From: Microcyclospora pomicola
Lineage: Eukaryota; Ascomycota; Dothideomycetes; Capnodiales
Assembly (NCBI GenBank): GCA_002786065.1
Contig: NHNY01000009.1
Span: forward strand, 186,001 to 250,000
Reading direction: 5' to 3'
DNA length: 64,000 nt
Position numbers and translations under genes: made by a program. The notes under the pieces are model-generated. The model was given only the letters and a program-made list of their open reading frames with translations. It was not told the origin of the DNA and ran no database searches. Positions within the stretch are counted from its first letter, which is position 1, and every line of letters begins with the position of its first letter. Positions 1 through 64,000 of this stretch are shown here, in pieces.

Positions 1-105
1 TCCGACTCCCGCGCCACGTCCGGCGTGACGGAGAAGAGCGATGTCGAAATGCTCGCCGAGCCGGGCGTGGACGCTGATACTCGAGCGGAGAAGGAGAAGG
101 GGTAG
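1..105 (+). CDS. 3' end of an unidentified protein gene
   Basis: Frame 1 is open from the window edge to a TAG at 103-105. It encodes 34 residues of a polar, acidic/Lys-rich tail (ends AEKEKG). The tail is hydrophilic and low-complexity, so no family can be named. The gene begins upstream of the window. Its 3' end converges on the SUN-domain gene. Codon use (GC-ending third positions) looks like real coding sequence, but the call rests mainly on position and composition. Confidence 0.5.
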   Translation, partial: SDSRATSGVTEKSDVEMLAEPGVDADTRAEKEKG

Positions 106-563
106 TTAATAGATGTTCTTGCTATAGATCGCTTTGTCTTGAAATGTTCATTTCTCCATTCCCATGTCACGTCCTGTCTCGCGGTTGCATCAAGTGTTGC
201 TCGTCCTGTGAAAGCTTTATCCTGCTCAGCCTTTGCAGATCACCCTTATGTGTGTTGTTGTATCCGCCATCCTCGCGTTGAGTATGCACGTTTCGAACAT
301 CAGATATATAGCATGGCCAGCCTTTACATCACCCAACCTACACCCTCTCCAGACCTCTCGTATAGGATCCCAGCAGAGCTGCACGTACGGTCACAGACCA
401 AATTCCTTCAAAGCACCCCAGACACGATACAAACCTTCACCAAGTAAGAAAGCGAGCACGGCAGGAAGTTCCAAGGAGCAAAGGCTGTTCGAGTTTCAAC
501 AATTCGTTTGAGATTCCTATATCCACCATCCCGTAAGCCTTTTGGTAATGGAGCCGGAACGAG

Positions 564-606
564 GCTATGCTATGCTATGCTGTGCTAAACGATGCTGTGC
601 TGATGG
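564..606. repeat. Degenerate ATGCT/ATGCTGTGCT microsatellite
   Basis: Four to five tandem GCTAT/GCTGT units, then an imperfect copy after a short interruption. The tract is in non-coding sequence and is probably a slippage product. Confidence 0.6.
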
Positions 607-1065
607 CTCACTTCCTTCGAAGCAGAAAAACACAGAAGAACAACAATAACAACAACAGATGAACAAATTCCCAAACGCCCGCGTTTTTGTGCCCCTTTCC
701 TCGCTATGCTTTGGTGCTGTGTTGGTCGCAGCCCGTTATTCACATCGGGTAATCAAGAGAAGTTAAAACAAAATGGTACAAGACGTGACTTTCGATGCCC
801 GGACATCGAGGCAAGTCGTTCTGCGTGGAAGAGGCAGATGAAGAGAGAACGCAATGCAATGGTCTTTGATGTTCGTCGAGTGGAGCAGGCTTGTTTTGCT
901 GTGTGGCGCTCATGACAGAACGGAGACGTGACTTTGTATTTCCAGCTATCGGGGAAGTCGATCCATGAAAGAGAGGAGAGGAGCGCAGATGAGACGGGAA
1001 AGGTCGATGGAGGTTCTTTCGCTGTATGCAGGGTGAGTTGCTGCGTCGCGAGATGGTGAGAAGGA

Positions 1066-1163
1066 GACTCTATTCCTCTTATGGGAAGGTCGTTATCGAA
1101 GGCGAGAGAGAGAAGTGCGCTGGAGCAAGGACATTGACTCTATTCCTCTTATGGGAAGGTCGT
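1066..1163. repeat. 28-bp perfect direct repeat, two copies 70 bp apart
   Basis: The 28 bases at 1066-1093 recur exactly at 1136-1163. Each copy carries the core TATTCCTCTTATGGGAAGGT. The 42 bases between the copies are unrelated. The repeat lies 73 bp beyond the stop codon of the SUN gene, so it would fall in that gene's 3' UTR or terminator region. Confidence 0.85.
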
Positions 1164-1235
1164 GGTCCGATGCGAGTGGTGAAGGGTTCTGTTGCAGAGT
1201 GTCTTTTGTTATCTCTGCGCAGGTCGGTGGTGGAT

Positions 1236-3296
1236 CTATTGCTGGTTCGCGTCAATGCGATCGCCGGTCATGCGGACGCGGTAGATGCACGTGAGATCGC
1301 CGCCCCAGTTGTTCAGTACCTTGAAGATGATATTCTGAACGGGCAGGTGGAAGTCGGGGAGCTTGGCGAAAAGATCTATGTCCTGAACCCAGTTGGTGGC
1401 GTGGATGTCGTAGCTTCCGACGCCAATGCAGACGTACTTCGCGCCGGGAGAGGTGCCACAGTCTTGTCTGCGGTAGACGCTGATCCTGCTCTCGGCATCC
1501 TGTGCCATCGCAACGCTCTGGGTCTCAGCCCACACATCATAGTGGCGGGGCGCAGAGGCGATGTTGAGCGTGCCCGCTGCCGGCATGTGCTCGACGATGA
1601 AGGTCTCCGGGTAGATGATGTGCTCCATGTGCACGGCCAGCTGAGCGACTCCAGTATCGTCGGAGGGAGGAACACACCAAGCGTGAGAACTATCTTCCCA
1701 TCTCTCCAAAGCCAGCTCCGGGTTGTTGTTGTGCGGGGTGAGGCCACGCATCCAAGTATAAGTGTTGTAGAAGATTCCTTTCCATGGACGGCGGACAGAC
1801 GGGCTTGTGTGGCGGTGGTTGACTTGAGCACCGAGGGTCTTGGAGAGGAAGTTGAGGGAGTGAAGCTCACGGAAACCATTGCGGAGCGTAAGGTGAGAGG
1901 CCAGCGCCTGCGATTGTAGCTTGCTGACCTGGCTGAGTGCTGAGTCGTCGACCATGGCACGAGCGACTGCTTTTGCTTTGTCCAAGACCACCTTTTCGGC
2001 GTTGTCGAGGTCGCTTGCATGCTCTTCCTTGAGGCGGACGTATTGCTTGTCCAACTCGGCGACGAGCTCTTCTCCGGTTATGATCTTTTGTTGACGGTGA
2101 TGACCGTCGATCTCTTGAACGGCAACTTTCTGTGTGAACTCTGTCATCACGTGCTCGTTCTGCTCCAAGAATGCGTCCCATAATGGGGATGCGGCACCAG
2201 AGTTCATCCTCTGCTCGAATGCGTGCCAGAAGTGCTCGCCGATGACGAGGTCGCCTTCCTTCTCCTCAACGGCAACATACTGTGGTAGAACCTTGTGGAG
2301 ACGCTCCAGGGTCTCGTCATGTAGTCCCACCGTTCCTTCCATCCTCGAGATTCGCTCGTCGAGTTTGTCCATGCGGAATTGGAGAAGCAGGTTGACCTGG
2401 TATTGCTGGTCGGGAAGCACGTCTTTCGGCAACAAGGGCTCGAACATGATGTCATGCTTGAATCGTAGCCAGCGCTCCTCCAAGAAGCTTGGCGGCTTGT
2501 CGTAAGGGGAGATACCAGTAAGGATTCTCATACGTGTGGCGATCTCTTCAGCATATGCTGCGTGATCACCAGCCCAAGGAAGGAGGGTTGCTGCCGAGTA
2601 GATGACAGCGGCGTAAAACCAGACCATGAATGCAGCGAGCAGCGCGAAGAAGGCCGCAGCGAAGATCATGCCAACGCTGTTGATCACAACGTTGACGACC
2701 TGCTGGGGGTCTGCATTGCGGATCCATGCCGGGACGTAGTCGAGCAGGGCATCCAAGAACAAGCGGAATCGAGTTGGTAGTGCTTGGTCGATGATATCGA
2801 CCACACTCTCCTCTGGTGCCAGGCTTTGGCGATCTTGCTCGAGCCGTTCTGCGGCTTCTTGATCCGCGGCGAGCTGCTCGGCGGCCAGATCTTGGGCGGC
2901 CTGTCGTTCCGCGGCCTGACGGACAGCGGCCTTCTGCTGGTATCGGCGTTCTACGGTAATTAGCGTTTGGTCCCGATCTGCTGCCTGTTGTGCAGGCGAG
3001 TTGTCACCCTCCTCCACGATAGTGGGTGGAGGGTGGCGCCTCACACTGCGGGTTGCGGGCTGCGTACGACGGTCTGGGGTCTGGCGGCCACTTCTCGTTG
3101 CTCGAGGAGTGGCGGCGGAAGTGGTCGAGGCAGCATTTGCCAGGACGTTCTCGAGTGACACTTCGTGACCAGCGAGTTGGGTTTCTAGCAGGGACTTACC
3201 CTGCGCACCATATGCGAGGCTCTGCTTCAAGGTGACTGCTGGCAAGGCAGCAGGTGTTGCCGATTGTGATCGGGTGGTTCGGCGGCGGTCCGCCAT
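1236..3296 (-). CDS. sad1: SUN-domain inner nuclear membrane protein (Sad1-like)
   Basis: A single-exon 686-residue protein. SUN proteins span the inner nuclear membrane and bind KASH proteins across the perinuclear space. They link chromosomes or the spindle pole body to the cytoskeleton. Residues 1-100 are basic and Ser/Thr/Pro-rich (nucleoplasmic). Residues 115-155 are an Ala/Glu/Gln-rich coil. Residues about 201-238 are a strongly hydrophobic membrane stretch. Luminal coiled segments follow, and the C-terminal ~190 residues form the SUN domain (typical phrases GIFYNTYTW, YPETFIVEHMP, NNWGG, TCIYRVRM). The ATG at 3296 has a (CAA)n leader immediately upstream. It converges with the gene at the window edge. 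BQT4, a functional partner in fission yeast, lies about 45 kb away. Confidence 0.92.
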   Translation of the reverse strand: MADRRRTTRSQSATPAALPAVTLKQSLAYGAQGKSLLETQLAGHEVSLENVLANAASTTSAATPRATRSGRQTPDRRTQPATRSVRRHPPPTIVEEGDNSPAQQAADRDQTLITVERRYQQKAAVRQAAERQAAQDLAAEQLAADQEAAERLEQDRQSLAPEESVVDIIDQALPTRFRLFLDALLDYVPAWIRNADPQQVVNVVINSVGMIFAAAFFALLAAFMVWFYAAVIYSAATLLPWAGDHAAYAEEIATRMRILTGISPYDKPPSFLEERWLRFKHDIMFEPLLPKDVLPDQQYQVNLLLQFRMDKLDERISRMEGTVGLHDETLERLHKVLPQYVAVEEKEGDLVIGEHFWHAFEQRMNSGAASPLWDAFLEQNEHVMTEFTQKVAVQEIDGHHRQQKIITGEELVAELDKQYVRLKEEHASDLDNAEKVVLDKAKAVARAMVDDSALSQVSKLQSQALASHLTLRNGFRELHSLNFLSKTLGAQVNHRHTSPSVRRPWKGIFYNTYTWMRGLTPHNNNPELALERWEDSSHAWCVPPSDDTGVAQLAVHMEHIIYPETFIVEHMPAAGTLNIASAPRHYDVWAETQSVAMAQDAESRISVYRRQDCGTSPGAKYVCIGVGSYDIHATNWVQDIDLFAKLPDFHLPVQNIIFKVLNNWGGDLTCIYRVRMTGDRIDANQQ

Positions 3297-5596
3297 GTTG
3301 TCGTTGTTGTTGTTGGTGTTGTTGTTGGAAGGAAGAAGCAGAGCGACGCGAGAAAGGTGGCCGCGGGGTAGTTAATGAATTCCTCGAGGAGCAGTGCCAA
3401 GCCGTGAACAATGACAAGCATCACATGCTATTGTCGCGTTGGCATGTGATGGTGAAGTTCTCAATTGTCCCTGGGGGATGAATGCGGTATTGACATTAGT
3501 CAATGTCAGTGATACATTGTCAATGGTTAGCTGCACATGGAATTCTTATTGTTTGCGCATTCGCATACTGGAATGGTGATGTTACGGTATGGAATGGAAT
3601 GCTAATTGGTCTGCGAACAGCGATGAAGTCGCAACATTGATACAATCCACGAGCGCGTTGCGTGTGGCGGCTCGCGTGCTTTGTGGACCGTGCGTTCGCT
3701 GCCATCATTCCTGCGCCGTGAACATTTGACGAAACGGAATGTGATTCTCACGTAGTTATACGTACGGTAACCTCACAACCAAGGAACTCATGTAGGCTGT
3801 AGTGGAGCAAGTATGAACTTCACATCCAGGTACATTTACCTTTGTGTGCTGATCCTCGGCTTTGTGGTTCAATTAAGGTAGGTGGTAGGCCATGCTTGCT
3901 CGACGGGACTGGCCGAAGAGCTGTGGAGTGGAGTGGAGTGCGAGCTCCTCGAGGCACAAGCTGCACTTAGACAGCACACGGTCTGCACTGCAATGACCTC
4001 AACCCAGCGTTGGCAATCAGACGTTCGTGTCAGCGTGTCGCACGCAAGTCATCTGTTGGCTGTGGTGTGCTGGTGGTTGACGAGGGGCATCTCACGCCCA
4101 ACTTGAGACAAACAATCTGTTGTGCGTAGCTTGAGAGCTTGCCCAGATCAGCAGGGCAGTATGCCGTGCCAAGCGGCCAATGGAGATTCAGTAATAACTT
4201 ACAGGTAGGGGAAAAGAAAGCACACGATACAGCTTTGCAGTCTGCTGCCCATTACCCCAACGAGGTGGACTGCCACCATGAAAACTGAATGATGATCAGT
4301 GTCTTCCAGGACACCAAAGTGGTATTTCAAGCATGTACCCCCTCTCTCAAGTGATGATGCGTGACTTGGTATGCAAAGATTAATGATCCATCAATATCAG
4401 CTCTTACCTCAAGCTCTGCAACTACGAGCATGGAAAATGATGCCGTATATGTGGTTTCCACTTCATTGTATCCTTAGAGCTGGATCAAGTCACAACTATG
4501 CTTACCTCGGTGTTCTGATGATCAGGTAGGTATTTCTCAAATGCTCCAAGCTCATGGAGTCCTAGAATCGTGAAAATAGAGGGGCTTCGCCTCGCACTGA
4601 TGCACCCGGAACATAGAAACGCTTGTGTTCTCAATGATTCTCTCGTCGTGGGCATGTCTAATTTCGGCAGTATGTGGTATATAGTAGAAAACACTACACC
4701 GACCGTATGCTGTTGCAAGGCTGGGCATTTGCAACGACGACAAGATCTGGTCTGTAGTGGCTGTTCACGATCGGGTCCTGGAATTGAATCGATGTCCGAA
4801 TCAGCACAGTGTGCCTAGGTCGTAAAGTCCATGCCTGGTGTTACTGGGACGGATACGAGACGTTGCCAAAATTGCAGGGCGAGTGAACGCGTCTGATCAG
4901 CCTTGGATCAGGACCGAACAGAAGCTCCTGCATGCTGACTTCGATTGGCGTGCTAAACTTCTTGCAAGACCAGCTGATCATGCAGAGAAACGTACGACAA
5001 GCTTTTGGGCATGCCGAGTCACTAACGGTACTGGTCCAGCATTTCACATTGCTTTTCGAGTCAACAGTCCGCCGCGAGACCATGTGTCGATTATGGTTGC
5101 CGCCCCGCGGACATGTTAAGGGATATTTTGAGAACACAGCGGACTTAGCAATCCCACCCTTCTTCTCTGCTTATGATTGAGCGTTCCACACATGCACCAC
5201 TCTGGTAATATTATCAGTACAGTCGCAATCTCAAGCATCAGGCAAGATAGTCAGACATACAACATGAGAAGGTGGGCCAGCCATGTCGTGTTATGTCTTC
5301 GTCGAATGCTCAGGATCATCAAACTTTAGCTAAGGATCGCCCTGCACACGCTACCTCAAATGTTGCATCCTCCTTTCGTGTTCCTTCCTCCCACATCTCT
5401 GATGCTTACACTGCTCGCTCAGCCCTTCCTCGTCATTGTATCGCGTTTCATTCTTTTCTTTCTTTCAATCGGCGTTCATTCAGTATAATAACGACCTAGA
5501 GAGGTAACTCACGCAACGTACAGAAGTACACCAAGACTCGGGACTCAGCGGCGGACGCACGGCCCTAGGCATAGCGCGAGTAACAACATCATCACA
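3297..5596. other. 2.3-kb intergenic region (divergent promoters of the SUN and GH72 genes)
   Basis: Bases 3299-3328 are a TTG-rich run, which is the (CAA)n leader of the SUN gene on the minus strand. Around 5430-5480 there is a CT-rich stretch typical of a fungal promoter/leader ahead of the GH72 gene. Open frames between 4480 and 5180 occur on both strands, have no recognisable protein content and overlap each other. No RNA gene was recognised. Confidence 0.55.
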
Positions 5597-7166
5597 ATGG
5601 CACCAGTACGTCTCGCATGCCCGTCCATACAACACATGTCTCAGCCAGTACTGATCGAGGTCGGACTCCATATAGATTACCAGCATTCTTACCTCTCTCT
5701 GTACCCTCACCGCCACCGTCCTTGCCCTCGACCCGATCGTGGTGAAAGAGCAGGAGTTCATCAATTCAGTCACAAATGATCGTTTCGTTCTGGTCGGCGT
5801 CGACTACCAGCCAGGCGGACAAAGCGCAGTCGGTGCGAACAGCACCGTAGATCCTCTCTCCGATGCCACCGTGTGTCTGCGCGATGCCGCGCTGATGCAA
5901 TCGCTGGGAGTCAACACTATCCGCACCTACAATGTCATCCCGACTCTCAATCACGATGAGTGCGCCTCGATCTTCAACGCGGTCGGCATTTATATGTTGA
6001 TCGATGTGAACACGGCCATCTACGGCCAATACATCGATCGTTCCAATCCCTCCGGCACCTACACAACCGACTATCTCGAGCATGTTTTCACTGTGATCGA
6101 GGCATTCAAATCGTACCCCAACACCCTTGGTTTCGTTTCAGGAAACGAGATCATCAACGATGTGCCCAGCGGAAGCGCCAACCCCCCGTACATTCGCGCG
6201 GTGCAGCGCGATATGAAGAACTATATCGCCGCGCATGCCAAGCGGACCATCCCCGTTGGCTACGCTGCTGCTGATGTTCGCGAGGATGGCCACAACGTGC
6301 TGGTGGATGCCTGGACGTACTTGCAATGCGACAACAGCGGAGGCAGCGGCAATGACCCCGAGCGTTCCGACTTCTTCGGTCTGAACTCGTACAGTTGGTG
6401 TGGTTCCGATTCGAGCTTCACCATTTCAGGCTACGACCAGCTGGTTGACTTCTTCTCCAACACCACCATCCCGGTCTTCTTCAGCGAGTATGGATGCAAC
6501 CAGCCTTCGCCGCGTGTGTTCGATGAGGTTCCCACCTTGTACGGCCCGCAGATGACCGTCTTCTCTGGCGGCTTGGTCTACGAGTTCACGAATGAGCCCA
6601 ACGATTATGGCCTGATCAGCACCAACGACGATGGCAGCGCCTCTCTGCTCCCCGACTTCGATGCGCTTGCCGGCCAATACGCCAAGCTCAACGTCACGCT
6701 CCTGGAGTCCACTAACAGCACCGCCACCTCACTGACCCCGCCGGAGTGTAATTCCAACCTGATCACCGACTCGGGCTTCAACAACGACTTCAACATCCCC
6801 TCTCCTCCAGACGGCGCCGACGCGCTCATCTCCTCCGGTGTCTCCAACGCGCCCACCGGCTCCATCGTCTCCGTCACCCAGACCAGCGTCCAGGTCAGCG
6901 TCACCAACGTCGCCGGAAGCGTCATCAGCCCTCTGGCCATCACCGCCGTCTCTGGTGCCAATGAGCCCGGTAGTGGCACCCTGACCGCTCAGAGCGGCAG
7001 CAGCGCCGCCACCGGAAGCAACACTAGCTCCAAGGTCACTTCCACCAGCTCCGCCGCCGCGCAATCTAGCACTGGCGCCGGCAGCGGCGGCTACAAGGCC
7101 GACGTTGGTGTGATTGGCAGCGCTGCAGCGGCGGCGGTCTTTGCGGTCGGCGCATTTGCTCTGTAA
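5597..7166 (+). CDS. GH72 1,3-beta-glucanosyltransferase, GPI-anchored (Gas/Gel family)
   Basis: Exons 5597-5605 and 5676-7166, 499 residues. These enzymes cut and religate cell-wall beta-1,3-glucan at the plasma membrane/wall. The first coding exon is only 9 nt (Met-Ala-Pro). A 70-bp GT-AG intron (5606-5675) restores a signal peptide that begins MAPITSILTSL. Without it, the open frame lacks secretion information. The catalytic GH72 domain covers about residues 24-330. The acid/base Glu is about 161 (in GNEIIND) and the nucleophile Glu about 274 (in FFSEYGCN). There is no Cys-rich X8/CBM43 module. A Ser/Thr-rich linker ends in a small-residue omega region plus an Ala-rich hydrophobic tail, as expected for a GPI signal. 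It converges with the aldehyde dehydrogenase gene. Confidence 0.95.
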
Positions 7167-7565
7167 TATTCTTCTTCACGATCGCTTCTCTAGATGCACT
7201 GCATATACTCCGTACCATATTAATGAAAGTTCTTAATGTTGTGCTTATTGTATCCGTGAATGGCTGTTCTAATCTTTCTCGTTTCACTGGAACTTACATA
7301 TTGCTTCTTATCATTCTTGAGTCCTGTCGCAATTCATCCAACTTCAACTTTCGCATGGCAGGCAGGCAGAGGTTCATGGAAAGCAAGGAGTAGTTGGAAC
7401 AGGTTTGGATGTATCAAACACACTCAGTGATATGAGACGCTGCACAGGCACGGTGGAGAAGAGAGTGCTGGTCGAAGCTAGACAGCGTTGTCCTGAACTT
7501 TAAGGAGATTATCTATAAACATGACTAGCAAGTCGCACATCCAGTGTAATCGTCTCCAAACCAGC
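7167..7565. other. Convergent 3' intergenic region
   Basis: Contains the 3' ends of the GH72 (+) and aldehyde dehydrogenase (-) genes. It is AT-richer than its neighbours, and no further feature was seen. Confidence 0.6.
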
Positions 7566-9036
7566 TCACGACTTAACCGGATAATCCTTGACATGAAAGC
7601 TCTTGAGCCGGACAAACTGCTCGAAGCCAAACACCGACAGCGTCTGGCCCTTGCCGCTCTCCTTCCACCCGATCCACGCCAGGTCCGGGCTGGGGTAGTC
7701 GGCGCGGTTGACGAAGACGGTGCCAGCCTCGACTTCTTCGGCGAGGGCATGCCCGCGTGCGACGTCCTTGGTCCAGATCGAGGCTGTGAGCCCGAAGACG
7801 CTGTCGTTCATCAGGCGGACGGCTTCGTCGTCGGTGGACACGGAGACGATTGGGATGACGGGGCCGAAGGTCTCTTCTTGCATCACGGCCATGGTGTTCG
7901 TGACGTTGGTCAGGAGGGTAGGGGCGACGTAGTTGCCGTCGGCGGGCGGGGAGCTGAAGCTGGCGTTTTCAGGGGTGGCGTTGGTTGCGCCGTCGGCGAT
8001 GGCGTCGGCGATGTGTTGGCGGATGCGCTGGGCGGCTGCTTTGCTGATGACGGGGCCGACGTGCGTGCTCTTGTCGCTCGGGTCGCCGAGTTTGTACCCG
8101 GCGAGGACTTTTTGGACCGCCTTGACGAACGCGTCGTGGATGCTGGCGTCGACGTAGATTCGCTCGAGACTGCAGCATGACTGGCCCGAGTTGAAGACGG
8201 CGCCGTCGACGATCTCTTCGGCTGCCCAGTCGACATCGACGTCGGCGCGGATGTATGCTGGGTCTTTGCCGCCTAGCTCGAGACCCACTCGACAGTCGAC
8301 CCGCCCTGCTGCGGCCTTTTGAACCGCCAGCCCACCAGCCACGGAGCCGGTGAAGCAGACCAGCTGGATCTCTGGCGCTTGTACCAGTCGCTCGATCTTG
8401 GAGAAGTCGCCACAGTGGAAGAACTGGATCACATCCGCGTCAAGACCAGCTTCAATGAAGATTTTCTGCACTTGCTCCACGATGGTGGGGGTTTGTGGCG
8501 AAGGCTTGAGGATTACGCTGTTTCCTGCAAGCAGGGCTGGGATGAGCGAGTTGACTAGAATCAGGTATGGATACTACATGATTGTTGTGTTAGTATTTGT
8601 GCAGTGAAGAATGATCTCGACAGACAGAACTTACGTTCCAAGCGAAAAGTACAAGAACCGGACCCAGTGGCGTTTTCCTCACATATCGCTGGAACCCGTC
8701 CTGGGCGTCACCGGGAGTGTCTTCCAAAGCCTTCTCGCTGACTTTGAGCAGATACTCTCCTCGCGCCACCGCCGTCGTCACTTCTTTGGCAGTGTATGCG
8801 ATCGGTCTCCCCATCTGTTCCGTGAGTTCCTGTGCCAATTCATCCTGTCGCTCGGTGAGGAGTTGCAAGGCCTTCTTGACAATCTTTTGCCTTTCGGTGA
8901 GAGATGTTTTGCGGAACTTCAAGAAAGCTTTTTGGGCGGTTTTGGGCAGTTGAGCCAGTTCATCATCAGTCAATCCTGTCCTCTCCACCACTGGCTTGTT
9001 GGTGGTGGGAGAAATGGTTGTGATTTTCTCGGCCAT
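7566..9036 (-). CDS. Aldehyde dehydrogenase family protein
   Basis: Exons 9036-8635 and 8573-7566 with a 61-bp GT-AG intron (8634-8574), 469 residues. NAD(P)-dependent oxidation of an aldehyde to its acid is the family reaction; the substrate cannot be read from sequence. The intron falls inside the conserved nucleotide-binding stretch. Joining the exons gives LFAWN-YPYLILVNSLIPAL, followed by AGNSVILKPSPQTP. Catalytic residues are present: Glu about 233 (VGLELGGKDP) and Cys about 267 (NSGQSC). The C-terminal half has the usual EETFGPVIP block. The length is slightly short compared with the common 480-500. No targeting signal is obvious, so it is probably cytosolic. It is divergent from the NADH dehydrogenase gene across 395 bp. 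Confidence 0.92.
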
Positions 9037-9431
9037 GTTGAAAGTAAGGTAGTGTTGATCTGGATTTGAGATGTTCCTAGGGTTTGGGACCGCACAACGA
9101 ACTGATCAATAAATGCGATTCGAAGTTATAACGTGATATCTTTGTCCTTGTTATCGCTATCTTCGCTATAATAAAACGTCGAGGTCGCTTGTTGTGCCGC
9201 CATTTACCCAAATTCCGCATGCACATGCGAAGCCCACGTCATTCGGCACGGCGCCGATGGGTCCACAGCCACGTGCTGAGATGATGCTCTGAATGCTGCA
9301 GTCTTCAGTTTACCTCAAGATTTCTCTCTAAACAATTTCTTCTTCCACCGTCTGCCACCTACAACCGACCATTGGACTCTCCTACGGTCGCTATCTACAT
9401 CTTCCATCCATGTTATAGACCGTCACACACG
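9037..9431. other. Divergent promoter region between aldehyde dehydrogenase and NADH dehydrogenase genes
   Basis: A 395-bp shared 5' region. It carries one CACGTG box at 9270-9275 and an AT-rich stretch near 9125-9180. A CT-rich leader precedes the 9432 start. Confidence 0.55.
9270..9275. promoter_or_regulatory. CACGTG (E-box/Cbf1-type) site
   Basis: A perfect CACGTG palindrome about 157 bp upstream of the NADH dehydrogenase start codon, in the divergent promoter. bHLH factors such as Cbf1 bind this core. Occupancy here is inference. Confidence 0.35.
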
Positions 9432-11561
9432 ATGCTCCACCTACAACGAGCTACCGCCAGCTCTGCTCGACTAGCTAAGATACCTTCGCGCGCTGCAACC
9501 AGTCTACAAGCTAGCAATGTCCTTCGAGCTTCTACCAGATCGCAGACACGGACATACAGCCTGGTAAAACAAGATGGGTTTCCTCACGCGCGTACCAATG
9601 GTCTCCACGGCACGCGCCTCCATCAACACCGCTACGCATCTACAGCGCCTGTAGCGCCGAAGAAGCCATCGCGCGTGGCTCGCATCCTGTACCGCTCCTT
9701 TGCGACTCTCGGTCTCACCGTCGCTGTCGGCGGTGGACTGATCCTTGCCTTCTTCATCTACGACGCAACCACATATCGCGCCGAACCCGAGGTGTCCGAC
9801 ATTCCCGTCTCCGAGTATGCCCTCCATCCACGCCGGGGCGGGCCTAAGAATCTGCCCATCGCCGAATTCTTCGTCGACGATGACGACGCCAATATGAAGG
9901 GGCAAAAACACAAGCCCAAATTGGTCATTCTGGGAACAGGCTGGGGAAGCGTGGCATTGCTCAAACAGCTGTATCAGGGAGAATACCATGTCACCGTTGT
10001 CTCCCCGTCCAACCATTTCCTCTTCACACCGATGCTTCCTTCTGCGACGGTAGGCACACTTGAGCTCCGCAGTTTGGTAGAGCCGGTGCGCAGAATCGTC
10101 AAGGCCGTCGGTGGACACTTTCTCAAAGCATCAGCAAGAGACGTGGAGTTCAGCGAGAAGCTTGTCGAGGTAGAGTCCGAGGGACCAGACGGCAAGAAGG
10201 AGAGTTTCTACCTCCCATACGATAAGCTTGTGATTGGCGTCGGATCGATCACCAACCCACACGGCGTGCAGGGCCTGGAACACTGCCATTTCCTGAAGGA
10301 CATCAGCGACGCGCGCAAGATTCGCAACTCAGTTATTAGCAATCTGGAGAATGCCTGTCTGCCAACCACCTCGGACGAAGAACGACGAAGACTACTCTCG
10401 TTCGTAGTCTCAGGGGGTGGGCCAACGGGAGTGGAGTTCGCGGCTGAGCTTTACGATATGCTCAACGAAGATTTGTGCAAGTTTTATCCACGCCTTTTGC
10501 GAAACGAGATCTCGGTCCATGTCATTCAATCTCGTGGCCATATTCTCAACACATACGACGAGGCTCTGAGCAAATATGCCGAGGAGCATCTAGCGCATGA
10601 CCAGGTCGATGTCCTGACCAACTGCAGAGTCAAAGAAGTACGCGAAGATCGCATTCTGTTTACTGAGAAAGACGGCCAAGGTAATACTGTCACCAAGGAG
10701 CTACCCATGGGTTTCTGTCTCTGGTCCACTGGTGTTTCCCAAACCGAGTTCTGCCAAACGCTCGCCGCAAAGCTGGGCGACCATCAAAACAATCAGCACG
10801 CTCTCGAGACCGACACACATCTTCGCCTCGTAGGCGCGCCTTTGGGTGACGTCTACGCGATTGGCGATTGCAGCACAGTCCAGAACAATGTATCAGACCA
10901 CATCGTCTCGTTCCTCCGCACCCTGGCATGGGAGAAAGGCAAGGATCCAGAGCAGATGAAGATCCACTACAGCGATTGGCGCGGAGTTGCGAAGCAAGTT
11001 CAGGCCCGCTTCCCGCAAGCAAAGGATCATCTTCGTAGACTGGACAAATTGTTTGAGACCTACGACAAAGACAAGAGTGGAACGCTTGATTTCGGCGAGC
11101 TGAACGAACTGCTGAAACAGATCGACAACAAGCTCACTTCGCTGCCGGCCACCGCGCAACGTGCCAACCAGCAGGGTGTGTACTTGGGCCACAAATTCAA
11201 CAAGCTTGCTCGCGCGGAGCCCGGGATGAAGATCAACGAGGTGTTTGACGGCGATGTCGACCAAGCCGTGTACAAGCCGTTCAACTACAAGCATATGGGA
11301 AGTCTGGCATATGTCGGCAACGCTGCCATCTTTGACTTTAACGGCCTCAGCTTCGGCGGCGGACTGCTCGCCGTGTATCTTTGGCGGAGTGTGTACTTTG
11401 CGCAGAGCGTCAGTCTGCGGACTAGAGTATTGCTGGCGATGGACTGGAGCAAGCGGGCGCTGTTCGGACGTGGTAAGTTTTCCCTCTCTCGCGAGAGATT
11501 GATGTTTGTTGTATGAGACAAATACGCTAACGGTGGCCCTACAGATATGATGAACTTCTAA
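9432..11561 (+). CDS. External alternative NADH dehydrogenase (NDH-2) with EF-hand
   Basis: Exons 9432-11472 and 11545-11561, 685 residues. Type II enzymes oxidise cytosolic NAD(P)H and reduce ubiquinone at the outer face of the inner mitochondrial membrane without proton pumping. The N-terminus is Arg/Ser/Ala-rich (mitochondrial presequence). A membrane helix sits at about 87-110. Two Rossmann motifs follow: GTGWGS near 168 (FAD) and GGGPTGVE near 328 (NADH). VYAIGDC is the FAD-ribityl block. An intact EF-hand loop (DKDKSGTLDFGE, about 545-556) suggests Ca2+ control. A 72-bp GT-AG intron (11473-11544) precedes a 17-nt final exon encoding the last residues MMNF. An upstream in-frame TTG exists, but 9432 is the first ATG in good context. 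Confidence 0.94.
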
Positions 11562-11985
11562 GTCAGCCACTTATGCACATGTGTTTGATTGCGTGAACGA
11601 TAGATAGACTCTTGTACAGCATGGGCGTTTTGGCGCCTTTATATGGAGTATTTAGCTTTCAAACATAGATAGTACGTGAGACATGAGTTGCTGTCTCTGT
11701 AGTATGTCTACTGAGCACCTACTTCACTTCATAATCAAAGCTCAATTGGCATGGCACTCTGAGTGTCTTGGCCATTGTCATTCATTGATGGTATCCGTCA
11801 TGACTTATGATTACCTTATATGCACGGATCCTGTACCCTCGTAACCAGAATCTGCATTCATTGAGCAGAGCACGTGACCGTGACACGAGATCTCGACGCT
11901 TGACGCCGGCCCGCACCACGCTAGTAGCTGTCGACGAGATACTTAAGATTCTTCCTCCCTCGCTTTCTCCCTCTTTTCTCTTCAT
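11562..11985. other. Intergenic region upstream of the U3 gene
   Basis: Contains the 3' UTR of the NADH dehydrogenase gene and the probable pol II promoter of U3. It has a CACGTG box at 11871-11876, a possible AT-rich initiation element at 11941-11950, and a strong CT-rich run at 11950-11982. No coding sequence was recognised. Confidence 0.5.
11871..11876. promoter_or_regulatory. CACGTG box upstream of the U3 snoRNA gene
   Basis: CACGTG followed by AC (RCACGTGAC context, close to the Cbf1 consensus), about 110 bp upstream of the proposed U3 5' end. Function is inferred. Confidence 0.35.
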
Positions 11986-12269
11986 GTCGACTTTGTGAGC
12001 CTTCCCGACCCCCCATACCCTCGAAGACCTACCAACTAACAATGCCTCCCTCCACAGACTTCATAGAATCATTTCTATAGTAAACGTCCTCATCTGTGTT
12101 CTTTACAAAAGCCACAGACTCCAACCTGGCTGATGAGTCGATCCGCGCTGCCCCAGAGTGATGCCTTTCTTTCGCTCGCCTCGTTCCGAGCTGGCTATGA
12201 TCTCGTCTGTCTTGAGTGCCTGGCTTCGGCCGGCTCTTGGCGGTGGGTGGTGTCGGATGTCTGACAGGT
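11986..12269 (+). ncRNA. U3: U3 box C/D snoRNA gene containing a spliceosomal intron
   Basis: U3 is the RNA guide of the SSU processome and is needed for 18S rRNA cleavage in the nucleolus. The proposed RNA starts GTCGACTTT (11986-11994). A 63-bp intron follows (11995-12057) with donor GTGAGC, branch CTAAC at about 12036-12040 and acceptor CACAG. The second exon opens ACTTCATAGAATCATTTC, then TATAG, nearly identical to yeast U3 box A sequence. Further landmarks are in order: a GCTGATGAGTC block (C', 12129-12139), CCCCAGAGTGA (box B, about 12151-12161), CTATGATCT (box C, about 12194-12202), and TGTCTGACAGG (box D/3' end, about 12259-12269). The mature length is about 221 nt. Yeast U3 genes also carry an intron near the 5' end. 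A 28-codon reading frame across the splice is coincidental. The exact ends are approximate. Confidence 0.9.
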
Positions 12270-12841
12270 TCTTTTCTCTTTTATTTTCATCAATTGTCCT
12301 TTGGCTTCTGCCGGGGCTTGGAGAAGATAATATATGTGGTGTTTCTTGGCAGCGGCCTGACTGGAGATGGACTTGCATGATATCTGCAGGAGGGTCCTTC
12401 TTGGGAATGATGTCGTCTACTTTTGATAATGATGGAGCACTCCGGCGAGCTGTGTTTCATCTGTGGATGCATATGAGCATGTATGTACCTTATGTATGTA
12501 CTGCTCGATTTCAGCGATCTCCTCGTTCAGAAGCTACTTTATGCAATCTCATCTAGCCTCGTACACCCTGATGTTACAACGTCTTCTATCTTGACAACTA
12601 CGTATTTGAGGGCTTCCGCATTCATGTAAACTCATCGCCGTGACTCAATCTGATTCATAACGAGGCACGCGACCTGGTAGCAGCGGTACGAAATTTCTTC
12701 GCCGATCGCTTAGCTAAACATTCATGGATGACATATCGATAAGAACTGTTTGCCGCTCCAACTTTCTTGTGCTGGAGGGGCAGAGGCACTCTCACGGTCA
12801 TCTTCTATCTTTTACTTCGCAACGTCCTCACAGCAGCAGCC
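12270..12841. other. Intergenic region between U3 and NMD3
   Basis: T-rich sequence follows the U3 3' end (12270-12300), and the NMD3 promoter/leader is at the far side. Nothing else was recognised. Confidence 0.55.
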
Positions 12842-14398
12842 ATGTCGATGGATATAGATACGATCTCGCTGCCGCAGCAGGCTCAAAACACTGCTGCCAC
12901 AATCTTGTGCTACAACTGCGGCGCAGCTATCGACGGAACTCAAGCAGCGGGCGCGCTCTGTAATGATTGCTTGAAGCTCACCGTTGACATCACGGAGAGT
13001 ATTGAAAGAGATGGCATACTTTTGATGTGTAGAGATTGCGACAGATGGCTCTCACCGCCTGCATCCTGGGTGGTTGCCGCACCCGAGTCAAGAGAACTTC
13101 TTGCGCTTTGCCTGCGCAAACTTCGAGGACTGAACAAGAGTCGGATCATAGATGCGTCCTTCATCTGGACAGAGCCCCATTCGCGACGAATCAAAGTCAA
13201 GATCACAGTCCAGCAAGAAGCCTTTCAGGGGACCATCCTTCAACAAACCTTCGACGTGGAGTTCGTCCAGAACTACAAACAATGCCCCGACTGCCAGAAA
13301 TCATATACCCACAACACATGGCGGGCGAGCGTACAGGTACGGCAGAAGGTGCCTCACAAGCGAACTTTCTTGTACCTTGAACAGCTCATCCTGAAGCAAG
13401 GCGTGCACAAGGAGACGATCAACATCAGGGAGGTGCAGAACGGGATCGATTTCTACTTCGCACAACGGAATCATGCTGAGAAGTTTGTTGACTTCCTGAA
13501 CTCGGCGACACCAGCCCGGACGAAGAAGAGTCAGGAGTTGATCTCGACGGATACCCACACATCGACCGCGTCGTACAAATTCACATACTCGTGCGAGTTG
13601 GTGCCGATATGTAAGGACGATTTGGTTGCGATCCCTCTCAAGCTAGCGAAGAGCATTGGAAACATCTCGCCCTTGTGTCTCTGCTATCGGATAGGCTCTG
13701 CTGTCAACCTACTCGATCCGAACACGCTTCAGGTGGCTGATCTTAGCACTCCGATCTACTGGCGAGCACCGTTCGCTCCGCTTGCTGATGTCAAGGACCT
13801 GACGGAATTCATCGTTATGGATATTGAGCCGATTGGTCCTCAGAAGGGCCGCTTTCTTCTTGCCGAAGCGACTGTGGTTCGTGCATCAGATTTGGGTGTG
13901 AACGACACGACGTACCTTGTCCGCACACACTTGGGGAGTGTGCTGCACGCGGGCGACAGCGTTATGGGCTACCTCCTCGCCGGCACGCAATTCAACAGCG
14001 AGAATTTCGACGCGATTGAGGAGTCGAAGCAGTACTCCGGCACTATCCCTGACGTGATACTGGTGAAGAAGCACTACCCAGCACGGAAGAAGAACAAGAC
14101 TCGCAAGTGGAAGCTGCAACGCATGGCACGCGAGGAGTCGGAGATGAAGCCGCGGAAACAAGATGCCAATCGTGACGAGATTGATTACGAGCAATTCTTG
14201 CAAGACCTGGAAGCCGACCCGGAGTTGCGAGCAGGCATGAACATGTACAAGAACAACGATGCTCGGGCGAAGGCGGATGTCGTGAGCGAGATGGACACGG
14301 ATGATGATGAGGATGATGGGTTGGAGATACCCATGGATCAGCTTATTGACGAGATGGAGGATATGGGTATGGATGAGGACGATTCTGATGACGAATAG
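12842..14398 (+). CDS. NMD3: 60S ribosomal export protein NMD3
   Basis: An intronless gene of 518 residues. NMD3 is the adaptor that links the nascent 60S subunit to the exportin Crm1 for nuclear export and is released in the cytoplasm. The N-terminal zinc-binding part has repeated Cys pairs: CYNCG near 23, CNDC, CRDC and CPDC. The RKVPHKRTFLYLEQ-type and NGIDFYF blocks of the NMD3 core follow. The C-terminal ~100 residues are basic (HYPARKKNKTRKW) then very acidic. Leu/Met-rich segments (MDQLIDEMEDMGM) resemble an export-signal region. The ATG at 12842 matches the usual N-terminus; an in-frame extension upstream has no ATG. The length matches fungal NMD3 (~520). Confidence 0.95.
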   Translation: MSMDIDTISLPQQAQNTAATILCYNCGAAIDGTQAAGALCNDCLKLTVDITESIERDGILLMCRDCDRWLSPPASWVVAAPESRELLALCLRKLRGLNKSRIIDASFIWTEPHSRRIKVKITVQQEAFQGTILQQTFDVEFVQNYKQCPDCQKSYTHNTWRASVQVRQKVPHKRTFLYLEQLILKQGVHKETINIREVQNGIDFYFAQRNHAEKFVDFLNSATPARTKKSQELISTDTHTSTASYKFTYSCELVPICKDDLVAIPLKLAKSIGNISPLCLCYRIGSAVNLLDPNTLQVADLSTPIYWRAPFAPLADVKDLTEFIVMDIEPIGPQKGRFLLAEATVVRASDLGVNDTTYLVRTHLGSVLHAGDSVMGYLLAGTQFNSENFDAIEESKQYSGTIPDVILVKKHYPARKKNKTRKWKLQRMAREESEMKPRKQDANRDEIDYEQFLQDLEADPELRAGMNMYKNNDARAKADVVSEMDTDDDEDDGLEIPMDQLIDEMEDMGMDEDDSDDE

Positions 14399-15164
14399 AT
14401 ATCCATTTATGATCTTGCAATGGGACGCATGTCAATGTCACAGCGAAGGAGTTGTATGGTCTATTTAAATCAAGAATGCTGAGTTGTCCGCCACGAAACG
14501 AATTGTCTCGGTGGCTGCGGTATCAGTAACAAAACTTGCGTGTCGTTCATCAACGTTGATCTGCACATTCAAATGGATCTCCACATAGACAATACATAAT
14601 TCACTTGGCGATCGTCATGGCGCAGATAGCGATACTCTTCCATGTCGATCCGGCGCAAACAAGCCTTTTGACGGCGACAGTCCAGAAGCGCCGTTTCCGC
14701 CGTTGGCCTGGTTCTGGCTGCCGTGCGTGCTTACCACTCTGACGCCGCCGTAATCGCCGCTGCATTTGCGTGACATATGGATTCTGAGGAACCACGGGTC
14801 TATTCGTAATCGACATACACATTTTGTATTCCACTTCCACCCCAATTCAGTCATTCCATCCCCAATCACGACAGGTATTCTTGCTAGACCTGACATCCGC
14901 TTGCATCCATTCACTCGCGGATATCTAGCCGGCCTGGAAGTTCCGCGACCTTCCACCCGCCGATACGAAACCACGCCCAATCGCATGGTCAAGAACAAAG
15001 CCTGCAGCAATCTGATCTAGCAATCGCGGGCAGCTTGTACAGCAGATTAGAGAAGAGAAGGCAGACACAAAGAAAAGAAGCTCCTCGGACAACGAAAGAG
15101 ACATCCCTGCTGGTCTGGACCCTCGCATATCAATACCTCCCGCGTCTGTCATCTGCACGGCATC
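14399..15164. other. Intergenic region between NMD3 and the ubiquitin-fold gene
   Basis: Contains the NMD3 3' UTR and the promoter/leader of the following gene. Short overlapping open frames on both strands have no recognisable content. Confidence 0.55.
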
Positions 15165-15960
15165 ATGGCCTCCGCTGCTGCAGATGTCACCACCAATAGC
15201 CACTCTGCACCGCGCGTTCCGTCCTTCGTTGAGATGCGAGACTTCGCTGCACCTTTACAACCACGCAACGTCGAGCCACTGACCATGGCAGACGCCGCCA
15301 CGATAAGCACCTTGGACGGAGCGCCGTCATCATCCATATCACCACCTACCAACACATCCATAGCTGCCGCGTCACAACCGCAATCGTCACAGCAATCGTC
15401 ATCCACTCTCGGCCCTGCCATCGAGGGAGTGCCTGTCATAGCCACCCCTTCATCCCCCGAAGCGCTTGTGCTCAGCATTACCTTGATGACCAGCGCTGGT
15501 GCTCGCCACCCCTACCGCATCGACGAGAAGTACCTCTCCGCGCGCTCCGTCGCCGCACGCACATCCACCGGCACATTCGACCCGCGCGAGCTCAAGGGAT
15601 ACAGTCTGAAGGAGTTGGTATGGACCGATTGGCGGGAAGAATGGGAGCCGCAACCCGCAAGTCCGGACAAGATCCGGCTGATCATCATGGGGAAATTGGT
15701 CGATGATAAGAAAGCGCTCAAAGGTACGTTTGAACTTGGATTGAGGAAGGGTGGAGAATGAAAATGAGTGACTGACATCCGGCTGCGCTACTACAGAATA
15801 CCCCTTCTCCTTTGACCTACCCAACGTGGTGCAGATATCGGTCAAGCCTTCAGATTTCGAGGAAGACAACGATACCGGGCATGCCAAAGGACAGAAACCG
15901 ACGCGAGTGCGAGACGGCGATGACGAGAGGGGCGCTGGGTGCCGGTGTGTCGTCATGTAG
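15165..15960 (+). CDS. Membrane-anchored ubiquitin-fold protein (UBL3/MUB-like) with CaaX end
   Basis: Exons 15165-15723 and 15797-15960, 73-bp GT-AG intron (15724-15796), 240 residues. Animal UBL3 and plant MUB proteins are prenylated ubiquitin-fold proteins at membranes that recruit E2 enzymes or sort cargo. Residues 1-100 are Ser/Ala/Pro-rich and disordered. The ubiquitin-like fold covers about 103-200. It has a MUB-like block, TDWREEWEPQPASPDKIRLI, then IMGKLVDDKKALKEYPF and a final beta strand VVQISVKP. The second exon ends CRCVVM-stop. This is a CaaX box (C-V-V-M) with a second Cys two residues upstream, as in UBL3, predicting farnesylation plus palmitoylation. The CaaX box is present only after the intron is removed, which supports the model. 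Convergent with UMP1. Confidence 0.82.
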
Positions 15961-16951
15961 TCGCCTCGTGCGCGCAGATGGCAGATTCATGTCCTACACA
16001 CATCGTACAGCGAGCATGGCGTGAATGCAGGTCGAGATGTACTGGCTCTGGATTCGCTTCTAAACACCCTGCAGACGAAACGACCACTCCAGAATGCGTC
16101 GCCACAGTAAGCGGTTACAGCAATCGACAACCAACCATGGCCGGAACAATACGCCTGCACTTCAGTCAACAAAAGAGCGGACCACCCTGCCTCTTTCCTG
16201 CCGCATCATCTTCCGACGTGTTCATCATCCTCACAGCTCTCCTTCACATCATACAGCATCGTGCACGGCGTTTGGAGTCCTCTGTTCTTGCGGGGTTTGC
16301 GAAGCGGTCTTTCCGTACACGGACACGGAGGACCACTGTAGATATTGGGAATGCGGGGCTTACATACGCATGGCGATTTGGGGATTCCTCTGCTTTCTTT
16401 TCTGCGCTTAGGGGGTCAAGCTTCGTTTGTCGCCACCACTGCTCTGTCCTTTGTTGGTGATCGATTTGCTTCAACGAATCAGGGTGCAGTTTATGCTCAA
16501 TGGATGGCGGAGTTGAAGATGGAATGATGGTTGATAGCCATGGTGATCACACGAGCGAGGGGAGACGTACTTATTTTCGAAGCAGGAGACGAGTGGTGTG
16601 TAATAGTGTTGCAGCCATCCCTCTGAACCAACAGATAATATGGTGCAGAGTCAAGGAGGAAGGATTATCGATCACAGGTGAGGGCCACTGTACCCGTAGG
16701 CCCATCTAGTAGGAGTCCATAGTGACGACAGGAGTCGTGTACACATACATACTGACGCTGCTCGACATTTGACTTCGCTCCGGCATGCTACTCACGTTTG
16801 CTCGGTGGTAGATATTGAAGTCATCACTCTTGTATTGGTGTTCTAACATCATTGTCCCCTCCTCAAGAACAAGACCACAATGCCCCCGTCCATCCATCTC
16901 AGCACGACAGACTATCATACACCCCCTCTCCCTCCTCCCTCCCCATCAACT
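15961..16951. other. Convergent intergenic region (ubiquitin-fold gene / UMP1)
   Basis: About 1 kb containing the two 3' UTRs. The open frames here overlap in several frames and show no domain. Nothing further was recognised. Confidence 0.5.
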
Positions 16952-17519
16952 CTACCAATTCATCCCCATCCTTCCCTCCATCTCCGCATGGAACCCCCCC
17001 ACGCCCTCCCCCCCTCCAAACACCAACCCTGCATCCCCCACAAACACATCCTCCCAGCTAATCTCCGCCTCGCGGCCCTCGAGGATATCCGCATGCACGC
17101 CACTCCCGCCACTCGGCCCCCCCAGCACCGCCGGCGTCCACTCCCCCGCCCGCACAATCGCCAGCTCCATGCCGCGCCGCACCGGCTCCGCGATGCCGAA
17201 CTGCCGCCGCAGCAGCTCCATCTTCAGCGCGGATTGTTGGGCGCGCCATTGCGCCAGGCGGGATTCGAGGGGGTGGTAGCTTGTTGGCGCGGCGGCTGTG
17301 GAGGAGGTGGTGGTGTGGGAGGAGGCGTTCGGGGCCGTGCTCGCGGTCAGGGACAGGTTGGAGCGCAGCGTGTCGTGGACGCCCGGGGCGGAGGGCGCGC
17401 CGGGGGTGCGCGTGGTGGAGTGCGCGTGGGGGGCGGCGGGGATGAGGCGGAGAGACTGTTGAGGTAGGAGTGATTAGTGAGGACATTGGGATGGTGGAGG
17501 GGTGAAGGCAAGATACCAT
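16952..17519 (-). CDS. UMP1: Proteasome maturation factor Ump1
   Basis: Exons 17519-17517 and 17455-16952, 168 residues. Ump1 is the chaperone that holds half-proteasomes, times beta-subunit processing and is the first substrate of the new 20S particle. The first coding exon is just the ATG. A 61-bp intron (donor GTATCT, acceptor CAACAG, 17516-17456) then joins it to TCTCTCCGC to give MSLRLIPAAP, the family N-terminus. Reading straight through the ATG gives a long but spurious frame. Diagnostic C-terminal blocks are APGVHDTLRSNL-like (APSAPGVHDTLR), ESRLAQWRAQQSALKM, LRRQFGIAEPVRRGMEL, and WTPAVLGGPS...HADILEGREAEISWEDVF. Length is normal for fungi. Confidence 0.93.
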
Positions 17520-18252
17520 TTTGGCGGTTGGTGGTTGTGGTAGTGGTGTGGTTGGGGTTCGTCACAGCGCTGCGTGGTGTCGTCGTGTAGATCGATAGCA
17601 CTCTGGAGGATTGTTGGGTGTGTTTCGTGAGGGTCAGAGTCGATGACAGTTGCAGTGGAAAGTTGTGTTTGATGGAGTTTGACGTGTAGATGGATGATGT
17701 GATGTAGTGAGGCAGCCGGCTGACTTACGCCTCTACTGAAGCTCTCTCGTGCCCGTCAGTCAGTAGTCAGGCACGCGGCTCTCCCGAACCTTAATCCGAA
17801 GGTGCCTGCGTCACAAGCGAAGTGGGAATCATCGTCATGAAACATGAACATGAACATTACTGCGGGATTCATTATGTGGAGGAAGGTTGGTCTGCTGAAC
17901 GTGTAAATGGTAGTGTATCTATATATCAATTCATAAAGTCGTCATCGTCGTTACATCGCCGCCGCCCTCGTCCACTGTCACGAAGCCACCAAACGATGCT
18001 GTCATTGAAGAATGGTCCCAGCTGCGAACAGCAACGCCTTTTGGTTTCCGCATGATCTCGCAATGCTAACACGAATAGATCGTGCGGGCATGACCAAGTT
18101 CAACTCGGAGTGGCTATGTATGGCCCACGACACAAAGGTGTGTATGCATTCCGTGCTGAAGGGCAAGTTTGCATCGACATGCGTGAGCGATCAATGCCAT
18201 GCCGAAAAGCGTCTTCGCCGTCGTGGTAGCATAGCCCTGTCGATCAGCCAGC
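17520..18252. other. UMP1 promoter and 3' region of the orphan gene
   Basis: The 733-bp stretch upstream of UMP1 holds its (CAA)-rich leader at about 17520-17560. No additional gene was recognised. Confidence 0.5.
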
Positions 18253-18690
18253 TCAAGAGATGAGCACGAGCGAGTCCACGCTGTCATGCCCGTGAACTGC
18301 AACTTCCGTCAAGTGCACCTCGACACCGCCCATTTTGCCGCCGTCCTCGAACGACCGCGCCCGCCGCCGCGCGATCGTCCCACACGTCGTCGCCTGCAGT
18401 ATAAATCGCGGCTTGGGTTTGGGCGGGACTTGGTCGCGGTAATGGCGGAACTTGATGCTCAGCGAGGGTTCGTGCGAGGTGCTGCGTTGGTGGGTGAAGG
18501 GCTGCCGAAGACCGCTTGCAGGCATCACCATCGTTCGTGCGCGGCAGCGAGGCGAGAAGAAGGTCTGTTGTTGTAGGGGCGCGGGCGGCGGGGTTGTGAG
18601 GCGTGGGGCGGTGGTGGTGATGGGGCTGGGGACGGCGGCGTAGCTGAAGGCGGAGGAGAAGTCGGGGAAGTCGTCGTCGAAGTCGGCCAT
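18253..18690 (-). CDS. Small hypothetical protein, no recognised family
   Basis: A 145-codon intronless frame beginning MADFDDDFPDF in excellent translational context (CAAC before the ATG, preceded by CAA repeats as in the SUN gene). The GC-rich codon use is consistent over its length. Residues 20-45 are Pro/Thr-rich. The middle is basic with a segment PPKPKPRFILQATTCGTIARRRARSF, and the C-terminus is short and mildly hydrophobic. There is no signal peptide, membrane helix or known motif. It could be an orphan gene, or the first exon of a differently spliced gene. Confidence comes from the start context and composition only. Confidence 0.45.
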   Translation of the reverse strand: MADFDDDFPDFSSAFSYAAVPSPITTTAPRLTTPPPAPLQQQTFFSPRCRARTMVMPASGLRQPFTHQRSTSHEPSLSIKFRHYRDQVPPKPKPRFILQATTCGTIARRRARSFEDGGKMGGVEVHLTEVAVHGHDSVDSLVLIS

Positions 18691-20815
18691 GTTGTTGTTG
18701 ATGTTGTTGGTCGGTTTGTATGGGTGATTGGGTCCAATGCTGGGTTGGGTGGTTTGTGCAATGAGAATGTTCCAAGCAACAAAAGTCCAATGTCAGGGTC
18801 GTAGAGGTAGGAATCGTCACCGCAGGTCAAGCAAGCAGGCAAACGAGCAGACAAGGTTTCCCCAACGGTGACTGGAATGCGTCGATTCTGCTAGCCGTTG
18901 ACGTGATAGCGATGTTGCCAGTATGGTGCTAGCCGTTGAGTTTACTAGACGCGACACAACCGACGCAGGGATCCGTGGCCAGCAGGCAGGATTATGATGC
19001 GGTGTGCGGTATTGCGGGATTTTGCGGCCTTGACTTTGACTTCAAAATGAGACGATGTTGGATATCCCAGAGGTATCTGGAGTACTTTATGATGGCAGGC
19101 GTCCGAAACTCCTGACGCCTCTGTCAAGCAAGGCAAGACGCCCCTGGCAGGCTCGCGGTATAGCATGGCCACGCCAGGGTCGAGAAGCAACCAGACCATG
19201 ATGGGGGGCGTGGCCTGGCAGGGGATGTGCTCTCGCCATGCCGTGCGCCGTGCAGTCTTCTGGGCGTCGAGCTCGACGGCATGGCGCCATGCCAGTAAGT
19301 CGGTGGCGGATGGCGCTATACCATAGCTACAGTAGGTACATCTGTACAACTCCGGAGATATCTATCCTGTCCCATCTGGAACCCTGGTTTTGTCCTCGTG
19401 AAAGTGGGCGATAGAAGATCCAGATAATCATACGGGCCAGGGGGATCATGCTGCTGCTGCGCCCGGTCATTGGCCGTTGTGGGTGGCGCATGTCTCGTAC
19501 TGTAATGTTGCTAGTTCGTATAGCATATCTAGGCGGGAGCGTCGAGCCGAATCACAAGGCATCATCATCTGCACAATAATCAAGCCTTCGGGTTCATCCG
19601 TTCGTGATGGCGAAGAGAATCTACGATGATGTCGAAGGTCGCGAACATCATCGCCGGTCTAAGCCCCTCTATGTCTATCTCTGCTGTCTATCTTTCTGTA
19701 CTACTACTACCGCAGAATTTCAGTGCCACGGAATCGTCGAGCCTTCACCGTCCTCTGTATGCCGTAAGGACATGTCGTGCCTAGTAGCCCATATGTCCTT
19801 GGTCAAACAGCAACAGTGCACATCATTACTTCAATCATGCCTGCAGTCTAGAAACATCAAATCGCGCTCCATCGAATCCGCACTCGGAGCATGCTCATTC
19901 TGGCCTCTTCGCTTCGCATCTCTACGCGAAATCTGGGCGATGCCGTGCATGAGCACGAAGTAACGGACTCCTCTAAGGTAGGCAAGGTAGTTGTCTTCAT
20001 AATCCAGGGCAGGCAGACGGCTTGATTATGATCGGGCCACTGCTCTCGATGGCATTTCTGCATGACTCCCGCTCGCACTGCAGGCTCATCAATCGCAGCA
20101 TCTTCAACATGATCGTGATCATGATCGTGACGTGAAGGAACTAGACACGAGTGCATTGCTGCCTACTCGAATGACATGTCTAACCCGACGTCTAGATCCA
20201 CCACCATCTCCATTCAATTCCTCCAGTAGCCCCATCTAGCCTTCCCCCACTGACCTCCGCAAGAAAAAAAGACCCAAGGTCTAGTTCTACGGAGCCAGCT
20301 CCCTGCCCAAACGCCCCAGATCTGACATACATGTGCACGTGCACAAAACATGTGTATATGCATGTCAGCACCAGGGCGATGGGCTTGGCGATTCGTCGCC
20401 GCGTGACTGTCATCGACGACTGACTGCCGATTGGTTTCCTATGCGGGAGGGCCAGACTATGTGCCTGGCGATGCGTGGATGTGAGATGGGTGGAGAGATG
20501 GTATGGGCTGCATAGTAAACGAGCGAGCCGGTGCTTTGCTGCTGCTATGTGGGAGAAGGTAGGTTGGTAGGCAGTCGAGGCCGGCAGCGTCGTAAGCTGG
20601 AGCAGGATCAGTCGCGCAATAAGCCCTGATGCCATGGACCAGCTATGGCGGTCTGGGATGCACTGCACGTAGGAAAGCCATGCTTAGAGGCGGATGTCAT
20701 GTCCTAGACGTTATCGGATAGAGGGTACATCTCGCAAGCATGATGTTAAGAGAGGCGAGGAAATGTCTACGCCGGCCAAGGTCGTCGGCAAGAGATAGAA
20801 CATCTATCTGATCTA
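18691..20815. other. 2.1-kb gene-poor region
   Basis: No convincing gene was found on either strand. It contains a 14-bp perfect palindrome with a CACGTG core (20332-20345) and a self-complementary GATCATGATC tract near 20108-20130. Open frames are short, repetitive in composition and mutually overlapping. Confidence 0.5.
20332..20345. promoter_or_regulatory. 14-bp perfect palindrome with CACGTG core
   Basis: The sequence TGTGCACGTGCACA reads the same on both strands. It could be a strong dimeric bHLH/bZIP site. It lies about 480 bp beyond the 3' end of the ankyrin gene, far from any start codon recognised here, so a regulatory role is speculative. Confidence 0.35.
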
Positions 20816-23345
20816 TCAAAAGCTCTCCACCGCATCGTGAAATTCGTCAGTCATTATATCGAGATCGTCATCCATAACCTCCTTCACACGCAATGTAATG
20901 TCCAGTTTATCTTCGGCGATCAACGAGTCTGGCGCTACGCGGACTGCCACATCATCTCCTTGCTGCAGTGCCGCTAGCAGATCCGCGAACGCGTTGCTCA
21001 ACTCTACCTTCTCGTAGTCTTCCAGAAAGTCTAGGCGCTCCTCAAGATACTGCTCGGCAGTCTTGCCCATGTGATCTTTCAGAGCCAGATCTGGCCGGAG
21101 ACTCGACGGCCGTGCATCAGCGAGGATCCGCACGGTCTCCGGGTCTGCCGTCCGAGCAATGGCATGCGCGAACGACTGGCTGTAGTTGTTGACGCTGGCA
21201 AAGTCTGCCTCGGGCCGTTCGCGGAGCACCTGTCGTAGCGTGTCGTGCCAATTGAACAGGATCAGGAAGCGGAGGGGTGTGTCACCACTGCTGTTGCGGA
21301 CGTTCAGATCTGCGCCGTGTCTCAGCAACACCGTGATGAAGGGCGGGCATGCGCCGTGCGATGGATGTAGCGCGGTCTGGCAGCTTTGGTCGACAGCGTT
21401 CACGTCCGACCCCGACTGGATGAGGAATTCCGCGAGGGATGCGCTTCCCACCCATCGGCACGTCGTGTACAACGGGGTTTGTTTCTCGCTGTTCAGAGCA
21501 TGGAGGTTGGCTCCAAATTCGAGCAACTGCTCCGCACAGGCGGTACTCTTCGCGTAGTGCAGAGCATGACAGCCTTGCATGTCAGGTATGTCTGTCTTTG
21601 CGCCATATTCAAGCAGCGTGCGCACGGCTTTCTCATCGCCACGAGTGGATGCCCACGAGAGGGGCGTGCGGCCGCGAGAATCTTGAGTGTTGATGTGCTC
21701 GGTGGACCGCGAGAGTTCGTGAGCCAGGTCCCCACTGAAAAGTCCAAGCACGATCTTGTGGATCACGGTGAAGCAACGTGTGGATAGATAGTCGGTGTTC
21801 TTGAAGATGCTTGCCACCGTACAGGCGTCGTTGGTCGTCATCTTGCCGGAGAGAACGCGTTCCCATGCGATAGAAACGCCAGTGCTGTGTCGAAGATTTA
21901 GCATCGCTTGATCGTGCAGCTTCGACAAAGCCAGCAACAACGTACCCCTTGAAGTCATCTTCGGCTTCGGGATCAACATCTGCCTCCAGCAGCAGTTTGC
22001 ATAATTCTGGGTTCCAATGATCGGTGGCATACTGGACAAGTCAGCGATAGAAGCCCATGTCGGAGTTCAGGAGCACCTACGTGTAAGAGATTACCACCAA
22101 GCGGGCTGACGTCCCACGGTGAAGCCAGACCATTCCGAAACAGCTTTGCAATCGCGTTGTAGTTGCCAGAAGTGGCATACAGCCATACCGGCGCGGACCA
22201 GTCTACCACCCGAGGCAGTTTGACGCGAAGTTCAACCCCGGCGAGAGTGGAGAACGAGCAGGTCAGGAATTGGAAGTTGGCGATGGCTCGTGGGAGACGA
22301 TACCGCATGCTCACTTTGGGCGAGATCTTGCGTCGACATCGCGTCTCACTACATGCTTGGGTCAAGCCTGGCACACCGCTGTGACTGATGCTGAGACAGC
22401 CAAAGACATCTTTGAGAGCGTCGAAGGAGTTGATGTGAGAAGGCTTGTGGCAACGACAACTGCACCATGGCATACAATAGATGGCGAACTTGTCCTCCGG
22501 GTAAGTTACTTCAGTAAGTGGCTTGGAAACCGTCGATTGACTTGATCGTGCGACTGGCTTTCTTCTGGTCATCTTCTGTGTCGTCGTAGGCAGGTCGAAG
22601 GAGATCGTCGTGGTCTCGGTGTATGATGCTTGATATGACGGTGGGTTCTGAGACTCGGCCTCTCTAGCCCGTTCGCCAATCGCAACGACCGCCTCCAACA
22701 CTTTCCGCTGCGTGGCATCGAGCACCTTTTGAGCACCGGAGATCTCGTCGACTTTAGCATCGATATCGCACAGCAATGGCCTGGGGAGTGGCGGCTGTTA
22801 GCGTGCACAGCCATCATGTGGCGGAAGCTCGGTCGCGGCACCCGAGCAGATCCACTATTTCTATTACTGCTGCGGTACCGCGAACAGCGCATCCCGAACA
22901 AATTGACTTACTGCATCAAGAAAGTCGACGCTTGAATCAGACCCAGCCGAATGTCGCGCACCTCATCGCGAAACCGCCGTAGTCGCGGTTTGCCGTCCAC
23001 CAGCCCGTTCCAATACAGCTGCAGCTTCTGCAGGTGTCCCGGCCCAAACCCCGCACGGAACGAGTTGGCTGGAAGGTCGTGGGCCAGGTTGTCCAGCTTC
23101 GCCTTGGCTGCAGTAGCGAGGGCCAGAAACTGCGAGCCATGCAGTCGCTCCGCAACGCTGCGGTGGTCTGCGATCTGCTGTCGACATTGGCTCAGCTGAT
23201 AAGTCAGATCCGACACTTCTTCGAGCAGCAGCGCGAAGTCGCGAGGCAGCTTGCCCACGGCTTTCAGCGCCTCGAACGCTTTGGCCGTGCCGATTGCCGC
23301 TTCGATGAGGGCCAGAGCGGCCGCGGTGATGGATAAGGGATCCAT
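20816..23345 (-). CDS. Fungal STAND-type N-terminal domain protein with ankyrin repeats
   Basis: Exons 23345-22912, 22780-22081, 22031-21946 and 21884-20816; introns of 131, 50 and 61 bp, all GT-AG and phase-consistent; 762 residues. The N-terminal ~145 residues (MDPLSITAAALALIEAAIG...) match the helical N-terminal domain of fungal STAND/NLR proteins. The middle (about 220-370) has a Cys/His-rich block, WCSCRCHKPSHINSF, and a PGLTQACSETRCRRK segment common in this protein group. Residues about 460-660 carry at least four ankyrin repeats (e.g. GRTPLSWASTRGDEKAVRTL). No P-loop NTPase was found between the sensor and repeat parts, unlike a complete NLR. Such proteins are candidate non-self recognition or signalling proteins, which is inference. 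The ending is acidic. Confidence 0.82.
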
Positions 23346-24930
23346 GCATGCATAGCAGTGTAGGCGTTTGTCTGCTGTGAGGCCCGTCGCTCGCCTAGGC
23401 GGTGATCCGCTTCGCTCGAGACAACGACGGCGTGTCCGGGTGGAGAAAGCGTAGTGGGCAAACAAACCGCGTCGATCTTTTCGGTGGCGACCCACCGCCG
23501 ACTATATAAACGTGCTCGAGGCCGCATCGAAAGCGCGTAGATGAGTCGGGCATGTCGCCAAGGTAAGGCGCGGGGTGCAAGTTGTGGAGGCGCAGCCCAG
23601 CGCAGCGACTTATGCTGCATCTGCACGGGAGATTTTCCTCTTCCGGGTGCGAATATGCAAGCCTCGCAGTATGAGGTGTCAGCCGACTGGCCAGCGTCGT
23701 CGAGAGACTGCTGGGCTGTGTGGTGATATGATGTGACTTGTGAATGAGATGCATGCTAGGGCCTTGGAAGGACGCTCGTAGTGACTTAAGAGCGTCCGCT
23801 AACCCACGCCTTATGCGTGTCGCACATCTGAGGGCGTAACCTTGACCGCCAGCTGATATGATGTATGTGAACCTTTGTAATGCGCAGTACCGAGATGCTC
23901 CTATAAGCCTAAGACATCTGTGCAGCTACCGAGCAACATACTGCAGAGCATGCAGGCTTGCTAGCACCTGATAGCAGAAATTGCGCGGAGGAAGTCCCTC
24001 GAGACTGTCCTTGACCCACATCTGATCGCAGGCAGATATACATGTCCTAAACTTCGACTGCGCTCCGGCAATTTGGTTAGTGTGTGAGACTCCAGAACGT
24101 CGCCTTCATCTACCTTGCTGAGAACGGATCCTGTCCAGGAACCAAGCATATGCTTGCTCTCGAGAAATGGGCTGAAGCTTGAGCACCTCTGGTCTAAGAG
24201 GTAGCCTCACGATGTCGTCAACTTTTACTCTCGCGGGCCCAACTTAGATCTGGTCTGTTTCGTGTGGCGCACCTTTGCCTCCGATCCACTGCTCATTGTG
24301 CTATGTCGTCAGAGCTCTTCTTTTTCTCAAATTCGCGAGCGGTTGGCAACCCCAACTCGTACCTCAGTAGCCTCTAGATCTGCACGTGAGGAGGTGCACG
24401 GAATGGCCTCGCGGAGTTTCATGTTTCAAAGCGAAGGGGAATGACGCCAACGTACCCTAATGACCAACGGATGCGGAACGCGCTGGATCGAATGTACAAC
24501 ACTATGTCAGGACTCCACTGCGGTACGATCATATTGTGAACTGTCATGTATATGCAAGACTGTGCACGGTGGATTGAGTTGAGGCAGAGCTGATCATTCG
24601 TGCATGCGCTACGTATGTTGCTATGCTGAGTTCACCTCAAAGGATCCGACACGCCTTCGCTGTCCATTCCTTTCGACGTCTTCTCGATCGTAAACTGCAT
24701 AAACATCAGTCTCTGCTCGAAATCCGTGGATACAGTGCTTTCTCTCTACCTTTCCTATCGCGGATGCTCGATTGATACCCAGCCCAAAGGTCAAGCACAG
24801 CAGCCGCATTTTCTGGAAGGCCTTGCTTTGCCTTCACGTGCGGCGCGAGCCTTTCATCTCAGCGTAAAGTCGTTTCCCTCAGTGTTCGAGTGCTTCGCTG
24901 TCATGGCGAATTCTGCTGCTGAAGCCTTCC
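23346..24930. other. 1.6-kb intergenic region upstream of the STAND-ankyrin gene
   Basis: Contains the promoter of the ankyrin gene and the 3' side of LEA1. One perfect inverted repeat occurs at 23770-23777/23790-23797. No gene or RNA was recognised. Confidence 0.5.
23770..23797. repeat. 8-bp inverted repeat (hairpin) with 12-nt loop
   Basis: GGACGCTC at 23770-23777 pairs exactly with GAGCGTCC at 23790-23797. It is intergenic, with no T-run after it, so it is not a clear terminator. Confidence 0.4.
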
Positions 24931-25804
24931 TCAGGTTTCGTCCATTGCCTCTGCGCGCATGACTTTGGCAGGCAGTCGGCCCTCTCGAAACGCCTTCTCC
25001 AGCTTCTGCACCTCTTCCAAACTGCCTGCACTTTCGACCAAAGCCCTCAATCTTTCTTGCTCCTCCGCAGTGAGTTTGATCTGAGTGTTGTTGTCGGTGC
25101 CGTTCAACGCTGGTGCCGTACTGTAGGCAGTATCGTGACTGGACTTCACGCTCATGATGCTACGCGCAAGCTCGGTTGGTGCGTCATACGATCCGAAAAG
25201 CTTGTTAGCTTGCGCACGCTCGACGTCTTTCACTTTCTGGAAGTCCAAGAACCGGATCGATGGGCACCGCCAAAGGATGTAGTATCTGTAGTTCTGCAAG
25301 CACGATCAGCTGCTGATCCTTCTTCGGTCAAAGACACCGCACTCACCTCCTTGCTCACGACTGGATTCCCGACCATAGTAACGTGGGTGAGCTTGACAAA
25401 CCCCTGCAACGGATCTAGGTCAGTAAGCTCCGTGACCCGATTCTGGGCAAGCGACAAAGTGTGCAGGTTCGGCAGGCTTTTGGCAAGTGACGGCTGGAGG
25501 CTCGAGATCCGGTTCCTGGCGCAAAGCAGAGTTTGAAGCTTGGGAGAAAGTGGAAAATTGGTCAAAGTGACGAGATCGTTGTCGGTGAAATCGATGGCTG
25601 CAAGGTCCTTAGCCGCTCCCAGATTCTCGATTCCAGTGATTTGGTGACCTTTGCACGTATCTTGAATCAGCTAGCTCTGTAGAATATCTGTCCTTTTCAG
25701 GACATCGTCTGGTTGGAGTTCGTACCTCGCAAGTCAAGTTCTTGCTCGCCCAGTGGGTTGGGGTAGGCTTCAGAACTGTGGATCAGCTCTGTTGTGAGCC
25801 TCAT
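24931..25804 (-). CDS. LEA1: U2 snRNP protein A' (Lea1)
   Basis: Exons 25804-25726, 25648-25347 and 25293-24931; introns of 77 and 53 bp; 247 residues. U2A' forms a heterodimer with U2B'' on stem-loop IV of U2 snRNA and is part of the spliceosome. The start MRLTTELIHSS, then NPLGEQELDLRG joined to HQITGIENLGAAKD, is diagnostic of the family. Leucine-rich repeats follow (LQTLLCARNRISSL, LHTLSLAQNRVTEL). The LRR cap region NYRYYILWRCPSIRFLDF is restored only by removing the 53-bp intron. The C-terminus is helical and charged. It is divergently transcribed from DIB1, with 291 bp between the start codons. Confidence 0.94.
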
Positions 25805-26095
25805 CGTGAAGCAGGTGCTGTGCCGCGAGACTTCCGTATCTGCCTGAAGAAGTGGTACAGAAGTGTCGCGAGCGCGTCCTGTATTGAATGTTTCGAGAAA
25901 GTTGACGTCGAAGCACGTGCCTCTAGTGGAATTTTGTGTCATCAGTTTATGGCTGAGTCATCTCACGCAGCCCTTTCCGACGTCTCGCTCTTCACCTACC
26001 TTACTTTAGGCATGCTCTCTCCTGAAACTGTTGCAACTGTGGTACGGAAAATAACATCTTCACGCTCGTACCTATCCAGGCTTTGAATATAGAAG
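25805..26095. promoter_or_regulatory. Shared divergent promoter of LEA1 and DIB1
   Basis: Only 291 bp separate the two ATGs, so both genes must be driven from the same intergenic segment. It includes CT-rich stretches on the DIB1 side. No specific factor site was recognised. Confidence 0.5.
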
Positions 26096-26527
26096 ATGGG
26101 ATCAGTAGTCATTCCACATCTCGTGACGGGATGGCACGTCGACCAGGCTATCATGTCTGAGGAGGACCGCCTCGTGGTGATCCGTTTTGGCCGTGACTGG
26201 GATCCCGACTGCATGCGCCAGGACGAAGTCTTGTACAAGATCGCAGACCGTGTCAAGAACTTTGCCGTCATCTATGTCTGCGATCTCGACCAAGTCCCGG
26301 ACTTCAAACAGATGTACGAGCTTTACGACACTACAACGCTCATGTTCTTCTTCCGTAACAAGCACATGATGTGCGATTTTGGAACGGGTAACAACAACAA
26401 ACTCAACTGGGTGCTGGAAGACAAGCAGGAATTAATCGACATCATCGAGACGATCTACAAGGGCGCCAAAAAAGGACGCGGTCTGGTGGTGAGTCCTAAG
26501 GACTACTCGACAAGATATCGGTACTAG
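26096..26527 (+). CDS. DIB1: U5/tri-snRNP 15-kDa thioredoxin-fold protein (Dib1/Dim1)
   Basis: An intronless 143-residue protein. Dib1 sits in the U4/U6.U5 tri-snRNP near the active site and must leave for spliceosome activation. The whole sequence matches this highly conserved family: HLVTGWHVDQAI, EDRLVVIRFGRDWDPDCM, YVCDLDQVPDFKQMYELYD, MFFFRNKHMMCDFGTGNNNK and a C-terminal PKDYSTRYRY. The thioredoxin active-site Cys pair is absent, as normal for the family. The length is exactly as expected (142-143). Confidence 0.97.
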   Translation: MGSVVIPHLVTGWHVDQAIMSEEDRLVVIRFGRDWDPDCMRQDEVLYKIADRVKNFAVIYVCDLDQVPDFKQMYELYDTTTLMFFFRNKHMMCDFGTGNNNKLNWVLEDKQELIDIIETIYKGAKKGRGLVVSPKDYSTRYRY

Positions 26528-26748
26528 ATGCATGCGCGAAGAGGGCGATCGAACAGGTGCATTTGGCTTCGCTTCGTATCAGGGTACAGTCTCATGCACG
26601 AATCCAACAATTTCTCGACAGTACACGAAGGAGTGGCAAAGTGGGGCACGGCGAGTCCCGCATCTACAGGATCATGTAAGAAAGGCAGTGTTGGCTCCAA
26701 GAAGCCGCGTCAGACGCACGATCATACGCATTTCTCAAGATTATAAGC

Positions 26749-28164
26749 ATGTCCAAGGAGGAGGTCAACCAAGCCCTTTACGCCGCCGTGGTAGCAGGTG
26801 ACGCAGAGGGTGTGCAAGCGCTGATAAGCAAGGGAGCAGACATAAACTTCCGTTGGAAAGCTGAGTCTCCTCATGCACAGCCTGTGCTACATATGGCTTC
26901 ACGTCGCGGCCACGCGCAGGTGGTGCGCGTCCTACTTGACAACGGAGCTGATGTTAATGCGCACGGGGGACACCTGGGTCGGGCCCTGCAATGGGCGTCA
27001 TTGAGAGGACACCTCGAGATTGTGCACATACTGCTTGACAACGGTGCCGATGTGAACGCTCAAGGTGTCTCTTACCCAAGCGCGCTCGCATCAGCTGCTC
27101 GCGGGCTGAATGGAACGGCTGTAGTCCCGTTACTACTCGCACGGGGGGCTGCCATCACGACTAAGGGTGGTTTTCATAGCAGCGCGCTTGCTGCTGCTGC
27201 GTCAAGGGGAGACATTGACACCATGAAAATACTTCTCGATGCAGGTGCCGACGTCGACACTGTTGATAGCCGCCATGGATCTGCTCTCCAGGTTGCGTCA
27301 CTGAACTGCCACATGGACGCTATACAGATGTTGCTACAGAACGGCGCAGATGTGAACATACACGGGGGCGAGTACGGTACTGCATTACAAGCAGCAGCTT
27401 TCAGTGGTGACACGGAGATCGTACAGCTACTCCTCAGCCATGGCGCCAATGTCCATGCCAAGGGTGGAGAGTACGGCAATGCACTTTCTGCAGCATCTCT
27501 ATCAAGACATACAAAAGTGATTCAAATGCTAATTGACCATGATGCTGATGTCAATGCGGAGAACGATACTTTGTATGGAGGTGCACTTCAAGCAGCTGCA
27601 AGGGGCCCTTGGCTAGACGTGATACGCATGCTCCTTGAGAACGGCGCCGACGTCAATGCCCAAGGTGGGTGGCTCGGCAATGCTCTCTGCGCGGCATCAA
27701 GGCTCGGGAACAAGCATATAATACAGCTTCTGCTCGATTGCGGCGCTGAGGTGAACGCCCAGGGAGGTCACTACGGCAATGCCGTCTCTGCAGCTTGCTC
27801 AGGAGGCAATGAAGATGCCGTGAGGATGCTACTCCATGCCGGCGCTGTGGCGAACGCTTCTGGCGGACAGGACGGTGATGCGCTCCAATTCGTGCTATTT
27901 TCAGGAGGCAACGTGAGGCTGCTCGACCTGCTGCTCCAGCATGGTGCCGAAGCACATATTCAAGGCGGGCGGTATGGCGCTGCAGCATCCTTCGATCAAT
28001 GCAAAGAGGCAGTTAAGTTTCTGGTCGACACAGATGCGGCTGCGAACATCAAGGATCTTGAGCACTACGAAGCAGAGGAAATGGGGCGACGCTTGAGGAT
28101 AATTCATATGCTGCTCAGCTCGCAGGAGAGCAATGATCGAGAATTCCTGCGAGCTGCTCTATAG
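26749..28164 (+). CDS. Ankyrin-repeat-only protein
   Basis: A single-exon, 471-residue protein made almost entirely of 11-12 tandem ankyrin repeats with a recurring variant (LLLDNGADVNAQGG.YGNALQAAS). There is no signal peptide, membrane helix, P-loop or other catalytic domain. The N-terminus starts directly in a repeat cap (MSKEEVNQALYAAVVAGD). The repeats resemble those at the C-termini of fungal NLR (NACHT-ankyrin) proteins. The gene could therefore be a stand-alone sensor or a detached NLR repeat region. It lies 3.4 kb from the STAND-ankyrin gene, with the LEA1-DIB1 pair between. Ligand and function are unknown. Confidence 0.8.
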   Translation: MSKEEVNQALYAAVVAGDAEGVQALISKGADINFRWKAESPHAQPVLHMASRRGHAQVVRVLLDNGADVNAHGGHLGRALQWASLRGHLEIVHILLDNGADVNAQGVSYPSALASAARGLNGTAVVPLLLARGAAITTKGGFHSSALAAAASRGDIDTMKILLDAGADVDTVDSRHGSALQVASLNCHMDAIQMLLQNGADVNIHGGEYGTALQAAAFSGDTEIVQLLLSHGANVHAKGGEYGNALSAASLSRHTKVIQMLIDHDADVNAENDTLYGGALQAAARGPWLDVIRMLLENGADVNAQGGWLGNALCAASRLGNKHIIQLLLDCGAEVNAQGGHYGNAVSAACSGGNEDAVRMLLHAGAVANASGGQDGDALQFVLFSGGNVRLLDLLLQHGAEAHIQGGRYGAAASFDQCKEAVKFLVDTDAAANIKDLEHYEAEEMGRRLRIIHMLLSSQESNDREFLRAAL

Positions 28165-28771
28165 ATCGGGTAGTCTATGTATCAGACACATCTGCATCGG
28201 AATATATACTCCAATGAATCTGATGAAGCTTTGAACGAGACGATGTCTGCCAATCCTTCCATGTACCGTTTAGCTGTGGGTAGCGCAGGTCTTTTCCCAC
28301 TATCAATGAACACATACGCGTACAACTGCCAGTACGTACCCAGAGTTAGGCCATGCTACGGTCTCGTGGCGATCGCCACATTGCGTAAAGAAGATCAGCG
28401 TGCCGTTTCGAATGTGTTGGCTCTAGTGACGAATTTAGTCCTCGGTGCTTTCGCCGCCGCGGTTGAGGAACGACCAGACTACTACAAGACCCCTTGACCC
28501 AGCGTCCCGTTTAGGAATGGAGGCACGGAGGAATGGTTACGACGCCTGGTATTATTATGTGTTATCATCCTTGTTATCGCGCTTCCCATTCACCTTCAAC
28601 CACTTTTCACGATAATCCTCTACTAGTTCTACCCCACTGTCGCTACCTTTCGGCGACTGAGTCGCGTCCTTCAACCGTGTTCCGGAGCGCCAGGACTACG
28701 ATCAGACACGTCTCTGGTCATGCCCGCGCCACGGTGACCATTTTCCAGCATATCGAGCGCACGGCGCAACC
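28165..28771. other. Intergenic region between the ankyrin gene and YND1
   Basis: A 607-bp region with the ankyrin 3' UTR and the YND1 promoter/leader. A CT-rich run occurs at about 28600-28660. No gene was recognised. Confidence 0.5.
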
Positions 28772-30964
28772 ATGGGTAAACACAGCTATGGAGTCATCCT
28801 CGACGCTGGCTCTTCCGGCTCGCGAATCTACGTGTACAGCTGGCTGAAAGCGAAAGAAGCGCGACGGAAGGGCGACGCGGAGGACCTGGCGAGCCTGCCC
28901 GAGATCAAATCGGACAAGCATTGGCATAAGAAAGTTAAGCCCGGCATATCGACCTTTGGTGAGCGACCGGAGGATGTCGGTGTCGCTCACTTGAAGGAGC
29001 TGGTGGAGTTCGCGGAGGACATTGTGCCCAAGGATGAGATGGAGGACACGCCGATCTTCCTGCTTGCGACCGCGGGGATGAGACTACTACCGGAGTACCA
29101 GCGGAATGCTGTCCTTGAGAATGTCTGCGCATACTTCCAGAAGGAGACGAAGTTCCTGCTTCCTGACTGCGGCCTCCACGTACAAGTCATACCTGGCGAG
29201 ACGGAAGGTCTATATGGATGGATCGCCGCGAACTCTTTGCTCGGAGGCTTCGATGCGCCGGATGAGCACGATCATGGGGACAAGCATCACACATATGGCT
29301 TTCTCGATATGGGAGGTGCGTCTGCGCAGATCGCCTTTGCACCGAACGCGACAGAAACGGTGAAACATGCGGACGATTTGACTCTCCTACGACTACGGAC
29401 TGTGGACGGAATGGCGAAAGAGTACAGGGTCTTTGTGACGACATGGCTCGGATTCGGCGCGAATGAGGCCCGGCGGCGATACGTCGATGCTTTGCTGAAG
29501 ATCTCGAACGGACAGGTCATGCGCGATCCATGTTTGCCAGCTGGATTACAAGTTGACAAGAACGGGTTTGAGATCGAGGCGGGATCGAAGGAGATGGAAG
29601 AACCACACTTGGTCGGGACAGGCAACTTTACAGAGTGCCTGACGCGCACATTTCCTCTATTGGAGAAGGAGAAGCCTTGTGAGAATAAGCCATGCTTGTT
29701 GAACGGCGTGCACACACCTGCAATCGATTTTGACGTGAATCACTTCGTCGGAGTATCGGAATACTGGCACACCACCCACGAGGTTTTTGCCATGGCGCAT
29801 AAGGACAAGGCGTACGATTTCCACACATATCAAAAGCAGGTCACTGAATTTTGTTCACAAGATTGGAAAGACATTGAAAAGGACGTGGTGAAACAAAAAT
29901 GGGGAAAGAAAGTGGACGAGAAGACGGTGGAAGAAGTCTGCTTCAAGGCGAGCTGGCTGATAAACATGCTTCACGATGGTATCGGCGTCCCTCGCGTGGG
30001 TCTGGAGCCGATCAAGCAACCGGGCGTGGGATGGTCGAACAAGACGACAGCCGTGATCGACAAAGCCAAGGATCGCGGCTTTCTTGACCCTTTCCAGGCT
30101 GTCGACAAGATTAAAGGCACGGAAGTCAGCTGGACTCTGGGAAAGATGGTCCTCTACGCTTCTTCACAGATGCCACCCGCAGAGAACTCGCTAGCAGTTG
30201 GGTTCGGTAGCAACTCGCCAGGCATCGACCTTCCTGCAGACTTCCAGTTCGCCGGCGGCAGTTCCGCTTCGCTGACGACCGATCTCCCCAAACACGACGA
30301 CCTCGATGGTGAAGACTGGCACGATCGCATCCTCGACAGCCAATACTCGCGCCGCGCCCCGGGCATCCTCATATTTCTCATCATCCTCGTTCTCGCCATC
30401 TACCTGCTCTGCGGACGTGATCGCCGCCACGCTTTCAACCACAAGATCTCTTCTCTCTTCGGCCGCAAACCTGGTCCCCACAATCCACTACGGACCCGAC
30501 GACGCAAAGTCCCCGGTTTCCTGACTGGCAACATGTTCGGCGGCAACACCTCCGAACCCACCTACGAGCGTGTTCTCGAAAGCGCTGACCCGAACGACTT
30601 CGAGCTGAGCGACGTCAGCCCGACTGAGGGTGGTAGCAGCGACTCCAGCCTCGACGGCGTCACCTCTCACATCACAACTAACGTCTCTCGCACTGGCCGC
30701 ACTTCCGGCTGGGCGACACCAGCGATGCGCGGCATGTCGCCCGACTTCACCCGCAGCTCCTCCAAGATCCAGGGCTACTTCGACTCCCCAGAAGGCGTCA
30801 GCGGCGTTGCGAGCATGCCGAGCGTTACGCCGTTTGAGCGCGGCGGGCTCGTGGTGCGGACGGATAGCAAGGAGCGTCTGTTCGTGCCCAAAAGCCGCGC
30901 CGCCAGTCCTACGCGCAAGAGCCCGCTGATGACACCCTCGGTTTTCAAGGAGAGTGTAGATTGA
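28772..30964 (+). CDS. YND1: Golgi apyrase, GDA1/CD39 nucleoside phosphatase (Ynd1-like)
   Basis: An intronless 730-residue gene. Family members hydrolyse luminal GDP/UDP (and NTPs) to NMP to allow nucleotide-sugar exchange during Golgi glycosylation. All apyrase conserved regions are visible. ACR1 is VILDAGSSGSRIYVY near the N-terminus. ACR2 is ATAGMRLLPE, ACR3 GETEGLYGWIAANSL, ACR4 YGFLDMGGASAQIAF and ACR5 SWTLGKMVLYAS. There is one C-terminal membrane helix at about 528-547 (LIFLIILVLAIYLL), followed by a ~180-residue Ser/Thr-rich cytosolic tail with many potential phosphosites. There is no N-terminal anchor. This topology (catalytic N-terminus, late helix, long tail) is that of Ynd1 rather than Gda1. 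Confidence 0.93.
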   Translation: MGKHSYGVILDAGSSGSRIYVYSWLKAKEARRKGDAEDLASLPEIKSDKHWHKKVKPGISTFGERPEDVGVAHLKELVEFAEDIVPKDEMEDTPIFLLATAGMRLLPEYQRNAVLENVCAYFQKETKFLLPDCGLHVQVIPGETEGLYGWIAANSLLGGFDAPDEHDHGDKHHTYGFLDMGGASAQIAFAPNATETVKHADDLTLLRLRTVDGMAKEYRVFVTTWLGFGANEARRRYVDALLKISNGQVMRDPCLPAGLQVDKNGFEIEAGSKEMEEPHLVGTGNFTECLTRTFPLLEKEKPCENKPCLLNGVHTPAIDFDVNHFVGVSEYWHTTHEVFAMAHKDKAYDFHTYQKQVTEFCSQDWKDIEKDVVKQKWGKKVDEKTVEEVCFKASWLINMLHDGIGVPRVGLEPIKQPGVGWSNKTTAVIDKAKDRGFLDPFQAVDKIKGTEVSWTLGKMVLYASSQMPPAENSLAVGFGSNSPGIDLPADFQFAGGSSASLTTDLPKHDDLDGEDWHDRILDSQYSRRAPGILIFLIILVLAIYLLCGRDRRHAFNHKISSLFGRKPGPHNPLRTRRRKVPGFLTGNMFGGNTSEPTYERVLESADPNDFELSDVSPTEGGSSDSSLDGVTSHITTNVSRTGRTSGWATPAMRGMSPDFTRSSSKIQGYFDSPEGVSGVASMPSVTPFERGGLVVRTDSKERLFVPKSRAASPTRKSPLMTPSVFKESVD

Positions 30965-31590
30965 TAAGTCTCTACTTGTGAGGTGCGTGGAGCGAGGGAA
31001 GCATTGCCTTCCTCTCCGGAGATATTCCTGTTCTGTATCTAGCGTTGGCGTTTGCTGGCGTTGTCTGCTCTAGCAACATGCGTTGAGGTTTTGCATGAGC
31101 TGGATTTTTGCGCTGGGTCTGGCGTATTTCGTGCGGACCATGATGAACAGACAGTTTTCTCGGCCGGTCGCATTGAAGGGGCATGATATACCATATGTGA
31201 TACCAGTATTCGATAAGGGACGGAGTTGAGTCTATAGCATGAAGTCATCTGTGCCGCATTTCACTCGCGTCAATGTCTTCTTCAAAGTGGCATGACATGC
31301 TGAAGTAGTTAAGACACCTCCATGCTCGTCGAGAGTCTGCAGTCCGCTAGACGAAGTGCGGACTATGAAGGTTCACTCGACAGAGTGAAAGGACGCCAAC
31401 GCCATTTGATGCGAAAGCTGTGAGAAGATGGGAATGTGAAACGGTCAAGAAAGTGGTATCGTACGCATCAGATCCCCGGGTCGCTTGAACGCTACAAATA
31501 TCTCCGAACGTGAATGGACCAACCAGGGTGCCCTAATAAGCCCACCTTAGACGCCTTGCGCTGATCGTTCGTATACATGTCATCGCTCGT
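30965..31590. other. Convergent intergenic region (YND1 / ATG18)
   Basis: A 626-bp region containing both 3' UTRs. Nothing further was recognised. Confidence 0.55.
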
Positions 31591-33011
31591 TCAATCGTCA
31601 CCGTCCTGGTTTTTGTTGATGTTGAGGCCGTGGATGTCACTAGTAAGGGTAAAAGTGCAAGTCAGTATACTGCGGGCCGAGAATGTGGGGGCGATACTGG
31701 AGAGTGCGCAACTTACTCGTGCAACTTCAACAACGTGCCCTCGCCTCCCTTCTCAAGATCGATGCCGTACGCGTAGAAATTACCTTCGTTGGTAGCTACC
31801 ATGACGTGCGGTGCATGACTCGCCATCGCCACGACGCATTTTACCGGCATTCCGCTCTGCCCTCGCGGAATCCGTACCCATGCGAAGTCGCGCTGAGGCT
31901 CCCACATCTCGGTCACAGAAGTAGGAAGATAAGAGGAAGCTCGGGTCATGAATGAGCCACCTACGTTCTGCGAGGTGCGTCGTACTAAAGACATAAGTCC
32001 TGGTGGACGGGGTTGACGAGAGGATGGAATTCGTGACTGAGAAGTCGGGTCATCGGCGGGGAAATTTGAGTTGGAAAGCGGCTCGGAATTGGTTGGCGAG
32101 TCACTATCATCGCGATCGTGGCCGGAGAACGAGGACAGACGTGGTGAGGTCGGCGGCGAGATGGCTTGAGCTCCAGCCGCATTCGTGGAGGAGTTTCGGC
32201 GGTGGCCAGAATTGGTAGACGGCGGAGCGAGCTTGAACACGTGTACGGTCTCCGTCGCGGAGGAAACACAGAGTAACGTCGAGGTAGCGTTGAAGCTCAT
32301 ACAATAGATGCGCGCAGGCATACTACCTCTCCGGAACTGAAACAGCTTCTTCCCATCTGGTATTGAGAAGATACGAATGACCGTGCCCTTCTCGGATGAT
32401 GTAGCGAGTAGGGTCCCGTTGCCATTGATAGCAAGGCAGGAGACAGGCGTTTGATGCGCTTGTATGACTGTGACTTCCTCCATCTTGTTTAGGTCGTACA
32501 ATAGCACATCTCCGCTAATCGTTTCCTTGGACACAGGCCTCGGAACGTGCGATGGTTGTGATTGAGGATTTGGTGGAGACTTTTGACAATGCGGGATCGC
32601 GAGGTAGTTGTTTTCTGAGCTAGGCGATAATGCGCAAATGCCAGCAGGGTTCAAGGGTGTCGGTTGTTGATGTAACAAATGCATATTGCCGATGTCGTAG
32701 ATGAAGGTGAGTTCTTCGATGATGACCACCAGTCGCTTCCGGTTCATTTTGACGGCAACGACCATGCCGTGAAAGCTGAGCTCGCATATTGTAGACTGCC
32801 GTCGAGTGTTGACGATGCGTAGCAACCTTGGTGTCAAGATCAGAGCGACAAGCGATGTAGAGAACAGCGGCTCAACGAGAGTAATGTCTTCCTCATACGA
32901 GTGACTCGACAGCTCGAAAGGGTCGGTGTTCCATAGTCGAAGGCCTCGTGTCGTTGCAACAGCCAGGAGGGAGTGGTCCTGATTGAAGGTGAGGAAGTTC
33001 AAGCCCGCCAT
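31591..33011 (-). CDS. ATG18: PROPPIN autophagy protein Atg18
   Basis: Exons 33011-31717 and 31639-31591, 77-bp GT-AG intron (31716-31640), 447 residues. Atg18 is a seven-bladed beta-propeller that binds PI3P and PI(3,5)P2 at the phagophore and vacuole. There it works with Atg2 in membrane expansion and in vacuole fission. The phosphoinositide-binding FRRG motif is intact (LFQFRRGSMPARIY). A long Ser-rich insertion (about 270-370) lies in the blade 6/7 loop. The last exon replaces a premature stop with the acidic tail ending NKNQDGDD. The start at MAGLNFLTFNQDH is chosen by family similarity; a longer in-frame N-terminus exists but lacks the typical sequence. Divergent from PPM2. Confidence 0.93.
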
Positions 33012-33645
33012 GTTACTTTTTCTCGTTGCTGCTCTCTGGCAACGGCGCTCTTGGTTCAACCTGGCCTTCAGCCCCAGCTTCCCATGAGTTGAGAGAATAT
33101 GTTGTGCCCAGCCGTCCCAGCTCTTTCCTCGTTATCATCCAATAGTGTTGTGAGGTGCTCAGATCTCAGACTCGAGCCCTTGCATCAGTCGAGGAATTAT
33201 GTTTGTGTTACCACGACTAGAGACCTTTGCGAACAGCTTGAAGATGTGACGTTAGAGTGGAGAAGGCCCGAGCCGGCGACATAGGGACACTAAATCTAGC
33301 TCATTTTGTATTCAACCCCACCCGCAGCAGAATCAGATAATAGCATGAGAGTTCACAGGATCCGCTCCGCTGGTGGGGGCCTTCGATGACCGGGCGACAT
33401 CGATACCAGGAATCCGTGTCATATATGTACATACTTTTCACTTTGATATTTGGGTAGCAGCCTCCAGTCTCTCCTGCGGAACATCACTCTGGGCGAAGGC
33501 TTCTCCACGGCATCGTATTTGATGTTCGAGCAGCAACTCCGCCTCATTCTTGGCCCCCAACCCCGTTGTTCAGCTCGTGTTCTCGAATTTCGCCTACACC
33601 GCTTGAGCTGGTAGGATCCGCCGCCCAGTGTGGCCCATATCCAAG
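33012..33645. other. Divergent promoter region ATG18 / PPM2
   Basis: A 634-bp 5' region shared by the two genes. No additional gene was recognised. Confidence 0.5.
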
Positions 33646-36600
33646 ATGACAACACCAGGCGTGTCACAGGAGTACAATGGTAATGTGACCGATGGCAATC
33701 ATGTACTACCCACGGGAATGCCTGCTGCTGAGCAGCCCGCAACTTCCAATGGACCTTCTCGGGAGCAAGACAAAACTTTACGGGACGCTTTCATCATGGA
33801 TACGAACAACAGCAGTATCGTCTCCAAGCGATCGGTCGAGAAGCTCTACTACAGCAGAGATCCTGAGTTCTTCCGCCACTTCGTCAGCAAATTCAAGCGT
33901 CGATCGCCCCTGATCAATCGAGGATACTGGCTACGGATGAAGGCGGTGGAGCACACGGTCACTCGCTTCTTGGCTGAAAAGACAGCGAAGCGGAAAGTGA
34001 TCATTAATTTGGGCTGTGGATAGTATGTCGCCATGTCTATGATGTAGAGGATGATCGAGACTAACCCTCACAAGTGATCCACTGCCGTTTTTGTTCCTCG
34101 CAAAACATCCTGAGCTTTGCCCCAATGCGACGTTCGTCGATGTTGATTATCCCGTACTGATGCAGAGCAAGATTGGGATCATTGACACTACCGAGCAGCT
34201 TTACAATCTTCTGCCTAGGTTCACCGCCACGGGGAATGAAACTGGTCTGCTTGGATCTAGTGATCCGTATGTGGCCGTTGGTTGTGACCTACATGATCTT
34301 GATTCTCTGAGGATAATCTTACAGGATCACCTTCGGATACAGGATCCCTCAGTGGCCATGCTCTTCGTGTCGGAAGTTGCGACTGCATATATGCCATTCG
34401 CCGCGTCGCAAGCCTTGTTCACATGGGCCGGAAGCCACGATGATGTTCGGTTCTGTCTTTTGGAGCAGCATCTGCCAGATGGATTTGATCATCCTTTTGC
34501 ACGCACTATGATGGCGCACTTCGAAAAGTTGCGCACTCCACTACGGGCCATTGGGACCATGGACGACATGAAGAAACGTTTCACAGATGCCGCGTGGCCA
34601 GAGAATGGTGTTGACATACGATCCTTGTGGGAGCTTTGGTCAGATCCCACCTTTCTCACGGCAGAGCAGCGAAGATCCTTGGACAAGGTCGAGCCGTTTG
34701 ACGAGTGGGAAGAATTCGCATTATTCTCGTCGCATTACTTCCTACTCTACGCAGAGCGGAAGACAGACTTGGAATACTCACATCGGAACAGAATCTCGGT
34801 CGTGGGTCATTCCGGACGAACCTCCATGGTGAATAGCCCAGCCAGTATGCCTGGCTCACCGCGCCAATCTGACATTCCAATGGAGCACCCACTGCAAGCT
34901 CCTGAACTGCCAGGTTCACATGTCTCAAGGAGGTACGCCGCAGTCGTCCCTGCCACTTCGGAGATATCAGAAGGTGAAGCCGTGGGCTTGCTTGGAGGAA
35001 TGGGTGTGCAAGAACGACAGAACGACTGTGATACGTACTCACGAACAGAAGACCTGCTACCCATTGAGGGACCACCGATACGGGTGGGCATCATGTGCCA
35101 TACCGTGACTCGACTCGGTGGAACTTCGAATTGCCTGATGGCTGGAGGCCGCACATCACCGGACAAAGCTACCGCAGAGTGCTGGATCAGACAAGATGGC
35201 ATGTGGCGGCGAGCTCAGAATCTACCAGAAGGCCGTTACCGGCACTCAGCTGTACCTTTGAGGTTACCGACCGAACCGCGACCTGCACACACCTGCCTCA
35301 TCTTCGGTGGCAGAACCGGCGATGGCCATGTCCTCGATGAGTGGCTCTTATGGATGGGTGGCGAGTGGAGAACGATCCACGTCATGGGAGAGGCGCCGCC
35401 TGCACGTTTCGGAGCTGCAATGATCACAGATGCTCGCGAAGGTGTTTCAGGAGTCTTGGTAGGAGGCATGACGAGTGCAGGTCGTGTGCTCAATGACTTC
35501 TGGCATTGGAGTCTGGAAAGTGATATGTCGCTGTACTGCCGCAACCTCAGTGCACGCGCAATGTCGGTCCTCAAGACGAATGCGTCAATTCTTGGACGGT
35601 TCGGCGCCCAGATGGTGCGATCTAATAGTGGCATTTTGATGGTGGGCGGCATCTGTGGCGGGCGTATGCTCACCAGTAAAGACGAAATCCTCAACATGAA
35701 GACTCTACGATCACATCCAATTGCTGGGAAACGACCATTGTTCATTGGTTGCTCAGTCACAGATGTTGATGGAGGATTGATTGTGCTGGGTGGGGGAGCG
35801 ACGTGCTTTTCCTTTGGCAGTTTCTGGAATCGGCCATCAATACTCACAGACGACCCGGAAGCCTCACTCAAATGCGGATGGAGCTTGTTGACGACTCAAC
35901 GACCTAGTACCGCCCAACGACAAACCGACATCGTGGAACAGAACCTACAAAGCTTAGCGATAGGCCAAACCATGCAACAGCCTGCGCAATTTCAGTCAGT
36001 CGAGCTTCGACTCCCAGACCCAAACCAGGTTCCTCGCGCCAATCTTCTAGAGGGCTTCGAGTTTGAGCAGTACCTCGAAGCGGGCAAACCGACCATCTTC
36101 ACGGATGGCGATATCGGACCTTGCTGTGGTGCGTGGAATGAGGTCTACCTCAAGGAAGCCATTGGTGCCGATCGCAAGGTCGTGGTACATGCTTCTCCAA
36201 GTGGCCAGATGGACTTCCAGACCAAGAACTTCGACTACGTGACCCAAGACTTCGGAACCTTCATCGATGGGGTGCAAAGAGGGGAAAAGCTTTACCTCCG
36301 GTCCCTATCGCAAGATGCGCCAGCAGATCGTCCTACCAACCTCGCGGACGACTACCCTGAAATTGCTGCTGACTTCGAACTCCCCGGCGAACTCGTCTAT
36401 GTGGTCGAAAACCTGCACAGCTCGCCGCTTCGCATTTCAGGCCCTGTCACCATGTGGCTCCATTACGACGTCATGGCAAATGTGCTCTGTCAAGTCCGTG
36501 GCCGCAAGCGTGTATTGCTGTATCCGCCCTCGGATGTCAGCTGGCTGGGGTTTGCGCCAGGAGCATCGAGCTCGAGCCTGGACGTCTTCAACGCTCCCAA

Positions 36601-36976
36601 CGAGGCCACTCGCCGCGCTCTTGTCAACACGCATCCGCATGAAGCGATCCTTCAACCAGGTGACATTCTCTTCATCCCGCCTATGTGGGTACACACCGCC
36701 GCGCCAACCGATGGCATGAGCGTTGCGGTGAACATCTTCTTCCGCAGTCTGCAAAATAACAGCTATGCGGCAGGACGAGACGTCTACGGCAATAGGGACT
36801 TGGCAGCATACGAGCGCGGCCGCAAGGACATCGCCCGCATCATCCGGTCGTTTGAAGACCTACCTGCCGATGTGAGTGGGTTCTATCTCGAGAGGTTGGG
36901 CAACGAGCTGTTGGAGCAGGCGAAGCAGATCAGTCATAGCGCTACTTTGCATAGCGTGTACGTAGAGTTGTCGTGA
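33646..36976 (+). CDS. PPM2: tRNA wybutosine-synthesising protein 4 (Ppm2/Tyw4) with Kelch and JmjC domains
   Basis: Exons 33646-34022 and 34075-36976, 52-bp GT-AG intron, 1092 residues. The enzyme methylates and methoxycarbonylates the wybutosine precursor at position 37 of tRNA-Phe using S-adenosylmethionine. The N-terminal leucine-carboxyl-methyltransferase-type domain (1-~360) has the SAM motif VIINLGCG-YDPLPFLFL. The intron splits this motif exactly, so the join is well supported. A Kelch-like propeller follows (about 465-715; repeated LMAGGR, LIFGGR, VLVGGM, LMVGGI). A C-terminal JmjC domain (about 830-1040) has MWLHYDVMANVL (His and Asp ligands) and MWVHTAAP (second His). The three-part layout is typical of fungal Ppm2. 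Two starts are possible; 33646 is the first ATG. Confidence 0.95.
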
Positions 36977-38681
36977 GAGCAGAGGCATGTTTGATGCTAT
37001 GTAAGCAGTGATCTTAGTTGACGATTGGCGGACCCGGCATTAGCAAGGTTTGCTTTGCATTCATTGGATATTTTTCAGTCCAAAGGAGAGCGTGTTTGTC
37101 CAATCCATTCCGCTTATCGCTTACCCCACATTTACATGCTACATCCTGGTCCCGCCTCCGACATGGCTTCCTTGGTAGAAAGCGCTTACGGCTTGGTATA
37201 CGATCGAAACTGCGAACAAAGCGCTCACGGCAGAAGTGAGTAGCTGCTTGGACATCAGAATCTCCACAAAGACAGCTCACCTGGGTAGAAATGAAACCCA
37301 GGACTTTGATACCTATTCTGGAAGACGACAGCGCTACAGATCGTGCGTGCAGAGTTCCGCCCACTACGTGTCAGTCCTAAAAGTCGCAAGTAGCTTACGC
37401 AATTCCCGGCACCCGTCTAGCGCGACCCAAGCTTGGGGTCTCGAATCCGCTCGGCGAGCTGAGCATGGCGTGGCGGATCCTGCAGGCCTGAGACTTGGCA
37501 TGTCGCTGGTTTCTTAGCAGTGGCGGTGCGTTGCCAGGACTTCAAGATAGCATATGTCGTATGCATGGCTCCCTGGGTCGTCCAGGGAGGTATCGAGACA
37601 AGATAAACGTCTCGAGCAGGCACTGATGAGCAGCGTGTTCCAATGCGTTGTCATGTACCTTGGTCGGTCGTGGAACCGTCGATACGCATCTGGAAGGTGA
37701 GACTTGCATGCCGTGTTGGTCGGCGAGTAGCTATTCGTTACCCGGTCCCGCACCCTCGCCTCTGACCCTGCAGTGCTGCCGGGTTGGACTCCAGGCGGAC
37801 ACCCCGCAGATGCGCTTTGTATGGCCTGGCCGGGTCACTTGCCGGCCGCACCTGGCTACTGTAGCTAGGCTCCTGTGCTCTTGGGACCGGTAGTGGTTCT
37901 TGCATCGTCGATGTCTCAAGAGTGGACATGGGCTGTACTGGAGTCGGTCGGCGCCGTGCTGCAGGCTGGGATTGTTGGCCAGGATGGTCAATACCCGAGT
38001 GTTTCTGGTACCACTCCGTAATTTGGGCGGATTCTTGTCCTTCCCCCAAGACAAGTTAGCAAGAGGTGTGTTATTGCACCAGCGATATAGCGGTCGTGCA
38101 ATATGATATCAGACGTGACGAGTGTCGTGGAAGTTAGTGTTAGCGGAACTCCAACAATCGGAAGTCTCGGGGACGCCAGGCTAGACCCGCTTGTGGCTTA
38201 GCGAGGCGCGGATGGTGTTGAGGCGGGGAAAGAAAGGTCGACCTGGACTAGACTAGCGCCCATGTGCGCTCGCTAGCGCGGGCTGAGGGTGGAGTGGAGT
38301 CGGCGAGCATCTTATCTTTTGTTGAACTTCACTCACATTCCTGCCTTTACCCTCCTCTACTCGTTTCATTTTCTTATACCAATTCCAGGATCTCAACATC
38401 CAGAAGCGCCCTGTGTATTCGTATCCGCGATTTTGTCCAAATCGACACCTTGAATCTCAACTGCTGGGGCCATTGATAAGGAATTGGCCGGCTTAGATCA
38501 CCCCGCTATCGTAAACATACTGGGAACTACAACACCTCATTGCCTATACTACTTGTGCATCCTGCTGCTGGACACCGACTGTTGTTCCGCGCGTGAGAGA
38601 TACACACTTCGGGATTGAGTGTCTGGAATTGACTGTGGCACTATCACCACCATTCCTCACCGAGCAATTGCTCTGTTTGCA
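36977..38681. other. 1.7-kb intergenic region upstream of PPS1
   Basis: The right part (38320-38400) is a CT-rich leader/promoter for PPS1. The rest shows only short overlapping frames on both strands without domains. No RNA gene or element was recognised. Confidence 0.5.
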
Positions 38682-40955
38682 ATGGCGACGGTCTGTGCAC
38701 CTGAGCGGCCGACTACCTCATTGCAAGAGCTGTCCAAATTGAACACATCTCCAGTCGTCCCGAACAAACACATCCCGTTCTGTTCTCCAGGACCCCTGCC
38801 GACCCTTCAGCAGCTGGTCACGCCTCCAGCGTCGCCGCCATCACCAGAGACCGAGCCGGAGTCCATCTCGTTGCTCTTCCCTCCCAGTGATTTCAAGCGT
38901 CTCCAGAATGCACCTCCTATCTATGCGATCTCTGCAGAAGAGCTGTCTGATGCAGTGGAACACATAGCCTCGCAACCACTCCCAGCCCCGAACCAGGTCT
39001 TTCCATGGAAGCACGGTTTGCATGCAGAGAACCAATTGCAGCTCACTTTCTTCACGGCGAGAAAGAGAACTTTGCGTCGCACGCCGAAATGTATCCGTGG
39101 GTTGACGATCGTCAAGGCCGGAGGAGACTTGTCACATAGCAAGCTCAAGGGTGCGATTGCGCCGGAGGAGATATTGACATCAGTGCTTGTGAGCGGCGAG
39201 CAAGGGAGCATAGATCAAAAGGTGGCCGAGTTCGTGGATATCGATCCCAAGGAAGGATTCAGCGTGCGAAACTTCCAAATACAGACCTGTAAGATGGCGA
39301 CCGTCAGTGATATTGTAGTGTATGGAGACTGCATGACACCCAGGAAAGAAGTCCTCCACCTTGCACAACAAATCGCAAGGGCGCAAAGTGCGTGGCAGGC
39401 AAAAACAGAAGGAAGCGCGTTCCAGGATCGTTCGTTCAATACTTTTGTCCTTTCTGGTGGGTTTGATTTGCGGCTTGCCTTCCGCACAATTCCATACGCT
39501 GATACCTTGCAGATGATTATACAGTAGTCGAAACCGACCACCTCGATTTGGTCGCTTTAGATTCGGAAGGATGCATTTCTGAACACGTCGTGGACTTCTT
39601 CCACTGGGAGCGTCTAGAAATGTGTTCCATGTCCGCAGCAACAGAGATTGCGCATAATGTCTGGCTAGGCCCAACACCGGATCCGGTACTCGGTCTTGAT
39701 CACGAGTCATACGATCTGATGATCGAAGCGAACGATCTGGCGCAAATGCCTGATCTTGAGGCGTTCAACGTACTAGAGGAAGTTCTGGGGAATCAGAGTT
39801 TTGATTCTACTCCACTGGCGTTGCCGCAGCTTGAGTTCCCCGGTTCTGGCGCCATCATGCCACCCACCTGGTCGCACTCGGAAGTGGATGGATTACTGAC
39901 GACATGTGAATGGATCTACCGTCAATCGCACGGCTTGCCGACAAGAAACAAGCGTAGGGACAGTAAGCTCTCCATGGGTGGCGAGGTCGACTCGGATGGA
40001 GATGTCGTCATGCGCTCAGACAGTACATCTCGTGGCCGAAAAATGCTCATCCACTGCACTGATGGCTATACCGAGTCCTCGCTTCTTGCTTTAGCATACT
40101 ACATGTATGCCGAATGCGTGCCGGTCCATGATGCTTGGATTGGGATGCATATGGAGAAGAGGCGCAACTTCTTCGCATATGGTTCTGATGTTGCATTGCT
40201 CCGCGCAATTCAACCACGCTTGTTGCAGGCATCACCAAAGCATAATGGTGACCTGCAACAATTGTGTCCTACCTCTCCCGAATGGCTAAATAAATTGGAC
40301 GGAAGCCTTCCCAGTCGTGTAATGGACTACATGTACCTAGGTAACCTGGCACATGCGAACAATCCAGGTTTGCTTCGAGAGCTGGGTATCGGCCAGATCT
40401 TGAGTGTCGGGGAGCCCATCACATGGAACAAAGATGGTCCGGAGGCCTGGCCAGTAGAACAGCTCTGCTTTGTGGACAAAGTGCAAGATAACGGTGTCGA
40501 TCCACTAACTGGAGAGTTCGATCGTTGTTTAGAGTTTATCAGTAAGTTGAATTGACTATACCAAGAGTGCGGGTGTTGATATTTTACGGCAGAAAACGGC
40601 CGAAAGAAAGGCACCGCAACGCTCGTTCATTGCCGCGTCGGTGTATCAAGATCCGCCACCATTTGCATCGCCGAAGTCATGCAAGAGCTAGGTCTCTGCT
40701 TTCCTCGCGCGTACTGCTTTGTGCGGGCCAGACGATTGAACGTCATCATTCAACCTCATCTCCGCTTCACGTACGTTTCGGTGGACCCCCAACCGTCCAG
40801 CCACTCAGCTGACATGATATCTTCGCAGTTACGAACTCCTCAAATGGGAGGAGTTTCAGTGCCAAAAGCGCGGCCAGCCAATCCGGCGAGCCCTCGAGTG
40901 GGCTTCGATCGCGCGCGAGATTGCAGCAATGAACAAGCCATATTCACGACAGTGA
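38682..40955 (+). CDS. PPS1: Dual-specificity protein phosphatase Pps1
   Basis: Exons 38682-39456, 39513-40541, 40593-40770 and 40829-40955; introns of 56, 51 and 58 bp; 702 residues. Pps1 is a dual-specificity (Tyr/Ser/Thr) phosphatase linked to DNA replication and cell-cycle control in yeast. The C-terminal catalytic domain has the full CX5R signature VHCRVGVSRSAT (Cys about 615) and an upstream YMYLGNLAHANN start block. An N-terminal phosphatase-like domain near residue 440 reads IHCTDGYTESS. It keeps the Cys but has Glu where the catalytic Arg should be. The catalytic signature and the end (NKPYSRQ) are only assembled by splicing exons 2-4. The N-terminal third is Pro/Ser-rich. Confidence 0.93.
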
Positions 40956-41626
40956 GCTTGTGCGCTTGACTCTCGATTCTTGGCGACGGCTGGGCTTTTC
41001 CTCCGACCCTCGCATCTTCTCCTGGGACACGGATCTAATGATGTGACGATTTACCTTTACAACGGATTATGTGTGATGTTTTATGTGTGATATGATTTGG
41101 AAGTACAAGTTCAGGGTGGCGTTTGCGGGGAAGGCGCGAGATGCGATATGAACTGGACCGGTCTCCTCGTTTCCAGAGACACCTTGGAGCTTGTCCCACG
41201 AACGTTGTCTTATTTCGTTGTTGACGCTTGTCACCAACTACGCCGGACAAAAGAACACCTGCCACTTCCTTGCTTGTTCTCAAGATACTAGTTTTCTGCG
41301 TGCGGAACGGCTGCGACTGATGTTCTGCTACTACGCTTGGAAGAACATGGACTGGTCTCGAGCGGGACTGCGACTTGAAAGAGCGTTATGTACGTGTAGC
41401 AGGTTCACGAATGATTGTTTCTTTGTTTCGATTGCTACGTCTTTCTTGCCAACTCTGTAGGAACATCTCATTCATGCGAGGTCAGCCATTCTCTTGTTCT
41501 TCCTGGTATCATCCTTGGTCTTGGACCATCAGTGCTGGCAGTACGATTCAGCTGCCCTTGGCCAAGTGAGCTGTCGACTGCTATGGTCCGTGAGAGCAAT
41601 CGACTCGTCGGAGCTCAGCGCGCTTT
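40956..41626. other. Convergent intergenic region (PPS1 / HET-NLR gene)
   Basis: A 671-bp region with both 3' UTRs. Several open frames occur here but show no domain. Confidence 0.5.
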
Positions 41627-44600
41627 TTACATCTTCGATGCCTTTCGGTGTTTATGCCCACCAGGGGAAATTCGGCGTGTCTTTCTCGTCGCCCGTCGCC
41701 TTCTTTGCACAACGTGATTCACTGCCTGTGCCAGCGGTTTCATTTCTTCCTCTGCAATTTTGTCCTCAACCCGACCAAGCGTCCCCAATAATATTAGCGT
41801 GTCCGGATGCGTCGGACCAAGCACAGTCACGAACAACCGAGAGCATTCTTTGGCCAATGTCAGAGCCTCCGGCATGCGGTTCTGTTCGTAGTAATTCACC
41901 ATGAGGTTATTCATGCACGTCAGCGTGTATGGATGTTCAGGTCCCAGAACCGTCTTCGTGGTCTCCAACACCTTAACCTGCAGATCTTCCGCCTCTTCCC
42001 GCCGTCCTTGTTTCACATACGTTACTGCCAGATGGGTCATATTGCTGAGCGTGGCCGAGTGTGTTGGTTCAAGCACCTTCGCCGTTGTCTTCATCGCATT
42101 CAGTTCTAGCTCCTCCGCCTCCTTCAGTCGTCCCTGACCTTTATAGACTAATGCCAGATTAATCATGGACGCCAGATAATTCGGATGCTCCGGTGGCAAC
42201 TCTGTCATGCGCACTTCCATCACTTCTAGCGATAGTTCTTCGGCCTGCTCCCATCTTTCTTGCATGGAGTATGTCCTTGCTAGGTCGTGCGTAGACGACA
42301 TTGTGGCCCAATGAGTTGGCCCATACAATTCCTTGTGTGCCCCTAGAACCTCTAGTTGTATCGCTTCCGCCTCCTTCCACTGGCCACGAAGGTAATGTAT
42401 AAACGCCATACGCTTCATGCTTAGAAGCGTGTCTGTATGCTTTGGCCCAAGCAATGTCGTGTATGTCCGCATCACCTTGGTCTGTAGTTCCTCCGCGTCT
42501 AACCACAGACCACGTTCTCTATAGACCTCAGCTAACTCCCCCGCGCTCGCTAAGGTAGCTACATTATCTTCCCCAGCCAATTCCGTCCTTGTGCGTAGGG
42601 ACGTCTCAGCATAGTCTTGCGCGGCAAGAAAATTGCCTCGATCCATCTGATACTTCGCCATCCTCCTCAGGATTTCTGCCCACAGCAGAGACAACTCTCT
42701 TCCATCTAGCTGTGAATCTCTTGCAGATTGAACGTGTGGAGCCAGCATTTGGCAGATCTGCCAATGCTCATGGTTACCCTCGGGGACCACATCGTAGAGC
42801 CGTTTCACGTATTTCTGCTGGAACTCTCCCATCTCCTGTCGATCTCGAAGCCACCATTGAGTTGCATCCTGCACCAGTCGATGGATTCCCCAACTCGCGG
42901 AGTCCACACTAGCAGAGATGAAGGAGAAGTTCTCGAGCATCTCAATGTCATCATGGAATGTGGCCTCGTCGTGTCCAAACTCAGGCGCCTGAACTTCCTC
43001 GCCGCCCCCATTCTCACTAGCGCCATGGAGCAAGAAATGCGGAATCGCCTGCCTGTCACAAAAGCTCATAAAGGCTAACAAGTCGGCTGCTGATCTTCGC
43101 GACTTACGGATATATTCAAAGGAGATCTGCCATGTGTTTATGATCGAACTGCTCTCATCTCGTTCCTGCTTCGGCACAGTTCCATGCTGACGCAGCAGAC
43201 TTGTCCTTGCATTTCGACTAGTCTCGAGCTCTGCCAGATAGCTCTTGATCGTGTATCTTCTTTTCTGCTTTATAAATGACGCTGCTTGGGACAGTGCAAG
43301 TGGCATGAAGTCAAGGGCGCTGGCCAGTCGTGCGCCACAGTCGTCCTTATATAGAGGTCCTAGTTTGTTCTGCAGCAGTATCTTTGCACTCTCCGTGTCC
43401 ATGGGTAGCACGTCCACCACGTCGTCTTCTGATACAAATTTCAATGCCTCATTCCTGTTGCGAGTAGTTATGATGTACGATCCGTGATCGCATGTTGGGA
43501 AATAGTCGACACGACGCTTCGTACTCATCGCATCATTGTCCACAGCCGGTACTTCGAGGAGAAAATCCGCAGCATCTGCGTTGTCGAAGACTACTACCCA
43601 ACGTCTCTTGGGATTGGAGAGCCAGTTCTGCATGAGCTGCAGCGTATTGTTCTTGGCGTCCTGCCGACCTGGTAATCTGATCTGATCTGCGACATCGCGT
43701 ATGCTTTCGTCGAATCGAGTAGTTTTGCTCGCAAAGATCCACAAGATCCAGATACTTGCATCATTCTTCCTTAAGTGACGTACATGGCTGAGGGCGATCT
43801 GTGTTTTCCTACTATGGAGTCAGCCATGGGAATAAATTGCATGTCCAACCACATCTACTTGCCCGACTCCACCTAAGCCGACCAGAGCCACCTAGGATTG
43901 TGGTCTAGCAGATCGCGCATGTAGTCGGTTCAACACGTCCTGACGTTCAACAAAGTTTAGTTCGCCTCGAGGCAAGATAGTGGATGCCGGATCTGATGTC
44001 GCTTCTAAGCGTGTTCATGCATATCAGCTGACGTAAGTACGATATGAGTCGGAATCTATACTCAAACCGACCTTCAAAGTTCGTGGTGGCGCCATGATCT
44101 CTTCTTCTTATTGCTTCTTTCAGCCGCACTTCGGCGTTGCGCCTTCCTTCGCCATAGTTGGCACCGGGAATGACGCCGAAGATGCCAAACAGCGCGTAGA
44201 CCATGTCCTCCTCTTTGAGAGTGTGCCTGCCCTCCATCCAGATCATTTTCTCGCTAAAACTGAGCTCAGTGCTGTTGCCAAAGTCCTGCAGCACAGCTTG
44301 TGGAATGCGTGTCACCTCAGAGAGAAGCGACTCAAGGCTAGGGCCTGATTCTATACTTTCGCCAAGATGCTCTACTAGGCCCTTATCTCCGATAACCTGC
44401 CAATCATTCGTTAAGAACACTACAGTCATCGATGCGACCAGCTCTTGGAGCGTCCAGCCACGAGTGAACCAAACACTCCTTTGCAGTTCACCTAGATCTG
44501 AAGGATGTTCAACATCTGGTAAGTAGGCAAAGCAGATCCTTGCGTTTTTGTACCAATCGAACATCCGGTTGACACCCTCGCTGAGCTCCGCAGTACTGTC

Positions 44601-44837
44601 CTGATTGATACAGCAGCTGTCGATCCAGATCCATTCGACATCGGACAGATGCTCTTTCACATATCGTGCAAAACCGCACACTTTGGGATATGTCGTGTAG
44701 GACAGCTCGCTACCCCAGCGCTCGATGTCTGCTAGTCTTGCTTCCGACTTGGACCATCGATGCGAGAGAATCGCATACTGTGGAGGGTCGGCTTCGAAAT
44801 GCTCGAACTTGAATGTATGCACGTGAAGCAGTCGCAT
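41627..44837 (-). CDS. HET-NB-ARC-TPR protein (fungal NLR, heterokaryon-incompatibility type)
   Basis: Exons 44837-44072, 44004-43863 and 43808-41627; 1030 codons with stop. Such proteins are STAND ATPases that trigger fungal cell death or non-self responses. The N-terminal HET domain (1-~255) has QYAILSHRW, WIWIDSCCINQD, and WFTRGWTLQELVAS. The P-loop is VALVGLGG-VGKTQIAL. It is rebuilt only by removing a 54-bp GC-AG intron (43862-43809, donor GCAAGT). NB-ARC continues through RRWVVVFDNADAADFLL (Walker B), GSYIITTRNR and LPMDTESAKILL. The C-terminal ~450 residues are six or more kinesin-light-chain-type TPRs. An in-frame TAG lies at 43894-43892. It is either a nonsense mutation or the end of a cryptic 45-bp intron (43936-43892). 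The gene is therefore possibly inactive. Confidence 0.8.
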
Positions 44838-45436
44838 GGCGCACGAGTGGTGCTGAATTATCAACACTTTGTCAAGCTGATTACAGCCTTGCCACCTCTG
44901 TTATATCTTTCAAGGTGCTTCTTCAGCAGGATTCTAGGAGAGATTCTCGAAACGCGAATCTCGCTGGAGTGGCCGTATCTTCGCGTCGACCGACGACGTT
45001 GAGTTTTTCTCGAGCATCTCTCATAGTACCTCCATGTCAAGGTGAGGCTGAGCAGCTGCCGTACCTGACAGGGTGAGGTCCATTATTGCCCAATCAAGTC
45101 CCGCATCTAATCTGATCTTCTCCACCACTATTCCGATCTAATCTTGACGACGCTCGTTATCAGCACATTTAAGTAGTTAGTGCATGAGAGATGAGCAGGC
45201 CCACCAGGCACAAGATCGTGTTCGGTCAGACATATACAGAGCTAAGTCACGCAATCACATTCTTCTGCAGCATCTATACCCTGCCATCTCTTTGTTTGCC
45301 CTTGTTGTGCATGCCCGGACCGCGGCCCTAGATCCTGACACCTAGGAACCAGAACTCATCTCAGACTCGATTCGATATTCGCCAGATCAATAGCCTATTC
45401 TACGTCCACTCCGACCCAATCCCTAGACCACGAGCC
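44838..45436. other. Divergent promoter region (HET-NLR / amidotransferase)
   Basis: A 599-bp region. No additional gene was recognised. Confidence 0.5.
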
Positions 45437-46301
45437 ATGGGCTCCACAGCTCCCGCCCCACGGCGCCTCCGCATCGCCGTCCTCGAAGCCGACACGCTAG
45501 ACAAGTATGGGGGCTACGGCCACCTATACAAAGAGCTGCTGAACAAAGGGCTGGCGCAGGCGCAAGCCGAGGGACAAGAAGCGGAGGGCGTGGAGCTCGA
45601 GGTGACCAAGTACGATGTCGTATGTACGGAGGTGTACCCAAATCTGGACGAGGTAGATGCGGTGATGGTCAGCGGGAGCAGTAAGTCGCCTATATGCTTC
45701 GTGCCATTGGCCTGCCTAGCATACTGAAGCCTCACAACGGGCTGACTCATTATACTTAGAGTGGAACGCCCACGACAACGACCCATGGATTCTCCGCCTC
45801 GTCGCCTTCACGCAGCAGATCCTCGCGCAGACCCGCGTGCGTCTGATCGGCGTGTGTTTCGGGCACCAGATCGTCGGGCGCGCGATGAAAGCGAAAGTCG
45901 CCCGCAGCGACAAGGGGTGGGAGATCAGCGTGGTGCCGGTCTCGCTGACGGCGCGGGGGAAGCAGCTGTTCCGTCGCGACGAGCTGCGCATCCACCAGAT
46001 GCATCGCGATCGCGTGTACGAGTACCCGGAGGGCGTGGAGGCGCTCGGGCAGACGGAGCGCTGTCCGGTGCAGGGCATGTACGAGCCCGCGCGGCTGATC
46101 AGCGTGCAGGGTCATCCGGAGTTTACGGAGGAGATCATGCAGGAGTTGATAGAGAAGAGGCATGAGATGGGGATTTTCGACGATGCGTTGTTTCAGGATG
46201 GGATGCGGAGAGTGGCGGATGAGCATGACGGGGTTACGGTTGGGGCGGCGTTTATTCGATTCCTGCTGGAGGAGCGGCAGGATGATGGGAAGATACAATG
46301 A
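45437..46301 (+). CDS. Class I glutamine amidotransferase-like protein
   Basis: Exons 45437-45680 and 45760-46301, 79-bp GT-AG intron, 261 residues. The fold is that of type 1 glutamine amidotransferases (gamma-glutamyl hydrolase/GMP-synthase-like). The nucleophile Cys is near 114 in the elbow GVCFGHQIVGRA. The His partner is in VQGHPEFTEE, and the Glu two residues later belongs to the triad. The N-terminal half, beginning RRLRIAVLEADTLDKYGGYG and including VMVSGSSKWNAHDNDPWI, is like fungal stand-alone GATase proteins of unknown acceptor. There is no synthetase domain, so it may be a peptidase-type family member. Its 3' end converges with RhoGDI. Confidence 0.9.
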
Positions 46302-46612
46302 TTGAAATGTGGCGTGCACGAAGAAATGAGGTTGGGAAGCATAGAAGATAGACATATGGTTAAAAACGGTCAAGTTTCATTTTGATTTTCTCGCTGATGC
46401 GTGAACGCTGGAGTTTCATATCCTGTGAAGTATTCCTTCACTGGCATGCATGCAATCGTGAAAATAGGGGGCGGACGCCATGATGCAATGCTGCAAAAGG
46501 CACTCCACCGTGCCACCAATTCAGTGCGGTTCGTGTTTCGTATTGTCGTCTCAAGTCATGCAAAAGTAAGTGCATATGCTTGCTGTAGAAACGACGGATG
46601 CGGAAAACATTT
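46302..46612. other. Convergent intergenic region (amidotransferase / RhoGDI)
   Basis: A 311-bp 3' region; nothing else was seen. Confidence 0.6.
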
Positions 46613-47574
46613 TCACCAATCCTTCTTGATGTCGAAGGACCACTTGAACTGCAGGTGGGTGTGGTTGTCGTCGTCGACGAACTTGGACACGGCTTCGTAG
46701 TGGCCACGACCGAGCATGCCGGACGGGGCGGTCTCAGGCTCGACTGTGAACGTGTTAGTACATGTACTAGCATCAAAGGTCGTTCAAGCAGCGCGGAAAA
46801 GGAGATGCAAAAGGAAAGGCAAGCAGGCAGCGGCAAATGGCGGTGGCGTACATTTCTTCTCGTAGTCGGGCTTGTCGGAAGTGTTTGGTGGGTAAGAGCC
46901 CTGTTGGTGCCACGAGTCAGTAAGTTTCACTCATTGCTCAAAAGACTTGTTTGAGATGAAGTCAGAACGGCAAGCTAGAAACTCACGATCATCTCCTGCA
47001 TCTTATTCTTGACGCCCAGACGGCTGACAACCTGCACGTATTTCATGCCGCTGAGGATCTGATGCTGGACGCGGAAATGAGCCTTCATGCGGAAGACGGC
47101 GCCTTCCTTGATGGTGAAGGGCTTCTTGTTGAGCTCCTCGACTGAGCCAGGCTTGGACAGATCGATGATGATGTCTTCACGACCCGCCACCTCAAGTCCG
47201 AGCGACAGGATGATGACTCTGCGGGGGTCGTTGGGGTCAGACAAGGAGTTGCCAGACCCGATGCCGAGAGACTCCTTCCACTTGCGGAGGGACTCGTCGT
47301 TCTGGTCTGTGAAGCAGTGGTGTTAGTGATGTGTAGCATTGAGTGTAGGAGTGGGGCAAAGTGAAGGAAGTCGTTCGACATGGGCGGTCAAAATCTGCCA
47401 AGCATATCTGATCTTCTGGTCTCTTGATTCAGAAGAAGCAGTTGCTGGTATGGCTGAGGGAGAAGTAATGAGAAACTGACCAAGTTGCTGGTACTCGTCA
47501 ATGGTCTTCTTCTCACCGACCTTGAAGCCCTCCGTGTGCTCAGGCTCCAGATCGTCGGCGTGATCGTTGGACAT
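46613..47574 (-). CDS. RDI1: Rho GDP-dissociation inhibitor
   Basis: Exons 47574-47481, 47306-46987, 46900-46852 and 46743-46613; introns of 174, 86 and 108 bp, all GT-AG; 197 residues. RhoGDI extracts prenylated Rho/Cdc42 GTPases from membranes and keeps them inactive. The N-terminal regulatory arm has EGFKVGEKKTIDEYQQLDQN joined to DESLRKWKESLGIG across intron 1. The immunoglobulin-like domain contains RVIILSLGLEVAGRED, FRMKAHFRVQHQILSGMKY, GSYPPNTSDKPDYEKKFEPE and GMLGRGHYEA, and ends WSFDIKKDW. Phase and length agree with the family (~200). The 49-nt third exon is missed by simple frame scanning. Divergent from BQT4. Confidence 0.95.
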
Positions 47575-48496
47575 TGTGATGGTGGTTGGATATGATAACC
47601 TCCCGGTATGATAGTCGTGCGTGCAGGAGGAATAGAAGATGTAGAGCACCGAGATTGGTGGTCTGTTAGGAAGTGAAGTGAAGGAAATGGATGAGGTTGT
47701 TGTGAGGTGCAGTGATGTGGCACTGGCCTGTTTCATGTGTTGCTTCAGTAATGTGGGGTCTGCGTGCACAGACGCTCGTGTTGCGTGAACTTCTTTTTTC
47801 GCATTTAGCACATGCTAGATCAAAGCTAATAACCCTACCTTTTGACCTCAGGCCACAACTCAAGTTTATGTTCATCTTCCACTCAGCCTGGTGACAGCAT
47901 TTGCTCCTCCAGGCGTATTTCTGGTACACTAATACCCTCCTACCGCCCGTTTCGCGTTTTGGTCGCATACCTGGGTACAGTAAGATATATCGACGAAAGC
48001 GATATGAGTTGTAGACACGTCAGGGCGTACGGTAGATACAGTAGATCCGTGCAAGCAGGCTCAGACTTTCCAATGGTAATGGAGACTCTGTCTAGGAAGC
48101 GTGTATGACACGAGATGAGGAAGCTATTCGGCATTGACAGGATCAATTCCTTGCAAGAGATTTGTGTACGGTATCACAATTACGGCGCAGAACATCATAC
48201 ATGTCCTCTCACATGATGGTGCGCGCCTCTTCCTAATCAAGTGTACTCCGTTTGTTCATCGACAGTATAGAATCGTGCTCATCGAGACCACATGTGCTGT
48301 CGCAAATATATGCAAGACAGTGAAGCTGCAGTGCCAGCTGGCGATAGTGTGGCGTCACGTGACACTTCTCCGCGTCCCAGCCCCCGTCCGATCCCAACCT
48401 CCGTCCCGTCATCAAGACGATGCGCTGCATCTCGCCTCACAGCTCATCTGGACGCGATCTCATCGACGTATCCTTCTATCCCTCTCATATACCATC
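47575..48496. other. Divergent promoter region RhoGDI / BQT4
   Basis: A 922-bp region with a GTCACGTGAC palindrome (48354-48363) near the BQT4 side. No gene was recognised. Confidence 0.5.
48354..48363. promoter_or_regulatory. GTCACGTGAC palindrome (Cbf1-type site) upstream of BQT4
   Basis: A 10-bp perfect palindrome centred on CACGTG, about 135 bp before the BQT4 ATG. It matches the preferred RTCACGTGAY form of Cbf1-like bHLH factors. Binding is inferred. Confidence 0.4.
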
Positions 48497-50046
48497 ATGG
48501 AGGCCTCACGCCAATTACCAGAATATCGCAATCCTCTCTTAGAGGTGGAGAGAGCGCCCCAATGTACGTGTCGAGTTCGCGACGGAAAGCTTCGAGCAGC
48601 CATTGCGACATGGGGACAAATCCAGACTAACGCTCGCCATTACCACAGATGAGATCCTTGTCGAGCGACGATGCCTAGGACAGACCGAGTTGAAAGTGAA
48701 GCCTGGGCAGATCGGGACCTCGAATGCGACCAAGAAGGAGAATCTGGGTGTACTCGATTACGCGCACTTGCGCGCGCCTCTCCCCAAGGACCTCACGGGA
48801 AGCGGCATCTTCACCAAGGGCTCCAATCGCAAGTACCCAGAGGCTTACTTCTTGATGGTGGGTTACACATATGCGCGCGCGCGCGAGCACATTCTGCGTA
48901 GGCATTGCGACTGACACGATACTGCAGCGACGCTCCAGCGATGGCTTCATTTCTGCGACTGGCATGTTCAAGGCCGCATTCCCCTACGCACAGGTTGAAG
49001 AGGAGAACGCAGAGAAGGAATACATTAAGTCACTGCCGGCTGCATCTAGTGAAGAGGTGGCGGGTAATGTCTGGATACAACCCGATGAAGGTAAGTCGCA
49101 TTCACATGCGTGGCTAGCGCGTATGTCGCACGTCCCGAAAACATGCTTATTTCTACAGCTTTGAGCCTTGCCGACGAGTACGGCATTCGCTTTTGGATCG
49201 AAGCACTCCTTGACCCAGAACCCATCACTCACGGTACGAACGATATTGCCAAGTCAATTCAATCACCTCCCCCATTTCGCGCAAGAGTGATGGAGACGGT
49301 AAATGGTGACGACAAGACGCCCGAAAAGAAGCTTGATGGACGACGATCCACGCGTCGTGGCGGCAGTGTCAGTGTCCGCAGCGAGTCACCTACCAAAGAG
49401 TCGAAGTCGAAGACTCCAGCGCGCAAGATCGCGACTCCACGAACAAAGCGTGGACGGGGCCGCCCAGCTCTAGGATCGGTCGACGAGGGCAGAGCCTCGA
49501 TTGAACCAGAATCTGTCAATGGTGACGCAGCATACAAGCCCGAAGAGACTAGCAGCCGGCCGACCAGCCGTCGGGACACTGTCAAGATCGAGGTGGAGAC
49601 CACCACTACTGAGCTTGCCGGCACCAGTGAGGAGGTGGAGCGCACAAAGGTGAACATCGAAATGCCTACAGGACACCCGGATCTTGAGCTTCCGAACGAT
49701 GCAGAGGCCATGCTCGAGAAGGCGCGCGAAATGGTGCGCGAAGCGAACAGCATTAACGGCCCGGCACAGACCACCAAACCATCGAAGCGGAAGGCAGAAG
49801 AGATGGTCGAAGCAGACGATGAGGTCGGCCTAGAAGGACCTGCTTCACGAGCAAACAAAAGTCGGAAGATGGAAGTTGAGCTCCGCAAAGAAAGAATTCG
49901 GAGGAGAGCCATGGCTGGTATTGCCGCAACGCTTTTCATTGGGTATGTTTAAGATGTGCGATGAAGTTCTTTGGAAATTGTGTGGACTAACACTTGTCAA
50001 CAGCGCTTTCGTGCCAACTCTCGCCACCGCCTTCTCCTGGGTATAA
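48497..50046 (+). CDS. bqt4: Bouquet formation protein 4-like (Bqt4): APSES/KilA-N domain with C-terminal membrane anchor
   Basis: Exons 48497-48563, 48649-48857, 48928-49090, 49159-49942 and 50004-50046; introns of 85, 70, 68 and 61 bp; 421 residues. In fission yeast Bqt4 tethers telomeres to the inner nuclear membrane through Rap1 and supports the meiotic bouquet. Residues about 22-170 form a KilA-N/APSES-type fold ([50 protein letters not shown]). A long acidic/basic, Ser/Thr-rich, AT-hook-like region ([11 protein letters not shown]) follows. The protein ends in one hydrophobic helix ([20 protein letters not shown]), built only by splicing the 43-nt last exon. The tail anchor separates it from APSES transcription factors such as StuA. 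Confidence 0.9.
48864..48885. repeat. 22-bp alternating purine-pyrimidine tract inside BQT4 intron 2
   Basis: TACACATATGCGCGCGCGCG plus CG alternates purine and pyrimidine without a break and includes 13 bases of pure GC alternation. Such tracts can adopt Z-DNA. It sits within a 70-bp intron, 6 bp after the donor. Confidence 0.6.
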
Positions 50047-51729
50047 AACCAGCAGCAGATGCGTTGAAAGAAGGCCAGTGCCCCATGCCTTTCGACTCCC
50101 GCCCTCCCCAATTATCTCCCTCTCCTATGTAGCCGCCACTGCTTTACCGTCGATCCACCGGGGTCCACCTTGCCAAAAGCGAGGGGTCCCATCCGCGCCT
50201 GGTTTTTGGGTTTTCATGTGCACAAAAGATACCACCTTTCTACTCTATTTATCCTGTTTTTAGTTATAAGTCCCTTTTCCCCTTTCCATCCACCCATCCC
50301 CAGCAGTGTGCGTTTGTGTTTTGAATATCGTGTATGGGTGCTATGGATGGCGGACATTGCTCCGCGCAGGAACGCTATGGCTTGCCAGAGGAGAACGGAG
50401 GCGGACTGCTGTACGGCGGCAAGCAGGGCGTTTGGCAGGCCGGTTGAGGTTCGGAGGGAGTGGAGAGGATATCCACTCCTTCGAGGGCGTAGCGTGTAAG
50501 AATGGATATATAGCCGAGATGCGAATGATTGAAAGCATCGAAATGAAGCTGGATGTGTCTTGTCCATCTTTTGCTCCCGTCACCCTTGTATCAGATATAT
50601 AAGGTACCTGTAGCTAGGTGCTAGGCATGGCACGAGACTGAGAAGGTCAGGAGAACTTCACTAGGAGAATTCGCGAATGCTACTGCGCTTCTATGCCAGA
50701 CAAGGTTGTGAAGGTAGGAACCTCTCTAGTAAGATGCAAAGCTGTCGAGGAAAATGCTTGTCTGGACACTGGTCTTCACGTCAATGCTGACTCGGAGAAT
50801 GAACGACTGCATGCAAGTAGATTCATGGCTCCTGAGCACTGATCGAGGTATGAAGTCCATAGCACAAGCCATAGAGCGTGAAGGACGGCAACATGTAGAA
50901 GCCTGGCCTGCATGACCAACAAGACCTCTACCGGAACATATCTGCTCAGCAGGATAGTCCTCTACCACCCAATTCCACTCTAGGGCTCCTGAATGCATCA
51001 CCTCACTGCAGATCTCGTGTTCTCGCCACCACGGTTCCAGAAGTAGGAGATCTACGCTTATCATGCTGTTATTGCTATCTCTGCTGAGCAGTTCTCGTAA
51101 CAGCACGCTTTACTTGCAGATATCGACCGGAAAATATGCTGAGATTCAAAGCTCATTGTACACGAACTATAAACAACCCATGTAGGGACTTTGTTGTAAG
51201 GTCAGGTCCCAGTCTGGTATCGAGATATCACGTCACGTATCGCAGAGTGATGTTTCGGCCCCAGGCAGGATGTCATGGAAGCAGATGCTGTACGATCAGT
51301 CGATTGCTTGAACAGCTGGTTGATTCCAGTTATGACCGCTGAAAGGTCGTTCGTCATGTACCTTACTTTACTAGTCCTGTATCACTCCAGATTAACACAA
51401 AACATTGGCTGGGTGGCATGAAGCTGAAGTGAAGGACATGAAAGCATATGCGCCGAACAGAAAAACCCATGCAATTCATCCACACCTGTATGTCTTGGAT
51501 CCAGGATCTGTACGTTCAACGAGGCAATAGAGTTGATTGGAACGCGATGTTGAGAAACAACACAAATATATCCTCATATTCCTATCTGCATATTGTTCTC
51601 AAAGCCGCGTCCACACCATCTCGAGGTATCTTCGTCTATACATCACACATCCATCTCCAAGCGAGAGTTTCTCCTCTGTCCATCTTTGCCTTCGCAGTAG
51701 TCATTGCGTGCTTATCCTCCAACTTAAAT
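50047..51729. other. 1.7-kb convergent intergenic region (BQT4 / thioredoxin)
   Basis: Unusually long for a convergent pair. I found no convincing gene; the open frames are short and without motifs. An unrecognised non-coding RNA cannot be excluded. Confidence 0.45.
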
Positions 51730-52271
51730 TTACAAGTTGGCCTTGATGGCATTTTCGAGCGCGGTGGGGTTGGCGCCGACGACCTCGCCGACCTTCTCGC
51801 CGTCCTTGAAGAGCAGGAAGGTGGGCATGGCGCGCACAGCGAGCTCTTGAGCGACATCGGGGAGCTCGTCGACGTCGATCTTGTAGAAACGGGCGTTCTC
51901 GTAGGTGTCGGAGAATCTGCGCAGAGGCGGGTTTGTTAGCGATGCTGCAGCGCATTACCGAGGGTGGACGGATAAGGGAGAGAGGGATTGAGCACTCACT
52001 TGACAACTTGAGGAGCAATCACTTTGCAGGGACCGCACCATGTCGCGAAGCAGTCCAGCACCATCAAGCTACCGGCCTCGCCCTTGGCGGCATCGAACTC
52101 GGCCTTGGTCTGGAGGTTGTGTACGCCCTTGCCCATGTTTGCGGTGGTGGCGGAGAAGTATCGGGTGGTGTGGTTGGTGAAGGGAGATTGGAACCGGGTA
52201 GTGAGTGGCAGTTGGCGGGTTATATTGTTGCGGGTGAGTAGAGTTCTGCGGAGGACTGTGGTGGCGGACAT
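51730..52271 (-). CDS. Thioredoxin with mitochondrial-type N-terminal extension
   Basis: Exons 52271-52000 and 51916-51730, 83-bp GT-AG intron, 152 residues. Thioredoxin reduces protein disulfides using electrons from thioredoxin reductase. The active site WCGPC is intact (Cys79 and Cys82), and the cis-Pro block [14 protein letters not shown] is in exon 2. Residues 1-45 are Arg/Thr/Ser-rich with no acidic residue, as in a mitochondrial presequence ([16 protein letters not shown]...). A second in-frame Met at 46 ([14 protein letters not shown]) is exactly where cytosolic fungal thioredoxins start. The gene may thus make both mitochondrial and cytosolic forms by leaky scanning or alternative transcription starts. 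The core is of normal length (~107). Confidence 0.94.
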
Positions 52272-53870
52272 CAGACGTGCGTGTAAGACGTGCTTGATTT
52301 ATAAGGAGGGGCAGGCTGTGCAGGGTGAGTGGTGATGACGAAGGGGGGGTTGATTTTGGCGTGGAGGAATAATCGCAGCTTGCAGGTGATGGAAGGTGCT
52401 AGCGACGGTAGATAAAGTCGGCGGGATTTGATTAGGGTAGAATACAGATTTCAAAGAGATGCGACTATCGCACGGCTTATATTCGATACATCTGCAGAAA
52501 CTCATGGACGTACTCATCAGCATATCACTAAGCATGCTTACCATATACTGCGAAGGATTGTGATATATGTTTGATATGGCAGAGTGGTGAAGTGCTCTCA
52601 AACGGAGACTGATGACGTGATCCAATGCTTCATGCCGATGCAAAGAACATCTGAAGCATAAACTTCAACGTCAATTCAAGTTCAATGGAGACGGATCCTC
52701 GTCCAAATAAATGATCACGAGTGTCTCGTGCACAGCAAGTAGCCCGAAGTGAAGGTCCCACTAGCTACACTTCTCGAGGATGACTGCCCATACTTCGGTG
52801 CCTGGATTACCGTACGCCCTGGGCGTGCCGGTGGTCGACCGAACATGAGGAGCTCATTTGCTTAGCACAGTGCTGTAAAAGTCGTATTTACTGGGAGAAA
52901 GGAGCTTGGTCGTGGACCACATTCTATCAGTCCTTCGCGAGCAGCAATTCTCCTTGGTCCAAGGTCTTTTCCCTGGCACTCTCTGGTACGATCAACGTAC
53001 CCATCAATGATACCATGGCCGAACGATCAGGCTAGCTGGCAAAGTACCGCGTGTCCGCATAACAGCGTGCACATTTCGCCACCTTCGTCCCAAATACCCT
53101 CGTCCACGATGAAGGCATTGGTCAAAACTTCAGATCGGCGAACCAGGTTCTTGGAGAATCACTCATGCGTGGCTTGGAACTTCGATGCGGGCGGAACTAT
53201 GACTATAGCACACCCACCAGCTCACAGCAATCGTTATTTCTAGGCGTGAGCTGTAGCTCATTCTTGGATCCCCCCGATTGACAGCATCACCAGAGTGGGC
53301 AGCTCGAAAGGCGCAACTGGATCCCAAGCCGCCAAATTCGCTCCACTACCTAAAGGTCAAAATATTCAACTCTCTACTAATAGTGTAAGTGACCGTTCAG
53401 ACGGAGCTCTCTGGTCTTGTTTTACAAGGTCACGAACCAAGACCAGAAGATTCCCGGAGTGGGCCATGTGTATGCTTTGAAGCCTTGCGGGGCAGTGTCT
53501 TATGATTGCCAATGCTGTTGACATTGCACGAGTCAACGAGGTCCGGCCAGTCATGGCATATGTTACACATCTCATATATCCCTTCTATATCAAGCACGGC
53601 ATAGATCGCTATGATGGTATATATATGCAAGTCACAAGAGGCCGCGGGAATGCCTACTGGAACGAGGCTGTGTCAACATGGATTGCGCCACAGCCTCCCT
53701 ACATACAAATAAATGCGTCCTCGATCACCTTCGATCTCATTCCAGCCATGATCTACAGACCGATCAATACATTGAGTGTATGATGTCTAAGCCTCGAGCA
53801 TGTCCTTGATATTCCAGCTTTGCTACCGCTTGGTTCTTCCTCCCATTTCTACAGTTGACACTCAACGAAG
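52272..53870. other. 1.6-kb divergent intergenic region
   Basis: Between thioredoxin (-) and the orphan membrane protein (+). Open frames at 53000-53780 have no domain or start context. Nothing else was recognised. Confidence 0.5.
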
Positions 53871-55194
53871 ATGACCAGGCACGTTGATACCATTGATTTG
53901 GAGAGGCAAGATGCTCTCACAGCACTTGAAAGTGTTTCTGATCTATCACAAGTTCGAGGAGCTGAAGAAACTACCGCAACCACAGCTACCTTGACTGGTC
54001 CTCAAGAGCCAAGTCCTGCAATCGTGCCAAGTACAGACCAGAGTTCGAGGGATATTTCAAAGCAAAGGGACCTCAAGAAACGATATGCTGGTGAAAGTGG
54101 GCAACTTATGCTTCTAGCGTTCGACACTACGGCGAAGGGCATGCGGGCGATCGAAGTTCCAGTCTACCGACCCTCGAGAGACTGGGCCAGAGCTCAAGCT
54201 TTCGCAACCTCTGCAATCGTCTATGGCCAGCACGAAGATGCCGGGAAGAACCTCACAAATCGCGAGGTCGATGTTCTGACTCAGATTCAGAGAGATGCTT
54301 CTTACGAGGGCCATCATGACATATGGATCAGAGCTCGACGAATGTGGCGTAAGGAGATTCCAGTATGGCAGCGCTACATTCCATTTTGGCGACCAATGTT
54401 CCTTGGTGAGAGAGTGGTAAGACTTCATAATGCATCACCTAGCATTCGCCTGAGCTGACCTTACCTCAGCTTGAGTTGTACGGCCAACAACATGGCTTGT
54501 ATGATGTCGAGCTGGAGGTTCAATCTAGCAATTTGCAACTGTTAGCAGATGCACAGCGATATAGTTCCAAGCTTCTGGAGAATGTGGGCGATCAGAGGTG
54601 CTCCGGAACGTTTGATACTTTCGGTCATTGGCAACATTACGTACGGACCGAGTACTGCCGATATGATTTGGACAGGCTACAGAAAGATCGCCGTTGCCAT
54701 ACAGAGTTGTACATGAGGGCGAGGCGAATCTGCGATGAATATGACCACCTACACCACTTTCTCGATTGCTTCAATGACCCTTCGAAGGCAAGATCTAGAT
54801 TTCCTCTGTGCGGCATACTCCGGGAGGGCTGCATCGTAGACTATAGGTAAGTATGAACCAACACATACGTCATGCCATACAGCTAACCATGTTTAGAGAT
54901 GTACACAGTGTACATATACCACTGCCAGCAGACGAAACCCGTGTGCGTTGTCCTCCCGTGAAGGTCAGGGGCTTGTACCTGCGTGTGGGATTCTGTCTCA
55001 ACAGATATGAAGTGGACGTGATCATCAGCACCTTCATGACAATGATCGTAGTCGTGATCTGGAGAGTAGCCACAGGCGATTGGAGCGCAGCCGCCGGTTT
55101 TGGCAGCATAGTCGTGGCTTTGATCACTTTGTCGGCCATGCGAAGTCAGCATACAGACGGCAAATTGCCTTCCTTGAAGAAGAAGCAGGCATGA
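53871..55194 (+). CDS. Orphan protein with two C-terminal membrane helices (possibly DUF6594-like)
   Basis: Exons 53871-54416, 54470-54846 and 54897-55194; introns of 53 and 50 bp, phase-consistent GT-AG; 406 residues. The N-terminal ~70 residues are Thr/Ser/Pro-rich. The middle is charged and helical, with segments LYGQQHGLYDVELEVQ and MRARRICDEYDHLHHF. The end has two hydrophobic stretches at about 345-363 (VDVIISTFMTMIVVVIW) and 371-388 (AAAGFGSIVVALITLS), then a basic tail (KLPSLKKKQA). The spacing of a Leu/Glu helix, a second helix and late paired membrane segments is reminiscent of fungal DUF6594 proteins. That is a tentative impression, not a firm match. No enzymatic motif was found; function unknown. 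Confidence 0.7.
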
Positions 55195-55750
55195 AGCTGA
55201 GCAAAGAACGCCAACACTAGACGAAGACTGATGAGGTGGAAGTTTGAGGTGCATCGAGAAGCAGTCTACCTGTCTGAACTGCACTTCATTGCGGCGGGTG
55301 CACTTATCTCTTTCCCCTCGTGTACTCTTGTTGGTCAATCGGCGAGAACATTGCCGAGATCTCACCTGTTCGACGACTTAATGTACCCAGCTTCCGATAT
55401 ATGAGAACAACATGATCTATGTCACTTCTGGAACACCGGTCTTCAAGCTGAGTTAGCAAGATCGGACAAAACTGGATGCCTGGCATCGCTTAAATCACAC
55501 AATTCCAAACGATCGGTCATTGGCAACAAACAGTATCATCACTTCTGTTCAGATAAGCCTCACGTCTTCGCCCACAAGTACATCTATTGGCATGAGTCAA
55601 GCCGAAGAAGCGACGGCTCGAACGATAATCCTCGCCCTGTTGCACGGATACGGCTCGCTTGCGCGCGAGGGTCAGATGAATTCCAACACCAGGCGATTGG
55701 TCACGAGGGAGTATTGTATGCCAATCACATCTGCTTCGTTCTACGAATAA
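55195..55750. other. Convergent intergenic region (orphan gene / VPS11)
   Basis: A 556-bp region with two 3' ends. A short frame at 55520-55750 has no recognisable content. Confidence 0.55.
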
Positions 55751-58700
55751 CTACTCCACCGTGGCGCCTGGCACACTAATTACGCCTCGCCCAAACCAAT
55801 CACCGATGGTACCAAACCGATCTTGGCTTCTTCCCAAATCACTCAAGAACAGATCATGTCGACCCGCGCTGTCCTCCTGAGCTCTGCGGATCTGTCGCAC
55901 CGCCTGGTTCTGCGGCGCGCAGATCGGGCACTCGATCTCCTCGACTTCCTGGCCCTCGGCGATGTTAAGACAGCGTTGATGGAAGCTGTGCTTGCACAAG
56001 AAGTGGACTGTGGGCAGATCGAGCGGCATCGCGCAGGTGGAGCAGCGCGTGGCGGAGAAGGAGGTGGGTTTCGTGTCTAGCTCCGAGATCTCTTGCAGCT
56101 TCTGAGTTGTGTCGTTGCGGTACGAGGTGATCAGTTTTCGATTGGCAGCGATCTCGGCCCTTTCCCTTTCGACCGTCGACGAGAGGTATTTCTTGACCAA
56201 GCCCATGGTCGCCACGTCGTTTGTGCTCAAGCATTGAATGACTTGCAGTGGTGCCATGAGCGCATCCTCGTCGATCTTCTTGAGCACAGCATCCACTTCA
56301 TCACCGGCTTCTTCGAGAATCTTGGCAGAAGAGGTGAAGTATGCGAGCGCGGCAGGGTAAAGCTGGGGCTCTTCCGGTCCATACTTCCTCAAAGCTCTGA
56401 TGGCACTAGTCGTGTCCTGAGCAGTGGTATATGACCTGAAGACATCGAACAGCAAACCCTGCCGCTCGCTGACCAGTATCGTGCCATCTCGAAACTTTTC
56501 CAGGTCTGATAGTAGCAGGACGTTCGAGGTATCAATGGGTACATCTTTCGACTCGATAAGCGCTTTCGCCTTGCGCTCCCATTCTGTCTTCTCCTCGGAC
56601 CGAGTCGAGCTTGCCTGGTGGAGATACATCTCAAATAGAGTGGTGTACAGATCGGCCTTATCCGCAGCTTCGACGCCTTCACTGGCAATGCAGGCCTCGA
56701 GAAAGACAATGAAGCATTCAGGGTGATCAGTGAAAGCGGAATAAGCTATCCGCGGCTTCGGGACGGCATATTCGACAAACTCGTCCTCCGTTGTAGTTTC
56801 TACAACTTGAGCTTGAGTTTGTGGCGCTGTTGTAGCAGAGGACTGCATTAAAGCGGTGCTCATGTTCGGTAACGGTATCAAAGCCGCCAAACTTTGCACT
56901 GCTGACTTGGCCACTGAGCCAAACCCACCGCTTTCGGAAGTAGGTTGTACTTCTTGCACGATGACTGCATCTTTCTTTGGTCGAAATTGTCCGGTGAAGT
57001 AGTCGATGAACAGTTGGGTAGCGTCTCGTGAGCAATGTGCAAGTAGCACCGTGCCGTACTTCATGAGACTGGCGTATGCATCTGCCGGCTCAAGTCGTAC
57101 AACATATGCTAGAGCTTCGGCGTACTTCTTCAAATCCTCCACCAGAATGTCCACCACGAGACCATGTTCAACGTGTCGCCTAGCAAGGAACGCAGCTTGG
57201 TCGTAATAACCACCTTGCCGACACATCACAATAGCGGTATCGAGATCGAATTTGAGATCGCCAGGCTGCTTGATAAAACTTTCGAGCTTCTCCACATCTT
57301 TCAGCTTGGCATAGCAATTGAGCAGGAGAGTGGTATGGTCTGAAGTCGCCTTGTGGTGCTCATGTAGCTCTTCTAAGTACTCAATCAGATGCCGTATCCG
57401 CTGGTTGTCCAGAAACTTCCGGATGATCTGTGATGGTTCCGTGTTATCTATGGCATGCAGATACTGTTGCATTGCAGTATCATAGTCTCCTTTCTGGTAA
57501 AGGTAGTCGCCGAACTTGCGGTAGATGATATTTTGTTGCACGGCATCAACCTTGTACTCGCGAGCTAAATCGATCGCAAGAAGGTATTGATTACGTTTGT
57601 AGAGGATCTCGAGCTTCTGCTGGAATGTTTTCTCTCGAAAGCGGAAAAGCTTGCCGTCGATGCTGAGCAGGAACACATCGCCCCAGATGTTGAAGAAAGT
57701 CCGGATTTGACTGGACACAGGCTCAGCATGCGCGATGAATTTGAAGTTGGTGTTCAAGATGGTGAAGTTGCTGCTATTCAGGATCTCGGCAGATTGCACC
57801 CCACCAAAGGCGTGAATTGAAGTACGAGCCAAAGCGTCGTTTGGCGGAGACACCATGAGTACATAGTCTTTGTATAGACCGAGCAATTTCTTGCCGCAGT
57901 CATACGGGTATGAAATGCCCTTACCCTTCGGTCCATAGGTGTATATGGCCTCGTCTCGTGCTACAATGATCTCGTTTGATTCCGGGTCCATCGTCATGCA
58001 CCCCACAGCACAACCATTCTCATCTAATGTACGTGCAGCAGTCCCTTTCGACTTTCCTGAGATCACCAGAGCCAGGATGCGCGAAGTGGTACCGATGTAG
58101 AGTGCTGTCGTGTTTGCTTCTCGGAACTCAAGACCGGTAATGGGCTCCTCCGACTCAAAGACAGTCCGCTGTTTGGTGCCTCGGTCGTGGATGAAGTCGC
58201 CGCGAATTACAGTCACGGCACCGTTGCCAAATCCCACCGCGACTTGCGTGAGATCTTCTGTGACGGAAAAGGCGGTGACGGGAAAGTTCTTTCGTCCATT
58301 TTGGACAAGGACAGTACACAAGCATTTCGGGTGGCCAGTTTTCTTCTCGGTCTGATCAAGACTCCACACTCTCAGCTCAGGTTCTTGAGACAGATCTTCA
58401 GCTATCGTGATAAGATGAGATGTCTCCGGAATTTGTCTGGCATGAGTGATTTCGCCTGTGGCGTGCGCTTTCCATAGGCGCGTTGACTTGAACGAGGGAT
58501 CTAAAAGGTGCACAACACCATCCGTAGTTCCAGCGATGACATTGCTGGTTCCTGCAACAATACAGCTGACCGTGTTGCGCTGCAAGAGGGTTAGTATGAG
58601 ACCATATGCTCATCGCAGCAGATATGCGTACGTCCAAAGCCAACGATCCCTCGCCTTCTGGCAGTCGCACTGGAGCGACATCGAAGAAACGGAATTTCTG

Positions 58701-58771
58701 CAGCAATACGGATTAGTCTACATGTTTGAGATACCGAGCTCAAACATTAGGCTTACCGATGTCAAAGCCAT
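55751..58771 (-). CDS. VPS11: HOPS/CORVET subunit Vps11 (Pep5)
   Basis: Exons 58771-58757, 58697-58632 and 58579-55751; introns of 59 and 52 bp; 969 residues. Vps11 is a core scaffold shared by the CORVET and HOPS tethers that act at endosomes and the vacuole. The first coding exon is 15 nt (MALTS). The second (22 codons) begins KFRFFDVAPVRLPEGEG and joins directly to RNTVSCIVAG, matching the family N-terminus. The N-terminal ~340 residues form a beta-propeller. An alpha-solenoid/clathrin-heavy-chain-repeat region follows (about 345-700). A C-terminal RING-type finger (about 880-925) has CSTCAMPLDLPTVHFLCKHS and CPICAP. The total is typical of fungal Vps11 (~960-1000). Confidence 0.95.
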
Positions 58772-59017
58772 GTCACCGAGCCATGCTGAGGTGCATTGTT
58801 CTGCCTGCTGTACATCTGGTGACCACGCGTGAAGTCAAGACGACAACTACTTCTGTCAGCCGTGACCATAAGTCGTGTCCCAGACGTCTCCGCCGACACC
58901 AGCTCTGTTCAATAAACATTTTCGAGACGACTACAACACCCGCGACCAGTCTTCTCGAAACAGCTCGTTCATTTCCTCGACCAACCTCAAATCGCCCAGA
59001 CTTCCTTCACCACGACC

Positions 59018-59444
59018 ATGGCAGGTGTAAGCCAATTCCACCCCACAACCTCCCTCACGCGCACAACTAACACCAAACCCAACCGCTCTAGTTCGTCCCC
59101 CTCAACCCACGCCCGATGCTGCAGAACCTCGTCGACGACGACGTCGTGATCCGGCTGAAGTGGGGCCAGACCGAGTACACGGGCCGGCTGGTCAGCGTGG
59201 ACAGCTACATGAACGTGCAGCTCAGCAATGCGGAGGAGTGGATCAACGGGAAGAGCAACGGCACATTGGGACAAGTGCTGATTCGGTAAGTTGGAGGTGA
59301 TGGGTGTGGAAGGCAGGCGGAATGACTGGCGATATGTGCGCAATTGCTGACGGGTGGTGTTTGTTGCGCGATAGGTGTAATAACGTCCTGTGGATCTCAG
59401 CAAGGAAGGGGAAACATGCAAATGGCGATACGGAGATGAGTTGA
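59018..59444 (+). CDS. SMX3: Small nuclear ribonucleoprotein SmF
   Basis: Exons 59018-59026, 59092-59285 and 59375-59444; introns of 65 and 89 bp; 90 residues. SmF is one of the seven Sm proteins that form the ring on U1, U2, U4 and U5 snRNAs. The first coding exon is 9 nt (Met-Ala-Gly). Spliced to exon 2, it gives FVPLNPRPMLQNLVDDDVV. Sm motif 1 is KWGQTEYTGRLVSVDSYMNV; Sm motif 2 is LIRCNNVLWIS, with the codon for its Arg split by intron 2. The FVPxNPRP start and YMN separate SmF from the related LSm6. It lies 246 bp from the divergent VPS11 gene, so the two share a promoter. Confidence 0.95.
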
Positions 59445-60164
59445 GTGGGCGCGGATTTGAAGGGAGACAGGATAGAGAGATCATCGACTGCCTCATGCGC
59501 TCTGCGATCTATGACGCTGGAATCGGAAGTGGACAGCAGACTTTTGCGCTGCACTGCGCACCGCGTGTGAGTCGATGCCGAGTGTCGAGCATTGGAGCAG
59601 GCCAGAGGCGTTAGGCGCAGGATCAAAAAGTTCACTGGGCATGGGGCGTTGTCATAATGCTTGGGCATGATGTAGGGAAGCGCCGCAGGAGCGATACAGG
59701 CCTCTCACGATTCATGGCGCATTACGCGAGGGGATGGAAACCAGCGTGTGGGCGATCAAGGCCGAGTCGGGTTTTATGAGGGCAAGTAGCAATCTCAGTA
59801 GACCCACGAAAAAGCGTTATGCTGAACGTTAATCAGACATAATGCATTTCAGATCTTTAAATCTTGGTCGAACCGAGGCGTTGGACGTATCTAGCCTCAG
59901 ATCGACTCTGCATGTCATACTAGCGATCAGGTTTGGCAGATGAGATACCGATCCATGGATGAATGATTTGATGGCCTTCCACATCTCTCCTTGCTTCAAG
60001 AAGAACGATAGTCTGTCATGAAGTGCCCGCATGTACAAGTCGTTCATACTCAGTCTTCTAACCAAGAGGTATCATGATCATCCGCATCCGCATCGTCAGA
60101 AATCATCGTCATAAACATATCTCCGGTCGCAGTACTATCCGTTCCATTGCACAGCCTCCCCCAA
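59445..60164. other. Convergent intergenic region (SmF / histidine-phosphatase-like)
   Basis: A 720-bp region. A 78-codon frame on the minus strand (59829-60065) has no recognisable domain and is not called. Confidence 0.5.
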
Positions 60165-62078
60165 TCAAACCCTCTCCTCCACCTGCACCGGTTTCCCCAT
60201 AGCATCCAGCCTACTCTCGAAACTCAGCCTCTCCTCCTGCTGCTCATGATGCCCCAGATGCTGTTCCGCCATCTCCGCCTGGCCATGCTGATGCTTCAAC
60301 TCCCAGCTGCCGACGCGCTCGTGTCCCGCCGCCAGCTGCGGACTCATAGGATCTTCCGTCTCAACCACCGTGCCAGTAGCTTCGGTCTTCTTCGGGATGC
60401 TCAGGTCTTGATCGCTTTGCATCTTGCGGCTGCCACGGTAGCCGAGGATGCCGGTAGACGACCGCGGTGATGAGCGTGGCGGCGCGCGGTGGACACGCAG
60501 ACGGCCGAAGAAGACCGCCAGGAGAGCCAGCAGGGCCAGAAATGCTAGTGTTACTCCAGCGCCGATGGCACCGCCGATGGCTGGAGAGTAGGAGCTGTAA
60601 GCGTATGATTGCTGGACCTGGGTACTCAGCAGAGAGGAATTCCAAGCCGCGCAGAAGAGCTGGTTGGCGCCACATTGCAGACACCAGTCCCCGATATCAC
60701 CGACGGCGATGCCGGACATAAGGGCCACGAAGTCGGTCCAGGACATGTCGGCCTCGTTGGGATCGCGGCCGAACAGCGGATAGCTGTGGTAAGCATCGTT
60801 GACTCCAGTCGGGTTCAAATCAGTGCCGTTGCGGAAGTAGAAGCGCACGAACAGCTCGGACGCGTCCGGAAAGGAGGAGCTGGCATTGTAATTACCGATG
60901 GAGAAGAGTTCGAAGACGGCAACTGATCCAAAGTCGGGCAGACCATAGAAGTTGGTGTTGCGGCCGGGGAGGCCTGTAAGTGCGAAGAAGGACAGGAGTG
61001 GCTCAAAGTCGCCGACGAGCAGGGAGAGCTTGTAGTACTCCCCTTGATAATCGACGGCAGTCTGAAGCTGGGCCAGCAGCTTGGCAGCCAAGAGATTGCC
61101 TGGGAGAGTCGAGATAGATCCAGTGGTACCGGTGGATTTACCTTCATCTGAAAGAGTGTTGACTTGAGAGATGTTGGAGAACCGACCATACTGTTGCTGA
61201 TCGGCATACCATCTTGCTGAGTCGAAATAGCTGATATTATTCGATTGATCAGTGTAGAGCGAACTGTCCAGCAAGCTCTGCACGGTGCTATTCTCCGAAT
61301 TTTGGTAGTTCAGGTAGTCGTAGATGGCGTAGGCATTGTAGTAGCCCCAGTCTTGCCACGGGAGAACATCGTTCAGCAGACCGGATCCGATGGCCTGGTA
61401 CAAATCCACACTCTCCTCGGCGGTCGCGAGATACTGCGGACTCTCCTGATACGAGACGTACTGTACATCACCAGCAGGACAGTCCAGGTGAGCACCCAGG
61501 TACGGAAACTGGGAGTCTGAGCCGCCAACTGTCTGGACGTTGACGTATCGATAGCCATTGAGTGGGCTTTGGACCTGTCGAAGCCGTCAGTCACTGTCTA
61601 TACCATACATTGTGCACGATTCTAGCGACGAAGAGATACTAACATAGCCACTCTCGCCGACGCTGTCAATCAATTGTATTCCAGTAGCATTGATATTCGA
61701 CGGCGGATAGAATCCCTGCATCCACGCCTGCGCGGTGGCGACCGTCCACTGGTAATCTAGCGCCTGGACATAGACGTAGCGGGGATCGACACTGTTCTGA
61801 TCGAGGCCGTAGATGAGCGCGCCTCCAAGGCCATTACTGGAGCCATTTCCAGTGAGATAGCGAGTGCGGAAAGCACGGCCGGCGGAGAAGGCTTCCTGAG
61901 CGCCGAGGGAGGTCAGCTGGGTGGGAATGTCCCCTAGGATGGTCGGGGTTCGTGCGCCAGTTCGCGAGAAGATGACGCTGGACCAGACGGTGTAGTACTC
62001 TTCGGCGGCGGAGGATTGGGCTTGGATGAGCTGGGCTGTGGCGGCGAGTAAGGTGTAAAAGAGGATGGAAGTAGCCAT
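60165..62078 (-). CDS. Secreted/membrane histidine acid phosphatase-like protein lacking the catalytic His
   Basis: Exons 62078-61644 and 61574-60165, 69-bp intron with donor GTTAGT, 614 residues. It belongs by overall sequence to the branch-2 histidine phosphatase (phytase/acid phosphatase) group. The N-terminal signal peptide (MATSILFYTLLAATAQLIQA) is clear. The active-site signature, normally RHGxRTP, reads RTGARTP at 39-45. The nucleophilic His is replaced by Thr, so normal phosphatase chemistry is not expected. N-glycosylation sequons are frequent. A membrane helix at about 471-497 follows a Cys-pair region (WCLQCGANQLFC). A ~115-residue cytosolic tail is rich in charged residues. The ATG at 62078 is preferred because it starts the signal peptide. 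The role is unknown; a pseudoenzyme or surface receptor is an inference. Confidence 0.85.
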
Positions 62079-63184
62079 GTCTGTATGAGTAGGCACTTTG
62101 CCTTTCGATCTTTCAATCTTCCTCGTCCTAGATCGTTATGGAGCTTGACTGCGTTCACAGAACCGAGTTCTTCCACTTTCACTGTGCCCGACCTCTTCAA
62201 GATCCCGATCGCCGGACTTTCAGTATCGTGAACTTGTAGTGCAGCTATAGTCCAAGCCCAAAGCCCGTAAGGATGTCGTACAGTCCACAACAAGCCTTCC
62301 TAGCCCAGGCACTCTATAGCATCAACGACATACACCGCCGAGCAAGACGCAGCACGCCGCAAGACCACATGCACGACGGAGCTCGGTATATACCTGCCAC
62401 GGCCTAGAGATCACGAGCTCGTCCCAAAACCTACCTTACCTCAGGTAGCTATCCGGACGAACTCAGGTTGAACATCCCGCCTCCCAGCCACCCAACATAA
62501 TGCGGACCGTCTGACTCTGATCTGACAGCGCATGGGATCCCGAGGCAAGCCACCTGCTGCATGCGGCGGAAAGCATCACGCATGCCCAGACCTGACTATC
62601 CCGGTCTGTTGCGGATGAGAAGTATAGGCGAGCGGTGTACGGGCAGGTAAGGGACCGACGATAAGCACCGGATCGGGAAGAGTGGTCGCGAAGCTTGCGG
62701 TGGAGGAGTTGTTGGTTGGAGCTCTTATCGCATCACGATAAGCGTGCCTGCTGCCCGAGCCGGAATCCCATACCATGCTACATCCATGCTGTGGAGTGTT
62801 ATACATCTCGATCGTACCGCGTATCTACGACCTCATTTGGACTACAAGCGGAAAGATTGTATAGTATATGTAGATTGAAGTCCATGCTGTCCAATTTCGT
62901 CAACTCCCTCACCGTCAACGTTTCATCTCACTCATGCTCTCAGATCAAAGATGCGTGTAGTTGCATCGAAGAAAACTAGCTCTACTGACGTATGTAGGCG
63001 GTACCTGATCTAGGAGAGCTACATGTCCATCATATAACGAACTTCGACGACCGTTGATACCTACGTACATCCACACAGCCATTGGCATTGCGATTCCATT
63101 TGATACCTCTACCTACCTACATTCCTCCAACAGCATCAATACATATTACACTCTCACTCGACCACCTACACCCCAGTCCCAAAC
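62079..63184. other. 1.1-kb divergent intergenic region
   Basis: Upstream of both the phosphatase-like gene (-) and the MAPEG gene (+). No further gene was recognised. Confidence 0.5.
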
Positions 63185-63739
63185 ATGTCGTCCACGTTCT
63201 CCTTCAACTGGCCCATCATGAGCATCCCGCTCTACTACGTGCTCAGCGTGTATCCACATGGTATGTCCCTCCACCCAGGTCTTCCCGTTCTGCAATCTCC
63301 GTCCAACTCGCCCACTAACTTCCCGTCTTCCCCTCCAGCACGCGCCGGCGCCATCGCCAGCGGCGGCGACATGAGCAAAGTCGACAACACGAACCCCAAA
63401 TCCTCCACCTACCACACAAAACTGCGCACTCGCCTGGGCGAGCAGAAGTTCGCAGCATTTGAACGTGCCGAGTCGTGCCACAGAAACCACTTAGAAAACA
63501 TGCCATTGTTCGTCGCGAGCGTGTTCGCGGGCCTGCTGGCGGAAGCGAAAGTAGGCGAGGGCGCGGTAGGGCTGAACAGCTTCGTGAGCGCGTGGATGGT
63601 GTTGCGGGTGCTGTACACGATCAACTATCTGAACGTGTCGTCGCAGAAGTGGAGCTATGTGCGCAGCGGGCTGTACATGGTGGGCACCGGCTGGGCGTTT
63701 GCGGTGTTGGGCAGGTCGGCGTATGCCATTGGCAATTAG
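63185..63739 (+). CDS. MAPEG family membrane protein
   Basis: Exons 63185-63260 and 63339-63739, 78-bp GT-AG intron, 158 residues. MAPEG proteins (membrane-associated proteins in eicosanoid and glutathione metabolism) are four-helix ER membrane proteins that often conjugate glutathione. Visible features are a first helix IMSIPLYYVLSVYP, the family block RAESCHRNHLENMPLFVASVFAG (conserved ERAESCHxNxxEN-type signature), and the third/fourth helices around VSAWMVLRVLYTINYL and MVGTGWAFAVLG. Length matches the family (~150). The substrate cannot be assigned. The first exon provides helix 1; the intron interrupts the loop that follows. Confidence 0.92.
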   Translation: MSSTFSFNWPIMSIPLYYVLSVYPHGMSLHPGLPVLQSPSNSPTNFPSSPPARAGAIASGGDMSKVDNTNPKSSTYHTKLRTRLGEQKFAAFERAESCHRNHLENMPLFVASVFAGLLAEAKVGEGAVGLNSFVSAWMVLRVLYTINYLNVSSQKWSYVRSGLYMVGTGWAFAVLGRSAYAIGN

Positions 63740-64000
63740 AGTGGTGGCCGAGGCAGGATAGATGGCATGCTAGGATAGATAAATGTATAGTTAGCTGTCT
63801 CGATGCCTTGTTCAAAAGATGAGTGTGATGGAGAGACGTATAAAAAACCTCGATGCCACTCTCCTTCCCCTTCGCAGGATAGGGAGAGCGGCTGTTCGTC
63901 CTTCTTCCACCATCCATCGACAAGCCGAACGCTTCCTTACATCAACAAGCAAGACCCACAGCAATCCAAGCAAGACCTGGCGAACGGAGAACACAGACAA

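Follow-up and report, generated by a model that had tools for sequence, protein, structure and literature searches.

Identification of a U3 snoRNA gene and its surroundings

We analysed a window of 64,000 nucleotides from the ca. 23.4 Mb assembly of a dothideomycete fungus. When the complete window was scanned with the Rfam covariance models, a single match exceeded its curated cut-off. This match, to the fungal U3 family (Fungi_U3, RF01846), extends over positions 12054-12269 of the + strand, covers model positions 1-274 and scores 136 bits (cut-off, 95; E = 7.9e-34). A first-pass annotation of this DNA had claimed a U3 snoRNA gene here and had named a search with the fungal U3 model as the way to check it; the score, above threshold, bears out the claim. 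The order that it gave for the U3 boxes, A, C', B, C and D, is also correct on the + strand, both by the sequence coordinates and by the RF01846 alignment (Table 1). In this alignment there is no interruption of the part of the gene with boxes C', B, C and D and, therefore, no second intron is indicated. Using the same model as a query against the complete assembly (23,372,697 bases in 58 contigs), scoring covered 24 of the 279 first-look candidates and one place was listed, namely this gene, so that the number of U3 copies is a lower bound. Judged from its sequence, the locus is a real U3 snoRNA gene, ordinary for its fungal group.

Table 1. Features of the U3 gene, in window coordinates.
Feature	Position	Strand	Basis
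U3 exon 1, GTCGACTTT, outer 5' arm of M1	11986-11994	+	sequence; 5' end inferred from family
Intron, 63 nt, presumed U2-type, GTGAGC...ACTAAC...CACAG	11995-12057	+	motifs, M1 restoration
Donor GTGAGC	11995-12000	+	sequence
Branch ACTAAC	12035-12040	+	sequence
Acceptor CACAG	12053-12057	+	sequence
U3 exon 2: remainder of M1, then box A, hinge, M2 and C'/B/C/D	12058-12269	+	RF01846; 3' end is that of the model
Box A core AATCATTTC, A at 12067 against G in the Rfam consensus	12067-12075	+	RF01846 alignment
Box C' CTGATGAG	12130-12137	+	RF01846 alignment
Box B AGAGTGA	12155-12161	+	RF01846 alignment
Box C TATGATCT	12196-12203	+	RF01846 alignment
Box D region GTCTGACA	12259-12266	+	RF01846 alignment

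Matches to the Rfam families mir-1277, MS2 and RAGATH-32 appeared elsewhere in the window, all under their respective cut-offs, and were judged to be due to chance; likewise, a scan with bacterial settings did not report any tRNA in the window. As to the promoter, we found no motifs of the TATA and Homol D type in the interval 11700-12000, which contains two GTGAC cores, at 11874 and 11880. We also thought of transcription by RNA polymerase III, because 11986-12269 is free of TTTT and T runs appear from 12272; by a rough estimate, a sequence of such length and composition would fairly often be without TTTT by chance, and we make no claim on this basis.

The U3 gene is preceded, from position 9432, by a gene for an external NADH dehydrogenase with an EF-hand, which we take to be NDE1-like. 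By eye, the 3' end of this gene shows an apparent short intron (GTAAGT...GCTAAC...CTACAG, at about 11473-11544 of the + strand) followed by a tiny last exon, and hence the end of the listed open reading frame is probably not the true C-terminus of the product. Downstream of U3, on the + strand, lies NMD3 (12842-14398), coding for the 60S export adaptor and identified by its Pfam NMD3, OB and SH3 domains. U3 is thus situated directly upstream of NMD3, in the same direction and at about 570 bp (11986-14398, + strand), and both are ribosome-biogenesis genes.

Of 3,758 matches to the NMD3 product we considered the best 120, in which the closest named fungi are Baudoinia (82% identity) and Zymoseptoria, Acrodontium, Meristemomyces and Lecanosticta (81% each); by protein identity, these matches place the fungus in or near the Mycosphaerellales. 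The same 120 matches include a protein labelled as from Quercus suber (cork oak), which is 95% identical over 98%; the other organism names among them are presumably all fungal. Very probably, the cork oak record is a contaminant from a close fungal relative of this fungus.

Removal of a probable 63-nt intron restores the U3 5' domain

The first-pass annotation had also proposed that the 5' region of the gene is split by a 63-bp segment with the splice motifs GTGAGC, CTAAC and CACAG, and we found all three in place. The segment shows what is expected of fungal U3 introns, with GT-AG borders, an RCTRAC branch site and a branch-acceptor distance within 6-36 nt, its end being located 17 nt past the branch motif. 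The donor, GTGAGC, has one mismatch, in its last base, with the published motif GTRWGT. Taken by themselves, the splice motifs are not significant: intron-like combinations are found in the window at about background density. On its + strand, we counted 48 with a loose pattern and 17 with a strict one, whereas 20 first-order Markov sequences gave means of 54.9 and 13.1, respectively.

Once joined at 11994/12058, the 5' end of the spliced RNA reads GTCGACTTTACTTCATAGAATCATTTCTATAGTAAACGTCCT. It aligns without gaps to Rfam consensus positions 1-42, sharing 36 identities and forming all 15 consensus pairs; in the same register, the contiguous genomic sequence retains only 28 of the 42 identities and 9 of the 15 pairs. 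Exon 1 corresponds to consensus positions 1-9 and continues into exon 2 without any gap, such that the intron is placed between positions 9 and 10 of the mature U3, within the 5' arm of stem M1. The GAC and TTT of exon 1 pair, respectively, with the GTC and AAA of the M1 3' arm, and this exact complement is a strong test of the intron. Left to align the unspliced gene by itself, the model opens a gap of five positions and loses five M1 pairs. Since it was applied to genomic DNA with the intron still in place, its match reaches 4 nt into the intron.

We also compared ten candidate introns (GT/GC...AG, of 40-200 nt, with donors from 11930 to 12049 and acceptors from 12030 to 12074), each folded after joining to the nine nucleotides that precede its donor. 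The intron of the first-pass annotation yielded the lowest folding energy for the 5' domain, -11.7 kcal/mol, followed by a candidate with -5.9 kcal/mol. Folding energy alone is nevertheless weak evidence, because 335 of the 7,485 nine-mers that precede a GT reach the same value, not necessarily with the M1 structure. For the whole gene, the predicted energy is slightly lower for the unspliced (284 nt, -76.3 kcal/mol) than for the spliced form (221 nt, -74.5 kcal/mol). The spliced RNA is predicted to form M1, with its 15 pairs, and a second hairpin, in agreement with the two-hairpin 5' domain (M1, M2) of fungal U3.

Membership of the U3 family, the splice motifs and the restoration of M1 are thus directly supported. 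What supports the intron is that the U3 5' domain is recovered exactly once it is taken out, and the covariance model and the M1 stem recovered on excision favour the spliceosomal intron originally proposed; on this sequence evidence, the 63-nt intron at 11995-12057 is very probably real. We are highly confident that the locus is a U3 gene from which a 63-nt intron is spliced out to give a standard fungal U3 of about 221 nt. As a side observation on another small RNA, the assembly contains at least one match to the U6 snRNA (L002; G000:C24:219910-220009, - strand; 47 of 1,251 candidates scored), where the whole U6 model is contained within 100 bases, indicating that, unlike U3, this U6 has no intron.

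A model for the expression of the gene

We infer that this U3 is transcribed, spliced in vivo and functional. Its primary transcript would begin at or near the GTCGAC at 11986, and the ordinary spliceosome would remove the intron, of pre-mRNA type. Stem M1, box A/A' and the hinge would then form in the joined RNA, together with the protein-binding core of boxes C', B, C and D, and the mature U3 would serve the small-subunit processome as its rRNA chaperone. The intron splits box A' (TACTT; motif TACTY in PMC5832005) after its first base, and also divides the 5' arm of M1 in two. As a consequence, the unspliced RNA would be devoid of both, and splicing would be needed to assemble the 5' domain.

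Box A and its pairing with 18S rRNA

The core of box A reads GAATCA, with an A at 12067, versus GGATCA in the Rfam consensus. This position of box A is expected to face the 18S rRNA, and yeast U3 also has GGATCA at the matching place. The description of the box A core as nearly identical to that of yeast consequently holds except for one base, A instead of the G of yeast. According to the structure line of RF01846, A12067 is opposite a U in M1 and forms an A-U pair in place of the consensus G-U, so the hairpin is not harmed by the change.

We estimated the pairing with 18S rRNA using an 18S 5' end of yeast type, from outside this genome. For the spliced 5' end we obtained -8.5 kcal/mol, a value equalled or bettered by 265 of 1,000 shuffled 18S sequences; the values were -4.3 kcal/mol for exon 2 alone, -7.8 for exon 2 plus the intron's own end, -12.6 for the first 30 nt of the unspliced RNA and -16.7 for yeast U3. 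Since the 18S sequence does not come from this genome, this duplex test is of limited value, and it does not support either the intron or a normal 18S pairing. In a further comparison, the exact box A stretch had no matches in viral and prokaryotic contigs, which is uninformative about its conservation. According to PMC5832005, variability is greater in box A than in A', and the box A motif printed there, GYATCW, fits neither GAATCA nor the Rfam GGATCA. It is very unlikely that A12067 entails an unusually weak 18S pairing, a compensating change in 18S or a greater reliance on box A', with splicing gating U3 more tightly than in yeast.

Alternative interpretations

The gene could be intronless, with the mature RNA starting near 12054-12058 and both the GTCGAC and the intron-like motifs occurring by chance. 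Indeed, the covariance match is full-length from 12054 without any upstream exon, and many GT..CTAAC..CAG patterns occur in the window. This start, however, would leave broken 6 of the 15 M1 pairs in the contiguous register, or five in the gapped alignment of the model, whereas precisely the 9 nt that are missing, ending in GACTTT, directly precede a good donor. Considering both strands of the window, and including this donor, hexamers that complete the six M1 pairs of exon 1 precede only 9 of the 7,485 GT sites, and GTCGAC occupies positions -9 to -4 at four of the 7,485. An intronless gene would also depart from the vast majority of the Pezizomycotina surveyed in PMC5832005, where 133 of the 138 fungal U3 introns fall in this same arm, and we consider it highly improbable.

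A U3 pseudogene, with the working copy absent from the assembly or from the scored candidates, is extremely improbable. That the assembly search listed a single place, with the copy number being at least one from the 24 of 279 candidates scored, and that box A departs once from the Rfam consensus would be compatible with it. Every box is present, however, the cut-off is exceeded by a wide margin, and a retro-copy should not carry the intron; besides, a single copy is ordinary, because nearly all of the fungal genomes in the survey contain at most three U3 copies (PMC5832005). The preferred reading is, then, that of a real U3 gene with one spliced intron.

The first-pass annotation had pointed out that such a gene is invisible to protein-based annotation, and we agree, this being an RNA gene; in fact, its first exon, of 9 nt, is missed even by the Rfam scan. 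The gene constitutes a useful annotation, of the kind that protein-based pipelines miss. Should the U3 loci of related fungi, of the Mycosphaerellales, contain a contiguous GTCGACTTTACTTCATAG, this would indicate that the U3 intron can be lost.

Comparison with known U3 introns

The U3 genes of Saccharomyces cerevisiae, SNR17A/B, have an intron that is longer than the one described here and that is placed a few bases further 3'. As in that yeast, the intron of this fungus would be excised by the pre-mRNA splicing machinery (Myslinski et al. 1990, cited in PMC5832005). The first-pass annotation mentioned U3 introns in budding yeasts only; the novelty of one in a filamentous ascomycete is not supported, because such introns are already known to be widespread in Pezizomycotina (PMC5832005).

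Canzler, Stadler and Hertel 2017 surveyed 147 fungal genomes for U3 (PMC5832005), and found introns in 138 of 310 U3 genes, from 78 genomes, distributed across Basidiomycota and the vast majority of the surveyed Pezizomycotina, Dothideomycetes included. Nearly all of these introns (133 of 138) are located in the 5' half of M1, they have a mean length of 92 nt, and 129 of the 138 contain RCTRAC; their motifs are GTRWGT, RCTRAC and YAG, with a mean branch-acceptor distance of 15 nt. Introns of dothideomycete U3 genes are alike in sequence and vary slightly in position, while direct experimental evidence for U3 introns is reported only for S. cerevisiae and Neurospora crassa. An intron-bearing U3 is, therefore, the already known, usual arrangement in such fungi (PMC5832005).

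As with the U3 genes of Pezizomycotina described there, the gene analysed here very probably contains one short GT-AG intron, located within the M1 5' arm and having RCTRAC and CAG, which at 63 nt is shorter than the reported mean of 92 nt. It differs from the gene of Baudoinia compniacensis, reported with two introns (PMC5832005), in that only one is indicated here, and from the RF01846 model in that one variable stretch comprises 13 bases versus 55. In all, this U3 adds one dothideomycete case to a described pattern, leaving the current view of U3 or of splicing unchanged.
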